Shown: positions 1 to 64,000 of the stretch, piece after piece
Layout: the number at the start of each line of letters is the position of its first letter
Numbering within the stretch: the stretch's first letter is position 1
NCBI RefSeq assembly: GCF_009177065.1
Contig: NZ_WEZF01000018.1
Location: 62,001-126,000, forward strand
Direction: 5' to 3'
DNA from: Tautonia marina
GTDB lineage: Bacteria > Planctomycetota > Planctomycetia > Isosphaerales > Isosphaeraceae
DNA length: 64,000 bases
Translations under genes and position numbers: made by a program
Notes under the pieces: model-generated
The model's input: the letters and a program-made list of their open reading frames with translations, nothing else
Database searches by the model: none
What the model was told of the DNA's origin: nothing

Positions 1-1163
1 GGATACCCGGTCAAGAGGGTGGAAAGCGTTGCTCCCAGACTATACACATCACTCGCCGGCCCGATCCGATCGGGATCACCGATCGCCTGTTCCGGAGCCA
101 TGAAGTGGGGCGTGCCTACGGCCACGCCGGGCACGGTCTGTTCGGTCGACCCCGACCCTCCTCCAAACAAGGCACTGGGCGGAGGACCGATGGCGACAGT
201 GGCGTCGATCCCGGTCGATTCCGATGCGACAACCCGCGCCTCGCCCTCCTCCACCCCGAGGTCGTCGAGCGCCCGGGCCAGGCCCCAGTCAACCACGAGG
301 GTCTCTCCGTGCGGCCCGAGCAAGATATTCGAAGGTTTCAGGTCACGATGGATCACCCCCCGACTGTGCGCGTAATCCACGGCATCGCACACCGCCAGAA
401 ATCGGACAATCAACTTTCGCAGGCGCAAGGCCCGGTTTCTCGGAGACCGGGGCCGCCCCTCGCTCCGGTGAAACCGCTCGATCGCATCACGGAGCGACTC
501 GCCCCGAACAAACCGCATCGTGTAGTAAGGACGGCCATCCTCATGCCGCCCCAGCGCGTAGACCGGCACGATCCCCGGATGCTCCAGATTGCCCGTGATC
601 CTCGCCTCAAGCAGAAATCGGGTCCGACTGGACAGGTCATCGGCGTATTGAGCCTGAATTTCCTTCAACGCCACGTCCCGATCCAGTTCCGTATCGTACG
701 CGACATGGACCTCTCCCAGCCCTCCCCTGGCATGCAACCGAATAACCCGAAACCGGCCATCGCCAAGAGCCTTTGCCGAACGCTCCTCCTTGCGGATGCC
801 CAAGCCTCCCGGAATCACGGTACCGTCCGGGTCAAGAGTCGCAGGCTCTAAATCAATCACATACGAACATGGATCGCCTTGATCCGTTCCCGAGGCTTCT
901 TCGCTGGTCACGGTCGAGAGTGCTCGGAGACTCTGCCTCGGATCGTTCCCATGTTGCGAAAGATGCAAACGCATCAATTGCTCAACCGCGGCTTTTTTCT
1001 GCGCATCGAGCGAACCGAGGTCGTCAAGCACCTCGGCAATAAACCGGGAACGGTCGGTCGCCCACTGCTTGAGCGCCGCGTCCAGCTCTGAGATTGAGAT
1101 CAAGCCCGACCGCGCGGCAAGCGTAGCGAACAGAAGCGATCGGTCATCATCGGCGATCGACAT
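1..1163 (-). CDS. Serine/threonine protein kinase, C-terminus cut by window edge
   Basis: Reverse-strand frame open from ATG at 1163 to the window edge, so only about the first 387 residues are visible. Residues 1 to about 110 are a non-catalytic N-terminal segment beginning MSIADDDRSLL. A Hanks-type kinase domain follows: a glycine-rich loop (ARGGLGEVHVAYD), the VALK lysine, catalytic loop HRDLKPSNILLG, the metal-binding motif written as VVDWGLARAL (DWG instead of DFG), then GTPHFMAPEQA and SDVYSLGATL of the activation and APE regions. All catalytic residues seen are intact, so it should be an active kinase. DWG is common in planctomycete kinases (family knowledge). The missing part probably holds the rest of the C-lobe and perhaps a membrane segment and repeat domain. 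It diverges from thrS. The substrate cannot be told from sequence. Confidence 0.93.
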   Translation of the reverse strand, partial: MSIADDDRSLLFATLAARSGLISISELDAALKQWATDRSRFIAEVLDDLGSLDAQKKAAVEQLMRLHLSQHGNDPRQSLRALSTVTSEEASGTDQGDPCSYVIDLEPATLDPDGTVIPGGLGIRKEERSAKALGDGRFRVIRLHARGGLGEVHVAYDTELDRDVALKEIQAQYADDLSSRTRFLLEARITGNLEHPGIVPVYALGRHEDGRPYYTMRFVRGESLRDAIERFHRSEGRPRSPRNRALRLRKLIVRFLAVCDAVDYAHSRGVIHRDLKPSNILLGPHGETLVVDWGLARALDDLGVEEGEARVVASESTGIDATVAIGPPPSALFGGGSGSTEQTVPGVAVGTPHFMAPEQAIGDPDRIGPASDVYSLGATLSTLLTGY

Positions 1164-1291
1164 GGATGAGCCGGGGTCCGGGACTGCCGCTCGCGGAGGA
1201 GCGATCGACCGATCTTGAAGACTCGGACACGCCAGCGAACCGCAACCGCGCCCTGCAGACAATTTCCGTCGCTGGACGCCACGCGATTCTC

Positions 1292-1308
1292 GATGATAGT
1301 CTATCATC
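1292..1308. promoter_or_regulatory. Short perfect inverted repeat between the kinase and thrS
   Basis: GATGATA-GTC-TATCATC is a 7-bp perfect inverted repeat with a 3-nt centre, lying in the 257-bp gap between the divergent kinase and thrS starts. It could be an operator for a dimeric repressor. It is too short to be convincing as a terminator and no T-run follows. No T-box or other leader RNA was recognised upstream of thrS. Confidence 0.3.
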
Positions 1309-1420
1309 CCAGAACAGATGATTCGAGTTGACGAAGCCGATCCTGGCCGGCGTTGTGGGTCGGAGGGGGCGGCCTCGTCGCCTCAAGGGCCGGTCTCATC
1401 AAGGCCGGACACAAACTCCG

Positions 1421-3595
1421 ATGGTTCAGATTCAATTGCCGGATGGTTCCGTTAAGGACTTTTCCGAAGGCGTCCGTCCCCGAGAAGTCGCGGCTTCGAT
1501 CGGTAAACGGCTGGCCGACGCCGCCATTGCCGCCGTCGCCAACGGTACGATCGTTGACCTCGATCGCCCGCTGGAGGTCACGACCGAGGGACCAGTCTCC
1601 TTCCGGGTCTTGACTCCGAAAGATCCCGAAGCGCTCGACGTTCTGCGCCACTCGACGGCGCACGTGATGGCCCGCGCCATTCTCCGCATCTTCCCCGGGG
1701 CCCGGCTCGCCTTCGGCCCGACAACCACGAACGGCTTCTACTACGACATCGACCTGCCCGATTCCCGGACCATCTCCGAGGACGACTTCGAGGCCATCGA
1801 AGCCGAGATGCGGACGATCATCCAGCAGGCCGAGCCCTTCGAGCGCTTCACCCTGCCCGTTCCCGATGCCCGGCAATTCTGCGAAGACCTCGGCCAGCAG
1901 TTGAAGGTCGAGCACATCGATCAGGAATTGCACTCCTACGGCACCCTCTCCTTCTACCGCCAGGGAGAGTTCGTTGACCTCTGCCGGGGGCCTCATATCC
2001 CCCACGCGGGCAAGGTCGGAGCCTTCAAGCTCCTGTCGATCGCCGCGGCCTACTGGAAGGGCCGAACCGATGGCCCAATGCTTCAGCGCCTTTACGGCAC
2101 CGCCTTCTTCGACCGCAAGGATCTGGAGGCGTACCTCACCCAGATCGAGGAGGCCAAGAAGCGCGACCACCGCAAGCTCGGTAAGGAACTCGGCCTGTTC
2201 ACCCTTTCCGAGAAGGTCGGCTCGGGCCTGATCCTCTGGATGCCCAAGGGGTCGATCGTCCGCGGCATCCTCGAACAGTTCTTAAAAGACGAACTGCTTA
2301 AGCGAGGATATGAGCCGGTCTACACCCCTCATATCGGCAAGGTCGAACTCTACAAGACGAGCGGCCATTACCCGTACTACCGCGACTCGCAGTTCCCCAC
2401 GCTCAAGATGCTGAGCGACCCGGCGATGGCCCTCGTCGCCGGGCTTGAGCGAAATGAGCTGGACGACGAAACCCAGAAGATTCTCCTGGCCGAAGCCCGC
2501 ATCGACGACACCCCCTACTGGAAGCTCGACGCCGCGGGCCGTATCGGCTACGTCATGGAACATGGCGTGAGCGAAGAATATCTGCTCAAGCCGATGAACT
2601 GTCCTCATCACATCCAGATTTATGCCGCCCAACCACGGAGCTATCGCGATCTCCCCGTGCGGTTCGCCGAGTTCGGCACCGTCTATCGCTACGAGCAATC
2701 GGGCCAGCTCGCCGGTCTGACCCGCGTCCGAGGGTTTACCCAGGACGACGCCCACCTGTTCTGCACCCCCGATCAGGTCCGTGGTGAGTTCCGCGAGACG
2801 ATGGAGCTGACCCAGTTCATTCTCGGTAGCCTCGGACTGAATGATTACCGCGTCCGGCTCTCCAAGAGCGACCGCAACGACCCGAAGTTTCAGGGAGCCG
2901 ATTTCGACGTCTGGGAACGAGCCGAGGCCGACATCCGCGCCGTGCTCGATGAGATGGGCCTCGCTTATGAGGAAGCCGAAGGCGAAGCCGCCTTCTACGG
3001 CCCGAAGGCCGACTTCGTCGTCCGAGACTGCCTAGGCCGCCAGTGGCAGCTCGGCACCGTGCAGCTTGACTACGTCTTGCCCGAGCGCTTCGAGCTGGAA
3101 TACACCGGGGCCGACAACAAACCGCACCGGCCGGTCATGATCCATCGCGCCCCGTTTGGCTCGATGGAGCGGTTCATGGGCATCCTCATCGAGCACTTCG
3201 CCGGAGCCTTCCCGCTCTGGCTCGCTCCGGAACAGGTCCGCGTCTTGCCCATCTCGGACAAGGTCGCCGACTACGCCCAGGAGGTCCTCAACGAGCTGAA
3301 GACCGCCGGCCTCCGTGCCGCGATCGACCGCCGACCCGAGAAGATCGGCGCCAAGATCCGCGACGCCCAGCTCGAAAAGATTCCCGTTATGCTCGTCGTC
3401 GGTGCCAAGGAAGCCGAGGCCCGCCTCGTCGCCTACCGCGACCGGATCGACGGCGACCAGGGAACCCTTCCCCTCGCCGACGCCATCGCCCGCCTCCGCG
3501 CCGAATCCGACGCCCGTACCATCCGCCAGACCGTCACCCCCTCGGCTCCTGAGCCCGTCACCCCCGAGAGCGAGGGGGAAAAGCACGCCTATTAA
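1421..3595 (+). CDS. thrS: Threonine--tRNA ligase
   Basis: Charges tRNA-Thr with threonine in the cytoplasm. The 724-residue reading begins [11 protein letters not shown] at 1421, the start of the TGS domain; the frame stays open upstream but that part is not ThrRS-like. Order: TGS (about 1-62), editing/SAD domain with HSTAH (His77, His81) and DLCRGPH, class II catalytic core with the zinc ligand Cys in PMNCPHH (about residue 394), motif 2 region [20 protein letters not shown], motif 3 around [11 protein letters not shown], and the anticodon-binding domain from about 590. It is longer than E. coli ThrRS (642 residues) because of an insert of about 55 residues (about 328-384) between the motif 1 region and PMNCPHH, plus a charged C-terminal tail of about 30 residues. 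Monocistronic, divergent from the kinase. Confidence 0.98.
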
Positions 3596-3635
3596 ACCGT
3601 GCTGGACCACTTCGACCTCAAGGCCCGAGAGACGA

Positions 3636-4904
3636 TCACGCCTGCGAAATCGCCTCTCGGGCCGTTGCAACGCCCAGGCGGAATCGTTCTGCGGCCGAGT
3701 CAATCGCTTTGGAACGGCGGGCCTCGGCGGCGTCGGGATCGGTGTGAAGGGTGAGTAACCGAGCGGCAACCTCCGCGCCGGTGACGTCCTCAACATCCAT
3801 CATCCAATCACCAAGGCCGAGGTCGGGGTACATCTGCCCCTTCCAGGTGTCGGTCGGCTGGCGGACGTAGAGGGCCGGGGTGCCGCCGGCCAGGGCGATG
3901 ATCGGCGAGTGACACTCGTGGCTCACCACCGCCGCGGCCTGGCGATAGACGGACGCAGCCTCATCGGTCAGCCAGTAGCGGTCGAGCGGGACGGTCTTGG
4001 CCTTCACATCGTCGGGCAAGGGGTCGAAGACAAGTGGCCGGATGATCTCGACCTGATAGGTCATCTCCGGGACGATCAGGGCCTTGCCTCCGGTCTCGCG
4101 GACCCAGGCGATCAGCGCCTCGCGGAGCTTTGCATGGTCCTGCTCGGCGAACTGCTCGTTGATGGCCAAGCGCTCGGCGATTTGCGCCTCGGGAACCGAT
4201 CCCGGCCGCATTTCCCAGTACGGCGTGTACCGGAGCCGGGGAACGAAGCAGGCGAAGCGGCCCGGCTCAAGCCCATGCTCGGTCCTCAGCCGGTCGGCCG
4301 ACTCCTCGTCACGCAGGTCGAGGGCAAAGGTTGCGTCGGGCACGAATCGCACGTTCGGCCCGTCGATCCCGGCTTCCTTCACCAGCGCCAGCGATCGCGT
4401 CTCTCTCGTGAAGACGAACGAAGCGGCCGCAAGGAGGTCTCGCGTTGCGTCGCTGATCGCGCTGATCGTCACGCCGAACAGGCCGAAGGGCTTGTCGGTG
4501 GCCGCTCGCCACTGACGGATCGACGAGGCGCCGACGATCGATGGTCCGGAGCCGTGCAGCAAGAGATCGGCCGAGGCGATCGCCTCGTCGACCGTCGGGT
4601 CATCGGCCCGAGGCTCGCCCACCTGCTGCTCCCGAATCAACCGCAGGCTCGGGAAGCGGGCGCGGAGCATCGGCTCGACCCCCCGGTCGAGCGGGCGGCT
4701 CGGCCAGAGGATGACCTCGGCCTCGGGCCAGTGCTGCTCCAGCACGGCAATCAGGCCCGGCGTATGGGCGATATCGCCGATATTCTCGGTCTGCCAGCCG
4801 GAGCGGAGCAGGACCGTCGGCACATCAAGACGCCCCGGCCTGGCGGCGGCGGCCAGGGCCGGGGCGATCAGCGCACTCAGGGCTTCGCGACGGGTGCAGC
4901 TCAT
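3636..4904 (-). CDS. Polysaccharide pyruvyl transferase-like protein with twin-arginine-like leader
   Basis: The 422-residue product starts MSCTRREALSALIAPALAAAA, which has RR, a hydrophobic stretch and an Ala-rich cleavage region, so it looks like a short Tat signal. The body resembles the polysaccharide pyruvyl transferase family (CsaB/WcaK-like): an N-terminal GWQTENIGDIAHTPG segment, a middle LLHGSGPSIVGAS segment, and a C-terminal SHECHSPIIALAGGTPALYV region matching the conserved His/Ser segment near the nucleotide site. The family transfers pyruvate from PEP to sugar hydroxyls, normally in the cytoplasm, so an exported member is odd and may have another activity. It ends 41 bp after thrS, convergent to it, and starts 41 bp downstream of the fabF stop on the same strand, so it may be read with the fab cluster. 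Family call is likely; the reaction is uncertain. Confidence 0.75.
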   Translation of the reverse strand: MSCTRREALSALIAPALAAAARPGRLDVPTVLLRSGWQTENIGDIAHTPGLIAVLEQHWPEAEVILWPSRPLDRGVEPMLRARFPSLRLIREQQVGEPRADDPTVDEAIASADLLLHGSGPSIVGASSIRQWRAATDKPFGLFGVTISAISDATRDLLAAASFVFTRETRSLALVKEAGIDGPNVRFVPDATFALDLRDEESADRLRTEHGLEPGRFACFVPRLRYTPYWEMRPGSVPEAQIAERLAINEQFAEQDHAKLREALIAWVRETGGKALIVPEMTYQVEIIRPLVFDPLPDDVKAKTVPLDRYWLTDEAASVYRQAAAVVSHECHSPIIALAGGTPALYVRQPTDTWKGQMYPDLGLGDWMMDVEDVTGAEVAARLLTLHTDPDAAEARRSKAIDSAAERFRLGVATAREAISQA

Positions 4905-4945
4905 GCCGTGGCTCCCGATCGAGCCGGAGGGTCGGCCAGACGAAC

Positions 4946-6193
4946 TCAGGGGCGGCCGATCAGGAGGCTCGCATTGTGGCCGCCGAAGCCAAAGCTGTTC
5001 GACATCACCCGATCGACGCGCACCTCTCGGGCGGTGTGCGGAATGTAGTCGAGGTCGCAGCCTTCACCGGGTTCGTCCAGGTTGATCGTCGGCGGCAAGA
5101 CGCCTCGGTGGATCGCCAGCGCCGACGCCACCAGTTCCACGCCTCCCGAAGCCCCCAGCAAGTGCCCAAGGTGGCTCTTGGTGCTGGAAACCATCAGGCC
5201 GTTCTTCGCATGGTCGCCGAAGATCGTCTTCATGGCCTTCGTCTCGGCCAGGTCTCCCAGGCCAGTACTCGTGCCGTGGGCATTGATATAGCCGACGCTC
5301 GACGGGTCGCATTTCGCGTCGTTGAGGCACATCCGCATGGCTCGGGCGGCTCCTCGGCCTTCCTCGTCCGGAGCGGTGATGTGCGAACCGTCGGCCGACA
5401 TGCCGTAGCCGAGGACCTCGGCATAAAGGCGAGCCCCTCGGGCTCGGGCCACTTCCTCGGCCTCAATGATCAGCACACCGGCCCCTTCGGCCAGCACGAA
5501 GCCGTCGCGATCCTTGTCAAACGGGCGACTCGCGTGCTGCGGGTCATCATTGCGGGTCGAGAGGGCCCGCATCGAGGCAAACCCGCCGAGCCCCATGTGA
5601 GTAATGGCCGCCTCGCTCCCACCGGTGACCATCAGGTCAGCCCAACCGGCCTGAATCGCCTTGAAGGCATCGCCGATCGCGTTGGCGGCACTGGCGCAAG
5701 CGGTTGCCATGGCGGAGGTCGGGCCTTTCAGACCGTACTTGATCGAAATCTGCCCGCTGGCTGCGTTGACCATCAGCTTGGGGATGGTAAACGCACTGAT
5801 CTGCCTCGGGCCCTTCTCGATCAGGTTGCGGTGCTGTTCCTCGAACTCGTTCAGCCCTCCGATACCCGACCCGATATACACGCCACAACGTTCGTGGGGG
5901 ATGGGAGGAGCGTTGATGAAATCGAGCCCGGCATCCTGAACCGCCGATTCGGCGGCGACCAGTGCGAACTGGGCAAAGCGATCGAGCCGACGGGCCTCCT
6001 TGTGCCCGAAGCGGGCATCGGGATCCCAGTCGCGCACCTGCCCTCCGAAATGGACCTTGAACGGCGTGGTATCAAAGAGCGTCAGCGGGCCAACCCCGCT
6101 CCGTCCTTCGAGCAACCCGGCCCAGAAGTCCTTGAGGGTTTCGCCCAGACCGGTGACGACACCCATGCCCGTAATAAAAACGCGACGCGACAT
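4946..6193 (-). CDS. fabF: Beta-ketoacyl-ACP synthase II
   Basis: Elongates acyl-ACP by Claisen condensation with malonyl-ACP. The 415-residue length matches FabF. It has the N-terminal thiolase-fold start RRVFITGMGVVTGLG, the catalytic cysteine in ATACASAANAIGDA (Cys166), the first active-site His in NAHGTSTGLGD, the conserved Lys and second His in STKSHLGHLLGASG, and the C-terminal NSFGFGGHNASLL glycine loop. It lies 97 bp downstream of acpP on the same strand, the usual acpP-fabF order, and is the last fab gene of the cluster plsX-fabD-fabG-acpP-fabF. Nothing is missing from the active site. Confidence 0.97.
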   Translation of the reverse strand: MSRRVFITGMGVVTGLGETLKDFWAGLLEGRSGVGPLTLFDTTPFKVHFGGQVRDWDPDARFGHKEARRLDRFAQFALVAAESAVQDAGLDFINAPPIPHERCGVYIGSGIGGLNEFEEQHRNLIEKGPRQISAFTIPKLMVNAASGQISIKYGLKGPTSAMATACASAANAIGDAFKAIQAGWADLMVTGGSEAAITHMGLGGFASMRALSTRNDDPQHASRPFDKDRDGFVLAEGAGVLIIEAEEVARARGARLYAEVLGYGMSADGSHITAPDEEGRGAARAMRMCLNDAKCDPSSVGYINAHGTSTGLGDLAETKAMKTIFGDHAKNGLMVSSTKSHLGHLLGASGGVELVASALAIHRGVLPPTINLDEPGEGCDLDYIPHTAREVRVDRVMSNSFGFGGHNASLLIGRP

Positions 6194-6290
6194 GACGATC
6201 GATCTCGGTTCGGCCCGGCGTGGCCTCGGCGGGGAGAACCCCGCCGGGTGACTCGCTTGCAGCCTTGCAATGGGCGAGAAGCGGTTGCGG

Positions 6291-6524
6291 TTACTTACTA
6301 TGTTCCTGGATGTAATCCACCGCCTGGCCGACGGTCTGGATCTTCTCGGCTTCCTCGTCCGGGATTTGGATATCGAACTCTTCTTCGAATTCCATCACCA
6401 GTTCGACGGTGTCCAGCGAGTCGGCGCCCAGGTCCTTGATGAACTCGGTCTCGCGAGTGATCTGGTCCTTGGCGACGCCCATCTGCTCGCTGACGATCTC
6501 CACGACACGTTCTTCGATCGACAC
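6291..6524 (-). CDS. acpP: Acyl carrier protein
   Basis: This 77-residue acidic protein carries the growing acyl chain on 4'-phosphopantetheine. The attachment serine is in [18 protein letters not shown], the classic DSLD motif of ACP helix II. It begins [14 protein letters not shown], and AAGGAGGTC sits just upstream of its ATG on the minus strand (around 6530-6536), giving a strong ribosome binding site suited to a very abundant protein. It lies between fabG (354 bp upstream) and fabF (97 bp downstream). The long gap before it suggests its own promoter. Confidence 0.98.
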
Positions 6525-6878
6525 GGGCGGACCTCCTTGGTCACGGGGGCAACGGCCGGCCCCCGCCCGTCCGTGGACGATCGGCAGCGGCCCGGATGCC
6601 GGCGGGTCAGATTACGGGATGAGTGCGTTGCAAATGCGGATGGTGGGGTGAACCGGCCCAATCGTGGCAGGCATCCTCATGCGTGCCTCGATCGTCAGTC
6701 CTTGTCCGAAAGGGCCTCCGTCCACCGAGCGGAGGCTCATGGCCGGCCGACATTCGGGTCGATCAAGACCCCGAGGGCAACACCTTATCAGCGCGCCCCC
6801 GGATTGTCCAGACTGCCTACGCCATGACCGACCCGCTCGCGTCCGCTTCGGATCGGCCTCGATTGCTCAATACTCCCC
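6525..6878. other. Intergenic region between fabG and acpP
   Basis: The 354 bp between the fabG stop and the acpP start hold no credible gene; open frames here have unlike composition and no family signature. A small inverted repeat (GCCTCCG/CGGAGGC, about 6715-6737) could end the fabG transcript or be part of an acpP leader. A separate acpP promoter is inferred but no clear -35/-10 pair was found. Confidence 0.5.
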
Positions 6879-7655
6879 TCAAGCGGTCATTCCGCCATCG
6901 ACGGCAATAACCTGCCCGGTCAGGTAGCGTGCTCCGGGACCGGAAAGATAACAGACCAGATCGGCAATATCGTCAACCTGGCCGAACTTTTTCATCGGAA
7001 CATGATCTTTGACCACGTCTTTCACCTTGTCGGGCAAGACATCGGTCATGTCCGTCTCGATAAAGCCAGGGGCCACCGCATTGACGGTGATGTTCCTCGT
7101 CGCCAGCTCCCGGGCGACCGTTCGGGTAAACCCGATCAGCCCTGCCTTGCTGGCCGAATAATTCGCCTGGCCCGGATTGCCCATCAACCCAGCCACGCTG
7201 GAGATGTTGACGATCCGCCCATAGCGCTGGCGCATCATCACCGCTCCCACGGCCCGAGTGAAGTAAAACGCCCCGAACAGGTTCGTTTCCAGCACGTCTC
7301 GGAAGGCCTCGTCCTCCATCCGGAGCATGAGGCCGTCCTTCGTGATCCCGGCGTTATTGACCAGGACGTGAACCTTCTCGAATTTCGCTTCGACCTCGCT
7401 CACAATCCGGCTCACGTCCTCGGAGCTGGCCACGCTGCCCGCGAAGGCCTCGGCCGTGCCACCGGCCGACCGGATTGCCTCGATCGTGCCGGCAAGCCCG
7501 TCGACCGATCGCGCCACGGCCGCGACCGTCGCTCCGCAAGCGGCCAGCCGCTCCGCGATCGCGCGGCCAATCCCGCGCGAGGCACCCGTCACCAGGGCCA
7601 CCTGACCCGTCAAATCGACAGTACAACCGGAATGCGGAATCGCGTCGGCGGGCAT
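6879..7655 (-). CDS. fabG: 3-oxoacyl-ACP reductase
   Basis: NADPH-dependent reduction of 3-ketoacyl-ACP in fatty-acid elongation. The 258-residue SDR protein has the nucleotide motif TGASRGIGRAIAERL, NNAGITKD, the catalytic Ser in NISSVAGLMG, and YSASKAG (Tyr-x-x-x-Lys); the C-terminal ARYLTGQVIAVDGGM is the FabG signature. It is about 12 residues longer at the N-terminus than typical FabG; the ATG at 7655 was kept, though a start closer to the Rossmann strand is possible. Gene order between fabD and acpP supports FabG over a generic SDR. Confidence 0.95.
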   Translation of the reverse strand: MPADAIPHSGCTVDLTGQVALVTGASRGIGRAIAERLAACGATVAAVARSVDGLAGTIEAIRSAGGTAEAFAGSVASSEDVSRIVSEVEAKFEKVHVLVNNAGITKDGLMLRMEDEAFRDVLETNLFGAFYFTRAVGAVMMRQRYGRIVNISSVAGLMGNPGQANYSASKAGLIGFTRTVARELATRNITVNAVAPGFIETDMTDVLPDKVKDVVKDHVPMKKFGQVDDIADLVCYLSGPGARYLTGQVIAVDGGMTA

Positions 7656-7843
7656 GATGCTGAAGATCCTTCACGCGGCAATAAGTCCGTCGGGGGCCCG
7701 AACCGATCGCTCGGGCAATTCGAGCGGTTATATCCCCCCCGATCGCGGCCGATCAAGGCCAATCCGGGACGTCGGGTCCGGTCTCGACGGTTCAGGAGCG
7801 TCTCCGCAAACCGTTTGCAGGACGGACCAATCGCCCTATCACA

Positions 7844-8773
7844 TCACCGGGCCGGAACGCTCGTGCAGGGCACTTTGCGGTTGATGCGCTTCAACAGACC
7901 GGTCAAGACCCGGCCCGGCCCGATCTCGTAGAAGGTATCGAAGCCATCGTCGAGCATCCGACGCATCGAGGCCTCCCACAAGACCCCTCGCGTGACCTGC
8001 GTGGCCAGCGTTCCTCGGATGGCATCCAGATCCTCGCCATGCGGTTCGGCCGTCACGTTCGAATAGACTGGAATCCTGGGCGGTTTCAGATCCGCCGAGG
8101 CCAATACCTCGGCCAGTTGCTCGTCGGCCGGCTTCATCAAGTCGGTGTGAAAGGCTCCGGCAACAGCCAGGGGGATGACCTTCATCGCGCCCAGTTCGGT
8201 GGCGATCGGCTCGACGTGCGTCAGGGCTTCCTTCGACCCCGAGACGACGATGTTCCCCGGGCAAAGCATGTTTGCCTTCCAGATCGTTCCGCCGCCAGTC
8301 GTCGCCACGCGGGCGATCAGCTCATCGACCTTGGCTTCATCCAGGCCGAGCACGCTCGTCATACCGCTCGGCGAGGCGTTCGAGGCGGCCTGCATCGCCT
8401 CTCCTCGGCGTCGAACCGTTCGCAAGCCGGCCTCGAAGTCGAGCGCTCCGGCAAACACGAGCGCCGTATACTCTCCCAGGCTCAGGCCCGCCGCTCCGAC
8501 GGCCGAGGCGACCAAATCCGGCTCCCTCGCCTTCAGATCCTCCAGGGCCGCCAGGCTCGACACAAAGATCGCCGGCTGGCTGACATCGGTCGCTTCCAGC
8601 GCCTCGGCCGGCCCTTCAAAGCAGAGCTTCGACAGCGGGATGCCGAGGATCGCATCGGCCCGATCGAACAGTTCCCGAGCTGCCGGGACCTCCTCGTACA
8701 GTTCCTTGCCCATGCCGACCGCCTGGGCACCTTGACCGGGGAACAGAAACGCAACCTTCATCAGAACATTCAT
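7844..8773 (-). CDS. fabD: Malonyl-CoA:ACP transacylase
   Basis: Loads malonate from CoA onto ACP. The 309-residue protein has the FPGQGAQAVGMG oxyanion loop, the nucleophile Ser in GLSLGEYTAL (about residue 98, with Leu replacing the usual His before the Ser), the conserved Arg region, and the catalytic His in VAGAFHTDLM. The C-terminal YEIGPGRVLTGLLKRI is typical. Starts MNVLMKVAFLFPGQG; the internal ATG at 8761 (MKVAF) fits the family start better. It lies 51 bp downstream of plsX and 188 bp upstream of fabG on the same strand. Confidence 0.96.
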   Translation of the reverse strand: MNVLMKVAFLFPGQGAQAVGMGKELYEEVPAARELFDRADAILGIPLSKLCFEGPAEALEATDVSQPAIFVSSLAALEDLKAREPDLVASAVGAAGLSLGEYTALVFAGALDFEAGLRTVRRRGEAMQAASNASPSGMTSVLGLDEAKVDELIARVATTGGGTIWKANMLCPGNIVVSGSKEALTHVEPIATELGAMKVIPLAVAGAFHTDLMKPADEQLAEVLASADLKPPRIPVYSNVTAEPHGEDLDAIRGTLATQVTRGVLWEASMRRMLDDGFDTFYEIGPGRVLTGLLKRINRKVPCTSVPAR

Positions 8774-8824
8774 CCATGTTCGGGGTATCGATCAATCCAA
8801 GGCGTTCGAGCCGATCATTCGCGC

Positions 8825-9886
8825 TTACTGGGCCGCTTCTCCTTCGGCCTTCGGCGGCGTGACCTCCTCGATCTTCGGCGCGGCTTCCAGCTCTCGGATG
8901 ATCTGGTCGTTCACCTGATCGGTGGCCAGGGTCGAGGCCACCCGCAGGGCGTTCTTGATGGCTCGGGCGTCGCTCGAACCGTGGCAGATGATGCAAGAGC
9001 CCCGGATGCCGAGCAGCGGGCCGCCGCCATACTCGTGATACTCGTAGCGCCGTTTCAGGCCCCGAAGCGAGGCGATGATCTTTCCACCGGCCTCCTCAGG
9101 AATCTCGGGCAACAACCGGGCGATCTCCTGCTTCAGCTCGGCAAAGAGGAACTCGACCGCCCCCTCGCCCGCCTTGAGCAGGACGTTCCCGACGAACCCT
9201 TCGCACACAACCACGCGGGCGTCCCCTTCGTAGATGTCTCGCCCTTCGATATTGCCGTGGAAGCGATTCGCCATCTGACTGGCGCGGAAGAGGGCGGCGG
9301 TGGCTCGGGTCAGCTCGGTTCCCTTCGTCTCCTCGCTGCCGACGTTGAGCAGACCGATATGAGGCTTATCCACGCCAAGGATCTGCTCGGCATAGACGGC
9401 CCCCATGACACCGTATTGATACAGGTCTTCGGGCCGAGCGTTCATGTTCGCTCCCACGTCGACGATGACCACCGGCCCGTGGTGCGACGGGAATATCGCG
9501 GCGATCCCCGGTCGTCGGACGCCGGGCAAGAACATCTTGGCGTTGAACAGGGCCGAGGCGACCATCGCGCCGGTGCTCCCGGCCGAGACGATCCCGCCCA
9601 CCTCTCCAGCAGCCATCAAGGCCCAGCTCTTGGAGATCGAATTGTCTCGCTTCTTGCGCAGGGCCTCGACCGGCTTTTCGTCCATGCCGATCACTTCCGA
9701 GGCATGAACAATCGGCAGGCGGTCGCGGGGAGCGTCGGGGTAGTGGGCCAGTTCCGCCGCCACCCGAGCCTCGTCGCCAACCAGGACCACGGTCAGGCCC
9801 GGCTCTCCCCGAACCGCCTCGACCGCTCCCTCAACGATCGGCCCGGGGGCCAGATCCCCCCCCATCGCATCCAGCACGATCCGCAT
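8825..9886 (-). CDS. plsX: Phosphate acyltransferase PlsX
   Basis: Converts acyl-ACP to acyl-phosphate, the first step of the PlsX/PlsY phospholipid route. The 353-residue reading starts MRIVLDAMGGDLAPG at 9886, the family N-terminus; the open frame upstream of it is not conserved. Visible signatures include VGDEARV, AVGEVGGIVSAGSTGA-type loop, NVGSEETKGTEL, and GFVGNVLLKAGEG. The acidic tail (EEVTPPKAEGEAAQ) is an extension. It heads the fab cluster; the common partners rpmF (upstream) and fabH (downstream) are absent here. Confidence 0.96.
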   Translation of the reverse strand: MRIVLDAMGGDLAPGPIVEGAVEAVRGEPGLTVVLVGDEARVAAELAHYPDAPRDRLPIVHASEVIGMDEKPVEALRKKRDNSISKSWALMAAGEVGGIVSAGSTGAMVASALFNAKMFLPGVRRPGIAAIFPSHHGPVVIVDVGANMNARPEDLYQYGVMGAVYAEQILGVDKPHIGLLNVGSEETKGTELTRATAALFRASQMANRFHGNIEGRDIYEGDARVVVCEGFVGNVLLKAGEGAVEFLFAELKQEIARLLPEIPEEAGGKIIASLRGLKRRYEYHEYGGGPLLGIRGSCIICHGSSDARAIKNALRVASTLATDQVNDQIIRELEAAPKIEEVTPPKAEGEAAQ

Positions 9887-10405
9887 CGGTGATCCACTCC
9901 AGCAAGGAAGCGACGTGACACGCTCCCGATCCGTCGGAAAAAATGCCCCGGCCGAAGCGATCGGCCCATTCACCCCATCCAGGCCTGTGGCTCCGCATCC
10001 GATCCGGACTCGTCCGGCTGTCCGGCTCGACGAGACCGGTCTCGCAATCCTCGACCGGGTCAGCCCAGCAACACGGGTCGAAACCGCTCCAGATGAGGTC
10101 GTCGAGGCATCGCAAAGAGCGACATCGTAGGACATCGGACGCAGCCATGTCAAGCACCGCCGCATTGCCCTAAGCCAAGACAATTTCAGCGGATCGGCCC
10201 GACTCCCCGGCAGCAATCTCGTTCGAATTCTCCCGGCCTGGCCACCCCTTTCGTCACTGGCATGTCACTTGCACAATCCTGTTCCGGTGTGCGAGCGTTC
10301 CAGGTGAAGAACCCCAGACCCAGACCACTCCGAACGACTCGCGCCCTCCTCTTGAATTCTGAGTACTCCGCCCTGTGCCACGATCCTTGGAAGGACATCA
10401 CCATC
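9887..10405. other. Divergent promoter region between plsX and dps
   Basis: 519 bp separate the starts of plsX (-) and dps (+). No coding sequence was found: the frame that runs upstream from plsX has no family signature, and an rpmF (L32) gene was looked for and not seen. The region holds the sigma-54-like site annotated separately. The promoter of plsX was not identified. Confidence 0.6.
10257..10273 (+). promoter_or_regulatory. Probable sigma-54 (-24/-12) promoter of dps
   Basis: CTGGCATGTCACTTGCA matches the RpoN consensus (YTGGCACG-N4-TTGCW) at every key position except one C-to-T change; the invariant GG (10259-10260) and GC (10271-10272) have the required 10-bp spacing. It points toward dps, would start transcription near 10284 and leave a leader of about 120 nt. 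rpoN is encoded at 29163-30590. No enhancer-binding activator gene was seen in the window. Confidence 0.6.
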
Positions 10406-10912
10406 ATGGCGACCGGTCAAACCCATCGCATGTTCCGGACCCGTGTTGACTTGCCCACCGATCAACGCGAGAAGCTGGTCGAACTGCTCAACCAGCACGT
10501 CGCCGATTCGATGGACCTCTACACCCAGGTCAAACACGCCCACTGGAATGTCAAGGGGCGCAACTTCTACTCCATCCACGAGCTGACCGACACCTTCGCC
10601 GCCGAGTTGCTTCCGTTCGTCGATGAGATCGCCGAGCGCGCGACCGCCCTCGGCGGGTTCGTCACCGGCACACTCCGCATGGCGGCCGAATCGACCAGCC
10701 TGCCGGAATACCCGACCGACCTGGTCGATGCCCTCGACCACGTTCAGGCCCTCGTCGAGCGCATCGGGGCCTACGCCAATAGCGTCCGGTCTGCCATTGA
10801 TCAGGCCGAGGACCTCGGCGACAAGGACACCGCCGACCTGTTCACCGAGATCAGCCGGCTGGTCGACAAGCGGCTCTGGTTCTTCGAGGCCCATCTGCAG
10901 GGCAACGAGTAA
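10406..10912 (+). CDS. dps: Dps-family ferritin-like DNA-protection protein
   Basis: The 168-residue protein starts MATGQTHRMFRTR at 10406, preceded by GGAAGGA about 10 nt upstream. It has the Dps four-helix pattern with the intersubunit ferroxidase residues: KHAHWNVKGRNFYSIHELTD (His/Trp of helix A and the His-x(11)-Asp-like spacing) and FVDEIAERATALGG (Asp, Glu of helix B). Family members assemble as dodecamers that oxidise Fe(II) with peroxide and may coat DNA under stress or starvation. Monocistronic, flanked upstream by a sigma-54-like promoter and downstream by a strong hairpin terminator. Confidence 0.93.
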   Translation: MATGQTHRMFRTRVDLPTDQREKLVELLNQHVADSMDLYTQVKHAHWNVKGRNFYSIHELTDTFAAELLPFVDEIAERATALGGFVTGTLRMAAESTSLPEYPTDLVDALDHVQALVERIGAYANSVRSAIDQAEDLGDKDTADLFTEISRLVDKRLWFFEAHLQGNE

Positions 10913-10985
10913 CCGCCAACGCAACGAGCCGAGCCTGACGACACGGGGTCGGCCGCGTGTCCTGCGACATCGTCAGAGACAAGCA

Positions 10986-11016
10986 AGGCGTCGGAACGCC
11001 GAGCGTTCCGACGCCT
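10986..11016 (+). terminator. Rho-independent terminator of dps
   Basis: A perfect 14-bp stem (AGGCGTCGGAACGC and its complement) with a 3-nt CGA loop, followed by GTTTTCGTTTC. It sits 73 bp past the dps stop and before the convergent end of the AsmA-like gene, so it may separate both transcripts; the T-rich side favours the plus strand. Confidence 0.85.
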
Positions 11017-11056
11017 GTTTTCGTTTCGAGTCAAACGCCTGGTCAGCCTGCATCAA

Positions 11057-14000
11057 TCAGGGTTGATCGTCTCGTCTCCCCGCCCCTCCACCGATCACGT
11101 CGCGGAGCAAGCCGCGCCCCACGTCTCGGAGCAGGTCCTCCGCCGGAGGAGCGACCGGCGGCGGGTTGGCGGGACCTTGCTGGTCCTGGCCGCCTCGATC
11201 CTCCTCATCACCGAGCATGCGAAGCAACTGACCGGCTCCCGCGGCCGCCCCTCGACCGATCAGGCGGCCTCCTTGCTGGCGAAGCCCGATCCGGAACGCC
11301 TCCTGGTCCAGTTTCGGCTGGCCGAGTGTCCCTCCGATCGGCACGCCGACGCGAGTTCCGCCCAGCACATCGTTCAACACCTGCTGACCGCCGAGCATGC
11401 GTTCGCTCAACGGGACTCCCACCCGCACCGCGAGGGTCTGGTCGAGTCCGACCGACCCCTCAAACTGCAATGCCACCCCCTCGGCGGCCACAATCTCCAG
11501 GCCGCTCTGATGCACCCGCCCCTCGGAAATGGCCACGTCCACCACCTGGTTGATCGTCAGGTTCGGGACGTCCTGTGCCGCCAGACCGGACAGCCCAAGG
11601 ATGCGCTGCATCATCGGACCGGGGCCGTAGGTCACCTCCTCGAAGGCGACGCGCGAGGCCAATTCAACCTCCGCCCCCCCCTCCTCCGGCGATGGCCCGG
11701 CCAGCGGCACCCGCAACTGGTTCACCCGAACCGAGAGCCTGCCGTTGACCTGCGTCGCCTCGCGAAGCACCGGGGCAATGTAGGCAAGCACCTGTCGAGA
11801 CACCTCGTCGGTAATCTCCACCTTGTCGATCCCTGACCCTTCGGCAATCGTCAAGATCGCCGAACCGTCCTCTCCCAGTTCGACCGCCGGCGTCACAACG
11901 AGTTGACCGCCGTTGAGGGTCGTGGCGATCGGGTCAATCAGGATCTCTCCCCGATCGCAGCGGACCACCAGTGGCGCCGGGCCCACCTGCAAGCCAAAGA
12001 TCGCCGCCTCGGTCAAATCGACACCCAACTCTGCATCGATTCCGCTGAGAATTTCCTTCGTCGAGCCGACCGAAAGTGGGCCGTTCAGGCGGAACGGCCG
12101 GGGCGTCCCGACGAGTCGGGCTTTGGGCTCGGTCGCTTCCGCCACCTGAAGGCTAATGGCATCCCAATCCGGCTCAAACGCCCCGGTCAGCGACGCCACC
12201 CGAGCCGACGATACCGCATCGATCCGTCCCGACGCCCGCACCGTCCCCATCGCGTGTTCGACGAGCAGTTCGGCCAGATCGAGCCGATCGTCCGACGCTC
12301 GGTAAACCGCGTCGAAAGCGAGTGACGGCGAATTGCCCACCGGTGCCCCACCTTCGACCGCAACCTCCTCAGCCATCGCCAACCGGCCTCGGACGGCCAG
12401 CGCCTCCTCGATCGGCGACACATCCACCACCGCGTCGATCCCTTCGGTCTTCGCGGCGACATGCACCCGGTTCCAGCCGCTCGGCACGCCGGGAGGAGCC
12501 GCCGAACCTTGCACGATCAGGTCCAACCGGGCGGCATCCCGAACGATCGGCTCCTCGGTCAAGCCGGCGACCTGAAGCGCCTGGCCCTCCACCGCCAGCC
12601 GAGCCGTGAAGGAACTGCCCGCCTCATCGCGTCGATAATCACCGCCGAACCGCCCCGATCCCCCCAGCATCACCTCTCCCAGATCGACCCACTGGCGGAG
12701 TTGAGCATCGAGTGCGTTCAGGTCGATCGAGCCGCCAAACGTCACCCCCTCGTCCAGATCCCCCTGCCCTTCGGCATTCAGGAAGCGAGAGGCAACCGCA
12801 ACCGTCTCAACCGCGACCGTCGTGCCTGTCCCCTGGAGCAACCGGGCCGACAGGGTGATCGGCTCCTCCATCGCCACGACCCGCGCCCCTTCCCGAGCCG
12901 ACAGCCCGGCAATGCGGGCCGTCACCTCGGCCGGAGAGGCGCCATCCTCCCGAGCCGGCTCGAGGATCGCCACCACATCGACCGCCCCTTGTTCCAGAGT
13001 CAAGCCGTCTCGCAAGGCGAGCGTGTTCGGCAGTTGCTTCGCCAATGCGGCCAGATCAACCCGGCCAACCCATTTCGATGCCCCGTCCGGCCCGTCCGGA
13101 GCGAGTCCGACAGTGGCCACCGGCGCGGTCAGGTCAAGCTGTCGAATGGCCACCCCTGCGGTCGCCAGATCGAGATCCCAGGCCGCCTCGATCCGGTCGA
13201 ACTCTGGCTGATCCCCCTTCAAGGTCGGACCTCCGACCGCAAGCTGGGTCAAGATCGCATCCCCGGTCAGGTGCAGATCCTCCCCGAGCATCCGGACTCC
13301 GACCTCTCCGCCGAAGATCCCTTCGGCCACCACGCCCGCCTGCTCGACGGCCAGCGGCCAGCGCGAGCCGGCGATGGACACCACCGCCTCGGCTGCCTCG
13401 GGATTCCGAGCGTCATAGTGACCCGTGACCTCCAGGGTCCTCGCGTCGGGATTACTCAGCGCGATCTCCCAGTTCAACGGGGCCGGCAGGCAATTCAACG
13501 TCATGTCGAGCCGTTCGGCCGTCACCGGCTCGGCCAGCTCAGGGCTGGTCAACAGCAAGGTTCCGTCGTCAATCGCCAGGGTAAAGCGCGTGGGAGGCCC
13601 CTGGTCGTCATCCGGCGTGTCGTCCTCATCGTCGCCACCAGCCAGAATCGGGCCGAGCGCCTCGGCCAGGTCGATCGACCCATCGGCCCGGCGCTCGATA
13701 TCGACCGAGGCTCCATGCAAGGTCAACGTGCCGAAGTCCGGTTGCATCGTGACCAGTTGCCAGAGCGATCGGTTCAGTGTCGCCGTCGGGCTGCTGACCA
13801 CCGCCTTGCCGTTCCCATCTCGAAGCACCACCCCCGTGAGCCGCACGGGTTCGCTCCACGAAACGGAGAGCCCCTCCAGCTCAATCACGGTCGGAGCGTA
13901 CATCACGTTGACCTGCGCAATGATCGCTCGCCTCACCATCGGCGTCCCGACCAACCACGGCAGACCAGCAATTCCACAGATGAGGAGAATCAAGCCGACG

Positions 14001-14062
14001 ACCGCGATCCCTCGCAGACGTCTCCTCCAACGGGGGCGGGGGCTCTCGGGCGAATGTGACAC
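11057..14062 (-). CDS. Large AsmA-like membrane-anchored protein
   Basis: 1001 residues: a basic cytoplasmic start (MSHSPESPRPRWRRRLRG), one membrane helix (about 18-40, GIAVVGLILLICGIAGLPWLV), then a long extracytoplasmic part rich in beta strands of the AsmA/DUF748 style (for example LEGLSVSWSEPVRLTGVVLRD and repeated DLTAPVATVGL-like strands). The C-terminus has the AsmA-type ending VGVPIGGTLGQPKL followed by a Gly/Arg-rich tail. Proteins of the AsmA/TamB group bridge the envelope and are linked to phospholipid transport or outer-membrane assembly (family knowledge); here that role is inferred from architecture only. The lipoprotein gene upstream on the same strand is 388 bp away and may not be in the same transcript. 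Very low Cys and Lys content, like other exported proteins here. Confidence 0.7.
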   Translation of the reverse strand: MSHSPESPRPRWRRRLRGIAVVGLILLICGIAGLPWLVGTPMVRRAIIAQVNVMYAPTVIELEGLSVSWSEPVRLTGVVLRDGNGKAVVSSPTATLNRSLWQLVTMQPDFGTLTLHGASVDIERRADGSIDLAEALGPILAGGDDEDDTPDDDQGPPTRFTLAIDDGTLLLTSPELAEPVTAERLDMTLNCLPAPLNWEIALSNPDARTLEVTGHYDARNPEAAEAVVSIAGSRWPLAVEQAGVVAEGIFGGEVGVRMLGEDLHLTGDAILTQLAVGGPTLKGDQPEFDRIEAAWDLDLATAGVAIRQLDLTAPVATVGLAPDGPDGASKWVGRVDLAALAKQLPNTLALRDGLTLEQGAVDVVAILEPAREDGASPAEVTARIAGLSAREGARVVAMEEPITLSARLLQGTGTTVAVETVAVASRFLNAEGQGDLDEGVTFGGSIDLNALDAQLRQWVDLGEVMLGGSGRFGGDYRRDEAGSSFTARLAVEGQALQVAGLTEEPIVRDAARLDLIVQGSAAPPGVPSGWNRVHVAAKTEGIDAVVDVSPIEEALAVRGRLAMAEEVAVEGGAPVGNSPSLAFDAVYRASDDRLDLAELLVEHAMGTVRASGRIDAVSSARVASLTGAFEPDWDAISLQVAEATEPKARLVGTPRPFRLNGPLSVGSTKEILSGIDAELGVDLTEAAIFGLQVGPAPLVVRCDRGEILIDPIATTLNGGQLVVTPAVELGEDGSAILTIAEGSGIDKVEITDEVSRQVLAYIAPVLREATQVNGRLSVRVNQLRVPLAGPSPEEGGAEVELASRVAFEEVTYGPGPMMQRILGLSGLAAQDVPNLTINQVVDVAISEGRVHQSGLEIVAAEGVALQFEGSVGLDQTLAVRVGVPLSERMLGGQQVLNDVLGGTRVGVPIGGTLGQPKLDQEAFRIGLRQQGGRLIGRGAAAGAGQLLRMLGDEEDRGGQDQQGPANPPPVAPPAEDLLRDVGRGLLRDVIGGGAGRRDDQP

Positions 14063-14450
14063 GGATCAAGCTCCTTGAAGATCGAGCCCCTTCCGAGGCG
14101 GAACGGTCGGAGATCGGTCAAAGCCCACCGCAGCAATCATACCGAATCTCAATATTTTCCGTGGAACCCATGCGGATTCAGAACCCCAGGAATCATCACA
14201 GGGGTCCATTGCGAACATGAACAATCAAAATTGCCTCCCCACACCCGGCCTTTGCCACCCGCTCGGCCCCTTGCGGGGGTAAGGGCTATCTCTCTGGCTC
14301 CCTCTTCCCACGATCGCGGGGAGAGGATTGTCTCTCTGGCTCCCTCTCCCCGCGATCGCGGGGAGAGGGTCGGGGTGAAGAGTCCCCTCTCTCAAGCGCA
14401 GCGCAAGACCCTTCAGCCACTGGCAAGCAATCCTCAACCGCCTCCGCTTT
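14063..14450. other. Intergenic region carrying a tandem REP-like repeat
   Basis: 388 bp between the lipoprotein stop and the AsmA-like start. No gene was found; the small open frame in it (14225-14437) is made largely from the repeat. The left part near 14140-14230 is richer in A/T and probably holds the AsmA-like promoter. Confidence 0.5.
14289..14370. repeat. Two tandem copies of a 42-nt REP-like palindromic unit
   Basis: Each copy reads TCTCTCTGGCTCCCTCT, then a GC-rich palindrome around CGATCG, then GGGGAGAGG. The second copy holds a perfect 28-bp palindrome (14342-14369) centred on CGATCG; the first has two changes in its left arm. The same CCCTCTCCCC/GGGGAGAGGG arms recur near 43.25 and 47.5 kb. 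Confidence 0.85.
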
Positions 14451-15239
14451 TCACGGCTGCGGCGTCTCGGGAGCGGGAGCCGGAGCCGGAGCCGGGCCGA
14501 TCAGATCATTCAGCAGTTGGCCCGACAGTTCTCGGGCCGACTTCCGCAGCCCTTCCCGGGCGCGCTGGGCTTCGCCGGTCACTTGCTGGCGAACATTCCC
14601 CACCGCCTGACGAACCCCTTGCCGGGCACCTTCAACCGACTGATCGACCTGCCCTTTGACCACACCCAGGGTCGACTCAACCTCGCCACGCAGCTCGTCG
14701 GCTGCCTGACGGGCTTCCCCCTTGACCCCGTCGATCGTCAACTCGACTTCCGATCGAAGCTCGCCGACGGTCTGATCGACCTCGCCGCGCAGCTCGTTCG
14801 CCGCGCCCGCTGCCGCCGCCCCAACGGCTTCCCGAACGCCGCCAACCACCCCGTCAATCACCTGCTCGGCTTCGGCCTTCGCCTTCGGAGCCAGTTCCTT
14901 GGGCGCGGGCAACTGAGGCAGTTCGGGCAAGGCGGGCGGAGTCAGGGCCTCGGCCGAGGAGGAGGAGTCGAAGCTTGACGGAGTCACGGAATCGTCGAAG
15001 AAGAACGGCGCGGGCATCTCCGCCTCATCCCGTGGAGCGGAACGTTCCGGAGCGACCTGATGGGCGGTCGAGGCCGCCGGATTCGGGGCTGACGTGGTGG
15101 CAGCCGGGGACGAGGCGACCGGCGTGGCCCCATCTCCAGAACCCGACCCGCAGCCGGTCAGCACCAAGGCCATGCCGACAGCCATTCCCATCGAGCCGAA
15201 CATTCTTCGGACGGCAAGCGGACCACTCATCTTGAGCAT
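14451..15239 (-). CDS. Lipoprotein with amphipathic helical repeats
   Basis: 262 residues. N-terminal lipoprotein signal with lipobox LTGC (Cys at about 30), then a Ser/Ala/Pro-rich linker (about 31-110). Residues about 115-245 form repeated amphipathic helices in which GEVxxTxGxxKGExxQ-like units recur (for example DELRGEVESTLGVVKGQVDQ), recalling apolipoprotein/LEA-type 11-residue repeats. The end is Pro/Ala-rich (APAPAPAPETPQP). No catalytic motif. Likely anchored in a membrane with the helical part lying along lipid or forming a coiled coil. No orthologous family name is recognised. The gene diverges from the beta-propeller gene at 15509. Confidence 0.75.
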   Translation of the reverse strand: MLKMSGPLAVRRMFGSMGMAVGMALVLTGCGSGSGDGATPVASSPAATTSAPNPAASTAHQVAPERSAPRDEAEMPAPFFFDDSVTPSSFDSSSSAEALTPPALPELPQLPAPKELAPKAKAEAEQVIDGVVGGVREAVGAAAAGAANELRGEVDQTVGELRSEVELTIDGVKGEARQAADELRGEVESTLGVVKGQVDQSVEGARQGVRQAVGNVRQQVTGEAQRAREGLRKSARELSGQLLNDLIGPAPAPAPAPETPQP

Positions 15240-15508
15240 CTTCCGTGACTCCCCAGCAGTTCCTAGGCGAGGCCCAGCCCGGAACCTCCCCCTCGGGGCC
15301 TCCGTGGCAGGGCTTGCGAACGACCGGAGGATACTCGGCTTCGCTCAATCGACAAGGTCACTTCCGAGCCATCGGGGCGTTGCTCCCACCGATCGCGCCC
15401 TGTAGCCTGACCTGGAACATGCGACCGCCCCCCGTCCCTGGCGGTCTCCGCTCGTGCGAGCTTGCCCACGACGACCGACCCCTCGGCCGACTTCTGGAGG
15501 AGGAGCCC

Positions 15509-16639
15509 ATGCTCCCGACCCGCCGCGCCCTCGTCCTGCTGGTCCTCGCCCTGATCGCGGCCTTGCCAGCCGGATCGACCCGAGCCGACGACCCCGCCGA
15601 CGAACCGATCCGTCGCCTGCTCTTCGTTGCCGTGCCCGGCATCCGCAACTACCTCGAATACGGCGGCCACGGCCTGCTCGTCTTTGACATCGACGATGGC
15701 CACCGCTTCCTCAAGCGCATCCCGACCGGCGGCCTGAATTCCGAGGGAGAACCGATCAACGTCAAGGGCATCTGTGCCAGTGCGATCACCAACCGCCTTT
15801 ACATCAGCACCATTACCACCCTCCAATGCCTTGACCTGAAAACTGAGCAGATTCTCTGGGAAATTCCCTACGAGGGTGGTTGCGACCGCATGTCCCTTTC
15901 CCCCGACGGCAAAACCCTCTACCTCCCCTCCTTCGAGAAGGCCCACTGGCACGTCGTCGATGCCCTCAGCGGTGACGTGATCGCCAAAATCGTTCCCGAT
16001 TCGGGGGCTCACAACACGGTCTACGGCCTCGATGGGCGTTTTGCCTATCTTGCGGGCCTGCGGTCGAACCTGCTCACCGTTGCCGACACCTCGACCCACA
16101 CCATCGCCAAAACGGTCGGCCCCTTCTCGCACTCAATCCGCCCGTTCACGGTCAACGGATCGCAGACGCGATGCTATGTCAATGTGAACGAGTTGCTTGG
16201 CTTCGAGATCGGCGACATCACCACCGGCGAGAAGCTCGCTCGCGTCGAGGTCCAGGGCTTCAACCGAGGCCCCGTCAAGCGGCACGGTTGCCCGAGCCAC
16301 GGCGTCGGCCTGACGCCCGATGAGTCTGAAGTCTGGGTCGTCGATGCCTACAACCATCGCCTCCACATCTTCGACAACACCACCATGCCCCCCACCCAAC
16401 GCGAGAGCATCGCCGTCCGCGACGAGCCCGGCTGGATCACCTTCAGCCTCGACGGCTCGATCGCTTGGCCCTCGACCGGCGACGTGATCGACGTGGCCTC
16501 CCGCCAGATCATCGCCACCCTGACCGACGAACACGGCAACCCCGTCATGAGCGAGAAGGTCGTCGAGATCCACTGGCAAGGGGACGAACCGATCCGCAAC
16601 GGCGACCAGTTCGGGCTCGGGCGCGTCATGACCGACTGA
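15509..16639 (+). CDS. Secreted YVTN-type beta-propeller protein
   Basis: 376 residues from ATG 15509, which follows a GGAGGAGGAG binding site; the frame is open further upstream but lacks a signal there. A signal peptide (MLPTRRALVLLVLALIAALPAGSTRA) is followed by beta-propeller blades: YEGGCDRMSLSPDGKTLYLPS, GLTPDESEVWVVDAYNHRLHIFD and similar repeats. Such proteins are often repeat scaffolds or lactonase-like; no catalytic residues can be assigned. It is 43 bp upstream of a beta-helix protein on the same strand, so they probably form a two-gene unit. Confidence 0.8.
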   Translation: MLPTRRALVLLVLALIAALPAGSTRADDPADEPIRRLLFVAVPGIRNYLEYGGHGLLVFDIDDGHRFLKRIPTGGLNSEGEPINVKGICASAITNRLYISTITTLQCLDLKTEQILWEIPYEGGCDRMSLSPDGKTLYLPSFEKAHWHVVDALSGDVIAKIVPDSGAHNTVYGLDGRFAYLAGLRSNLLTVADTSTHTIAKTVGPFSHSIRPFTVNGSQTRCYVNVNELLGFEIGDITTGEKLARVEVQGFNRGPVKRHGCPSHGVGLTPDESEVWVVDAYNHRLHIFDNTTMPPTQRESIAVRDEPGWITFSLDGSIAWPSTGDVIDVASRQIIATLTDEHGNPVMSEKVVEIHWQGDEPIRNGDQFGLGRVMTD

Positions 16640-16682
16640 CGACGATCCCCGCCCCTTTCTTCCGATCAGGAGCAGCGTTCCC

Positions 16683-18050
16683 ATGGCATCCGTCCGCGAC
16701 TACGGCGCCGTCGGCGACGGCCAATCCGACGACACCGAGGCCCTTCGCCATGCCGTCGAGGCCGGTGACGGTTCACTCGAATTCGACCGAGGAACCTATC
16801 GGATCTCAGGAACGGTCGACATCCCACTCGACACCCACGGTGCACACGCCATCCGAGGCGACGGCACGGCCCGCATCGTGATGACCGCGGCGGGACCAGC
16901 CTTCCGCATCGTCGGCACCCACCGCGGGACCGCCGATCCCGGCTCGCTGACCGAATCCGTCGCCAACCGAGAGCGCCTGCCGACCGTCTCCGGTATCGAG
17001 ATCGTCGGCGAGCACGACGGGGCCGTCGGCATCGAGCTGACGGGCACGATGGAAGCCACTCTTCACGCCGTCTTGATCCGTCAATGTCTCATCGGCGTTC
17101 ATTTGACCAACCGCAACCGGAACGTCCTGATCAACGCCTGCCACATCTACCACGGCCGGGGACCAAGGGCGATCGGCGTCTTCTTCGACGCCGTGAACCT
17201 GCACCAGGCAATCATCGTCGGCAGCCACATCAGCTACCATCGTCACGCCGGCATCAAGATCGCCCGGAGCGAGATCCGGAACCTCCATATCACCGGCAAC
17301 GACATCGAGTACAACCACGACGACCAGGACAACTCCCCCGATTCGGCCGACGTCTGGATCGACTCCAGAGAGGGGACCGTCCGCGAGGGGACGATCGCCT
17401 CGAACACGATTCAGGCCAAGCCGAGCCCCAACGGGTCGAACGTTCGCATTGAAGGCCCCGAGCGCGACGACTCGGCCGGGGCCGGGCTCTGGACGATCGT
17501 CGGCAACATCCTGCAAAGCCAGGAACGGAACCTCTGGCTCCGATTCTGCCGGGCCGTCACCGTGTCGGGCAACTCGTTTGCCTCGGCATCGCGTCATTCC
17601 ATTGACATCGACGCATGTCGCATCATCAGTCTTGGATCAAACACGATCGACCACAATCCCGACTATCGAGGCTCGTTTCTCGATGGCATTGTCATCCGCC
17701 GATCCTCGGCCATCAACCTCAACGGCATGATCCTTGAAGGGGTCCGCGTCGGCCGCCCCGACCGCGGCGCGGCGATTGCCGTGAGCGACTCGGAGGCCAT
17801 CACCATCGCCCACTGCCAGGTGCTCGATCCGACGGCTCGGGCGATCGAATTGAGCAACGTCCGATCCACAATGGTCGATGGTTGCACCCTGCTCGACCGC
17901 CGATCGGAACCCTCGATGACCGAGGCCATTCGCCTCCGTGGTCAGTGTTCCGGCGTGGCCATCCGGGGGAACCTCGTCACGGGAGGGCAGTCGGCCATTA
18001 TCGCCGAGGCCGGAGACGCGATCGTGGTGGAGGGGAATCTCAGTGTCTGA
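16683..18050 (+). CDS. Right-handed parallel beta-helix (pectate lyase-fold) protein
   Basis: 455 residues. Begins VRDYGAVGDGQSDDTEALRHAV, the start motif of the pectate-lyase-3/glycosyl hydrolase 28-like superfamily, followed by parallel beta-helix coils throughout (GNDIEY, VSGNSFASAS, GSNTIDHNP, IRGNLVTGGQSAI). No signal peptide is visible, unusual for a fold normally acting on extracellular polysaccharide; the first Met lies directly before the core motif. Catalytic acids of GH28 were not recognised, so the activity is unknown. ATG follows AGGAGCAG. It lies downstream of the propeller gene and ends before a hairpin. Confidence 0.8.
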   Translation: MASVRDYGAVGDGQSDDTEALRHAVEAGDGSLEFDRGTYRISGTVDIPLDTHGAHAIRGDGTARIVMTAAGPAFRIVGTHRGTADPGSLTESVANRERLPTVSGIEIVGEHDGAVGIELTGTMEATLHAVLIRQCLIGVHLTNRNRNVLINACHIYHGRGPRAIGVFFDAVNLHQAIIVGSHISYHRHAGIKIARSEIRNLHITGNDIEYNHDDQDNSPDSADVWIDSREGTVREGTIASNTIQAKPSPNGSNVRIEGPERDDSAGAGLWTIVGNILQSQERNLWLRFCRAVTVSGNSFASASRHSIDIDACRIISLGSNTIDHNPDYRGSFLDGIVIRRSSAINLNGMILEGVRVGRPDRGAAIAVSDSEAITIAHCQVLDPTARAIELSNVRSTMVDGCTLLDRRSEPSMTEAIRLRGQCSGVAIRGNLVTGGQSAIIAEAGDAIVVEGNLSV

Positions 18051-18100
18051 GATTTCGAGTATCCTCAGGCGATCCCTTGGGTCATGGATGACGAAACGAG

Positions 18101-18138
18101 TCGAGACGTGAGCCGTCAAATGGCGACTCACGTCTCGA
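18101..18138. terminator. Hairpin between convergent genes
   Basis: A 12-bp perfect stem (TCGAGACGTGAG/CTCACGTCTCGA) with a further CG pair inside, 50 bp past the beta-helix stop and just beyond the stop of the small lipoprotein on the other strand. No T-run on either side, so it may be a weak or bidirectional terminator. Confidence 0.5.
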
Positions 18139-18163
18139 CAAATCCGTCGCGAGCGGTTCCCGA

Positions 18164-18349
18164 TCAGGGGGTAATCATTCCTCCACCGGTTCGCTCCTCT
18201 TCCTCAACCATCGCATCGTTTTCCTGGATTTCTTGCTTTTGTTCCTCGGTCAGCGGAGGGAGTTGCGACGGGTCGGTAATCGGCCCGTCCTCGGAACCAC
18301 ATCCCGCCAGACCAAGAACAATTGCCATGAGAAGAAATGACCGATTCAT
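18164..18349 (-). CDS. Small lipoprotein paired with the DUF1559 protein
   Basis: 61 residues: MNRSFLLMAIVLGLAGCGSEDG gives a signal with lipobox LAGC (Cys17), then a short acidic stretch (LTEEQKQEIQENDAMVEEEE). It begins 33 bp after the DUF1559 stop on the same strand. In planctomycete genomes small lipoproteins often follow DUF1559 genes (family knowledge). Function unknown; export together with the pseudopilin-like protein is inferred. Confidence 0.75.
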   Translation of the reverse strand: MNRSFLLMAIVLGLAGCGSEDGPITDPSQLPPLTEEQKQEIQENDAMVEEEERTGGGMITP

Positions 18350-18382
18350 TGGAAAGTCCTTTTTTAGAATTGATTTTGAACC

Positions 18383-19516
<1,134 letters not shown>

Positions 19517-19792
19517 GAGTCAACGCTCCAGGGAGGGAATGCCTTTGCAGGCCGAGGTTGGGTAGGAGCCACAGTTATAGGCCAACTCTGTTTCAACTCG
19601 ATGAGGCCAGCGTGAACATTGGATTAAACTTGCCGACTCGATCCCAACCACGAACACCGCCCCTTGAACGTTCCGAGAATTGAATATGAAGTTTCGTTGA
19701 AACTCCTGGACAGAGACGGTTTCCCTGGTATTCTCCCTGGATTCCCGCCAATTCCCCCACGGCTTCCCCGCCTCTCCCACGGAGTTTTTGCC

Positions 19793-20350
19793 ATGATCAA
19801 CCTTCGTATCGTTGGCTCCTCCCTTTGTTTGAGTGTCTTGATTGGTGTCGCGGCCCAGGCCCAGACCGCCGAATCTCCGGTTTACAAAAGCTGGGCTCAG
19901 GTCCCGGTCGGAACCCGCATGATCCAAAAAACGGTCTCGGTCGGATCGGACGGGAGTACCGTAGAGTCGAAAACGATCCAGACCTTGCAATCGATCGACG
20001 ACGACGTGGCGACCGTGGAGCAGATCTATGTGGACCCGCAGGGGGAGGAGTTCACCCAGGTCTTTCGACACCGGCGCAAGGTTCTGCTGCTTCCCGGGGT
20101 CAAGGCGGAAAACCTCGGCATTCCGGCCAACGCGACCGACCAGGGCGCGGAAACCCTCCAGATCGCCGGCCGGGAATTCGAAACGAAATGGTACGACACC
20201 ACCGGCCAGGCCGAGGCCGGCACCATGTTGATCCGGACCTGGTACTCCAACAAGGTGCCCGGCCTGATCGTCAAGTCGTTCACCCGGATCGAGGGTTTCC
20301 CCTCCACCACCACCATCGAGCTGGTCGATCTCATTCGTCCCGGCTCGTGA
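19793..20350 (+). CDS. Secreted protein of unknown function
   Basis: 185 residues from ATG 19793; an earlier in-frame start at 19664 would bury the signal peptide. MINLRIVGSSLCLSVLIGVAAQA is a Sec signal with a clear cleavage site. The mature part is a small beta-rich domain (GTRMIQKTVSVGSDGSTVESK, EFETKWYDTTGQAEAGTM, VPGLIVKSFTRIEG) with no recognised family motif or cysteines. The pattern of ions such as 'pattern of T-rich beta strands ending in KSFT' resembles planctomycete secreted proteins that are not characterised. Followed by a strong hairpin at 20455. Confidence 0.7.
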   Translation: MINLRIVGSSLCLSVLIGVAAQAQTAESPVYKSWAQVPVGTRMIQKTVSVGSDGSTVESKTIQTLQSIDDDVATVEQIYVDPQGEEFTQVFRHRRKVLLLPGVKAENLGIPANATDQGAETLQIAGREFETKWYDTTGQAEAGTMLIRTWYSNKVPGLIVKSFTRIEGFPSTTTIELVDLIRPGS

Positions 20351-20454
20351 TTGATCGAGCTGATCGTGCGGCCCCCGAGCCGCACCACGGCCCGGCAACT
20401 TCGCTCGGCCTTGCCCTGGTGCGGAGCAATTGAGGTGAACCCAGCCCTCGGCCA

Positions 20455-20486
20455 CTTGCCCACCGACCGTCGAATCGGTGGGCAAG
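20455..20486 (+). terminator. Strong hairpin after the secreted protein
   Basis: Perfect 12-bp stem (CTTGCCCACCGA/TCGGTGGGCAAG) with an 8-nt loop, 105 bp past the stop. No T-run directly follows, although TTTTTT occurs 34 bp further on. Likely ends the transcript of the 185-residue secreted protein; also between convergent genes. Confidence 0.55.
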
Positions 20487-20629
20487 ACGAGGCATGTCTG
20501 CCCAAAGAGACGCAACATGATTTTTTGAATAAAGGGCTTTTAAGAAATCCAAGTTTGAATGATCGAATTTTATTGCAAGCCAGGATCGTTAAATTGCGTG
20601 AGACGTTTTGAAGAATGAAGCCAGGTTGA

Positions 20630-23326
20630 TCAGGCGCACTCGGAGCGATCGGATCGGCCTCGACCGCGGATCGGGCCGTATTCGACCCGGGCCAGCGCGG
20701 TCGGGTCGATGTGAGTTTGGGCAGCGCGACGGACGGCGTCTGGCGTGATCCGGGCCAGGCGAGACGGCAGGCGGATCGGGGTGTCGAGGGGCAATCCGTA
20801 GTAGGCGAGATCGACGAGCCGTTCGGACCGCTGGTTGACGGACTGATAGTCGAAGACCCAGGAACCGCGCAGGTAGTGAATCGCCTGGGCCACCTCGTCG
20901 TCGCTAAAGGCCCCTTGATGGAGGGCCTGGATCTGGTCGAGGACGGCGGCGGTGGCCAGGTCGGCCTCGGCCGGGCCGGTGCCGACGTAGACGCGGAACA
21001 AGCCCGGTGCGCGATCGGCCGAGTCGGTCATGCCGCCCGAGACGTTGTAGGCCAGTCCCAGGTCGTCGCGCAAGGTGGCATTCAGGCGGTCGGTGAAACC
21101 AGGGCCGGAGCCGAAAATGTGGTCGAGCACGGCCAGGGTCTCAAAGTCGGGGTGGCACCGTTCCACGCCGAGGTGACCGATCATCAAATGCACTTGTTCC
21201 CCCGGATGGTCGACCCGACGCAGCCGGGGGCGGGTTGATCGGACCGGAAACGGCACCGACGCCGGAGGAATGCCGCTGGGCGTCCAGTCACCGAAATGGC
21301 GAGCCAGCAACGTCCGAAGGGTTCGCGGATCATAATCCCCCACCACGACCATCACGGCGTTGTCTGGCGCAAAGAACTGGCGATGATGCGCCAGCACGTC
21401 GGCACGAGTGAGCGCGGAAAGCTGCCGAGGTGTCCCTCGGGGATCTCGGGCGTAGGGGTGATCGCCGTAAACGAGACTCCGGAAGATCAGATCGGCTCGG
21501 AAGGCCGGGTCGTCGCGATCGCCCCGCAATTCGGCCACGGTGCGACGGCGGGCCCAGTCCACCGCGTCGTCGGGGAAGGTCGGTCGGCGGACGAGGTCGG
21601 CCAGCACCTCGACGCCGAGGGCCAGGTCTTCGGCTCGCATCTGGAGCGAGGCCCCCGTGGATCCTGCGTCAAGGACTGCGCCGACATCCTCGACCGCCTC
21701 GGCCAGTTGCTCGGCCGAGTGGCGGGCGGTCCCTTCTTCGAGTAACCGGCCGGTCAGATAGGCGGCGCCGGGGACCGCTTCGCGTGTCGAGTCGGCATCA
21801 ATGAAGAGCTCAAGGGCAACGACCCCCGCGCCGGGGTGTCGTTCGGTGATGATCCGAAGCCCGTTGGCGAGGAACCGGGAACGAGGTCGATAGTTCGGCA
21901 GGGTCGGAGCCGATCCGGCGGCCACGCCAAGGGGCAACTCGGACATCGGGCAGGTTGATCGGGCCGAGGCGGGGGAAGCGACCGGAGGAGACGGCGGAAC
22001 CTGCGGCGACGTCGCGGGAAGCATGGCGAGCGTCGAGCGGCCCGATCGGGGACGCGCCCAGCCGACCGTCTCCCGGGATTCGGCCAGGTAGGCCGAAGCG
22101 ACGCGGCGGATGTCGTCGGCCGAGACGGCCAGGGCGGCACGGTGCGATTCAAGCCAGTCGGTCCAGCGTCCCCAAAGGGCCGTCACGCCGAGGCCACCGA
22201 CCAGGCCCGGCAGGTCGTCTTGCTGCCATCGCCAGGCGGCTTCCAGGCGGCGCCGGGAGCGGAGCAATTCCTCGGGAGTCGGTCCCTCGACGGTCAGGCG
22301 GTCCAGCTCGCGGCGGACAACGCCTTCGATGCGCTTGGGATCGACGCCGGGAACGGCCTCGATCTGCACGACCAGTTGACCGGCCAGGTGGGCCGGATCG
22401 TGCATCGCATCAACGTACGTCGCCATCTGGCCGCTTTCAACCAGGGTTTCCCAGAGCCGAGAGCGGCGGCCGCAGGTGAGCAGGTCGGCCAGAACTCCCA
22501 GGGCCGGGGCGTCGGAATGGCCTCGGGGGACGGTGTGCCAGCCGATCAGGCCGCGGGCGATGGCGTCGGGCTCGACCAGCTCAAAGCGTCGCCGCTCGAC
22601 CTGCGAGGGCTCGACCTCGGGAACGTCTGGGCGGATCAGGCGGCCGGCGGGAATCTGACCGAAGCCGTGGGCCACGGCGTCGAAGACCCGGTCGGCCTCC
22701 AGGTCGCCGGCCAGCACGAGCACGGTGCCGTCGGGTCGGTAATGCTGGTCGTAGAAGGTTCGAAGGTCGTCAATCGAGATCTCGGCCAGGTCTTCGGGCC
22801 AGCCGATGATCGGATTGCGATACGGGTGGTCGTGGTAGCAGTGCAGAAGGAACTGCTCGTCGAGCCGGCCCGAGGGGGAATCCATCTCTCGGGCCCGTTC
22901 TTCCTGAATGACGTGGCGTTCCGATTCGATCTCCAGAGGGTCGAACAAGGCCCCTCTCATCCGGTCGGCTTCGAGTTCGAGAGCCAGCTCCCAGCGATCT
23001 CGGGGGAAGCGAAACCAGTAGTGGGTGCAATCCTCGTCGGTCTCGGCGTTAACCTCACCGGCCGAGACGAAGGTGAGGCGGTCAATGAGCCCCTTGGGGA
23101 AGCGTTTGGTCCCCTTGAACAGCATGTGTTCAACGAAGTGGGCCAGGCCGGATTTTCCCGCCGGCTCATCGACCGAGCCGACCGGATAGTACAAATCGCA
23201 GACGACGACCGCGGCGCTGGGCCGGGGAAGCACGAGCACGCGCATCCCGTTCTCCAGCACCCGTTCGACGACGGGAAGCTGACCATGATGGACCGGGAGG
23301 GCCTCGGCGGTCCGACGTCGGGCCAT
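20630..23326 (-). CDS. M16-family zinc peptidase, two-domain (active N half, inactive C half)
   Basis: 898 residues read from ATG 23326 (MARRRTAEALPVHH); the frame runs open upstream but without similarity. The N-terminal half has the inverted zinc motif HFVEH (His63, Glu66, His67) in GLAHFVEHMLFKGT and the third ligand Glu in LALELEADRM about 75 residues later, so it should be catalytic. The second half (from about residue 450) repeats the fold (LFIDADSTREAVPGAAYLTGRLLEEGT) but lacks HxxEH, as in pitrilysin-like and bacterial processing-protease-like proteins. No signal peptide, so it is probably cytoplasmic and degrades peptides. It stands alone; upstream lies a long non-coding stretch. Confidence 0.93.
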   Translation of the reverse strand: MARRRTAEALPVHHGQLPVVERVLENGMRVLVLPRPSAAVVVCDLYYPVGSVDEPAGKSGLAHFVEHMLFKGTKRFPKGLIDRLTFVSAGEVNAETDEDCTHYWFRFPRDRWELALELEADRMRGALFDPLEIESERHVIQEERAREMDSPSGRLDEQFLLHCYHDHPYRNPIIGWPEDLAEISIDDLRTFYDQHYRPDGTVLVLAGDLEADRVFDAVAHGFGQIPAGRLIRPDVPEVEPSQVERRRFELVEPDAIARGLIGWHTVPRGHSDAPALGVLADLLTCGRRSRLWETLVESGQMATYVDAMHDPAHLAGQLVVQIEAVPGVDPKRIEGVVRRELDRLTVEGPTPEELLRSRRRLEAAWRWQQDDLPGLVGGLGVTALWGRWTDWLESHRAALAVSADDIRRVASAYLAESRETVGWARPRSGRSTLAMLPATSPQVPPSPPVASPASARSTCPMSELPLGVAAGSAPTLPNYRPRSRFLANGLRIITERHPGAGVVALELFIDADSTREAVPGAAYLTGRLLEEGTARHSAEQLAEAVEDVGAVLDAGSTGASLQMRAEDLALGVEVLADLVRRPTFPDDAVDWARRRTVAELRGDRDDPAFRADLIFRSLVYGDHPYARDPRGTPRQLSALTRADVLAHHRQFFAPDNAVMVVVGDYDPRTLRTLLARHFGDWTPSGIPPASVPFPVRSTRPRLRRVDHPGEQVHLMIGHLGVERCHPDFETLAVLDHIFGSGPGFTDRLNATLRDDLGLAYNVSGGMTDSADRAPGLFRVYVGTGPAEADLATAAVLDQIQALHQGAFSDDEVAQAIHYLRGSWVFDYQSVNQRSERLVDLAYYGLPLDTPIRLPSRLARITPDAVRRAAQTHIDPTALARVEYGPIRGRGRSDRSECA

Positions 23327-24279
23327 GACTGCCCCCCTCCTGCACAGAGTTGTCGCGTGGCGGCGCGGCGGACGGGATTGCAAACCGCCCAGACTGACCC
23401 GGCTCGGTCCCAATCCCGCGTGGAGATTCCGATACCCTTCCAGTTTATCATCCCGGCCGTCGCTCGGCGATGGCACCCGCCACCGGTTCTCGACCGAGTG
23501 CAGTCTTCGCGTAACCTTTGCCGCCGCAATGCAGGTAAACCGATTGCCGAGGGCACTGGGAGCGCTCGGAGCGCTCCGAGACCTTGACCAGAGAAGTTTG
23601 ACACAACCTCCGATCTTGGAAGAGGTTTGAACCTCCGGGCTCCGATCGGGGACCGGCCGAAAATGGGTTCGTTCCGTTGCGGAGCGCTCCGGGAGCGCAG
23701 GCATCGGGAATCGCTCGCGGTGGAGTTGCAGGGCAAGGTGATCGAAGGGTGAGCCGGGCTCGACGATCCGATCCCGAACCGGACCAAATCGGGATCGGTG
23801 CGCGCGCCGCCGCTCGAATCGGAGCCCAGACGATTTCGATGCAATCTGTTTTGCGACAGAAGGTTCCGCCGTTTTCCCAACGAACCAGAAAGGCAGAAAA
23901 TGGGTTCGCTTCGTCACGGCGCCCCCGAGACAACGCGGTCGCAACGCGAGCCTTGTGCAGCGATCACCAGGGGAGATGAAAGAAATGCACACAAACATTT
24001 ATGCACGCAAGCAACATTTCCAGAGGATCGGTTTCAATACGTTCGATACGACGGCAAGGGCCAGGAGTCTGGGACACGGTTTGAAGATCACAGGACCAAC
24101 AGAAATCATCGGGGAATTGGGGAGGCTCAGTCACTTTGAATGTGAGAAGGTCGAGGAGGGTTGGGGATACGCGGATCGGAGTGCTGGGGAGCGAGGGATT
24201 GCCGGTCGGGGCGGAGGGGGGAACAATGGGGGCATTCTTGCCCAGGTGATGGCGGTCGGACCGAGGCGATCGAAGCGAC
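23327..24279. other. Long non-coding region with internal repeats
   Basis: 953 bp without a credible gene. AGAAAATGGGTTCGCTTCGT (23894-23913) has an imperfect copy at 23659-23678 (CCGAAAATGGGTTCGTTCCG). GGAGCGCTCC, itself palindromic, occurs near 23568 and 23690. The stretch from about 23960 to 24130 is clearly richer in A/T than its surroundings. Open frames here (for example 23448-23933 minus, 23955-24287 plus) show no domain, no ribosome binding site and mixed composition, so they are not annotated. It could be a degraded repeat element or a region with an untranslated RNA. Confidence 0.55.
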
Positions 24280-25011
24280 ATGAGTGACGCAAGTAACCCA
24301 CCCGAACGGCGATGGAGCCCGTTGTCCCTCCGAGAGCGGAGGGTGCTGGGCGTGCTGGTCGAGAAGCAGAAGACAACGCCGGATGTCTACCCGATGTCGA
24401 TTGCGGGCATCGTGACCGGGTGCAATCAGAAGTCGAACCGCGATCCGGTGACGAGCTACGATGCCGACGACGTGGAAGAGATCCTCATCGGCCTCCGGAA
24501 GAAAGGGGCCGCGATTCAGGTCGAAGGGAGCGGCCGGGTCGAGAAGTGGCGGCATAACCTTTATGAGTGGCTCGACTTGCGAGGCCAGGGCATGGCGATG
24601 GCCGTCCTGGCCGAGCTGATGCTTCGAGGCGCCCAGACCGTCGGCGAGCTGCGCGGGCGGGCCGCCCGGATGGACCCGATTCCGGACCTGGAGACCTTGC
24701 AGCCGATCCTGGAGATGCTGGCCGAGCGGGGCCTGGTCGTCTTCCTGACCCCTCCCGGTCAGCGCAGAGGGGTGACGGTCACGCATGGCCTGATGCCGCC
24801 CGAGGAGCTGGATCGGGTCCGACAGAGTGTCGCCTCGGCGAGCGACCGTGATAACGACGAGCCGCGACCGGCGCGGTCGAGCGGCGGCGCGGCGTCGGCC
24901 GGCCTGGCGGCCGAGGTCGCGAGCCTGCGGGCCGAACTGGAGGCGCTTCGGGGGATCGTGGAGACCCTTTCGACCGACGTGAAAACGTTGAAAGCGTCAC
25001 TCGGTGAGTGA
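24280..25011 (+). CDS. yceH: YceH-family (DUF480) protein
   Basis: 243 residues. The N-terminal two-thirds hold the tandem winged-helix DUF480 fold: LSLRERRVLGVLVEKQKTTPDVYPMS, GCNQKSNRDPVTSYD and AVLAELMLRGAQTVGELRGRAARM are the family signatures. The C-terminal part is a Ser/Ala linker followed by a coiled coil (AAEVASLRAELEALRGIVET). Its role is not well defined (family knowledge); DNA binding is plausible from the fold. The zinc-ribbon gene begins just downstream, so the two may be co-transcribed. Confidence 0.93.
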   Translation: MSDASNPPERRWSPLSLRERRVLGVLVEKQKTTPDVYPMSIAGIVTGCNQKSNRDPVTSYDADDVEEILIGLRKKGAAIQVEGSGRVEKWRHNLYEWLDLRGQGMAMAVLAELMLRGAQTVGELRGRAARMDPIPDLETLQPILEMLAERGLVVFLTPPGQRRGVTVTHGLMPPEELDRVRQSVASASDRDNDEPRPARSSGGAASAGLAAEVASLRAELEALRGIVETLSTDVKTLKASLGE

Positions 25012-25033
25012 TCGGGGTCTGGGAGGGCCATCG

Positions 25034-25321
25034 ATGCTGATCGATCGATGGAAGCGTCATCGCCTGAGGGTGTTCGCCGTCGTCGGTACCGCGCTGATGC
25101 TCGTCGGTGGCCTGGTCAAGTGGGTGGGGTTCGAGGAGGCAGGCCGCGCTCTGCTTCTCGTCCTTTGGGGACTTGGCACCGTGCTGATCGTGCTGATCGT
25201 CGCCGACGTGACGGTCCACGCCCTGCTCGGCCGGGGGCAGGCCTGCATGACCTGCGGCCATGTCCGGCCCCTCAGGTCATTCCGTCCGGCAGGCCCCTGC
25301 CCCAGGTGCGGCGACTTCTGA
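25034..25321 (+). CDS. Small membrane protein with C-terminal zinc ribbon
   Basis: 95 residues from ATG 25034, which follows GGGAGGG with 6-7 nt spacing; a GTG at 25004 in the same frame would overlap yceH by 8 bp. Two hydrophobic segments (VFAVVGTALMLVGGLVKWVG and LLLVLWGLGTVLIVLIVADV) are followed by CMTCGH...GPCPRC, two CxxC pairs about 15 residues apart that look like a zinc-ribbon knuckle. No homologue is recognised. The membrane-plus-ribbon layout suggests a small regulator or assembly factor on the cytoplasmic side, an inference only. Confidence 0.65.
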   Translation: MLIDRWKRHRLRVFAVVGTALMLVGGLVKWVGFEEAGRALLLVLWGLGTVLIVLIVADVTVHALLGRGQACMTCGHVRPLRSFRPAGPCPRCGDF

Positions 25322-25501
25322 ATTGAGGGGGAAAGGGGGGCTTCCTGGCACCGGAGCCGAACCGGATTTGATCCTGTACGTAAGAATAGAAGAATCGGGC
25401 AACATCGCCCGCCTCTGGCTTGCGAGTCGGAGCGGGTTGCGGCATAATAGGTCTTTCCGCTGGTCCCGAGACAGAGCGGCGACGCGGGCTCTCGATTTCT
25501 T

Positions 25502-25634
25502 GAGGGGGTCCGGGTGAGTCGGGGGGGACCCGAGCAATTGAGGCGCGTGAACCTGGTCAGGGCGGGAACGCAGCAGCCATAAGCGTGACCTCGATGTGCC
25601 CGGGAGCACCTCCCCGGCTCTCCCGGCCTCCTTC
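25502..25634 (+). ncRNA. ffs: Signal recognition particle RNA (4.5S-type)
   Basis: Contains the conserved SRP domain IV core: GTGAACCTGGTCAGG (asymmetric-loop side, near 25546-25561), GGGAACGCAGCAGCC (25564-25578) and AAGCGTGACCTC. The flanks pair: CCGGGTGAG (25510-25518) with CTCTCCCGG (25618-25626), then GGGG with CCCC closer to the apex, giving a long hairpin of the small bacterial SRP RNA type. Ends are approximate; outer pairing weakens past 25502/25634. It lies directly upstream of dnaX, a frequent bacterial arrangement. It binds Ffh for co-translational targeting. Confidence 0.92.
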
Positions 25635-25803
25635 GGGATGGGATGAGAGTGGACCCGACACCGACGCGATCCCCGCAAGGGACGATGGACTTGCGGAGCA
25701 GGTGATCGATCGGAGGGGGATCGGATCGGGTCTGCCAGAAGTTAAAGTGTGAGCGACGACGCCCCCCGTCTGGGTTCCCTCGGCACGACGGAGCGCCTTA
25801 TCC

Positions 25804-27777
25804 GTGGCACGGACCAAACCCAGCGCCCCGGACCCTTCGACCGACTCTCCGAGCGTGGAGACGCTCTCCGTCGCCCCAAGGCGGGAGGGAGAGGCGTACA
25901 CGGTCGTGGCTCGCCGCTACCGACCGCAACGGTTCGAGGATGTGGTCGGGCAAGATCACGTGGTTCGGGCCTTGCGCAACGCGATCCGGATGGATCGGGT
26001 GGCCCAGGCGTATCTGTTTAGCGGCACCCGAGGGGTCGGCAAGACCTCGATGGCCCGGATCTTCGCCAAGGCGCTCAACTGCGAGCGGGGCGGGCCGACG
26101 GAAACCCCGTGCAATGAATGCGACACCTGCCGGGCGATCGCCCTGGGGCAGGATGTGGACGTGATCGAGATCGACGGGGCGAGCAACAACGGCGTCGAGG
26201 CCGTGCGCGAGCTTCGCCAGAACGCCGGATTGCGGCCGAGCCGATCGCGGTTCAAGATTTACTATATTGACGAAGTGCATATGCTTTCGACCAGCGCCTT
26301 CAACGCCCTGTTGAAGACCTTGGAGGAGCCGCCGAGCCACGTCAAGTTCGTCTTCGCCACGACCGAGCCGAACAAGATTCCGATTACCGTCTTGTCGCGC
26401 TGCCAGCGGTTCGACTTTGCCGGGATCGGACCGGAACAGATCGTCGATCAACTGGCGAGCATCTGTGAGCGCGAGGGGATCAAGGCCGATCGGGAGGCGT
26501 TGCACGTCGTCGCCCGTCGCGCGGCCGGTTCGATGCGGGATGCGCAGTCGTTGCTCGAACAGTTGCTCTCATCGGGGGCCGAGCATCTGACGGCCGACCG
26601 GGTGCATGAGCTGCTCGGGATTGCCGGGGATGACCGGGTCTTGAATCTGCTCGACGCGCTGGCGGATCGATCGCCGGGCCGGGCACTGGAGATTCTTGAT
26701 CAGGCGGTCAACGACGGCGTGCAGCCGACCGACGTCTTGAATGCGTCGATCGAGTTTTTACGAGACGTGATGGTCGTCGCCGCTGGAGCCGAAGTCGCCC
26801 CCCTGGCAGCCTTGCCGGGTCAGCGGGAGCAACTGGACGGGCTGGCCGGGCGCTGGACGCTCGACTCGGTGATCGCCGCGCAACAGATCCTGGCCGAAAC
26901 CCGAGGCAGGCTGAGGGGCAGTCCGTTCCCGAGGCTGCTGGTCGAGCTGGCCTTCTGCCGGGTCGCTCGCCTGGAGAACCTGACGGAGTTGAGCGAGGTG
27001 ATCGCCCGGCTCTCGGGGCAGGAAGCCGGGGCGCCCCCTCCCGGGCCGGATGGTGCTGTAAAAAAAAAGTCCGTTGAGCCGCTAAGCAAGGCGGCTCAAC
27101 GGTCGTCGGGATCGTCAGCATCGGAGGCGAAGACCGCGGCCGAGCCTGCGGCACCGGCCCCGAGGCCAACTCCGGTGAGTGAGCCCTCCACGCACCTCGG
27201 CAATGGGAACGGCAAGCATCGGGGACACGCCGAGGAGGTGGTCGAACGGCCTCTCCCCCCTGCCCCAGAGGGCCGGCACGAGCCGGAGCGATCGCCGTCT
27301 GTAACCGCAACCCAAAGCGGGGACGGGTCGTTGCTGGAGCGTGCCCGATCGGCCTGGCAATCGCTCGTCGATCGGACCGAGGAATTGAAGCTGCCGGCGC
27401 AGTTCAAACGACTGGAACCGTCGGATGTCTCGGAATCGGGACTGGTGGTCGTGGCCGTGCCACCGGCCTACAACTATCTGGCCGATCGCTGCAATGCTCC
27501 CGAGCTGCGGTCGAAGATCGAGGGGCATCTGGCCGAAGCACTGGGCCGGGGCGTCTCGGTCCAGTTCCATCGGGAAGCGTCGACCGCTCCCGAGCCGAGC
27601 GTCATCGAGCCCGGCTCGTCGGCGCATCAGGCCGTGCTGGAGGATGATCTGGCCCAGCAGCTTGTCGCCCGGTTCGAGGCCCAGTTGCGGCGGGTCGAGG
27701 TGGAACCGGAACGCCGAGCCGGGTCCGAGACCGACTCCGAACCTGACTCGGAGGCCGGAGCCGAGGCCGACGACTGA
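25804..27777 (+). CDS. dnaX: DNA polymerase III subunits tau/gamma
   Basis: 657 residues (GTG start at 25804). Clamp-loader ATPase: RYRPQRFEDVVGQDHVV, Walker A GTRGVGKT (74-81), four-Cys zinc module around CNECDTC, Walker B YYIDEVHM, sensor SRCQRFDF; AAA+ lid and domain III to about 400. Then a Pro/Ser/Ala-rich linker and a C-terminal region (from about 500) including the tau-type domain LKLPAQFKRLEPSDVSESG that contacts polymerase or helicase partners in the family. Residues 420-422 are the KKK encoded by an A9 run; alternative decoding would yield a 424-residue gamma-like form (see the frameshift element). Upstream ffs and downstream ybaB-recR match the conserved order. Confidence 0.97.
   Translation: MARTKPSAPDPSTDSPSVETLSVAPRREGEAYTVVARRYRPQRFEDVVGQDHVVRALRNAIRMDRVAQAYLFSGTRGVGKTSMARIFAKALNCERGGPTETPCNECDTCRAIALGQDVDVIEIDGASNNGVEAVRELRQNAGLRPSRSRFKIYYIDEVHMLSTSAFNALLKTLEEPPSHVKFVFATTEPNKIPITVLSRCQRFDFAGIGPEQIVDQLASICEREGIKADREALHVVARRAAGSMRDAQSLLEQLLSSGAEHLTADRVHELLGIAGDDRVLNLLDALADRSPGRALEILDQAVNDGVQPTDVLNASIEFLRDVMVVAAGAEVAPLAALPGQREQLDGLAGRWTLDSVIAAQQILAETRGRLRGSPFPRLLVELAFCRVARLENLTELSEVIARLSGQEAGAPPPGPDGAVKKKSVEPLSKAAQRSSGSSASEAKTAAEPAAPAPRPTPVSEPSTHLGNGNGKHRGHAEEVVERPLPPAPEGRHEPERSPSVTATQSGDGSLLERARSAWQSLVDRTEELKLPAQFKRLEPSDVSESGLVVVAVPPAYNYLADRCNAPELRSKIEGHLAEALGRGVSVQFHREASTAPEPSVIEPGSSAHQAVLEDDLAQQLVARFEAQLRRVEVEPERRAGSETDSEPDSEAGAEADD
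27060..27102 (+). promoter_or_regulatory. Slippery A9G sequence with hairpin inside dnaX (recoding signal)
   Basis: Nine A (27060-27068) then G, in frame as GTA AAA AAA AAG, contain the X-XXY-YYZ heptamer A-AAA-AAG. A perfect 12-bp hairpin (CCGTTGAGCCGC, 27071-27082, with 27091-27102; 8-nt loop) follows after 1 nt. Reading -1 gives GTC CGT TGA with the stop at 27075-27077; reading +1 stops at TAA 27083-27085. Both are within a few codons, as expected for programmed release of a gamma form. The 1-nt spacer is shorter than the usual 5-8 nt for ribosomal -1 frameshifting, so RNA polymerase slippage on A9, as known in Thermus dnaX, is an alternative. Confidence 0.75.
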
Positions 27778-27889
27778 CGAACCGACTCCGAAGGTTCCTG
27801 GAGCGGCGCATCGCGTCGTTTCTCGTCGCCATTCTCTGGCTCCTTATCGTTTTCTGATGGATTCAATCGACCTGCGAGGAGGAGACGAG

Positions 27890-28237
27890 ATGTTCGGGAA
27901 CCTTGGCAATCTTGCCGACCTGATGCGCAACGCCGGAAAGATCCGGGAACAGATGGAACAGGCCGCCGAGCAGCTCGGCTCGGTTCAGGTGGAAGGCTCG
28001 GCCGGCGGGGGAGTCGTCAAGGCGACCGTCAATGGTCGGATGGAACTGATTTCGGTGCGGATCGATCCGAAACTGACCACCGACGGTGATGTCGAGCTGC
28101 TGGAAGACCTGGTGACCAGCGCAGTCAACCAGGCCATGAATCGGGCTCGGGAGGAAGCGGCGAAAACGATGACCGGCGGCATGGGCCTGAACATGCCGGG
28201 GCTCGACTCGCTGTTTCCCGGAGGAGGCCGACCGTGA
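27890..28237 (+). CDS. ybaB: YbaB/EbfC-family nucleoid-associated protein
   Basis: 115 residues from ATG 27890 (MFGNLGNLADLMRNAGKI), preceded by GAGGAGG. The frame is open upstream inside dnaX but that part is unrelated. It has the family core: N-terminal helix, AGGGVVKATVNGRMELISVRIDP, and a C-terminal helix with NQAMNRAREEAAKTM. Family members bind DNA non-specifically as dimers (family knowledge). Lies between dnaX and recR, overlapping recR by 4 bp (GTGA), so translational coupling is likely. Confidence 0.94.
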   Translation: MFGNLGNLADLMRNAGKIREQMEQAAEQLGSVQVEGSAGGGVVKATVNGRMELISVRIDPKLTTDGDVELLEDLVTSAVNQAMNRAREEAAKTMTGGMGLNMPGLDSLFPGGGRP

Positions 28238-28875
28238 GCGCCCGCGGTTTCGGCGACCCGGTTCCGGTTGATCCGAGCGCCTCGGGAACGGTCGATCGCC
28301 TGGTCCGAGCGCTCGGCCGGTTGCCTGGGATCGGAGCCAAGAGCGCCGAGCGGCTGGCCCACCACCTGATCCGATGCCCGCTTGAGGATGCCATCGCCCT
28401 GGCCGAGGCGATCCGGGCGGCGCGCGATCAGATTCATCACTGCGCGCTTTGCGGGCATCTGACCGAGTCAGGACAGGACCGCTGCTCCATCTGCCGAGAC
28501 CCGAGGCGTGATGAGGGCCTGGTCTGCGTGGTCGAACAGTCGCGCGATTTGATGGCGCTGGAGAAGGCCGGAACCTACAACGGGCGCTACCACGTTTTGC
28601 ACGGCCGGCTGGCCCCGTTGCAAGGGGTCTTCGAAGATCAGTTGAATCTGGCCGGCCTGGAACAGCGGGTCCGAGCGGGGGGAATTCGGGAGGTGATTCT
28701 GGCCACGAACCCGACGCTCGAGGGCGACGCGACCGCGCGGCTAGTGGCCGATCGGCTCGGGCCGTTCGACGTGCCCATCACCCGACTGGCCCGAGGGCTC
28801 GCCTCGGGCGGCTCGCTGGAGTTCGCCAACAAGGAGATGCTGGCCGACGCCCTGCAGGGCCGTCAGCAGTATTGA
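28234..28875 (+). CDS. recR: Recombination mediator protein RecR
   Basis: 213 residues, GTG start overlapping the ybaB stop. N-terminal helix-hairpin-helix (LVRALGRLPGIGAKSAERLAHHLI), four-Cys zinc finger (CALCGHL...CSIC), a Toprim domain with VVEQSRDLMALEK and HVLHGRLAPLQG, and the C-terminal Walker B-like ITRLARGLASGG. Works with RecF/RecO to load RecA on gapped DNA. Length and motif order match the family exactly; it closes the ffs-dnaX-ybaB-recR block. Confidence 0.97.
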   Translation: MSARGFGDPVPVDPSASGTVDRLVRALGRLPGIGAKSAERLAHHLIRCPLEDAIALAEAIRAARDQIHHCALCGHLTESGQDRCSICRDPRRDEGLVCVVEQSRDLMALEKAGTYNGRYHVLHGRLAPLQGVFEDQLNLAGLEQRVRAGGIREVILATNPTLEGDATARLVADRLGPFDVPITRLARGLASGGSLEFANKEMLADALQGRQQY

Positions 28876-29162
28876 TCGCGGACGAGGGGTAGGAGCGAGG
28901 CCCTTCGCGTCGTGCCGGGTCAGCGCGACCGGCCCGAGCCGTTGCGAAATCACCCGGAACTTTCGGGATCGCAGAGAACTGCCCTCCCGTTCCACGGCAG
29001 TCGATGGTATGATTTTTGCTGTTCGATGTTCCTCAACGCCAGAGATGCTGGTCGTCGGCGGTTCGGTCGTTGGCAGGGATGGCGCCAGGGGCCATCCTGA
29101 ATTGCCCAGGAACCGGATCAGGGACGATTTGCCCCGGGACACTTCGCGGAAGCTCAACGCGT

Positions 29163-30590
29163 ATGCGGCTCGATACCTCTCAACAAATGCGGACCGACAT
29201 GCGAATGCGCATGGCGCCCCGCATGATTCAATCCATGGAAATTCTGCAACTGCCGTGGCTTGCGCTGCAGGAGCGGATTGACCAGGAATTGATCGAGAAT
29301 CCGATCCTCGAAGACCTTCGGGAGTCGGTCGCTCCGGAAGGTCAGGTCGAGGAACCCTCGACGGACGACGACGCGAAGGTTGACGAGACGGAAATTTACG
29401 ACGACTGGGACAACTGGGACACGTCGGGCGAACAGCACCGTCCGAGCCGGGCGGCGCTGATCGAGGAATCGGATCGCAAGCACGACGCGATGCAGAACAT
29501 GGCGTCGCGTCCCCCGTCGTTGCACGACTCGCTGACGGAGCAACTGTCGTTTCCGGATCTCGACCCGAAGGTTCGGGGGCTGGCCGAGTACATCATTTCG
29601 AACCTGGACGAGAACGGGTACTTCACCGGGATGGATATTCCCGACCTGGTGCGAGACGCCGGCGGCGCGGTCACGTTCGAGCAGGCCGAGCAGGCGCTGG
29701 CCCTGGTGCAAAAGCTGGATCCGCCGGGGATCGGCGCGCGGAATCTGCGCGAGTGCCTCTTGTTGCAACTGACGCCGGAGACACCGCACGTCGAGGTCCT
29801 TCGCCTGCTGGTGAGCAACCACCTGGACGACATCCAGCAGAATCGCTTGCCGGTGATCGAGAAGAAGACGGGGTTGTCGCTGGCCGAGATCAAGGAAGGG
29901 CTGGAACAGCTTCGGCGGCTCGATCCGAAGCCCGGAGCGCGGTTCAATCCGGGATCGGCGCAGTATGTGGTGCCCGACCTGATTGTCGAGCCCGACGAGC
30001 ACGGGGACTATCAGGTCCGGCTGGTCGATGAACACGCGCCGCAGTTGACCATCTCGCGGCGGTATCAGCGGATGCTGAAGGATCGCGGGGGAGACCCGGA
30101 GGCTCGGGCCTTTATTCAGAAGAAGATTCAGTCGGCCCGCTGGCTGATCGAGTCGATCGAGCAACGGCGCAGCACGTTGTTGAAGGTGGCCAAGGCGATC
30201 ATCGCCCATCAGCGCGACTTTCTCGACAAGGGGCCCGAGGCGATCCAGCCGTTGAAGATGCAGCAGATCGCCGATCAGGTGGGCGTGCACGTGACGACCG
30301 TGAGCCGGGCCGTCGATGACAAGTGGGTTCAGACCCCCCGGGGGATCTTCGCCCTGAAACGATTCTTTGGCGGCGGCACAGTGAGCGCCGACGGGGAGGA
30401 AATCGCCTGGGACACGATCAAGCAAAAGTTGACCGAGATCATCGCCAAGGAAGACAAGAGCAAGCCCCTCTCCGATGAAGAAATCGTCGACGAACTGGGC
30501 CGGCAAGGGCTGACCGTCGCTCGGCGAACCGTGACGAAATACCGCAAGGCCATGCGGATTCCGTCGAGCCGGCATCGGAAAGAATTCTGA
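29163..30590 (+). CDS. rpoN: RNA polymerase sigma-54 factor
   Basis: 475 residues from ATG 29163 (MRLDTSQQMRTDMRMRMAPRM); the longer open frame from 29016 adds residues unlike region I. Region I is Gln/Leu-rich (MIQSMEILQLPWLALQERIDQEL), followed by an acidic region II, the core-binding domain (LDPPGIGARNLRECLLLQL, LDPKPGARFNP), the helix-turn-helix region (MQQIADQVGVHVTTVSRAVDDKW) and the RpoN box ARRTVTKYRKAM near the C-terminus, needed to recognise the -24 element. Activity needs AAA+ enhancer-binding proteins, none of which is in the window. The dps site at 10257 may be a target. Confidence 0.97.
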   Translation: MRLDTSQQMRTDMRMRMAPRMIQSMEILQLPWLALQERIDQELIENPILEDLRESVAPEGQVEEPSTDDDAKVDETEIYDDWDNWDTSGEQHRPSRAALIEESDRKHDAMQNMASRPPSLHDSLTEQLSFPDLDPKVRGLAEYIISNLDENGYFTGMDIPDLVRDAGGAVTFEQAEQALALVQKLDPPGIGARNLRECLLLQLTPETPHVEVLRLLVSNHLDDIQQNRLPVIEKKTGLSLAEIKEGLEQLRRLDPKPGARFNPGSAQYVVPDLIVEPDEHGDYQVRLVDEHAPQLTISRRYQRMLKDRGGDPEARAFIQKKIQSARWLIESIEQRRSTLLKVAKAIIAHQRDFLDKGPEAIQPLKMQQIADQVGVHVTTVSRAVDDKWVQTPRGIFALKRFFGGGTVSADGEEIAWDTIKQKLTEIIAKEDKSKPLSDEEIVDELGRQGLTVARRTVTKYRKAMRIPSSRHRKEF

Positions 30591-30657
30591 TCGCACGTGG
30601 GTGAGCCTGCGGAACCAGGCCCAGAGTCGCCTTAATCCACATAGACTCTCCCCCATA

Positions 30658-30685
30658 TTGCCAAAAATAGCCTGCATGCTATAAT
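30658..30685 (+). promoter_or_regulatory. Sigma-70-type promoter of the hybrid signalling gene
   Basis: TTGCCA (30658-30663), 16-bp spacer, TATAAT (30680-30685): 5/6 and 6/6 to consensus. It lies 48-54 bp upstream of the candidate start codons, with CAGGAGG in between. It separates the gene from rpoN. Confidence 0.7.
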
Positions 30686-30732
30686 CAATCAGTTCAGGAG
30701 GACATTTTCGACGGCAGTTCCATCAGGGAGTG

Positions 30733-32229
30733 ATGACAATGACCGTGTCGCTTCGATTGGCTGAACTCCACGTTGATCCCGAGGAGCTTCGTGTCATTGA
30801 GCACGCGGTCGAGGCCGAAGGGGGCTCGATCACCATCCGGCACGTGGATTGCCCGACGTCGTTGGGAAGGCTCGGACCGGTCGATGCGGATGTGATTGTA
30901 GCCTTGCACCGGCCGGGGCCCTCGGATGCTCGCAACTGGCTGCCGCTGAGGAAATCCGGACTGGGGCCTCCCGTGATTCTCATCACGGAGGAGGAGTCGC
31001 TCGAACAGTTTGAGCAGTTTCGGAAACTCGGGACGTACACGGTTGTCCCTCGGGGCCATTCCGCGTGCCTGGTGCAGGCGGTTCGCCTGGCGGTGGGGTC
31101 GTCGATCCTGGTTCCGTCATTTGGGCTGACGACGGGTCCTCCCGCCGAGGCCGAACACCGCCGGCTGGCCGGATTGCTGCGGGTGATTGGCCACAACATG
31201 AGGGATCTGCTCGGGGTCATCACCAACGCGGTGGAAGTCCTGTCGTTCCAGAACGTCTCGGGCTCGTTGAGCCAGCAGCGGACCATCGAGCTGCTCGATC
31301 GGCAATGCCAGCGCATGGCCGGATTGCTGGATGATTCGTCGGAGATTGCCCGAATCGAGTCGGGAGAGGCTCCGGAAGTGGTTGAGGTCTTCGAGCTGGG
31401 CGACCTGATGATGCGGGCGATTCGACGGGCGCAGCAAGAGGCTCGGGACGAGCAGGTGGATTTCGATCGTGTTCCGCGCCCGGCCCCGCTCTGGGTGCGG
31501 ACCGATGCCCGGCGGCTCGAACATCTGATCCGCCATGGTTTGCATTATTGTCGTCGAGCCGCCCGGGCCTGTGAGCTGATCCGGATCGACTGGCGACTCA
31601 CAACCGACCGGTTGGAACTGGTCTTTGAGGTGTTGCCAGGGGTCTCGCACTTCGAGATGCCGAGGTCCGACAAGGCCATTGACCTGGACCTGTTTCTGGC
31701 GTCCATCTTCGCCGACCGGCTCGGGGGCGTGCTCCGGCCAGGGCCACCGTTTCTGGTCGAATTACCCGGGACCATCGTTCAGGGCGGGGTGCCGGACGAA
31801 GCCAGGGCGGCCCCCAGACCGACGGGTCCGCCGCCACCTCGCCGGTCGGCCGGTCACGTCTTGCTGGTCGATGAGAATCTGGAGTCGATCCAGGCCCTCG
31901 GTCTCCTGATTGGTCGCCTGGGCTGGCATGTTCGGGCCACCCCGAGAATCGACGAGGCTCGGGAGATGATCCAGGCCTTTCGGCCTCATGTCGTGCTGAT
32001 CGGGCTGCACATGCCGTTCATCGAGGGGCAATCGCTCGCCCGGAGCATCCGGCACGACCTGGTCATGGGCGCTCCCCTGCTGATCGGGATTAGCAGTTCA
32101 TCCCATCCGCCGACAATCGACCGGGACGGCGAGCGAACGTTTGACCACATTGTGACCAAGCCGGTTCGGCTGGCGGAGCTGGCCGCCCTGCTGGGAGCCG
32201 CAGGTTCGCAGAGGGCGGCATCGAGTTGA
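30733..32229 (+). CDS. Degenerate hybrid histidine kinase/receiver-like protein
   Basis: 498 residues from 30733; starts at 30730 (GTG) or 30739 (ATG) are equally in frame, and AGGGAG fits the latter. Residues 1-125 look like a receiver-like sensor domain without the usual Asp pair. Residues about 143-215 form a HisKA-like dimerisation helix pair with His154 in IGHNMRDLLGVITNAVEVL; the ATPase part that follows (LEHLIRHGLHYCRR...IFADRLGGVLRPGPPFLVELP) keeps only faint N- and G-box traces. The C-terminal receiver (GHVLLVDENLESIQALGLL) has HVVLIGLHMPFIEG where family members have an Asp before the hydrophobic-x-MP motif, so Gly replaces the phosphoacceptor; the TKPV Lys is kept. It may act as a phosphorylation-independent regulator or scaffold. 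No partner kinase is adjacent. Confidence 0.7.
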   Translation: MTMTVSLRLAELHVDPEELRVIEHAVEAEGGSITIRHVDCPTSLGRLGPVDADVIVALHRPGPSDARNWLPLRKSGLGPPVILITEEESLEQFEQFRKLGTYTVVPRGHSACLVQAVRLAVGSSILVPSFGLTTGPPAEAEHRRLAGLLRVIGHNMRDLLGVITNAVEVLSFQNVSGSLSQQRTIELLDRQCQRMAGLLDDSSEIARIESGEAPEVVEVFELGDLMMRAIRRAQQEARDEQVDFDRVPRPAPLWVRTDARRLEHLIRHGLHYCRRAARACELIRIDWRLTTDRLELVFEVLPGVSHFEMPRSDKAIDLDLFLASIFADRLGGVLRPGPPFLVELPGTIVQGGVPDEARAAPRPTGPPPPRRSAGHVLLVDENLESIQALGLLIGRLGWHVRATPRIDEAREMIQAFRPHVVLIGLHMPFIEGQSLARSIRHDLVMGAPLLIGISSSSHPPTIDRDGERTFDHIVTKPVRLAELAALLGAAGSQRAASS

Positions 32230-32248
32230 CCGGGCCGAGACGCCCGAA

Positions 32249-32812
32249 TCACTCGGGAGCCGAGTCGTTGCGTGCGGGTGACGCGGGGAAGGGCCGAAAT
32301 TCGGCACCATAAAGCCGTCGAATCGCAGTCTCGAAGCCGAGAATGCGGGTCGCGTCGAGGATCATGGACACCTCCCGGCTGCCGATCGACCGGACGAGTT
32401 CCAGCAGCGCCTCCTCTTCAGGAGGGACCGAGGAACGATCCTGGCAGGGATCGTCTTGCAGCGTGTCATCGGCCAGGAAGTCAACCGAGACATCGAGTGC
32501 CCGGGCGAGCCGCAGGATGTTGTGTAATCCTGGCCGCTTGGATTGCCCCTTGAGGAGCCGGGAAACCTCGGAGTCGCTGACCCCCGATTTCTGGGCCAAG
32601 GCTTGCTGAGACAACCCAAGCTGAATCATCCGGCGATCCAACTTCCGGGCCAGCGTTCTCGCGGGAGAGTTCTGGGCAGACACGGCTTGGGGTGCTCGGG
32701 AATCGGACTGCCGCGCGCTGTGGTGGACAGTCCCCGAATGTGGGGGAGAAACCTTGCGGGACGGTTCCACCGTGGCGGGGAACCGCTCATTGGAGGTGTG
32801 TGGTGGTGACAT
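32249..32812 (-). CDS. XRE-family helix-turn-helix regulator
   Basis: 187 residues. A polar, Ser/Pro-rich N-terminal tail (about 1-48), then a Cro/C1-type HTH (about 50-112): LARKLDRRMIQLGLSQQALAQKSGVSDSEVSRLLKGQ, followed by NILRLARALDVSVDFLAD. The C-terminal portion (VRSIGSREVSMILDATRILGFETAIRRLYG) is probably a dimerisation or sensor helix set. The convergent signalling gene ends 20 bp away, which suggests both may share one regulatory unit. Binding sites are unknown. Confidence 0.85.
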   Translation of the reverse strand: MSPPHTSNERFPATVEPSRKVSPPHSGTVHHSARQSDSRAPQAVSAQNSPARTLARKLDRRMIQLGLSQQALAQKSGVSDSEVSRLLKGQSKRPGLHNILRLARALDVSVDFLADDTLQDDPCQDRSSVPPEEEALLELVRSIGSREVSMILDATRILGFETAIRRLYGAEFRPFPASPARNDSAPE

Positions 32813-33221
32813 ACTGGAATCAGCGTCCCTTGACCGGCGAATGGACCAAGATTTTTGGGATGATCGCCCCCGATGATCCCAGACACGCCGTCTTGCAGCC
32901 GTGACTCAACCCAACGTTGCAAAATCGGGGGCGGGGACGTGGTTTTTTGGAAACACAGTCCGCTCGGGGCGAGCCGAAGCAAAGCAGGCACGTCGGCAAC
33001 ACAACGGGGACAGGAGCCTCGCCAGATTGGAGCCGATCACCCCTGTTCTGATCGACCGTCCGTGCGCGAACCGCGTGTCTGGTTTCCCGCGAAGATCCGT
33101 GCGTGATGAAGAAGCCTGGGGACTTCTCGGCCCAGCCTGTGGGTACGATGCGGACTGATCGGCCGCTGGGGTCGAGATTGACCCCAGGATCCCCAACCAA
33201 TCGTCAACGGCAACGCCTAAC
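32813..33221. other. Intergenic region upstream of the XRE gene
   Basis: 409 bp between the XRE start and the stop of the polyprenyl synthase gene. No gene is supported: overlapping open frames on both strands (32820-33200 minus, 32901-33158 plus) have no domain, signal or ribosome binding site. A TTTTTTGG run at about 32943 precedes a short GC-rich repeat-poor stretch. The XRE promoter should be here. Confidence 0.5.
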
Positions 33222-34286
33222 CTAGAAGCTGCGACGGGCGACGAGCTGGGCCAGGCCGTCGAGAATGTCTCGGGCCGGCGAGGGAGGAAGGATGAGGAGC
33301 TGTTGACGAGCGGAGTCGATGAACGATCGGGCACGCTCCCAGGCGTCGTCGAGGGCTCCGGAGGCTTCGAGCATCGGCCGCAAGGTTCGGCGGGTCTGAC
33401 TGGATGGGGTGGCCAGGAGATTCCGGACGGTGGCGGCGTCGGCCGGGTCGGCCGATCGCAGCAGGAGGATGATCGGCAAGGTGAGCTTTTGCTTGTCGAG
33501 GTCGGTGCCGAGGGTCTTGCCCGTGTCGTCCTCGTCTCCCCAGAGGTCGAGCAGGTCGTCGGCGATCTGGAAGGCGACGCCGAGGTCGCGACCGTAGTGG
33601 TCAAGGGCGTCGCAGGTTTCGGGATTGGCCCCGGCGTAGTGAGCGCCGAGGCGGCAGGAGACGGCGGTCAGCTCGGCGGTCTTGCCGCGGACGATCTCGT
33701 AATACGAGGTTTCGTCGAGGTCGAGGTCGCCGCGGTGGTGGATCTGCTGCAGCTCTCCCTCGCAAACGAGGTTGGTGGCGCGACCGATCACGCGGCAGGC
33801 GTAGGTTGATTCGAGCGAGGCGGCGAGGTGAAAGGCGTGAGTAAACAGGTAGTCGCCGAGCAAGACGGCGGCCTCGGCCCCCCACTCGGCGTTGATGGTG
33901 GCGGCGTGGCGGCGGACGGTGGCCTCGTCGAGGATGTCGTCGTGGACAAGGGTGGCGGTGTGGATCATCTCGACGACGGCGGCCACAACCGGGTGCGCCG
34001 GCCGGATGCCGCCGCAAGCCTGGGCCGTAAGCAAGACGAGCGCCGGGCGGAGTTGCTTGCCTCGGAACCGCGCCGAGTGTTCGACCAGGCGCTGAACATA
34101 ATCACTTCGACTGTGCAGTTCGTCGCGGAAAATCTGCTCGGCTTCGACCAGGTGGGGGGCGATCGGGGCGTAGGCGTCTCGCAACTGCTGGGCGAGTTCG
34201 TCAGGACCGATCCACGAGGAGGTCCGTTCCCCGAGTTGAGATCGGCCGGCGAGCGGATTGTGATGGAGGGTATCGACTTCGGCCAT
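33222..34286 (-). CDS. Polyprenyl diphosphate synthase (long-chain prenyl transferase)
   Basis: 354 residues. Two aspartate-rich motifs are present: VHDDILDEATVRRH (first, chain-length side) and FQIADDLLDLWGDEDDTGK (second), with GKQLRPALVLLTAQACGG and the lysine-rich GTDLDKQKLTLPI. This fits the trans-prenyl transferases making all-trans C30-C45 diphosphates for quinones. The missing bulky residue pattern before the first motif suggests a long product, but the exact chain length cannot be read with confidence. No signal or membrane helix. It is 216 bp downstream of moaC and separately spaced. Confidence 0.93.
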   Translation of the reverse strand: MAEVDTLHHNPLAGRSQLGERTSSWIGPDELAQQLRDAYAPIAPHLVEAEQIFRDELHSRSDYVQRLVEHSARFRGKQLRPALVLLTAQACGGIRPAHPVVAAVVEMIHTATLVHDDILDEATVRRHAATINAEWGAEAAVLLGDYLFTHAFHLAASLESTYACRVIGRATNLVCEGELQQIHHRGDLDLDETSYYEIVRGKTAELTAVSCRLGAHYAGANPETCDALDHYGRDLGVAFQIADDLLDLWGDEDDTGKTLGTDLDKQKLTLPIILLLRSADPADAATVRNLLATPSSQTRRTLRPMLEASGALDDAWERARSFIDSARQQLLILPPSPARDILDGLAQLVARRSF

Positions 34287-34502
34287 CAGCTCGGGTCCCG
34301 TCGGCTCAAGCGGGGGCGAGGCCCCCGGGGAATGGGGATCGGGAGAGGCGGGTCGTGTGGAACGGGCTTGGAAATCGACCCGAGGCCCCCGATGTCTTGC
34401 CTTCGTAACCGGCTGGGGAACGAAGGCGAAGCAGGGCGATCAACACGGGTTCCGGGGCCGCCCCCGGCAGGGTTTCGATGCGTGGAATCGGTGGGGTGAT
34501 CG

Positions 34503-34979
34503 TCATTCGAGGCGCTGGTAGGTTCCGCTCCGACCGCCCGACTTGGCCTCCAGGACAATCTGTTCGATGACCATGCCACGATCGACCGCCTTGCACATAT
34601 CGTAAATGGTCAGGGCGGCCACCGAAACGGCGGTCATCGCTTCCATCTCGACCCCGGTCCGACCGACCAGGCGGGCCGTGGCCTCGATCCGAACGGCGTC
34701 GTCTCCGAACGGCTCGAAATGGAGTTCGACCGCGTCGAGCCCGAGCGGATGACAGAGCGGGATCAGGTCTCCGGTGCGTTTGGCCGCCAGAATTCCGGCA
34801 AGCCGCGCCACTTCGAACACGTCTCCCTTGGAGAGCTTGCGATCGCGGATCAGAGCCAGGGTTTCCGGCTTCATCCGAACGAGGCCGCTCGCCGTCGCTG
34901 ATCGAAGCGTCTCAGGCTTGCCTGAAACATCGACCATTCGACCGGCTCCCGACTCGTCAAAATGGGTCAGGCCGGACAC
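34503..34979 (-). CDS. moaC: Cyclic pyranopterin monophosphate synthase MoaC
   Basis: 158 residues matching MoaC in length and motifs: [42 protein letters not shown], and [28 protein letters not shown]. It converts the 3',8-cyclo-GTP product of MoaA to cPMP in molybdenum cofactor synthesis. No other moa gene is in the window, so it is detached from the pathway genes, as is often seen. Confidence 0.97.
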
Positions 34980-35077
34980 TGAGCACTCCTCCGCTCCGTC
35001 GAACTCAAGAGTCGGACGCTACCAACCAGGGGATTCGTCCGTTCTTGCCAGGATTGTAGACGAGGAGCCAGCAAAGT

Positions 35078-36733
35078 TCAATTCGTTCTGAACGAATCTT
35101 CGCGATTGTCAGGGACGAACGCCGGATCGGGAGCGTCGAATCGGTAGAGTCGGGAGAGCCAGACACCTGCTCGGGATTGCTCAAGGACCGGCTCGCCGCG
35201 GGTCAGGGCGTCCTCGATTGCCGGCGACCAGTAGGCGGAGCGTCGGAAGACCAGCAGCCAGCGCGATTCGTCGAGCCCCTGTTCCGGGAGCAAGCGGATT
35301 TCCTTTTCGAACAGCCCGGCGTTGAGCAAGGCCGTGGGGTACAGGTGATGGAAGGTGGGGGCGATGGCGACCGCTTCGCCCTGAGGCACGAGATGCTGGA
35401 CCTCGGCCAGCAACGGGGGGGCGAGGGTGTCTCCCCAGTACGTCAGTTCCATCCCCAGGCGTTCGGCTCCCGGAAGACCACCGATCAGCAGGTTGTAATA
35501 GCTCAACTGGTACGGGTGCATCCGGACCACTCCCCCACCTTGCGAGACAACCAGGGCAATGAGAAGCCCTCGAAGCCATCGACGCTCACCGAACCGATCC
35601 CAGAGCCCCTGGAAGCCGAGACCAATGAGGATGGCCCAGCTCGGGAAGGTAAGGAGAAACAGACGCTCGCCGTCGTAGACCGGGGCGCGGGTGCTGAACA
35701 GGACCAGGAACAGGAGGATCGACGAGGCGAGCAAGGCGGGGAACGGGTCGGTCCGAGGCTGTCGAAGCCCTCGGATCAGGCCGAGCAAGCCAAGCAGGTG
35801 CAGGCCGACCGGCACGGTCAGGGCGAAGTAGACCCAGGGATAATGCCAGGGCAAGGCGACGTCCTCGACCACCCGTCCGAAATAGAGGACCCGGATCGGC
35901 TGGCGATCGACGCTCGTGGAGAGGAACCGGACGAGGCGATCGGCCGAGTCGTTCCAGAGCCACGGCCAGCCGACCAGGAAGACGAGTAAACCGACCAGCC
36001 CCCACAGGATCGCGCCGGGGATCGCCTTGCGAATCGGCAGACGAAGCAGGGCATAACCGAGGACCAACGGGGGCAAGAGCCAGGCGTGGATCTTCGTCAA
36101 CAGGGCCAATCCCCAGAACGCCCCGGCGATTGCCAGGGCAAGCACGGGACGGGTTCCCTCGATGGCCCGAGCCGCCGCAAGCAAGGCGAGGGTCCAGCAG
36201 AGGGCGAGGATCGTGTCGAGCGTGGCGAAATGGGCGTGCGCGAAGACGCGGGGCATGAGGACGAGAGAAACTCCGGCGACGATCCCGGCCGGTGGGCCGA
36301 AGCGACGCCCTGCCTCTCGGGTGATGAGTCCGACCAGGACGGCGAAGGCGAGCATCGGCGCCACGCGGGCCGGGTGGACCGACATCGGATCGGCCCCGCC
36401 GAGCAGTCCCTCAATCGGCTCAAAGACGACCGAAGCCAGGCCGACGAGCCATCGGCCGAGCGGAGGATGCTGCGCATTGTCGGCGAAGAAGGCGTCGAGA
36501 TTGGCCTGACGGACGGAGCCGAGCCCTCGACTGCCAACCTGATCGATCAGGGAACCCGCGAGGCTGAGATAATTGCGACCGACCTTCACGTCGATCGGCT
36601 CGTCGCTGGTGATCCCCGGATCGCCGATCGTCAGCAGCACGGCCAGACCGGCCAGCGTTCCCAGGAGCCAGGGCCAGCGGGCGGCGAAGGAGGGAGCCGG
36701 AGTCGGTGGTGCCATCGGCGAGGGGTCGGGCAT
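35078..36733 (-). CDS. Membrane glycosyltransferase, GT39/ArnT-like
   Basis: 551 residues, with about 10-11 hydrophobic segments. The N-terminal loop has the family signature ITSDEPIDVKVGRNYL with Asp-Glu in the expected place after the first helix, followed by DNAQHPPLGRWLVGL (the HPPL-type motif of PMT/GT39 enzymes). These use polyprenyl-phosphate sugars at the periplasmic face. The acceptor is unknown. The stop lies 98 bp from the moaC start, so they might be co-transcribed, but a functional link is not evident. The start at 36733 has no strong ribosome site; MAPPTPAPSF (36715) is an alternative. Confidence 0.85.
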   Translation of the reverse strand: MPDPSPMAPPTPAPSFAARWPWLLGTLAGLAVLLTIGDPGITSDEPIDVKVGRNYLSLAGSLIDQVGSRGLGSVRQANLDAFFADNAQHPPLGRWLVGLASVVFEPIEGLLGGADPMSVHPARVAPMLAFAVLVGLITREAGRRFGPPAGIVAGVSLVLMPRVFAHAHFATLDTILALCWTLALLAAARAIEGTRPVLALAIAGAFWGLALLTKIHAWLLPPLVLGYALLRLPIRKAIPGAILWGLVGLLVFLVGWPWLWNDSADRLVRFLSTSVDRQPIRVLYFGRVVEDVALPWHYPWVYFALTVPVGLHLLGLLGLIRGLRQPRTDPFPALLASSILLFLVLFSTRAPVYDGERLFLLTFPSWAILIGLGFQGLWDRFGERRWLRGLLIALVVSQGGGVVRMHPYQLSYYNLLIGGLPGAERLGMELTYWGDTLAPPLLAEVQHLVPQGEAVAIAPTFHHLYPTALLNAGLFEKEIRLLPEQGLDESRWLLVFRRSAYWSPAIEDALTRGEPVLEQSRAGVWLSRLYRFDAPDPAFVPDNREDSFRTN

Positions 36734-36959
36734 CGGGGAGCATCGGGCGAGAGGAGCGATCGGGGGTTTGGCAGAGCAAAATGGATCGTCAGCATCATAC
36801 CCGGGGCAATCACGCGGATGCCAAAGGTCAGCGGTTTCGATTGGGGACGGTTCGGAAACGATCGCGGGCCCCGAGGGACTGCCTCGGCGAAGAACGCCGG
36901 GAAATCCCGATGGGGCCCGAGAACGCAGTCGAACGAATCGAAGAAGGAATCGCGGACGA

Positions 36960-37532
36960 TCAGTCTTCGTTCTTCTTCTGGGCGATCAGTCGCTTGACCC
37001 GTTCGGCGAGCAAGGCGCCGTCGAAGGGTTTCTTGAAGCCGTCGTTGAAGCCGAGGCGGTAGATCTCGTCGCCGGGCTCGTCGCTGGTCAACGCGATGAG
37101 AACGGTGTTGGCGTGATCTTCGCTTCGCTTCAGGTTCTGGGCGATCTGACCGGCTTCGATGCGGCCGATGGCCATGTCAATAATGATGCAATCCGGGTGG
37201 AAGCTTTCGGCACGAATGCCGGCTTCGAATCCGGACGCGGCGACTTCGAGGCGGAAGTCCTCGGTTTCGCGGAGGTGGTCGCGGAGCATGGACTGGAGCG
37301 GGCCGTCGGCCCCAACCACCAGGACCTTGCTATAGACCTCGGCTTCGAGCTCGCCGAGGGGCATCCCGTATTCTTTGAGGAATCGCAGCAAGTTATCCCG
37401 AGGGATGCGGCGATCCTGCGAACCGGGGATGCGATAACCCCGCAGTCGGCCGGAATCAAACCACTTGCTCACGGTTCGGGGCGCAACTTTGCAGATCTTG
37501 GCGACCTGACCAGTCGTATAAACCTTTTTCAT
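36960..37532 (-). CDS. MerR-like HTH plus receiver domain regulator
   Basis: 190 residues. The N-terminus (MKKVYTTGQVAKICKVAPRTVSKWFDSGRL) is an excisionase/MerR-type helix-turn-helix; residues about 70-185 form a receiver domain (KVLVVGADGPLQSMLRDHLRE, Asp in PDCIIIDMAIG, ALTSDEPGDE, GFKKPFD). The conserved phosphoacceptor Asp and Lys are present. DNA-binding domain first, receiver second, is the reverse of the usual response-regulator order. It may be a phospho-controlled regulator. No kinase is nearby; a degenerate signalling protein lies 5 kb away. Confidence 0.85.
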   Translation of the reverse strand: MKKVYTTGQVAKICKVAPRTVSKWFDSGRLRGYRIPGSQDRRIPRDNLLRFLKEYGMPLGELEAEVYSKVLVVGADGPLQSMLRDHLRETEDFRLEVAASGFEAGIRAESFHPDCIIIDMAIGRIEAGQIAQNLKRSEDHANTVLIALTSDEPGDEIYRLGFNDGFKKPFDGALLAERVKRLIAQKKNED

Positions 37533-38176
37533 ATCGAGGACTCCACTCGGATCGGAGTACGTGAGAGACCTCGGAGGTGTCCGAGACCCCCTCCTGGGGC
37601 CGGGCCGGCCCGATCCGACGCGGACGGGGAGCGTCGCCAGCTCCGGCCGCGTCGGCCGGGGTCAGCGGATCGGGTTGCCGAGAACGAGCCGGGTCCGGGG
37701 CGAGCGGACATCGGCGGGCAACCAATCGACTCAACCGTCACCATCCGTGGATCGCAGGGACCGATCGCTCCGTTGACGCGCCTGGCGGAGGGCCTCGAAC
37801 GACCTTCCGATGAGTACGTCTCAGGAACCGACCCGCTGACACCGCGTCATGCAGGCCGCCCGGTTCAGGTCACCCGGAGGGGGGTTCGCTCGCCTCCTTG
37901 CGGTAGCGGACCTGACCGTCAAGACTAATTTTCGATCGGCGCGGCCGGCGACTTTAGGGAGGGTTACAACACAAGCCCGGTCGGGAGACGTGTACCGGGG
38001 GTCGCCGAGGGGGGAATCGTGCCGAGAGGAGCCGTCAACACGGGTGTTCCGGCCAGTGGAGCCGTACGGACAAGGCGGGCAAAAAATGCTTCGGAATTCG
38101 AGCGGTGCCCCTCCCCCTGAGGACCGGATGCGCTCCGGTCTCAAGGGGTTAGGGCATGGTCAGCATCACGGGAGGC
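37533..38176. other. Intergenic region between the MerR/receiver gene and the FlgI-like gene
   Basis: 644 bp with no supported gene. It holds the upstream region of the MerR/receiver gene and the downstream region of the FlgI-like gene. A hairpin with G-U tolerance near 38114-38146 (TGAGGACCGGA...TCCGGTCTCA) lies about 30 bp after the FlgI-like stop and could end that transcript. Low-complexity GC stretches give several short open frames. Confidence 0.5.
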
Positions 38177-40132
38177 TCAGCGCTCGGAGTCTCCCGAGCG
38201 GTTTCGGAACCGGTTCAAGAGGCCAGGACGCCGGGGTTCGGGCTCTTGAAATTGCGGATCGAGCCCGAGTTCAGCTTCGAGCTCGCTTTTTGGCTCCTCC
38301 TCCTGCGATTTCGAGGCCGGTCCTCCGACTCGAAACCGCTTGAATAAGCCAAAACCACGACGGCGCTCGGCCTCCTCGTCGTCGTACGAAGCGGGTGTGA
38401 CGTCGTCGTCCTTGACCACGTCCTTGCCGGTGAGCAAGGCACGATCGTACTCCTGGACGTCGTTGGAGATGGAGTCGATTTGCAGGGCCGCTTCGAGGTT
38501 CGCCTGGTTGTGGGCTCCCTGAAGGATCGTAACGACCTGCGGGTAGGTCGCCCCGAGCGCCGCGACGCAGCGAATCACCTCGACCAGATCGGTCGAGCAG
38601 GACAGTACCTGTGGAGCGGCTCCCGTCAGTTCGATCCGGGAGACCTCGATCCGGCGGTCCCCCTGAGCGGCGTTGAGCAGGATCGGGCCGGTTCCCCCGA
38701 GGACCACGGGGGTTTCGAGCAGGTGCTGATCGCCGAACAGGACGATCTCGGGGCGTCGGGTCCGGCTGACGTGAATCATCGGCGGCCCGTCGCTGCGAAC
38801 GACGAAAAGCTCGAAGGGGTCTTCCCGAGGGGGTTCGTGGCGGATCGGGGCCGACTCGGCACCAACCTTGAGGCTCATCGGGTCGTCGGCCTCGTCGGAG
38901 CGTCGGCGTTCTTCGAGGAAGCCGAGCACTCGGGTCCGGCCGAGGTACGGATCGCCAGGGTCGGAGGTCCGCAAGGCGTTGAACGCTCCGTAGCGGATGA
39001 CCGGGTCGGGCTGATCCATCAACGTCCGGAGCCGGACGATTCCGGCAGGCTGATCCATCGCCGCCAGGGCGGCCAGGGCCATCGTCCGGAACTCGGGTTG
39101 CTCGATGACGGCCTTCACGAGTTCATCGGTGCCGGCAGAGTCGTCAAGGTACGCCAGGGCCTCGGCGGCGAAGAAACGGACCTGGGGATGGTCACTCGTC
39201 AGCGCCTGGGCCAGCACCGGGGAGGCAATGCCTCCGACCGATTCGAGCTTCAGGGCGGCTTCGCCGGCGGTCTTGGGATCGAGCAGTTCTTTGCCCCAGG
39301 CTTCGAGCCGCTGATCCTGGAGTTCCGGGGTCCGCTTCAGGCGAATCTGGGCGAGGACCTGAAGATAACGAAGCTGGTTGTGGTGGTAGCGCTGCGGCAC
39401 GTTCAGAACGATGGTGTTGTCGGTCTTGGCCGTCGCCACCCCCTTCTTGAACCGGCCGTCGCGGTACTGGAAGCGCTGATTGATGAGATCCTGAAGCTGC
39501 TTGGCCACGCCTCCGCTGCGGTAACGATCGTTGATCAGGAGAACGTAGGGAATCTCCTGCTTGATCCGACCGCCACCGAGCACGCGACCGACTTTCGGGT
39601 CGTCGGGGGCCTCGGAGTTGCCGGTGATGACGGGGCCGTAGGCGTAGACCATCGGCTTGCCATCGAGCTGATTCCCCGAGGCGATGCCGATTTCATTGAG
39701 CCAGGTTCCCATGAGGAAGCCACCTTCGAGGCTGCTCGTCTCGCTGTCGGGCGGGAGCAGGACCTCAATGTTCAGCTCATCCTGGGGAGACATGCCGGCC
39801 GTGATCCTCGCCCGGACGACCACCAGAGACGTCCGCTGGAGCGGGTCGCCGAGGATCGACTGGACGTCAAGTTCCGGGTTGCGCTTGATCTCGGTTTCAA
39901 GCTTCTCGCGATAGGCAGACGGTCGGGGTTCCGATCCGGTCCCCGCCAGGCCGATAACGAGGCCGACCCCCTCGACGACCTTCTGCCCGAAGCCCAGGGG
40001 CTCGGCGATGTCGACGACCTTTTGATCGGTGTCTTGCCCGAGGACCACTGCCGGAGTGCCGATCAAGAGGATCGCCACGCCGAACCCAACCAAGGCCCTC
40101 GCCGGGACCGCGCGTCGATCGCCGCGTCGCAT
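38177..40132 (-). CDS. FlgI-like domain protein with HEAT repeats
   Basis: 651 residues from ATG 40132 (MRRGDRRAVPARALVG), preceded by a GGAGG-type site. A signal-like hydrophobic segment (ALVGFGVAILLIGTPAVVLG) then residues about 35-270 resemble the flagellar P-ring protein FlgI: VEGVGLVIGLAGTGSEPRPS, TSLVVVRARITAGMSPQDELNIEV, SLEGGFLMGTWL, VGRVLGGGRIKQEIP. Residues about 285-390 are HEAT-like helical repeats (SPVLAQALTSDHPQVRFFAAEALAYL). A third region (about 400-570) has no clear match; the tail is acidic. No flagellar genes accompany it, so it is probably not a P-ring but a FlgI-related envelope protein. Confidence 0.75.
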   Translation of the reverse strand: MRRGDRRAVPARALVGFGVAILLIGTPAVVLGQDTDQKVVDIAEPLGFGQKVVEGVGLVIGLAGTGSEPRPSAYREKLETEIKRNPELDVQSILGDPLQRTSLVVVRARITAGMSPQDELNIEVLLPPDSETSSLEGGFLMGTWLNEIGIASGNQLDGKPMVYAYGPVITGNSEAPDDPKVGRVLGGGRIKQEIPYVLLINDRYRSGGVAKQLQDLINQRFQYRDGRFKKGVATAKTDNTIVLNVPQRYHHNQLRYLQVLAQIRLKRTPELQDQRLEAWGKELLDPKTAGEAALKLESVGGIASPVLAQALTSDHPQVRFFAAEALAYLDDSAGTDELVKAVIEQPEFRTMALAALAAMDQPAGIVRLRTLMDQPDPVIRYGAFNALRTSDPGDPYLGRTRVLGFLEERRRSDEADDPMSLKVGAESAPIRHEPPREDPFELFVVRSDGPPMIHVSRTRRPEIVLFGDQHLLETPVVLGGTGPILLNAAQGDRRIEVSRIELTGAAPQVLSCSTDLVEVIRCVAALGATYPQVVTILQGAHNQANLEAALQIDSISNDVQEYDRALLTGKDVVKDDDVTPASYDDEEAERRRGFGLFKRFRVGGPASKSQEEEPKSELEAELGLDPQFQEPEPRRPGLLNRFRNRSGDSER

Positions 40133-40719
40133 CACCTGGCCTCCTTGCCTGTGACTGCTGTGTGACCGTATCGAGGCGCCCCGAGACGCCCCCCGCCCGC
40201 CGCCGAGGACCGGGGCGAGCCCCATCTGGGCGATCGACCCGGCTTCCGTTCCGGGAAGCTCCAAAGGTCGAATCGCCCTGTCTGGACGATTCCGATTGCT
40301 GTCTCGGCCAACGCTCCAACCGTTCGGGGTCGATCGGGAAGGGAGTGTCCACCCGGAGAGCGGGCAGACCGGTGCGGTGGAGACGGTTGACCGGGGGCGG
40401 ACCTTAAGCAAATCACGAAGAACGGTCAAGATCGTCTCCGGACGTGCAGACAGGGGACTCTGGAGGCAAGTCGAGCCTCCGGCGCGACCTTTGCCCAAAG
40501 AACCGCTACAACCCGCAGACCCAAGGCGAACACGCTCCGCCTCGCAGGCTACCCATATGGTATAAATCTCCTGGGTTCGCGTTACGTGCGGGACTGGTCG
40601 GCCGAGCTGGTCGCGTTCTTCGGTTCGGCGCGGGCAGGCGGACCTGGCCGGCGGGTGTTGATCTCGCCTCGATTGGCACCCGTGTGATTTCGTCCGGCTG
40701 CTTCGTTGAGGATCGCATC
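40133..40719. other. Divergent intergenic region between the FlgI-like gene and asnB
   Basis: 587 bp with no gene supported. The upstream frame of asnB (from 40444) is open but its product is unlike any family. TATAAA at 40561 has no -35 at the right distance. A regulatory role for asnB expression is likely but no motif was recognised. Confidence 0.5.
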
Positions 40720-42756
40720 ATGTGTGGCATCGCTGGCGCCGTGGATCTGACCGGAGCTCGTCGCACCTTCCCGCTCGATCGAGCCGTGGCCATGACCCGG
40801 GCGATCGAGCATCGGGGACCGGACGCGGAAGGGATTCACCGCGAACCGGGGGTGTTCCTGGGGGCCAGGCGGTTGTCGATCGTCGATCTCGACGGCGGCT
40901 TTCAGCCGATGGCGAATGAAGACGGCTCTATCTGGGTCGCCTTCAACGGCGAGCTGTACGACGACGACCTCCTGAGGCGCGACCTGATCGCCCAGGGGCA
41001 CCGACTCCAGTCACGATGCGACACGGAGATCTGGGTCCACCTGTTCGAAGACTACGGCGAGGGAGCCTTCCGCACCGCCAAGGGGCAGTTTGTCGTCTCG
41101 CTCTGGGACCGCAACCATCGGACCGTGCACCTGGCTCGTGATCGCGTGGGCATCTGCCCCTTGTTTTATGCCGAGCGGGATGGCTGGCTGCTTTGGGGCT
41201 CGGAGATCAAGGCCCTGCTGGCGTCGGGGCTAGTCGATCCGATCCCTGATCCGAAGGGGCTGGACTCCTTCTTCAACACCTTCTCAGCGAGCATCCAGCG
41301 CACCTGTTTTCGAGACGTTCATCTCTTGCCCCCCGGACATTTCTTGCGGGTCGACGCGGAATCGGGGCGTAAGCATGTCGTGTGCTACTGGGATCTGGAA
41401 TTCCCCGATGCGGGCGAGGAGCGACGAGAAGACAACGTCGAGGGGCTGATCGAGGAATTCGAAGGGTTGATCCGCAACGCCGTCCGCCGCCGATTGCGCG
41501 GGGATGTGCCGGTGGTCAGCTACATCAGCGGTGGCCTCGATTCGGCCATCGTGCTGGGCGTGGCCGGGCAGGAGCGGGGCACCCCCCTGCCCTCGTTTTC
41601 GGTCGCGCTCGACCGCGCCGGTCCAGACGAACGGACCAAGGCGAGCGAGGCGGCGGCCGGGGTGGGATCTCCGTTGACGCTGGTGGAAATGTCGAAGGCT
41701 CGGATCGCCGAGACGTATCCCGAGCTGATCGTCGCCGCCGAGATGCCGGTGATGGATACCGCCTGCGCCACCTTGCTTCGCCTGGCGCAATCGGTGCATC
41801 AAAACGGCTACAAAGTTGCCCTGACCGGCGAGGGGGCCGACGAGGCGATGGCCGGCTATCCGTGGCACCGAATGCACGCCATGCGCGATCGCTTCAAGGC
41901 CCGATGGGGAGAAACCCTCCCCCGGATCGGCCGAGAATGGTTCCTGAACCGCATCTCGACCGACCCGAGAGCGCGCAATCCGAGGTTCCCGGTTCGCGGG
42001 GCTCGGGTCGCGCAGCAAGAACTTTATGACATGCTCGGGCAATCGCGTGCTCGCGTTTATTCGGAGTCGATGTGGTCGTCCCTTGAGGGATATAGTGCCT
42101 ACGGCGAGGACATGGGGATTGCTCACGATCGCTTCGGGCACTGGCACCCGCTGCATCAATCCCTGTACCTCGGATACAAGGTCATGCTGCCCGGCCTGCT
42201 GCTGGCCGGAAAGGGTGACCGAGTGGCGATGAACGCCTCGGTCGAGACGCGGTATCCCCTGCTCGATGAAGACGTGACCGCCTTCTGTGCCGCCCTGGCC
42301 CCGGAATACAAGCTGCGCGGCAAGACGGATAAATGGCTGCTCCGCCAGGTCGCTCGGCGCGTCTTGCCGAGCCCGATCGGCGAAAAAACCGCGAGCCGAC
42401 CGAAGGAGATGTTCCGCGCCAGCCTGTCGAGGACCTTCCTGGGCCCGCACCGGCCGGGATGGGTTGACCAGTTGCTCAGCCCCGAATCGCTCCGCCGAAC
42501 CGGATTCTTTGATGCCGAGGCCGTCGCGGCGGAAGTCGCCCGACGCCGGTGGTTCCCCCGAGTGACCCCGAGGCAAGGGGGGATGGACCTGAGCTTGACG
42601 ATGGTCGTGGCCACGCAGCTCTGGCATCACACCTATTGCGGTGGGGGACTCTGCGACCTGCCGACGTGGTCGGCCCCGACCATCAGCCGGGCGGATCTGG
42701 CGATTCCGGATGCCTCGGTGTTTGCTTCCCACGCGGCGGCGGCGGCCAGCGCCTGA
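40720..42756 (+). CDS. asnB: Asparagine synthetase (glutamine-hydrolysing)
   Basis: 678 residues from ATG 40720, giving the mature N-terminal Cys2 nucleophile (MCGIAGAVDL). Glutaminase domain with the RGPDAEG, RRLSIVDLDGG and FNGELYD signatures; synthetase domain with the PP-loop SYISGGLDSAIVLG, TGEGADEAMAGYP and EKTASRPKEMFRASL. Catalyses ATP- and Gln-dependent amidation of aspartate. A slightly long C-terminal part (about 640-678) has no added domain. Related proteins are also found in polysaccharide and peptide modification loci, and the identity as biosynthetic AsnB is by family only. Confidence 0.93.
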   Translation: MCGIAGAVDLTGARRTFPLDRAVAMTRAIEHRGPDAEGIHREPGVFLGARRLSIVDLDGGFQPMANEDGSIWVAFNGELYDDDLLRRDLIAQGHRLQSRCDTEIWVHLFEDYGEGAFRTAKGQFVVSLWDRNHRTVHLARDRVGICPLFYAERDGWLLWGSEIKALLASGLVDPIPDPKGLDSFFNTFSASIQRTCFRDVHLLPPGHFLRVDAESGRKHVVCYWDLEFPDAGEERREDNVEGLIEEFEGLIRNAVRRRLRGDVPVVSYISGGLDSAIVLGVAGQERGTPLPSFSVALDRAGPDERTKASEAAAGVGSPLTLVEMSKARIAETYPELIVAAEMPVMDTACATLLRLAQSVHQNGYKVALTGEGADEAMAGYPWHRMHAMRDRFKARWGETLPRIGREWFLNRISTDPRARNPRFPVRGARVAQQELYDMLGQSRARVYSESMWSSLEGYSAYGEDMGIAHDRFGHWHPLHQSLYLGYKVMLPGLLLAGKGDRVAMNASVETRYPLLDEDVTAFCAALAPEYKLRGKTDKWLLRQVARRVLPSPIGEKTASRPKEMFRASLSRTFLGPHRPGWVDQLLSPESLRRTGFFDAEAVAAEVARRRWFPRVTPRQGGMDLSLTMVVATQLWHHTYCGGGLCDLPTWSAPTISRADLAIPDASVFASHAAAAASA

Positions 42757-42766
42757 TGCGGTCGGC

Positions 42767-43174
42767 TCAGATCCGATCCCACACAACCGGCTGATCGTGG
42801 GCAATCGCCTCGGTCAGGCAACGGATCAGGGCGACGAGGGCGGCATCGACCTCGTCGCCGGGCTCGGTTGGGCCTCGGGCGAACCGATCGCGGAGCAATC
42901 GGAACGCGGCCAAGGTTTCGGCCGGGTCGTTGAGCACGGATCGCCCGACTTCGGGATCAAACAGCCCTCGGTCGGCGATCCAGTCGCTCAAGAGCTTCAG
43001 TCGCTTGATCCGACGGTCGCACCACCAGAGATCATGCAGGCCGCGCAGGATGACATCGAACGTACCGTACCAGAGGGCGACCGGCGTGGGGTCGTCGTCT
43101 CCTGCGGAAACGCGGACGCCGGGAGCACCGGGGCGGCCGAAATCGTCGGGATCGTCGTCGATCATGACACGCAT
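42767..43174 (-). CDS. Hypothetical protein
   Basis: 135 residues from ATG 43174 (MRVMIDDDPDDFGRPG); upstream codons in the frame run into a REP-like repeat, so they are excluded. The composition is acidic with WYGTFDVILRGLHDLWWCDRRIKRLKLLSDWIADRGLFDP in the middle and an alpha-helical C-terminus. No family is recognised. It ends 10 bp from the asnB stop, convergent. Coding potential is supported by the regular codon bias and by conserved-looking Trp/Cys cluster, but it could be a lineage-specific protein. Confidence 0.6.
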   Translation of the reverse strand: MRVMIDDDPDDFGRPGAPGVRVSAGDDDPTPVALWYGTFDVILRGLHDLWWCDRRIKRLKLLSDWIADRGLFDPEVGRSVLNDPAETLAAFRLLRDRFARGPTEPGDEVDAALVALIRCLTEAIAHDQPVVWDRI

Positions 43175-43230
43175 CGTCTCCGCGGGCGATTCGCACGAGG
43201 ATCGAGATTCCTGCACCCTCGGCCCACTCA

Positions 43231-43273
43231 GCCGGCCTTCGGCCACCCTCTCCCCCGCAGCAGGGGAGAGGGT
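43231..43273. repeat. REP-like palindromic element, copy B
   Basis: GCCGGCCTTCGGCC joined to ACCCTCTCCCCC, a short spacer and GGGGAGAGGGT. The CCCTCTCCCC/GGGGAGAGGG arms match the tandem copies at 14.3 kb, and the GGCCTTCGGCC part matches copy C at 47.5 kb in inverted orientation. It lies between the hypothetical protein start and the peptidoglycan enzyme stop. Confidence 0.8.
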
Positions 43274-43308
43274 AGAAAACCGGGATCGCATCAACACAAC
43301 CACACAAC

Positions 43309-45363
43309 TCAACGGCCGGCAGCAGCCTCGGTGGCAAGGGCGTCGGCGGAGTGGCCGAGGGTGGTCCAGGCCCATCGGAACAGGTTGCGGGCGTCGGTGT
43401 AGCGGGCATCGGCCGAGGTGCTGCCGAGGACGACGGTAATCACCTGGTCATCGCCTCGCGAGCCTCGGGCGACGAGGCAGGCACCGGCGGCGCTGGTGGT
43501 GCCGGTCTTCACACCGTCATATCCCTCTGTTGGCAAGAGTCGATTGGTGTTCCGCCAGACGACGTTGCGAGGCGTGTCGTCGGTGTCGAACAGGGTGCAG
43601 CCGCGCTGCCGGGTGGAGACGATCTCGGCGAACCGTTCGTTCTCCAGGGCGACCCGAGCCAGTCGGGCGAGATCCAGGGCACTGGCATGGTGTCCTGGAG
43701 CCGTCAGACCGTGGGTGTTGGCGAAGCGGGTTTCGGCCAGTTCCAGCTCGATCGCCAGGCGGTTCATGGAGGCGACGAAGCGAGGAAGGGGATCGACCTC
43801 GTTCGGGTCGTCTTCGATGGGACCGAGTCGGGCGCCGAAATGCTCGCCGAGGGCAACAGAGGCATCGTTGCCGGATGGGAGCATCAGGCCGTAGAGCAGT
43901 TCGCGGACGGTCAGACGCTCACCGGCGCGGACGCCGGCGGTCGATCCGGTCGTGCGGTCGGCCCGCTCGGAGAAGGTGACGACCTCGTCGAGGATGCCCG
44001 GGTCTTCCTCGGCCAGGCGGAGGACAACCAGAGCGGTCATGATCTTGGTGGTACTGGCCATGTCGAGCGCCGTGTCTTCGTTTGCGCCGCCGAGCAGCTC
44101 GCCGGAGTCGGCGTCGATGATAGCCCAGGCCTTCGCGGTGACAAAGGGAGGGCCGTCGATCGGGTCGGGCTCGGCCTTCTCCTCGACCTGGTTGTTGACT
44201 TCCTCGGGAGAGGGGACGGGCGGGTCTTCGAGCGGTTCGGTGCCGAGAGCCGCGAGGGTTTCCGGGTCGGCATTGCCGCTGGTGGGCAGATTGCGGAGCT
44301 TCTGGAAGCGGAGGAGGGCCGACTGAGTCGCCGGGCCGAAGTCGCCATCGACCGAGAGGCCGGGGGAGGGATCGAGCGCGGCGTTCAAACGGCGCTGGAG
44401 TGCCTCGACGGCCGAGCCGTTGGCGCCGAATCGGATCGTCTCGGGAGCGTCGTCGGTGTCTTCGGTCTCTTCCGGCAAGCGGTTGAAGTGGTCGTACACT
44501 TCTCGAGCGACGCGGGCAATCAGGCGTTCGGCGGCGTTGTCCTCGGTCCAGCGGGTGTCTTCGTTCTCGGAGGTCAGGACGCAGAGAGCAACGGGGCCAC
44601 CGGGGGTTTCGATGATTCCGGCCGAGGTGCGAACCTGGTTCACCGCCCCGGTCTTGTGCGCCACCTTCGTGCCGGAGGGGAGAAAGCGCTTGAACAGTTT
44701 GTCATCCTGGCAGTTGAGCAGATGTTCGTACATTTGCTCGGAGGCGTCAGCGCTGACGAGTTCGCGGGCGTGAAGCTGTTTGAGCAGGGTGATCATTTCG
44801 TCGGCCGTGGTGCTGCCGAGGCCGAACTCGGGGCTGCGGTCGGGGAAGACGGAGGTATCGCGGCGGTAGACCTTTGAGTGAAGCTTCGTGTTCGGCAGGC
44901 CCATGCGCTCCATCGTGTCGGCGGTTGATTTCAGGCCGATGGCGTCGGCCACGAGGTTCGTCGCGGTGTTGTCGGAGTAGGCGATCATCAGGCGGATCGC
45001 GTCGCGGAGCGGAAACGAGGCCCCCGCAGAGAAGTGGTACGTCAAGACTCCCGAGCCGGGGACCTTGTCCTCTTCGGTCAGGGTGACCGGATCGTTCAGA
45101 TCGAGCCCGTCCTCAGCGGCCTGGCGGTAGGCTTCGACCATGACGGGGAACTTGATCAGGCTGGCCGTCGGCATCGGACGCTCGGCGTCCTTGCGATAGG
45201 TTTCGCCCGACTCCAGGTGCTCGACCGCGACGGAGACCTTCCCCTGGTGCGACTGGAGCAGCGGGTCCAATCGCTCATCGAGCGACGTTTGCGCGTGGAG
45301 ACAGGGACAGATGGCCAGCAGCAGGACGACACCCGCGGGCGTCAGGGGGGCGCATCGAATCAT
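43309..45363 (-). CDS. Beta-lactamase-like/PG-binding/D,D-carboxypeptidase fusion
   Basis: 684 residues from ATG 45363 (MIRCAPLTPAGVVLLLAICP, Sec signal). Part one (about 25-295): class A beta-lactamase-like serine hydrolase with Ser68-x-x-Lys71 (TASLIK), Ser130-Asp-Asn (YSDN), Lys237-Thr-Gly (HKTG); an ExxxN deacylation motif was not found. Part two (about 310-374): PG-binding-1 domain (SAVEALQRRLNAAL, VDGDFGPATQSALLRFQ). Part three (about 405-675): S11 D-Ala-D-Ala carboxypeptidase (PBP5-like) with Ser437-x-x-Lys440 (ASTTK), Ser497-Gly-Asn (PSGND) and Lys619-Thr-Gly (GVKTG). Two serine acyl-transfer domains with a wall-binding module between should act in the envelope on peptidoglycan. Single gene, divergent from the propeller/cytochrome gene. 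Confidence 0.9.
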   Translation of the reverse strand: MIRCAPLTPAGVVLLLAICPCLHAQTSLDERLDPLLQSHQGKVSVAVEHLESGETYRKDAERPMPTASLIKFPVMVEAYRQAAEDGLDLNDPVTLTEEDKVPGSGVLTYHFSAGASFPLRDAIRLMIAYSDNTATNLVADAIGLKSTADTMERMGLPNTKLHSKVYRRDTSVFPDRSPEFGLGSTTADEMITLLKQLHARELVSADASEQMYEHLLNCQDDKLFKRFLPSGTKVAHKTGAVNQVRTSAGIIETPGGPVALCVLTSENEDTRWTEDNAAERLIARVAREVYDHFNRLPEETEDTDDAPETIRFGANGSAVEALQRRLNAALDPSPGLSVDGDFGPATQSALLRFQKLRNLPTSGNADPETLAALGTEPLEDPPVPSPEEVNNQVEEKAEPDPIDGPPFVTAKAWAIIDADSGELLGGANEDTALDMASTTKIMTALVVLRLAEEDPGILDEVVTFSERADRTTGSTAGVRAGERLTVRELLYGLMLPSGNDASVALGEHFGARLGPIEDDPNEVDPLPRFVASMNRLAIELELAETRFANTHGLTAPGHHASALDLARLARVALENERFAEIVSTRQRGCTLFDTDDTPRNVVWRNTNRLLPTEGYDGVKTGTTSAAGACLVARGSRGDDQVITVVLGSTSADARYTDARNLFRWAWTTLGHSADALATEAAAGR

Positions 45364-45643
45364 GGCAAGGAAATCTCTGGGGGGCGTCGGAATGGGATCG
45401 AGCCGCCGCCGCATGATCCGCCGATCCGGGTTGATCCTGCGCGGGAGAGGTGAGCGGCGATCCCGCCATCGTGGCGAATCGAAGGACGTGACGCAATCGG
45501 TCAGACGGGATCGAGGCCGAGCGATCGGCGAGGGTCCGGCGGCGAAGCCGTGGGCATGGGGGACGATTCCGCGTAGAATCGTTCTCAAATCGCCCGCTCC
45601 GGTTGACCCGTTGCACCGCAAAGGCCCCAGGGAGCCCGACCGC

Positions 45644-47446
45644 ATGAACCCTTGGCGATCCGAGACGATCGCGGCGTCTGCCCTGATCGCGTTCTCTCTT
45701 CTGTTGCTCGTTCCGCCGGTCAGCATCGCGGGGAATCCTCGGGAGGGCGACCCGTCCGATCCGTCGACCTCGGCTCCGGAGTTGCGCTGGCGAGAACCCG
45801 TCGCGCTGGCCGTTTCCCCCGAGGGATCATGGCTTTACGTGGCGAACCGAGGCAGCGGAACCGTCTCGGTCATCGACACGCAACGGTTCGTGGTCGCTCA
45901 CGAGGAGCCGGTTGGTGCCGCCCTTTCCGCCCTGGCGGCGACGCCGGATGGCCGGTTTCTGCTGGCGGTCGATGAGGAGAAGGACGAGGCCGTCTTGATG
46001 ACAGTCGAGGGGCCAAGCCTCTCGGTCGTCGATCGCCTGACGATCGCGGACACGCCGGTGGGAGTGGCGATCGAGCCGGATAGCGCTCGGGCGTTCGTCG
46101 CGTCGCTCTGGTCGAGAACACTGACGATCCTTGAGATGAGCGAGGCGGATCGGCCGTTGCGGGTGGGGCACACGGTCGGGTTACCGTTCGAGCCGAGGAA
46201 CGTGCTGACGATCGGGGACGGTCGTGTGGTCGTGGCCGACGCGTTCGGCGGGCATCTGGCGGTGGTGGACGGGAACGCCGGAGCGGTGGAGTCGATCCGG
46301 GAACTGCCTGGGCACAACATCCGAGGCATGGTGCAAAGCATTGAGGGGGATCGGCTCCTGATCACCCATCAGATTCTGAATCGGTCGGCACGCACCGACA
46401 TGAATGATATTCACTGGGCCGGATTTATTGGCAGCATGTTGCGGACGATTCCGATGACGGCCCTGCTCGACCCGGATGCCGACCTGCACGCGGCGAGCAC
46501 CCGTCAGCACCTGAGCGATGTGGGGGACGGCGCGGGGGACCCGAACGGCGTGCTGGCGATTCCGGGAGGGCGGATCGCCGTGGCTCTGGGCGGAGTCAAC
46601 AGGGTCGCGTTCGGCCCCGAGGGGAGCTCGATTGGGCAGCGGGTCACGGTCGGGCGTCGGCCGGTGGCGATGGTCCGGCTGCCGAATTCCGATCAGATTG
46701 CGGTGGCCAATGCCTTCGGCGATTCGGTTTCGATCGTCACCCTGGCCTATGGATCGAAGCCGGTATCGATCTCCCTCGGCCCGGTCCCCGAGCCCGACCC
46801 GGTTCGCCTGGGCCGCTTGCGATTTTATGACGCGAGCCTCTCACACGACGGCTGGATGAGTTGCCATAGTTGCCACACCGACGGCCACGCCAACGGCCAG
46901 ATGGCCGACACGCTCGGCGATGATTCGTACGGGACCCCGAAGCGCACCCTCTCGTTGCTGGGCGTCGGTGAGACGGAGCCCTGGGCATGGGACGGGGGAA
47001 TCGAGGTTCTGGGAGACCAGATCAAGAAGTCGGTTGCCTCAAGCATGAGGGGGTATCCGCTCTATGACGACGAGGCGACGGAAATCGAAGCCTTTCTCCG
47101 ATCGTTCGGCCCTCCCCCTGCCCTGACCCCTCCGGAGCATCCTTCGTACGACGCCGAGGCGGTCGCCCGGGGGGCGAATCTGTTCCGCTCCTTACGGTGC
47201 GACCGCTGCCACACGGCGCCGGTTTATACCTCGGCCCAGGTGTACGACGTGGGCCTGAGCGACGAGCAAGGCCAGACCGCGTTCAACCCGCCGTCGCTCC
47301 GAGGGGTTGGCCGACGGCGACTGTTCTTTCACGACGGACAGGCAAACAGGCTCGAAGACGTCTTCACAGAACATGAGCATCAACTTGAGGAACCGCTCAG
47401 AGGGGAAGACCTGGCGGATCTGATCGCGTTTTTGAAGAGTCTTTAA
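45644..47446 (+). CDS. Beta-propeller/cytochrome c (di-heme-type) protein
   Basis: 600 residues from ATG 45644 (MNPWRSETIAASALIAFSLLLLVPPVSIA, Sec signal); the frame upstream crosses the divergent peptidoglycan gene and was excluded. Residues about 45-390 are YVTN-type propeller blades (WLYVANRGSGTVSVIDTQR, PDGRFLLAVDEEKDE, GRRPVAMVRLPNSDQIAVANAFG). The C-terminal part holds two haem motifs: CHSCH (about 405) and CDRCH (about 525), with FHDGQANRLEDVF resembling the MauG/di-haem peroxidase end. It should be a periplasmic haem protein in electron transfer or peroxide chemistry. The REP-like copy C follows. No electron-partner gene is adjacent. Confidence 0.85.
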   Translation: MNPWRSETIAASALIAFSLLLLVPPVSIAGNPREGDPSDPSTSAPELRWREPVALAVSPEGSWLYVANRGSGTVSVIDTQRFVVAHEEPVGAALSALAATPDGRFLLAVDEEKDEAVLMTVEGPSLSVVDRLTIADTPVGVAIEPDSARAFVASLWSRTLTILEMSEADRPLRVGHTVGLPFEPRNVLTIGDGRVVVADAFGGHLAVVDGNAGAVESIRELPGHNIRGMVQSIEGDRLLITHQILNRSARTDMNDIHWAGFIGSMLRTIPMTALLDPDADLHAASTRQHLSDVGDGAGDPNGVLAIPGGRIAVALGGVNRVAFGPEGSSIGQRVTVGRRPVAMVRLPNSDQIAVANAFGDSVSIVTLAYGSKPVSISLGPVPEPDPVRLGRLRFYDASLSHDGWMSCHSCHTDGHANGQMADTLGDDSYGTPKRTLSLLGVGETEPWAWDGGIEVLGDQIKKSVASSMRGYPLYDDEATEIEAFLRSFGPPPALTPPEHPSYDAEAVARGANLFRSLRCDRCHTAPVYTSAQVYDVGLSDEQGQTAFNPPSLRGVGRRRLFFHDGQANRLEDVFTEHEHQLEEPLRGEDLADLIAFLKSL

Positions 47447-47486
47447 GGACCGTTCTCGCGCCCCCGGCACTGCCCCCTCACCACGG

Positions 47487-47533
47487 CCCTCGCCCCCGAT
47501 TAGGGGGGAGAGGGTGGCCGAAGGCCGGATGAG
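47487..47533. repeat. REP-like palindromic element, copy C
   Basis: CCCTCGCCCCC, a short AT spacer, GGGGGGAGAGGGT, then GGCCGAAGGCCGG. Its reverse complement shares the GGCCTTCGGCCA-CCCTCTCCCCC core with copy B at 43.2 kb. It lies between the propeller/cytochrome gene stop and the amidase start, where it may also help end transcription. Confidence 0.8.
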
Positions 47534-47650
47534 GAGGTCAGCCAGGGTGAATCGCGAAAAACTTCACTTAATTTCATGTTTTGATTCGCACTGATCATCC
47601 TTCCGTGGCTCGCCCCTCTTCGTTTCTCTTGCACGTTGACAAAGGCACCC

Positions 47651-49405
47651 ATGATGCACAGCAATTGCGGTGAACTGGCTGGGGATGACGTTCGATCCGA
47701 AGGTGAGGGGCGAGGAGGGTTGCATCGCCGGGCCGTCCTGAAAGCGCTGGGGGCGCTCGGGATCGGCTCGGCGACGTTTCATCGGGCGCTGGCGGCGGGG
47801 GTGGGAGAGGGAGTGATGGTCACTCCCGAATTGATCGCCCAGGCCGAGTGGATTTCCGGACTGGCACTGAACGACGATGAGCGGGCGAGCATCTCCAATG
47901 CCCTGATGCGGGCGCTGGCCGATTTCCGGCAACTGCGGGCCGTGCCGGTCGATTACGACGTGCCCCCGGCCCTGACCTTCCTGCCAGACCCGGACCTGCG
48001 CCCCGCGGCCGAGATTCGCCGCAATCAGGCCGAGCCGAGCGAATGGCACACCCTTGAGCGGCCGGCATCGGACGAGGACCTCGCCTTCCTGCCCGTGACC
48101 GAACTGGCCAGCCTGATCCGATCGCGGAAGGTCTCGTCGATCGAACTGACCGAGCTGTATCTTGAGCGGCTCAAGCGGTTCGATCCGATGTTGAAGTGTG
48201 TCGTCACGCTGACCGAGGAAACCGCTCGGGAACAGGCCCGGCGCGCCGACGCGGAACTGGCCGCGGGACAGTACCGAGGCCCCTTGCACGGCGTTCCCTG
48301 GGGGGCCAAGGATTTGATGGCCTACCCCGGTTATCCGACGAGCTGGGGAGCGCCGCCGTTTAAGGATCAACAGCTCGACACCAAAGCGACCGTGGCCGCC
48401 CGATTGGAGGAGGCGGGGGCGGTGATGGTGGCCAAGCTCTCGCTCGGCGCGCTGGCGATGGGAGACCGCTGGTTCGGCGGTCGGACCAACAGCCCCTGGG
48501 ACCCGAGGCGGGGATCGAGCGGCTCGTCGGCCGGGTCGGCGTCGGCTTCAGCGGCGGGCCTGGTCGGGTTCGCAATCGGCAGCGAAACGCTCGGCAGCAT
48601 CGTCTCGCCGTGTCGCGCATGTGGTGCCTCGGGGTTGCGGCCGACGTTTGGCAGGGTGAGCCGACACGGCTGCATGACCCTGTCGTGGACGATGGACAAG
48701 GTCGGCCCGATCGCCCGATCGCTCGAAGACTGTGCCCTGATCCTCGACGCAATTCACGGTTCGGACGGGTTTGACTCGGGCGCCATGGACCAGCCGTTTG
48801 CCTGGCCACCCAAGGTCAGCCTACCCAAACTGCGGGTCGGCTACCTTGAGGATCCGGAACGTTCGGCCGACGATCGACCGGAACTGGCGATCTTGCGAGA
48901 CCTGGGGGTCACCCTTGTCCCCATCGCCCTGCCCGACCAGTACCCGACGTCGAGCATTACCCTGATGCTCGGCACCGAGGCGGCCACGGTCTTCGATGCC
49001 TTGACGCGGGCGAGCATCACCGAGGGGCTCAATAGCTGGCCGATCACCTTCCGGCGCGGGCAGTTTATTCCGGCCGTCGAGTACCTGCGCGCGGCCCGGG
49101 TCCGCACCTTGCTCATGCGAGCCATGGCTGAACTAATGGAGACGGTCGATCTGTACGTCTGCGACGCCGACGACCTGGCCTTGACCAATCTGACCGGCCA
49201 CCCGACGGCAGTGCTTCCCTTTGGGATGAAGGACATCGACGGTCGAGACGGCCCCGGCTCGATCACCTTCACGGGCCGACTGTACGACGAGACAACATTG
49301 CTGGCGGTCGCCTCGGCCTTTCAACTCCGATCGGGCGACCATCTGCGACGGCCTCCGCTCGAACAGTTCCTCGCCGAGTTCTCCGCAGAGGAGGAGACCT
49401 CGTGA
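47651..49405 (+). CDS. Amidase-signature family hydrolase with Tat-like leader
   Basis: 584 residues from ATG 47651 (second ATG 47654). The N-terminus contains LHRRAVLKALGALGIGSATFHRALAAG, a twin-arginine-like export signal, before the family domain. Ser-Ser-Lys triad is present: Lys in PWGAKDLMAYPG, Ser in RRGSSGSSAGSASA and the nucleophile Ser region GSETLGSIVSP (family GSDTGGS here with substitutions). It hydrolyses an amide in the family, with GatA, fatty-acid and peptide amidases as relatives; the substrate is unknown. Export would favour a role outside the cytoplasm. The thioesterase gene lies 149 bp downstream and a shared transcript is possible. Confidence 0.88.
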   Translation: MMHSNCGELAGDDVRSEGEGRGGLHRRAVLKALGALGIGSATFHRALAAGVGEGVMVTPELIAQAEWISGLALNDDERASISNALMRALADFRQLRAVPVDYDVPPALTFLPDPDLRPAAEIRRNQAEPSEWHTLERPASDEDLAFLPVTELASLIRSRKVSSIELTELYLERLKRFDPMLKCVVTLTEETAREQARRADAELAAGQYRGPLHGVPWGAKDLMAYPGYPTSWGAPPFKDQQLDTKATVAARLEEAGAVMVAKLSLGALAMGDRWFGGRTNSPWDPRRGSSGSSAGSASASAAGLVGFAIGSETLGSIVSPCRACGASGLRPTFGRVSRHGCMTLSWTMDKVGPIARSLEDCALILDAIHGSDGFDSGAMDQPFAWPPKVSLPKLRVGYLEDPERSADDRPELAILRDLGVTLVPIALPDQYPTSSITLMLGTEAATVFDALTRASITEGLNSWPITFRRGQFIPAVEYLRAARVRTLLMRAMAELMETVDLYVCDADDLALTNLTGHPTAVLPFGMKDIDGRDGPGSITFTGRLYDETTLLAVASAFQLRSGDHLRRPPLEQFLAEFSAEEETS

Positions 49406-49554
49406 GCGGAGAAGGCCAAGCGGCACCGGTCGTGATTTGATCTGTGCCTTTGGCCTCAGGCCCCGTCAACGACGAGGTCGCCCACACCACGCACCGACAC
49501 GACTCGCGGCCTGCCGAATCACCTTCCACTGCCCCCTGAGCGCCCCAAGGACCC

Positions 49555-49950
49555 ATGGAAACCTCGATCGAGATCGTCGTTCGCCCAACGGAAATCGACG
49601 TGAACGGCCATGTGAATAACGGAAAATACGTCGATTACCTGGAGTGGGGCCGAGAAGACTGGTACGAGCAGCACGGGCTCGACTACGACACCTTGCTGGG
49701 GCTCGGAGCGATCACGGTCACGGTCAACCTGAACCTGAATTTTCGCAAGGAGTGCCGTCAGGGGGAGCGGTTGACCATCGTGACCCGGCCCGAGCGGCTC
49801 GGCCGGACCAGCTTCGCGCTTCGGCAGGAAATCCGGAAGGCAGACGGAACCATCGCCGCCGATGCGGTCGTAACACTCGTGACCATCGCCCCCGAGTCCC
49901 GCACGAGCCGTCCCGTTCCGGCCCCGCTTGCGGACCACTTCACCTCGTGA
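49555..49950 (+). CDS. Acyl-CoA thioesterase (hot-dog fold, 4HBT)
   Basis: 131 residues. The N-terminal VRPTEIDVNGHVNNGKYVDYLEWGREDW is the 4HBT motif with the catalytic Asp and conserved NGHVNN loop; the second strand (TVTVNLNLNFRKECRQGE) and the central LGRTSFALRQEIRKADG complete the fold. No signal peptide; cytoplasmic. The physiological thioester is unknown. ATG 49555 was chosen as the first start that keeps the hot-dog core whole; GCGCCCCAAGGACCC lies ahead of it without a strong site. Confidence 0.9.
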   Translation: METSIEIVVRPTEIDVNGHVNNGKYVDYLEWGREDWYEQHGLDYDTLLGLGAITVTVNLNLNFRKECRQGERLTIVTRPERLGRTSFALRQEIRKADGTIAADAVVTLVTIAPESRTSRPVPAPLADHFTS

Positions 49951-49995
49951 AAAGGACCGGGGCGCCCCGCCCTTGATCGTCCTCAAACGCAGAGA

Positions 49996-50028
49996 GCCCG
50001 ACCGGTCGGCCCCTGGACACGGTCGGGC
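49996..50028 (+). terminator. Probable terminator of the thioesterase gene
   Basis: 9-bp stem (GCCCGACCG/CGGTCGGGC) with a 15-nt loop, followed by GATTGTTCTG. The stem is strong but the loop is long and the T-content low, so confidence is modest. Confidence 0.45.
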
Positions 50029-50214
50029 GATTGTTCTGCGTCCCCGGTTCGCCCCCCCGGCCGCTCAATGCAGGGTCCTTGAGCCCTTTTCCTGCCCACC
50101 CCCTCGGAAGCCAACGGGCTGGGTGACGATTCGGGGTTGCGCCCAGGTCTTACCAAACCCTCCCGTTTTCCTGGCTTGCTTTTGGAAATTTTTCACCAAA
50201 CTGACCCTAACCGT

Positions 50215-50243
50215 TTGACTCAACGCAAATGCCCTCGTATTTT
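50215..50243 (+). promoter_or_regulatory. Sigma-70-type promoter of the Gly/Ser/His repeat protein gene
   Basis: TTGACT (50215-50220), 17-bp spacer, TATTTT (50238-50243), in a locally A/T-rich stretch. It would give an untranslated leader of about 290 nt before ATG 50540, long for a gene of this kind. Confidence 0.6.
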
Positions 50244-50539
50244 CTAGCTGTGCAGGGCACCCAGGCATCCCAGTTTTACAACTCGAAGGTGTCCTGACCT
50301 CCACCCTCCGTGTTGGGGTGGATGTCTCACCGTATCAAGCCCGGAACGCCTTGGTGGTCGAGGCGAGGCCGGGCAGCTCCCGACCGGGTCCGGATAAAGG
50401 CGGTTCTCGGCAGGCGTGGTTGTTCGTGCGGAACGGGCCATGTCGGTCGGACTCCTTCGGTCACCGGGCTTGGTGGTTCGTGATGGCATCTGGGTCGGAC
50501 TCTTCGGTTCGCAATTCGCATATGCGGAGGAATTACGGG

Positions 50540-51529
50540 ATGATCTCAATGCTTCGCCGATCGGCGTTCTCGGTTGCTTGCCTCGGAGCCCTTTCACTCG
50601 GCGTGCCTCATGTGGCGCTGGCCGGGCTGTTTGGTCACGGGTCGCACGGATCCAGCGGTGGATCACACGGATCCAGCGGTGGATCGCACGGATCGAGCGG
50701 TGGGTCGCACGGCTCCAGCGGCGGGTCGCACGGCTCCAGCGGCGGGTCGCACGGTGGCGGCCTCTTCTCGAAGCACCACGGCTCCAGCGGCGGATCGAGC
50801 GGCGGATCCAGCGGTGGTTCGCACGGCGGTGGCCTGTTCAAGACCAGCCACGGCTCCAGCGGTGGTTCCAGCGGCGGGTCGAGCGGCGGATCGCACGGTG
50901 GCGGCCTGTTCAAGAAGCACCACGGCTCCAGCGGTGGCGGCCTCTTCAAGAAGCACCACGGCTCCAGCGGCGGATCGAGCGGTGGCTCCAGCGGCGGATC
51001 GCACGGCCTGACCAAGACCAGCCACGGCTCCAGCGGTGGTTCCAGCGGCGGGTCGAGCGGCGGATCGCACGGTGGCGGCCTGTTCAAGAAGCACCACGGC
51101 TCCAGCGGCGGATCGAGCGGCGGCTCCAGCGGCGGTTCTCACGGATCGAGCGGCGGGTCGAGCGGCGGCTACGCCTCCGACGGTGGATCGTACGGCTCGG
51201 CCGGCGGATACTACCCGGCCGCCCCGGTCGCGGCTCCTCAGGCTGCTCCTCAGTACGTTCCGGTTGCTCAGAACGGCGTGCTGAACATCTCGGTTCCGGC
51301 CGATGCCAAGGTGTACCTCCAGGATCAGCTGATGACGCTGACCGGCGCCGAGCGTCGGTTCGTCACCCCGCCGATCGCCGAGGGTGAACTGTTCGTCACC
51401 AACGTTCGGGTTGAACTCGAACGGAACGGTCAGATCGTCTCTGAGACGGTCGAAGCTCGGGTCAACCCGGGTGAAGAGGTCAACGTGGCCGTCGATCTCG
51501 ACGGCTCGGTCGTCCTCGCCGGTCGCTGA
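50540..51529 (+). CDS. Secreted Gly/Ser/His repeat protein with TIGR03000-type C-terminal domain
   Basis: 329 residues from ATG 50540, 9 nt after GGAGG; an in-frame ATG at 50522 overlaps that site. The signal peptide MISMLRRSAFSVACLGALSL is followed by about 175 residues of GSSGG, SHGGGLFKKHHGSSGG and similar repeats (His- and Lys-containing), then a Tyr/Pro/Ala segment, then a domain of about 70 residues (LNISVPADAKVYLQDQLMTL, RRFVTPPIAEGEL, RVELERNGQIVSETVEARV) matching the planctomycete TIGR03000 type. Repeat arrays of this kind resemble cell-surface adhesive or matrix proteins, and the His/Lys content could bind metals or polyanions (inference). A sigma-70-type promoter lies 290 bp upstream. 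Confidence 0.85.
   Translation: MISMLRRSAFSVACLGALSLGVPHVALAGLFGHGSHGSSGGSHGSSGGSHGSSGGSHGSSGGSHGSSGGSHGGGLFSKHHGSSGGSSGGSSGGSHGGGLFKTSHGSSGGSSGGSSGGSHGGGLFKKHHGSSGGGLFKKHHGSSGGSSGGSSGGSHGLTKTSHGSSGGSSGGSSGGSHGGGLFKKHHGSSGGSSGGSSGGSHGSSGGSSGGYASDGGSYGSAGGYYPAAPVAAPQAAPQYVPVAQNGVLNISVPADAKVYLQDQLMTLTGAERRFVTPPIAEGELFVTNVRVELERNGQIVSETVEARVNPGEEVNVAVDLDGSVVLAGR
50639..51163 (+). repeat. In-gene repeat array (GSSGG/SHGGGLFKKHH units)
   Basis: Tandem and interspersed short units encode GSHGSSGG (five times, 50640-50750) and longer SHGGGLFKKHHGSSGGSSGGS blocks, some nearly identical at the DNA level (for example CACGGCTCCAGCGG repeated many times). Such arrays change copy number by slippage or recombination, so strain variation is likely. 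Confidence 0.85.
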
Positions 51530-51670
51530 TCGGCCGTAGGGTGATCGATTGAGAACGGATCCGACCCGGGAGGCTCATCCTCGGTGCCGTCGCAAGACGA
51601 TCGAGAGAGTCCCCGGGTTCGGGTCGTTGGGCAAAGGGATTTGGATCGGATCGATCACGGAGGTCTCGAA

Positions 51671-52270
51671 ATGGACGTCGATTCGGATCGCGACCGCGAT
51701 CGTGATGCTGATGGGCTGGGCCAAGACGCCTGCCCTCCTCCTCGACGGATCGGGAGGCGCACCTTGCGGTGGGCGGTCAACCTTTGGCTGGTGCTGCATG
51801 TCTCGGCGATCATCATCGCCCCGGCCTCGGTGACTCCCTCGTCGGACCTGGCCCGGACGGCCTGGGACGTCGTTCACCCGTATCTGCAACTGCTCTTCCT
51901 GAACCACGGCTACCACTTCTTCGCCCCCGAGCCGGCCGAGAGCACCTTGCTCGGCTACGTGGCCGAGCGAGAAGACGGCACCGTCGTGACCGGCCAGATC
52001 CCGAACCGGGACATCGGCCCGCGATTGCTTTATCACCGCCACTTCATGCTCTCGGAACACATGGCGGGGACCGATCCCGAACTGCGAGAACTCTGGCACG
52101 AGTCGTTCGCCCGCCACATCGGGACGAAATACGGCGCCGATCGGGTGAGCCTGTCGCAAATCACCCACTACTTGCCGACCCGTGAGATGGTTCTGGAAGG
52201 CGTTCGCCTGGATGACCCGGCCAGTTACGTCGAGCAACCGCTGGGGGTGTACCAATGGGACGAGCAGTGA
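51671..52270 (+). CDS. HTTM-associated membrane protein of unknown function
   Basis: 199 residues from ATG 51671 (MDVDSDRDRDRDADG), 8 nt after GGAGGT; the frame to 51584 is not supported. A charged N-terminus leads to one membrane helix (LRWAVNLWLVLHVSAIIIAPA), then an extracytoplasmic part with LFLNHGYHFFAPEPAESTLLGYV and YGADRVSLSQITHYLPT. It overlaps the HTTM gene by 16 bp, so the two are translationally coupled and probably form a complex. This pairing is seen with planctomycete HTTM proteins (family knowledge), but no function is known. Confidence 0.8.
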   Translation: MDVDSDRDRDRDADGLGQDACPPPRRIGRRTLRWAVNLWLVLHVSAIIIAPASVTPSSDLARTAWDVVHPYLQLLFLNHGYHFFAPEPAESTLLGYVAEREDGTVVTGQIPNRDIGPRLLYHRHFMLSEHMAGTDPELRELWHESFARHIGTKYGADRVSLSQITHYLPTREMVLEGVRLDDPASYVEQPLGVYQWDEQ

Positions 52271-53349
52271 GCCTTGCCGTTGAGGCCGTTCGAGATCGCC
52301 TGCGGGCCATCTCCGAAGGTTGGAACCGCTTCTGGTTCGCACCGGCCGACCCGACCTTGCTCGGCGTGCTTCGCGTGCTCGCCGGCCTGATGTTGCTCTA
52401 CACTCACGCCGTCTGGGGCCTGGCCCTCAACGACTTCTTCGGCCCCGACGCCTGGCTCAGTGTCGAACTGGTCCGCACGCTCCAGGAATACCAGTTCGCC
52501 TATTCGTTCTGGTGGTGGATCGAGCCCGAATGGATGTGGACCGCCTACGGTCTCTCGATGCTCATTCTGGCGATGTTCACCGTGGGGCTCTGGACGCGAG
52601 TGACCTCGGTCCTCTCCCTGATCATCGCCATCTCGTTCGCCCATCGAACGCCTGAAGCCCTGTTCGGCCTTGATCAGATCAACGTGATGCTCACGCTGTA
52701 TCTGACGATCGGCGATGCCGGCCGCGCCGTCTCGGTCGATCGCTGGCGAGCCCGGCGCCGAGGGGTGACACAGGCCGCCCCCAGTTCCCGGGCAAACCTG
52801 GGCAAGCGGTTAATTCAAGTGCACATGTGCACGATCTACTTCTTCGCCGGGATTTCGAAACTCCAGGGGCTGGCCTGGTGGAACGGCGAGGCGATGTGGC
52901 TGGCGTTTGCGAACCTGGAATACCAGTCGATGGATATGACCTGGCTGGCCGGGCATCCATTGCTGATCAACCTGGCGACCCACACGACGATCCTCTGGGA
53001 AATCTTCTTCTGCGCCTTGATCTGGAACCGGAACTGGCGGCCGGTGATGCTCGCCGGAGGCACGGCGATGCACCTGGGCATCGGCGCCTGCCTGGGCATG
53101 TGGACGTTCGGCCTGATCATGCTCGTTGGCTGTGCGTCGTTCCTGCCGAATGAACGGGTCAGGCAACTTGTGGAAGCACTGGCCACCCGGCGATCTCGCG
53201 CCGTGCCGGTCTCCTTCCCGATCGCCGCGAGCCCACAGGCTGCCTCGTCTGCCCTGCTCGGCGGACCTCATCAGGCAATGCCTATTGTAGTGACGGTCGA
53301 TTACGGCCCGCACCGATCCGCGAACGGGTCGCAACGCTTCCAGGGATGA
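52255..53349 (+). CDS. HTTM-domain (vitamin K-dependent gamma-carboxylase-like) membrane protein
   Basis: 364 residues with about 6-7 membrane helices. Family features are TLLGVLRVLAGLMLLYTHAVWGL, a HRTPEALFGLDQIN loop, LIQVHMCTIYFFAGISKLQG (His/Lys motif shared with VKGC-type proteins) and the W-rich ALIWNRNWRP region. Vertebrate VKGC carboxylates Glu using reduced vitamin K; bacterial HTTM proteins share the membrane fold but their reaction is unknown. A C-terminal cytoplasmic tail of about 50 residues is of no known domain. Overlaps the preceding gene by 16 bp. Confidence 0.88.
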   Translation: MGRAVSLAVEAVRDRLRAISEGWNRFWFAPADPTLLGVLRVLAGLMLLYTHAVWGLALNDFFGPDAWLSVELVRTLQEYQFAYSFWWWIEPEWMWTAYGLSMLILAMFTVGLWTRVTSVLSLIIAISFAHRTPEALFGLDQINVMLTLYLTIGDAGRAVSVDRWRARRRGVTQAAPSSRANLGKRLIQVHMCTIYFFAGISKLQGLAWWNGEAMWLAFANLEYQSMDMTWLAGHPLLINLATHTTILWEIFFCALIWNRNWRPVMLAGGTAMHLGIGACLGMWTFGLIMLVGCASFLPNERVRQLVEALATRRSRAVPVSFPIAASPQAASSALLGGPHQAMPIVVTVDYGPHRSANGSQRFQG

Positions 53350-53448
53350 ACATCTCGATTGATCCACGAACGTCCGGGAGCCTGATCGTCGCCAGCGTTG
53401 CGTCGATCGCTGCTCCCGGACGATTGCTCGACGACAATCCTGACGTGC

Positions 53449-54213
53449 TCAGCCCCGGCCGACAAACGGCATCCCGGCGGCCATGACGGTCAGGAATAGG
53501 ACATTGGCCTCCGGCGGCAGGCTGGACATATAAAGGACGGCTCGGGCGACGTGTTCGGGGTCGATCGTCGGTTCGGTGGCGATGGAACCGTCGGCCTGTC
53601 GGACACCGCCCTGCATGCGGGCGGTCATCTCGGTGGCGGCGTTGCCGATGTCGATCTGACCGCAGGTGATGCCGAACGCTCGGCCGTCGAGGGCGGTCGA
53701 GCGGGTCATCCCCGTAATTGCGTGCTTCGCCGCCGTGTATGGGGCGGAATGGGGCCTCGGCACGTGAGCCGACACCGATCCATTGTTGATGATCCGCCCC
53801 CCTTGCGGCTCCTGACGTTTCATGAATCGAAACGCCTCTCGGGTGCAAAGGAACGTGCCGGTCAGGTTCACGTCGATGACCCGCCGCCACTGATCGAGCG
53901 TCAGGTCTTCGAGCGGAACCGCCGGAGCCCCCGTCCCCGCGTTGTTGAACAGCAGGTCGATGCGGCCGAACGCCCGGTTCGTGGCCTCAAAGAGTGCTTG
54001 AACGGAGTCGGGATCGGTCACGTCGGTCGGCACGGCAATCGCCCGCGATCGCGCTTCCCCGGCGCGCTCGACCGTTTCTTCCAGGGCCTCGGCCCGTCGT
54101 CCCGCGAGCGCGACCGAGTAGCCCTCAGCCAGTAACGCAAGGGCCGTCACTCGCCCGATGCCCGACCCCGCACCGGTGACAATCGCCGCTTTGCCGATCT
54201 CGGTGGATTCCAT
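53449..54213 (-). CDS. SDR-family oxidoreductase
   Basis: 254 residues, classical SDR: nucleotide motif [25 protein letters not shown], Ser in [10 protein letters not shown] and [11 protein letters not shown] (Tyr-x-x-x-Lys). The lengths and motifs fit NAD(P)H alcohol/ketone oxidoreductases, but the substrate cannot be assigned. Followed by tRNA-Val on the same strand upstream, another SDR lies beyond it. Confidence 0.88.
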
Positions 54214-54290
54214 CAGCCTGCCTCCTCCATCACCCTCCTGGTGATGCGCCCCCCTGGGACGAGCTTGTGAAGGAGACCAAGCGGGCGAAG

Positions 54291-54364
54291 TGGGCGATGA
54301 GGGATTCGAACCCCCGACATCCTGTGTGTAAAACAGGCGCTCTAACCAGCTGAGCTAATCGCCC
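54291..54364 (-). tRNA. tRNA-Val (anticodon TAC)
   Basis: 74-nt cloverleaf on the minus strand. Acceptor GGGCGAT pairs with ATCGCCC; D-arm GCTC-AGCTGGTTA-GAGC; anticodon arm CCTGT-TTTACAC-ACAGG gives anticodon TAC; T-arm GGGGG-TTCGAAT-CCCTC. Discriminator A; no encoded CCA, so it must be added post-transcriptionally. Confidence 0.97.
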
Positions 54365-54417
54365 GAGGGAATCGTGAGAAGGTATTCTAGCGGCAAGGGA
54401 GCGCTGATGGCAAATTC

Positions 54418-55305
54418 TCAGGAGGAGGAAGCGTCGGGCGGGGCGGAATTGGTCGCGCGTTGCTCAGCGGCGGCGAGGGCGGGGGCATCGGCGTAGAGCC
54501 GTCGGGTCCAGCGGCCGAAGCCCCAGTCGACGAAGCCGGGAACGATGCGATTGACGGCCAGAAGCAGGCGTCCTCGGGAGGTCAGGGTCAGCTCGCGGCG
54601 ACCGCGACGCAAGGCGCGGAGTCCGGCCTGGGCAACGGCGTCGGGGGGCATGCTGCGGTGAGATTCGGTTTTGTAGATGGCGGTGTGGACAACCACGTTG
54701 CGCTCGAATCCGGTGGTGGTGAAACCGGGGTTGAGGAGCATGACGTGGATGCCGTCGATCGTCCACTCGGCGCGGAGGGCTTCGGTCAGGCCGGCAACGG
54801 CGAACTTGCTGGCCGAGTATTCGGGTCGGCCGGGCAAGCCGCGGCGGGCGACAATGGAGCCGATGTTGAGCAACGAGGGGCGATCGCCTCGGCGGAGCAT
54901 CGGCAAGGTCCCCCGACACATTTCGGCCAGGGCGAAGACGTTGATCTCGAAGACATCACGCATCACCGAGGGCGCGTGAGACTCGAACCGCCCATAGGCC
55001 CCGACCCCGGCGGCGTTGATGACCAGATCGAGGGCACCGTCGAACCGCTCGGCCGTGGCATCGAGGAGCGACCGGCGGGAGTCGGCGTCGGTCAGGTCGG
55101 CGGGAACGGCAAGGATCTGATCGGCGGAGGCACCGGCGGCCTTCAGATGCTCGACCTCTGTTGCGAGGCGATCGGCCGATCGACCGGTTACGACCAGTCG
55201 GGCGCCGTCGGCGGCCAGCAATCGAGCGAAGGCGGCACCGATTCCGGACGATGCTCCGGTAATCAGGCAGCGCGCGGCCTGGAACGAGTCTCGACGACGG
55301 GGCAT
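54418..55305 (-). CDS. SDR-family oxidoreductase, DltE-like
   Basis: 295 residues. TGASSGIGAAFARLL, NAAGVGAYGRF, Ser in LNIGSIVARRG and YSASKFAVAGL; C-terminal extension (about 245-295) with a hydrophobic stretch VNRIVPGFVDWGFGRW that is common in DltE/YqjQ-type SDRs. It may act on a lipid or membrane-linked substrate (inference). Separated from the other SDR by tRNA-Val, so probably two transcripts. Confidence 0.85.
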   Translation of the reverse strand: MPRRRDSFQAARCLITGASSGIGAAFARLLAADGARLVVTGRSADRLATEVEHLKAAGASADQILAVPADLTDADSRRSLLDATAERFDGALDLVINAAGVGAYGRFESHAPSVMRDVFEINVFALAEMCRGTLPMLRRGDRPSLLNIGSIVARRGLPGRPEYSASKFAVAGLTEALRAEWTIDGIHVMLLNPGFTTTGFERNVVVHTAIYKTESHRSMPPDAVAQAGLRALRRGRRELTLTSRGRLLLAVNRIVPGFVDWGFGRWTRRLYADAPALAAAEQRATNSAPPDASSS

Positions 55306-55339
55306 GGACGTGACGGACTCCTCAGGGGTCGGGGAACTC

Positions 55340-55738
55340 TCAGCGGACGAGCGACTCGTCGGCCCCGCCTTGCACCTCGGTCGTCACCAGTCTCGGGTTG
55401 CGACTGAGGGGATTCCAGCCGCCGCCGGCCATCGGGCCGGAACTGGGACGACTGATGACCACCCGAGAGGATCGGGAGTTGCTGGTCACCAGGTCGGGCT
55501 CGGCCGAGACGGACGAGCGCGGGGCCTCGGCCCGAGCCACCAGCGAGGGGCTCTGCGTGACGACCCGGCTGGGGATCTCGCAAACGTCGTCGAGGATGAC
55601 GGTTTCTCCCGGAACCACATAGGCCGGGGAGGTGCCATAGTAGTGATTGTGCGTGCAACCGGTCGCGAGGGCCAGGCTGGCGAGGGCCAGGGCCCGTCCC
55701 GCGGGACCGGGGCGGCGCGACGTCGAGGGGCGTCGCAT
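55340..55738 (-). CDS. Small lipoprotein
   Basis: 132 residues: basic start (MRRPSTSRRPG), hydrophobic segment and lipobox ATGC (Cys at about 28, ALATGCTHNHYY), then a Ser/Pro/Val-rich part without a known domain. The composition is that of an exported protein. It ends 34 bp upstream of the start of the SDR on the same strand and may be co-transcribed with it. Confidence 0.65.
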   Translation of the reverse strand: MRRPSTSRRPGPAGRALALASLALATGCTHNHYYGTSPAYVVPGETVILDDVCEIPSRVVTQSPSLVARAEAPRSSVSAEPDLVTSNSRSSRVVISRPSSGPMAGGGWNPLSRNPRLVTTEVQGGADESLVR

Positions 55739-55977
55739 GGCGATCTCCTGTGCCGAGGGAGGGTCCGCCCCGGGCCGGGTGCCGGGTGAGTGGGCGAGCC
55801 GTCCTGCTCGCTCTGAGGCTCACTCGGGTCGATTCCGGGGATCGGCCGGTTTGGATTTTGGGCCGCGCGCTCAGAACGCTCAACAGAGGGAGATCGGAAG
55901 ACGTGGCGGGGCCATCCGGCCGGCGGGGGACTGTACCCGAACGGCCCGAATCGGCCAACCGGAATTTTCCGAAGTGA

Positions 55978-56703
55978 TCATGAGCCCTTGATCGCTCGCC
56001 GCTTGGCGGGAGGCAACGCCTGCTGAGCGACCTCAATCGCCTGTTCCAGTCGTTCCCGGATCAACTGGGTCGCGTCCTCGGGCGAGAGGCCGTCGAGTTC
56101 CTCGGGAGCGATGCTCGGCGCGAGGTGCAAGCGAAGCGGGTAAGGGCGGGGAAGTTTTTGATCGCGGGGCCACGATTCGAACGTGCCGGCGATCCCGGCC
56201 GGGATGATCGGCACGCGGGCTCGGGTCGCCAGGGCGGCAATGCCGGGCTTTAACTCCTGGAGCGTGCCGTCGGGCGATCGGGTTCCTTCGGGGAAGAACG
56301 TAACGATGCCACCGGCCTTGAGCCGGCGAAGGGTTTCCTTGAACCCCTGCGATCCGAAGCCGTCTCGCTGGATCGGGAAGGCACCGTAAAACCGGAGGAA
56401 GCCCCCAAATTTCGGTGAAAAGAGCGATGACCGCGCCACGAAGTTCACCGGGCGGCGCACCCCGCTGCCCAGCACCAGGACATCCCAGAAGCTCATGTGG
56501 TTCGAGACGAGCAAGGCCGCTCCGCGTTCCGGGACATTCTCTTGCCCCGAAACGTGGAACCCGCCGTAGCAGGCCGCAAATGCTCGGATGAGCCACTGAG
56601 TGAAGCGGTAGCCGACCCGTCGAGACCACGGGCGATCAAACCGGGGAACCTCGTCCGGGTCGCGGCGGCGCGTCGAGGGTGTGGCCGATTCGGGGGCAGT
56701 CAT
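55978..56703 (-). CDS. plsC: 1-acylglycerol-3-phosphate acyltransferase
   Basis: 241 residues from ATG 56703 (MTAPESATPSTRR), which overlaps the cmk stop by 4 bp (ATGA); longer open frame upstream runs inside cmk. PlsC signatures: NHMSFWD (H-x4-D, catalytic), VARSSLFSPKFGG, FPEGTRSPDG (substrate binding) and IIPAGIAGT. Adds the second acyl chain to lysophosphatidic acid at the membrane. The operon with cmk is common in bacteria. Confidence 0.95.
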   Translation of the reverse strand: MTAPESATPSTRRRDPDEVPRFDRPWSRRVGYRFTQWLIRAFAACYGGFHVSGQENVPERGAALLVSNHMSFWDVLVLGSGVRRPVNFVARSSLFSPKFGGFLRFYGAFPIQRDGFGSQGFKETLRRLKAGGIVTFFPEGTRSPDGTLQELKPGIAALATRARVPIIPAGIAGTFESWPRDQKLPRPYPLRLHLAPSIAPEELDGLSPEDATQLIRERLEQAIEVAQQALPPAKRRAIKGS

Positions 56704-57398
56704 GACTGTGGAGGCTCCGGAAAGCATGTCTCGCCCGAACAGCGACGGGCCGCGGTCTCGACGATCGTGGCGATCTCGTCGATGGTCCGGCCGGTCGTGT
56801 CGATCAGGGTTGCATCGTCGGCTGGACGTAAGGGGGCGATGGCGCGTTCGGTGTCTTCGGCGTCGCGTCGCAGCTGGTCGCGGAGCACGTCCTCGAACGA
56901 AATGGACTCGCCACGCTGGAGGAACTCGGCGTGACGGCGGCGGGCCCGTTCGGTCGGGTCGGCGGTGAGAAAGAACTTGCAAGGGGCGTCGGGGAAGACG
57001 ATCGTCCCTTGATCGCGGCCCTCGGTAATCGTGTCGTTCTCGGCGGCAAAGGCCCGTTGCCACGAGGCGAGCACCTGGCGCACGCGAGGGTTCTCGGCGG
57101 CGAATCGGGTGACTCGTGTGACCTCGACCGTGCGAATCTCGCGGGTTACGTCCTGGTCATCGAGCAAGACCTGCCCCGGAGGCATCGTCACGGTGACACG
57201 ACCAGCCAGCGCGCCGAGGGCCTCCTCGTCGGCCAGGTCGATCCCCGCTCGCAAGGCGGCCAGGGCCACCGAGCGGTACATCGCCCCCGTATCGAGCAGC
57301 CTCCAGCCGAGCCGGTCGGCCACGATCCGGGCCACGGTACTTTTCCCCGAGCCGGCCGGCCCATCAATGGTCACCACGCGCCGCATAAGAATCGTCAC
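56700..57398 (-). CDS. cmk: Cytidylate kinase
   Basis: 232 residues. P-loop GPAGSGKSTVARIVADRL (about 15-28), Arg-rich and Asp positions RDQGTIVFPDAPCKFFLTAD and RRRHAEFLQRGE of the CMP-binding and lid regions, and DTGAMYRSVALAAL. Phosphorylates CMP/dCMP. Start is MTILMRRVVTIDGPAG; the inner ATG at 57386 (MRRVV) fits the family start. The 4-bp overlap with plsC suggests coupled translation. Confidence 0.96.
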   Translation of the reverse strand: MTILMRRVVTIDGPAGSGKSTVARIVADRLGWRLLDTGAMYRSVALAALRAGIDLADEEALGALAGRVTVTMPPGQVLLDDQDVTREIRTVEVTRVTRFAAENPRVRQVLASWQRAFAAENDTITEGRDQGTIVFPDAPCKFFLTADPTERARRRHAEFLQRGESISFEDVLRDQLRRDAEDTERAIAPLRPADDATLIDTTGRTIDEIATIVETAARRCSGETCFPEPPQS

Positions 57399-57525
57399 TC
57401 CTCCCGTCGAGAATCGCCTTCGGCCACGAACACGGGATTAAGTCTAGCGATTCCCGAGCCCGAGCGGGAGGGATGGAACCCTTTGTCTGCGGCTTCGATC
57501 AGGGGACGCCGAGTCCTTCGGCTGG

Positions 57526-58842
57526 TCAGCGCCGCTGGCGCATGGTGGCGGTGACGATCTTGAGCTGGATGACGTTGGTCAGGTTGTTGCACTGGAGCAA
57601 GAACAGCGCGAAGGTGCCATCCCCTCGGAGCGTTTCGTGGGTGAACTGCGAGAGGGCGTGCAGCTTGATGCGGACAACGCGGTCGAGCAGTTCGCGGAGG
57701 CGGCGCGGGTCGTCGGTATCCATCTGCTCGCGTTCAATCGCAGCAGTCTGTTCGAGGAACAGGTCGAGGCGTTCCTTCTGGGCACGCACTTCCTCCTGCG
57801 TCTCGCGTTCCCGGACCCGTCGCCAGCGGTCCCAGATCAGGTAAGCGCCAGCGGCCATCGCAAAGAGTAATTCCTTGAGCGCCGAGAGGGATTCGAGCAC
57901 CGTGGCCGTCCAGCCGAGATGATCGAACGGATCGAAGAAGGCCCGAGCATTCGGATGCATCGGCGCCGGCTGCCAGTCGAGCGCCTGGGAGCGTGGAATA
58001 AGGTCGGGGAAGTCCCAGGGGCCGATCTCAGCGTAGAGGGCTTCGAGCGTTTCCTCGACCAACCGAGCGGAGGCATCGGCCCGAGTGGCGAGAAAGGCGG
58101 TCGTGGCGATCGTCGGCACCGGCTCGGGAGGAATCCGAGGAGTCTCGGAGAACAGGCCCCGCGGAATGGTGATCGCGTGGTAATGGTAATGGATCAGTGC
58201 GATCGCCTCGGCATCCAGGACGGGAACGAGGACGTACTGCCCTTCGGCCAGCAATCGGCGCAACGCACGATTGCTGGAGTTGGTCGTCACGATCGCCGCG
58301 TCCAGCTCGTCGTCGAACTGAAGATGCTCGAAGCCGACCGATCGGGCGTCGAGTTCGAGGTCGTAGTGGTCGAGCAGATGTCGAGCACTGATCTGCATGC
58401 CCGACCCCGGATCTCCCACCGCGACGCAACGGCCCCGCAGATCCTCAATCGTCTCGATCCCTCGGTCCGCCCGAGCGACGACATGCACGACGTCCGGAAA
58501 CAGCGGGGCAATCATCACCAGGCCGCGGAGCGAGACCGAACCTCCCTGCAAGATCGCCAGGTCGGCGCGACGGTCGGGGTCGTCGGCCAACAGCATCTCT
58601 CGACTCGCGAGCGATCCCTCGGAAGTCAGGACTTCCACAGGTCGACCGAGTCTGCGCTCGACGGCCGGGCCGAGCCGTCGGGCGAACTCATGGTAACGGC
58701 CTTCGACGTGGCCCGACGCAATCCGGAGGGTCCGGGGCAGCCATTCCCGAGTGAGGAACCAGGTCACGGCCGAGCCGATCAGCACCGCGAGCATCGCATA
58801 GGCGACCCCGCGCCGGACCATCCGAGAACGTCGTCGCGCCAT
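57526..58842 (-). CDS. TAXI-type TRAP solute-binding protein with C-terminal membrane/coiled-coil extension
   Basis: 438 residues. An N-terminal membrane anchor (VAYAMLAVLIGSAVTWFLT) precedes a TAXI domain (about 38-300): IASGHVEGRYHEFARRLG, AILQGGSVSLRGL, LRGRCVAVGDPGSGM, DAAIVTTNSSN. Then a second hydrophobic helix near 335 (LKELLFAMAAGAYLIW) and a charged coiled coil (RRVRERETQEEVRAQKERLDL...) extend to the C-terminus. No TRAP permease genes lie nearby. TAXI proteins normally bind small organic acids for TRAP transporters; a membrane-anchored orphan with a coiled coil could be a sensor instead (inference). It is 127 bp downstream of cmk and separate from it. Confidence 0.8.
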   Translation of the reverse strand: MARRRSRMVRRGVAYAMLAVLIGSAVTWFLTREWLPRTLRIASGHVEGRYHEFARRLGPAVERRLGRPVEVLTSEGSLASREMLLADDPDRRADLAILQGGSVSLRGLVMIAPLFPDVVHVVARADRGIETIEDLRGRCVAVGDPGSGMQISARHLLDHYDLELDARSVGFEHLQFDDELDAAIVTTNSSNRALRRLLAEGQYVLVPVLDAEAIALIHYHYHAITIPRGLFSETPRIPPEPVPTIATTAFLATRADASARLVEETLEALYAEIGPWDFPDLIPRSQALDWQPAPMHPNARAFFDPFDHLGWTATVLESLSALKELLFAMAAGAYLIWDRWRRVRERETQEEVRAQKERLDLFLEQTAAIEREQMDTDDPRRLRELLDRVVRIKLHALSQFTHETLRGDGTFALFLLQCNNLTNVIQLKIVTATMRQRR

Positions 58843-58887
58843 CGGCCGGGTCTCGACGAGGAGAAATCGCGATGCCGATCGGCACGA

Positions 58888-59352
58888 TTACACCGAATGA
58901 GCCGCAGTGGAGGGTTCGTCGCTTTCAATCGGCAAGCGTCCGGAAAAGCCCGAATGCAGCTCGTGCCAGTGAGACACCTCGGGCTCGCCGAGCTTCCAGC
59001 AGAGGTAGACCTCGCGGCCGTCCTTGAGACTCGGGAAATCGCAGAGGCCGTTGTGGGCCCCTTTCAGCTCAACCCCGAGGGTTTCCAGCTCGTGCAGATA
59101 GCGTCGGAACGTCGCCTGTTCGGCAGAAAGCTCCGCGCGTCGGCTTTCCAGCTCGGCGTCGTAGGGGTCGTCTTCGGGACGGGAGGTCCGCCGACGATCG
59201 AGCACGGGGGTCAGGCGTTGCTCCAGGTCACTGACGACCTGCCACTGACGAACAATATCGGCCACGATCGCCCGCACGAGCGGCAAGGCGCGATTGGCTT
59301 CTTCGACGGTAAAATGGCGTCGATCAGGCTGATCCGATTTCGGTAATGCCAT
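58888..59352 (-). CDS. DUF2203-family protein
   Basis: 154 residues from ATG 59352 (MALPKSDQPDRR). It has the family motifs FTVEEANRALPLVR and the C-terminal GLCDFPSLKDGREVYLCWKLGEPEVSHWHELHSGFSGR, with the conserved Trp/His/Glu residues that suggest a metal or small-ligand site. The function is not known. Lies 45 bp downstream of the TAXI-like gene stop region, on the same strand. Confidence 0.85.
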   Translation of the reverse strand: MALPKSDQPDRRHFTVEEANRALPLVRAIVADIVRQWQVVSDLEQRLTPVLDRRRTSRPEDDPYDAELESRRAELSAEQATFRRYLHELETLGVELKGAHNGLCDFPSLKDGREVYLCWKLGEPEVSHWHELHSGFSGRLPIESDEPSTAAHSV

Positions 59353-59663
59353 GGCGCGAATCTCATGCGTGAGGGTCAAATTGACCCGTTCCGGCGATCG
59401 TGCAACAGGGGCATTGCGAGCGTTTCGACGGTCGGCAGACCCGTAACGAGTTTCGAGCAGAGCGCAAGTCGAACGCCCCGGTCGTTCCGGCGGTCGCGAC
59501 ATCGTCGTCTGGGGAAGATGTTCACGGAACGTCCGTCATCGTTCCCCAAATCGGGCGTGCGATTCAGTCGTCGTTGTGGATGAACCTACTTGCATTATAG
59601 AAGGCCCGGCCCGACCCGCAAGGTCGCGCCGACCGCCGGCTTGGGAAGAACCGTTGCCTTCAA

Positions 59664-61391
59664 TCACCCTGAGCGACGATTGCGTAGCCGCCGAGCCACC
59701 TCCGAGAGGCTTGCCGTATTCAAAACATGCTCGGGTCCAAGCCCGGCGCGTCGGGCAACGCCGATGCCGAACTCCAGGTCATCGAGGCCCCCGGTGGAGT
59801 GGGCGTCGGGGTTGATGACGAGCGTGATCCCGTGCTCGCGAGCCCGCCGGGCGTGCGGGGCGTCGAGATCGAGGCGGTGCGGGTTGGCGTTGATCTCGAT
59901 CATCGTTCCGGCCTCGGCCGCCGCATCAATCACCGCGTCGAGATCGACGGCATAGGCGTCTCGACGGAGTAACAGCCGGCCCGACGGATGACCGAGCATC
60001 GTGACCAGCGGATGGCGCAATGCCTGAACAATTCGATCGGTCATCACGTCCCGAGACTGCCCAAAGCTGGAATGCACGCTGGCGACGACATAATCGAACC
60101 CTTCGAGCACGTCGTCCGGATAGTCGAGCGACCCGTCGGGCAGGATGTCGCACTCGATCCCTTTGAACAGCCGGAACTCCCGCCCAAACGTCTCGTTCAA
60201 CCGATCGATCTCATCCCACTGGCGACGAACCCGATCCATGCTCAGGCCGTTGGCATAGCCGGCCGATCGGGAGTGGTCGGCGATTCCCAGATAGGTCAGG
60301 CCGCGCTGCCGGGCGGCCTCGGCCATTTCGAGCAAGGTGTTGCCGCCGTCGCTCCAGTCGGTATGGCAGTGAAAGGTGCCTCGCAGGTCGCTTCGCTCGA
60401 TCAAGGGGGGAATCGGGCCGCGCTCGGCCAGGTCGAACTCTCCGTGGTCTTCGCGCAGTTCGGGAGGAATGAAGTGCAGCCCCAGCGCCTCAAACAATTC
60501 GGCCTCGGACTGGCAAGGGATCGGCCCGTCGGGGCCTTCCAGGGCATATTCATTGAGCCGGAGCCCCCGGGCAATCGCCCGACGACGCATGGCGATGTTG
60601 TGCGCCTTCGATCCGGTGAAGTAGTGCAAGGCGAACGGGAACTGAGCGGGAGTCACCCCCCGCAAGTCGCACTGCACGCCACGGGCCAGGCGAACGCTCG
60701 CCTTGGTCGGCCCGTGGGCGAGCACGCCGGCCACCTCGGGAAGCGCGACGAACAGATCGAGTACCGGCGCGGGGTCGTTCGCCGCGAACAGCACGTCGAG
60801 ATCGCCGATCGTCTCCACCCGGCGGCGCAGACTCCCACAAACCTCAACCTGTTCCACTCCGGGAGCCTGACGCACCGCCTCGACGATCGGCGTCACCAGC
60901 CGGAGCGCCGTGCTTTGCAAGATGCGGTCGCCCGACGACTCCACAAAGGCAAGTCCTTCCAGGATCTTTTGCTGCGTCTTCGCCCCAAACCCCTTCAACC
61001 CGGCAATCGCCCCCGATTCCGCCGCCCGGCGGAGATCGGCAAGGCTGGTGATCGCCAGGGCTTCGTGCAGGGCCTTGATCTTCTTTGGCCCGAGGCCGGG
61101 AACCCGGAGCAAGGCCACCAGGCCCGGCGGCATCTGCTCGCGAAGCTCCTCCAGGGCCGAGAGCCGCCCGGTGGTCACCAGCTGGATGATCTTCGACTGG
61201 ATCGTCTCACCAATGCCGGGGACCTCGGCGGCCAGTCGCCCGGAGGCGATCAGATCGTGCAAATCACCCCCAACGCCCCGAACGGCATCGGCGGCCGTAT
61301 GATACGCTCGGCACCGGAATGGGTTCTCTCCCTGGAGTTCCAGGAGCGTCCCCATCTCATCGAGCAGACGGGCCACGTCGTCAGCGAGCAT
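59664..61391 (-). CDS. polX: DNA polymerase X family protein with PHP domain (PolX)
   Basis: 575 residues. N-terminal helix-hairpin-helix region (LLELQGENPFRCRAYHTAADAV, IPGIGE-like loops, LRVPGLGPKKIKALHEALAI), Pol X palm (VCGSLRRRVETIGDLDVLFA, aspartates of the active site), fingers and thumb, then a C-terminal PHP exonuclease domain (FHCHTDWSDGGNTLLEMAEAAR, GIADHSRSAGYANG, EINANPHRLDLDA, INPDAHSTGGLDD) with metal-binding His/Asp. It fills short gaps in DNA repair with 3'-5' exonuclease activity. Length and domain order match bacterial PolX. Confidence 0.96.
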   Translation of the reverse strand: MLADDVARLLDEMGTLLELQGENPFRCRAYHTAADAVRGVGGDLHDLIASGRLAAEVPGIGETIQSKIIQLVTTGRLSALEELREQMPPGLVALLRVPGLGPKKIKALHEALAITSLADLRRAAESGAIAGLKGFGAKTQQKILEGLAFVESSGDRILQSTALRLVTPIVEAVRQAPGVEQVEVCGSLRRRVETIGDLDVLFAANDPAPVLDLFVALPEVAGVLAHGPTKASVRLARGVQCDLRGVTPAQFPFALHYFTGSKAHNIAMRRRAIARGLRLNEYALEGPDGPIPCQSEAELFEALGLHFIPPELREDHGEFDLAERGPIPPLIERSDLRGTFHCHTDWSDGGNTLLEMAEAARQRGLTYLGIADHSRSAGYANGLSMDRVRRQWDEIDRLNETFGREFRLFKGIECDILPDGSLDYPDDVLEGFDYVVASVHSSFGQSRDVMTDRIVQALRHPLVTMLGHPSGRLLLRRDAYAVDLDAVIDAAAEAGTMIEINANPHRLDLDAPHARRAREHGITLVINPDAHSTGGLDDLEFGIGVARRAGLGPEHVLNTASLSEVARRLRNRRSG

Positions 61392-61976
61392 CGCGAGGGC
61401 CTCAGAACGCAGGAACCAACCGTCGAAGTCCGCGGCTGCGTTGCATGGTAACGGATTCCAAGCCAGTCAGGCAGCCAGGGTCGCGGCGACGAACGAAGGG
61501 CTCCGACACCGGTTTTCACCCGATCGAGCGCGACTGGCCGCCCCTCAAACAAAATGGGACAGATCAGCGAGAAATTCCGAGTTGACAGGTTTGCAAGGGC
61601 TGAGTATTGTTCGCCGCGTCTTTGGGGCGACGGCACGGCAGCCGGGAGAACCGGACCGCGACGATTGCTCCCGGAGATCCGGAGTACGACCCGATGGCTC
61701 CGATGCCGGGGTCGGGCGCACACCTTTGATCGAGTTTGCTTCCTTGAGCGACCGTCCCGCCCTCGACACCCGTCGATTTTCGGATCGTCGGGAATGCCTC
61801 GGCTGCCCTCGGGCACAACGGACTGGATCGCCATGCGGACCGCGGACGAATTTTCGCCGATCCGCCCGCCGACAATCGCACCAGAGGATGGGTGTGAGAC
61901 GGGACGAGACGGCGAGCGTTGCAATTGTGAGGTCCGAGCGGGCTAATCCCGACGCGATCGGACCGAAGGAGTTTCC
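61392..61976. other. Intergenic region upstream of the PEP-CTERM gene
   Basis: 585 bp divergent region between polX and the PEP-CTERM gene. Open frames on both strands (for example 61554-61946 plus and 61564-61881 minus) lack any signature and are probably chance. ACCGAAGGAG lies 9 bp before ATG 61977, giving a good ribosome binding site. No promoter was clear. Confidence 0.5.
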
Positions 61977-62699
61977 ATGCACCGGATGCGTCACTACGTC
62001 GCCGTCATCGGGTTGATCGCCGGAGCCACTGCCCTGTTCGGCAGCTCTGCCGAGGCCAACCTGATTCGGACCGACCCGAAGCTCGCCTTTCCCGATGTCC
62101 TCGCCGCCGCCATCAACGGTCGGATCGAATACGACTTTGATGAAGGAACCCAGCGAGGCGTGCTGTCCATGACCAATACGCCGTGGGAAATCGCCGGAGA
62201 CGCGACCACCTCGTTCCCGATCGAACATGCCGACGGCGCCAACAAGTCGCAGAAGCTCGTCCTCAACCTCGACACGAATGGAAACGTCGTTTCCGATCCT
62301 TCGAACCTCTACGAACTGTACGGCCGGATTGTCGCCGGAGATCAGACCTTCGAAGGTCTGCTCCTTCAGGGCACCCCGACCAAGTTCGGCTGGCTCGATT
62401 TCGGCAGCCCCGAAGCTCCGATCGGTCTCGATATGTTTGACGTTGAGATCGAGGTGACCGGTGGTGAGCTGGCCCGATATTTCGGCGACACCGCCTACAT
62501 GGAGTTCACCCCGCTACTCGAAAGCACCTTCGAAGGGACCTTCGACAACGACTTCACCGGCCTGAAGCCGGTCAGCAACATCCGCTCCTACAACTCTCCG
62601 GAGCCGTTCCCGATTCCCGAGCCGACGACCATCGTCGTTCTGCTCAGCGGGGGAGCCGCCCTGCTCTACCACCGGCATCGCCGCCGCATCGTCTCTTGA
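61977..62699 (+). CDS. PEP-CTERM sorting-domain protein
   Basis: 240 residues: signal peptide (MHRMRHYVAVIGLIAGATALFG), a beta-rich mature part (YDFDEGTQRGVLSMTNTPWE, LYGRIVAGDQTFEGLLLQG) and a C-terminal IPEPTTIVVLLSGGAALLYHRHRRR, the PEP-CTERM pattern with helix and basic tail. Such proteins are cleaved by an exosortase and delivered to the cell surface (family knowledge). No exosortase gene is in the window. The mature domain is not recognised. Confidence 0.85.
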   Translation: MHRMRHYVAVIGLIAGATALFGSSAEANLIRTDPKLAFPDVLAAAINGRIEYDFDEGTQRGVLSMTNTPWEIAGDATTSFPIEHADGANKSQKLVLNLDTNGNVVSDPSNLYELYGRIVAGDQTFEGLLLQGTPTKFGWLDFGSPEAPIGLDMFDVEIEVTGGELARYFGDTAYMEFTPLLESTFEGTFDNDFTGLKPVSNIRSYNSPEPFPIPEPTTIVVLLSGGAALLYHRHRRRIVS

Positions 62700-62794
62700 G
62701 TGCGGCCGGACGATGTGTTCGGGAGGGGTGCAACCTCCCGGACCGTCGGAATCGTGTGGATCGAGACCGCGGACCTTCACGACCGACCCAGAAG

Positions 62795-62829
62795 CGAACG
62801 GCCGACCCGGGCGAGGGGTCGGCCGTTCG
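62795..62829. terminator. Bidirectional-type terminator between PEP-CTERM gene and sigma factor gene
   Basis: A perfect 14-bp stem (CGAACGGCCGACCC with its complement) and 7-nt loop, between the convergent stops of the PEP-CTERM and sigma genes. The plus side is followed by TCGTTCCG, so it may serve both strands. Confidence 0.7.
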
Positions 62830-62891
62830 TCGTTCCGAAACTCGCAGTCGATCGAGACGATTCCGTCTCCACAAGACGACCGCTCGGCTGG

Positions 62892-63728
62892 TCAATCGGC
62901 CATAAACGAGGCGGACAACTTGCCCAGCGCCTCGTTCTCAATCTGACGGACTCGTTCGCGGGTCAGACCGAGCGACTCGCCAATCTCCTTGAGCGTCTTC
63001 GGCGGCGCATCGTTCAGGCCGAACCGCATCCGGAGCACCGTGGCCTCTCGCTTGTCCATCGCGTCGAGCCGCAGCATCACCAGTTTCAGGTTGTCGGCCT
63101 CAAGCATTTCCACGTCGGGAGCGCGGGTCCGCTCGTCCATGAGCATCTCGCCGAGGCTCCAGCCGTTCTCGGGCTGATCGGTCTGAGGCACCAGGTTGTA
63201 GACCTTGATGGCCTTCTTCACGATCGCCAGTTTCTTCTTGGGAAGCTCCAGTGCCGCGGCGATTTCCTCAACCGTCGGCAACCGTCCGAGACGGTCCTGA
63301 AGCTCCGCTTGCATCCTGCGCCACTTGCACAGAAGCTCGACCATGTAGGCCGGAATCCGGATCGGCTTGGCCGTGTTGACCAGGGCTCGCTTGATCGACT
63401 GCTTGATCCAGTAGCTGGCATAGGTACTGAATCGGGTCCCCATCGACGGGTCGAAGCCCTCGACGGCCCGGAGCAAGCCGAGGTTCCCCTCCTCAATCAA
63501 GTCCTGGAGCGACAAGCCTTTGCCCGTGTAGTGGCGGGCGATGTTCACAACCAGCCGAAGATTTGCGCGGATCATGCGATCCCGAGCATCCTTGTCTCCC
63601 CGAGAGATGCGGTGGGCGAGCTCCTTTTCCTCCTCGGCGCTCAGCAGCCTGACCTCGTTGATCTCCCGGAGATAGGTCTCCAGCGGGCTCTGAACCACGT
63701 CGCGTCGGTGTCGTCGAATACGAGCCAT
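62892..63728 (-). CDS. Sigma-70 family RNA polymerase sigma factor, short primary-type (group 2-like)
   Basis: 278 residues from ATG 63728 (MARIRRHRRDVVQSPLETYLREI), which has a Shine-Dalgarno-like AGGGAC upstream; an ATG at 63752 is in frame. Region 1.2, region 2 (LRLVVNIARHYTGKGLSLQDLIEEGNLGLLRAVEGFD, RFSTYASYWIKQSIKRAL), region 3 and region 4 (LDAMDKREATVLRMRFGLND, LTRERVRQIENEALGKL) are intact. There is no region 1.1, so it is shorter than the main RpoD. The region 2.4 and 4.2 residues are of primary type, so it probably reads ordinary -35/-10 promoters. A group 2 role (stress or growth phase) is inferred. Confidence 0.93.
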   Translation of the reverse strand: MARIRRHRRDVVQSPLETYLREINEVRLLSAEEEKELAHRISRGDKDARDRMIRANLRLVVNIARHYTGKGLSLQDLIEEGNLGLLRAVEGFDPSMGTRFSTYASYWIKQSIKRALVNTAKPIRIPAYMVELLCKWRRMQAELQDRLGRLPTVEEIAAALELPKKKLAIVKKAIKVYNLVPQTDQPENGWSLGEMLMDERTRAPDVEMLEADNLKLVMLRLDAMDKREATVLRMRFGLNDAPPKTLKEIGESLGLTRERVRQIENEALGKLSASFMAD

Positions 63729-64000
63729 GAAGGTCCCTCTCGCGTCGGTCACTCTGGTGCTGCGGTGTGCACCGGACGGTGTCTCTCCCCCGCCTTTGAG
63801 CCGCCGGAGCGCCTCGCCAAAGCCAATCGACCGGCCTCAAGGAGCCAGCCCCGATCGCCTTCGCTCGACGCCACCACCGACCCCGCATCCCTCCCTCCCG
63901 AGGCCCAAGGCTCGCACCGCAACGCATCATCCCTTAGCCGGTCAGCCGGAATGACACCCCCGATGCGTCAGCCACATGCTCCAGTCGAGATCGATTCGCG
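63729..64000. other. Upstream region of the sigma factor gene, to window edge
   Basis: 272 bp with no supported gene; frames are short and GC-driven. It should contain the sigma gene promoter, but no convincing -35/-10 pair was found. Confidence 0.4.

Follow-up and report, generated by a model that had tools for sequence, protein, structure and literature searches.

A conserved A9/A10 run in dnaX of Tautonia marina and its relatives as a probable signal for a short clamp-loader subunit made by transcriptional slippage

The dnaX locus and its A-run

The window, i.e. the whole stretch of 64,000 nt that was analysed, carries a dnaX gene followed downstream by ybaB/ebfC and recR (Table 1), and a small SRP RNA gene (25521-25618, plus strand; RF00169, 66 bits) lies immediately upstream of dnaX. 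The Pfam domains of the product are delta'/AAA, the lid and domain III (PF12169, residues 262-402), and the reading frame passes through nine consecutive A's at codon 419 of 657, 13 codons after the alignment to domain III ends. A preliminary description of this DNA had reported the A9 as lying in frame as GTA AAA AAA AAG, with immediate stops in both other frames and a product of 424 residues ending in KKKVR after a -1 shift, all of which the sequence and the computed translations bear out: an mRNA with A9 gives the protein of 657 aa, one with A10 a protein of 424 aa ending in KKKVR, and one with A8 a protein of 426 aa ending in KKSPLSR. E. coli gamma has 431 residues. Elsewhere in the window gene, lysine is encoded by AAG 12 times and by AAA twice, and the 7.07-Mb genome holds 16 distinct runs of A9 or longer (18 matches, two of the runs being A10).

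The run is followed by G27069 and T27070 and then by a perfect 12-bp stem with an 8-nt loop, so that the hairpin starts 2 nt past the last A, as had been described. RNAfold adds one U-G pair (13 pairs in total), the z-score over 101 nt is -3.46, and the 45-nt fold at the site has -27.4 kcal/mol. Perfect stems of at least 12 bp (loop 3-10) occur at five places in the window, against none in nine and one in one of 10 Markov shuffles; the other places are 10986, 14342, 20455 and 62796.

Table 1. Features of the dnaX region in the window and the second A9 gene elsewhere in the genome
Feature	Position	Strand	Support or remark
dnaX, full-length tau-like product of 657 aa	25804..27777	+	TIGR02397, 438.9 bits (cut-off 250)
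A9 slippery run, in-frame GTA AAA AAA AAG	27060..27068	+	sequence
Hairpin left arm, 12-bp stem	27071..27082	+	-1 stop lies within it; identical in congener G041
TGA stop of the -1 frame (read with one A added)	27075..27077	+	6 nt after the run; 424-aa product
TAA stop of the +1 frame (read with one A lost)	27083..27085	+	14 nt after the run; 426-aa product
Hairpin right arm	27091..27102	+	missing from congener G041
Hairpin then T9, intrinsic-terminator-like in form	27060..27102	-	
ybaB/ebfC, downstream of dnaX	27890..28237	+	PF02575, 92.9 bits
recR, downstream of ybaB/ebfC	28234..28875	+	TIGR00615, 215.9 bits
Second A9 recoding candidate, TPR/Gly-Met-rich ORF	G000:C2:223317-223325 (L159:1518; L333:2417)		567-codon open frame (L333)

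Conservation of the run and of the stops behind it

The distribution of the run was followed in the family, the class, for which we infer the name Planctomycetia as well as the meaning of the family codes used below, and the phylum. The class sample comprised 93 evenly drawn genomes at least 90 % complete, 92 of them with dnaX (G015 had no match). Within 90 codons of the end of domain III, a search found A9 in 44 of these genes, A10 in 23, A8 in one, A7 in one and no run in 23, i.e. A9 or A10 soon after domain III in 67/92, the median distance being 27 codons (range 8 to 60), where run lengths from draft or MAG assemblies may contain errors. For Isosphaeraceae (45 genomes with 43 dnaX loci, none in G014 and G015), 41 linkers were assessable once L040 and L044 had been left out, and 10 of these have A9, 20 have A10 (30 in total) and 11 have no run; L044, outside this count, shows GGA AAA AAA AAG. 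The family and class counts are not independent because 23 Isosphaeraceae belong to both samples, and the Isosphaeraceae label, like the titles of L045-L124, comes from the sequence records. The phylum sample comprised 109 genomes at least 85 % complete, 105 with a match, and the fragment G071 was left out. Among its 97 dnaX loci from outside the class, some of which end early, only six carry A9 or longer within 90 codons, one of them A11.

The nearest congener, G041, also has the run, as A9. On a quick tree, in which gain and loss are indistinguishable, 15 changes of presence and 12 changes between A9 and A10 are needed. Genus g18 is instructive in that five of its six genomes are without a run within 90 codons, and all five retain one to three lysine codons at the site (for example AAG AAG AAG, AAG AAA AAG or AAA AAG AAG), which leaves room for a role at the protein level. 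Considering that 23/92 genes of the class sample are without a run, the short product would in those organisms be dispensable or made otherwise. Outside the class, the dnaX frames of L186, L193, L202, L216, L218 and others end 11-18 codons after domain III; an A-run was sought in such short zero-frame genes and not found, and they are either gamma-only genes or unrecognised frameshift genes.

Runs in the class sample start in any of the three codon phases. The last codon of the 67 runs is AAC in 21, AAG in 15, AAA in 11, ACG and AAT in seven each, AGT in four, and ACA and ACT in one each, and the peptide encoded by the run over 42 genera is KKK, KKN, KKS or KKT, with KKK frequent. Runs shorter than nine make up only 2/69 of the class-sample runs of seven or more. 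Since phase, last codon and residues vary while the length hardly does, selection probably acts on the length of the run and not on the protein. Outside the GC-rich members codon bias by itself argues little, because lysine codons outside the run number 336 AAA and 432 AAG across the 42 genera.

Stops in the shifted frames were counted in one genome per genus for the 42 genera with a run, with other positions of the same linkers as the null. A -1 stop within 18 nt of the run is present in 36/42 genera (null 0.21), a +1 stop in 34/42 (null 0.18), and stops in both shifted frames in 29/42 (null 0.039). The observed counts for the -1 frame, the +1 frame or both were reached in 0/5000 simulations, and at arbitrary places in linkers that have no run both stops are found in 1 %.

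In some relatives the layout is reversed. L067 and L078 (titled Pirellulales and Rhodopirellula) have A10 followed by a zero-frame stop, with the tau C-terminus in the -1 frame and with 55-58 % identity of this part to one-frame relatives; their long product therefore needs a shift. L182 and L232, from outside the class, likewise have A10 and a zero-frame stop, and in all four loci the -1 frame stays open for 455-644 nt past that stop. The shifted frame of L182 matches tau weakly (seven matches, best 8e-6), and that of L232 gave no tau match in the same search. Homopolymer errors in MAGs could mimic such a layout, against which the agreement of separate loci argues. Taken together, the comparison shows a site that has apparently persisted in evolution while run length, phase and the product that is read in the zero frame changed.

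Probable transcriptional slippage and its alternatives

The dnaX system described here is of a known kind; new are its class-wide members. According to the excerpts of PMC1088944 and PMC5009743, dnaX of Thermus thermophilus slips on A9, so that about half of the product is short, and the run lies seven-eighths through the gene (PMC1088944). The window gene shares with it the sense-strand A9, the nearby stops in the other frames and tau in one open frame; it differs in the position of the run (codon 419 of 657), in the frequent A10 of its relatives and in the hairpin that follows the run in this species, and slippage is here predicted. The excerpt of PMC3711429 describes two-ORF dnaX genes of Chlorobi and others (a GeneTack cluster), in which A10 is present in 9/17 and tau requires a shift. 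This is the layout of L067, L078, L182 and L232, with tau clear only in the first two, whereas in the window gene tau is read in the zero frame and it is the short product that would need a shift. In the papers searched for planctomycete dnaX slippage or programmed frameshifting, only PMC3711429 was found, whose nine figure species, as far as its excerpt goes, may include a planctomycete; titles and abstract openings returned for Isosphaera and frameshift held nothing related.

The preliminary description had proposed a programmed recoding that yields a gamma-like DnaX. With the run in 67/92 genes and both stops in 29/42 genera, the comparison strongly supports this claim, and we regard programmed recoding in dnaX as highly probable on these sequence patterns. 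One gene very probably makes both a long and a short clamp-loader subunit. To transcriptional slippage as the main mechanism, towards which the same description leaned, we assign a probability of roughly 0.8. RNA polymerase would slip on the A9, giving mRNAs whose run is longer or shorter than nine A's. Those with A9, or with A9 plus or minus multiples of three, would be translated normally into the 657-aa tau-like DnaX, and those one A longer or shorter would run into a stop within 6 or 14 nt and give a gamma-like protein of 424 or 426 aa, which would retain domains I-III without the C-terminal tau portion. The stops in both frames fit slippage because a +1 stop is useless to -1 ribosomal frameshifting and useful to slippage in either direction. 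Slippage also fits a run that is independent of phase and has neither a conserved structure nor a Shine-Dalgarno pattern, and on these patterns it appears strongly supported as the better mechanism; that slippage takes place in this organism, how often it does so and what the short product is for are what we infer from them.

The hairpin, which had been presented as a defining part of the signal, does not hold up as such. A stem of this length stands near the run at only one of 139 distinct dnaX sites with A9 or longer (79 A9, 59 A10 and one A11), and the next longest perfect stem is 8 bp (two sites). When run and hairpin are compared in close relatives, a check that had been suggested from the outset, the run is conserved and the hairpin is not, its right arm being absent in G041. 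Compared with other windows of the linkers, the 45 nt that follow the run tend to fold slightly less (mean z +0.45 over 41 genera); z falls below -2 in two genera, i.e. -3.6 in the window, which is the extreme, and -2.36 in L268. Fairly stable 45-nt folds at L100 (-26.4), L069 (-26.3), L094 (-24.3), L268 (-22.4) and L114 (-21.7) are imperfect and differ in structure from that of the window. On the single site, the missing right arm and the mean z, the hairpin was rejected as a conserved recoding stimulator. It was also rejected as a repeated or mobile element, occurring at one place in the genome, and an Rfam scan of 26900-27300 gave no match.

The linker around the right arm is hypervariable (one 36-column block of the congener alignment has identity 0.19), so this arm may be neutral. 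At a guess, it may have arisen by a template switch, in a linker too diverged to show its origin. Because it lies 3' of the run and is still untranscribed while the polymerase is on the run, the hairpin cannot stimulate slippage. The Roseiflexus IS630 element, as described in the excerpt of PMC5009743, resembles the dnaX site in having a hairpin beside a slippage motif and a terminator-like look, but its stem-loop-dependent slippage relies on a nascent-RNA hairpin located 5' of the motif; in the sense transcript of dnaX the hairpin is 3', where no such action is possible. On the sequences compared, the dnaX hairpin is an incidental feature or a late add-on seen in this species only. Any contribution of it here is doubtful and would not go beyond ribosome pausing or -1 frameshifting.

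Such a contribution defines the alternative that survives best, i.e. a mixed, species-specific element in which a new hairpin joins an older slippage run, adds ribosome pausing or -1 frameshifting and raises the short:long ratio. Run and left arm are common to G041 and the right arm is not, and the hairpin is found at one place in the genome, both of which agree with such a history. The stem begins 10 nt past the first base of the P-site AAA (27061-27063), and the stems that pause ribosomes in the excerpt of PMC7282821 lie 11-12 nt from that base; the spacing here is, however, one nucleotide below the tested range, and the right arm with its hypervariable surroundings may be neutral. We consider a mixed element rather unlikely; since it overlaps the slippage reading, our confidences in the two do not sum to one.

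Ribosomal -1 frameshifting of the E. coli type, on A_AAA_AAG or A_AAA_AAA and stimulated by the hairpin, would also give the 424-aa gamma-like product. The window gene has, like E. coli dnaX, the efficient heptamer A_AAA_AAG in frame, a downstream hairpin, whose 45-nt fold is strong, and an immediate -1 stop, the TGA at 27075. The 1-nt spacer that had been held against standard frameshifting is correct for A_AAA_AAG only; for the overlapping A_AAA_AAA (27060-27066) the spacer is 4 nt, which is near the 5-nt linker AGUGA given for E. coli dnaX in the excerpt of PMC7282821. Fairly stable folds follow the run at some other sites, and this mechanism is formally possible throughout, because every A9 or A10 run in any phase holds an in-frame A_AAA_AAA. 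The wider comparison nevertheless speaks against it. Unlike E. coli dnaX, the window gene has no Shine-Dalgarno-like stimulator (AGGA, GGAG and GAGG were sought 4-18 nt upstream of the run and not found), and over 42 genera such motifs show no excess upstream of the runs (5/42 against a background of 13 %). Further differences are that the hairpin is not conserved, being confined to one of 139 sites and absent in G041, that the +1 stop is conserved as strongly as the -1 stop, and that the runs measure 9-10 A's: hardly any are shorter, though seven would suffice, and only the 15 mentioned above end in AAG. The Rfam scan, again, gave no match. Ribosomal frameshifting as the main mechanism is therefore improbable.

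On the complementary strand the element was said to resemble an intrinsic terminator, which is borne out in form only, as a GC-rich hairpin followed by T9. A role in ending antisense transcription would fit this form, it is the sole terminator-like site in 26500-28900, and two pairs of loci, L158/L398 and L166/L403, share the hairpin-then-T9 form, both kept in the congener. However, one terminator-like site per region is what shuffling gives (average 1.0), the minus-strand ORFs here overlap dnaX with none supported as a gene, and the run is common to the congener while the hairpin is not; a scan of 26500-28900 for sigma-70-like promoters on either strand found none. We hold an antisense terminator to be very improbable. 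Scarcely credible is, finally, that chance or the need for a lysine-rich peptide preserves the run, without recoding: KKK is frequent across the run and the run-less g18 genomes keep lysine codons at the site, but the residues vary (KKN, KKS, KKT) while nucleotide length is kept, stops in both frames are far above expectation, and two-ORF relatives exist.

A second gene with an A9 run

The other 15 runs of A9 or longer in the genome were read for open frames and also matched with 3-kb segments surrounding the A9+ runs of G041. Four sites are common to the two genomes, i.e. dnaX, a TPR/Gly-Met-rich gene, L158 and L166.

The TPR gene was searched in 45 Isosphaeraceae genomes, 44 of which gave a match, and 30 loci were read (L333-L362). 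In 29/30 the run is exactly A9, its first base 14 or 16 nt ahead of the stop, and in those 29 the -1 frame is open for 415-481 codons beyond the run. Counted over the 240 nt that follow the run, stops average 2.28 in the zero frame and 2.03 in the +1 frame with no locus stop-free, and the -1 frame has none in 29/29. In L356 the run is A10 and both parts of the gene stand in one frame of 1057 aa, the second part being matched at 1e-155. Further, partly overlapping Isosphaeraceae loci (L363-L378) have A9 in 15/16, the one without it being L374, a second copy in G035. In the class search, 31 of 68 genomes gave a match and 14 loci from other families were read: eight in f3, f61 and f63 have both parts in one ORF without a run of A8 or longer, those of family f2 (L382, L383 and L385) have A9 with the second part in the -1 frame, and in L380, L381 and L392 the second part was not found in the stretch covered. 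Structure prediction for the second part is confident at residues 77-424, with a helical region and a beta domain (mean pLDDT 78.7); the best PDB structure matches are TPR proteins at low coverage, and a Pfam scan of the 379-aa second part gave no match. The frame arrangement supports a probable use of A9 for recoding in this lineage, and -1 ribosomal frameshifting could give the same TPR fusion.

At L158 (~1450-1491) and L398, a hairpin then T9 follows a 466-codon plus-strand frame and is conserved in the congener; this element is probably a gene-end intrinsic terminator. At L166 (1475-1510) and L403, a GC-rich inverted repeat, CCCGGTCCC...GGGACCGGG, comes after A9 and is also conserved in the congener, so that the minus strand reads hairpin then T9, the same architecture as in the dnaX element; an Rfam scan of the L166 element gave no match. 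Since the congener keeps both forms, hairpin-plus-T9 terminators are likely in the genus.

It is tempting to regard A9/A10 slippage as a standing device of the class that sets product ratios in at least two unrelated genes (dnaX and the TPR gene with its second half of roughly 450 aa), joined in this species by a ribosome-coupling hairpin in dnaX, and we consider the chances of this wider view to be even. If the dnaX reading is true, slippage in this gene, experimentally shown for Thermus, would extend to the majority of those sampled in a bacterial class. The long-debated role of the gamma-like subunit could then be tested on close relatives that differ in having the run, as genus g18 includes both kinds. 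The TPR gene, in turn, points to a further protein for which this A9 signal is used and which annotation frame by frame would split.
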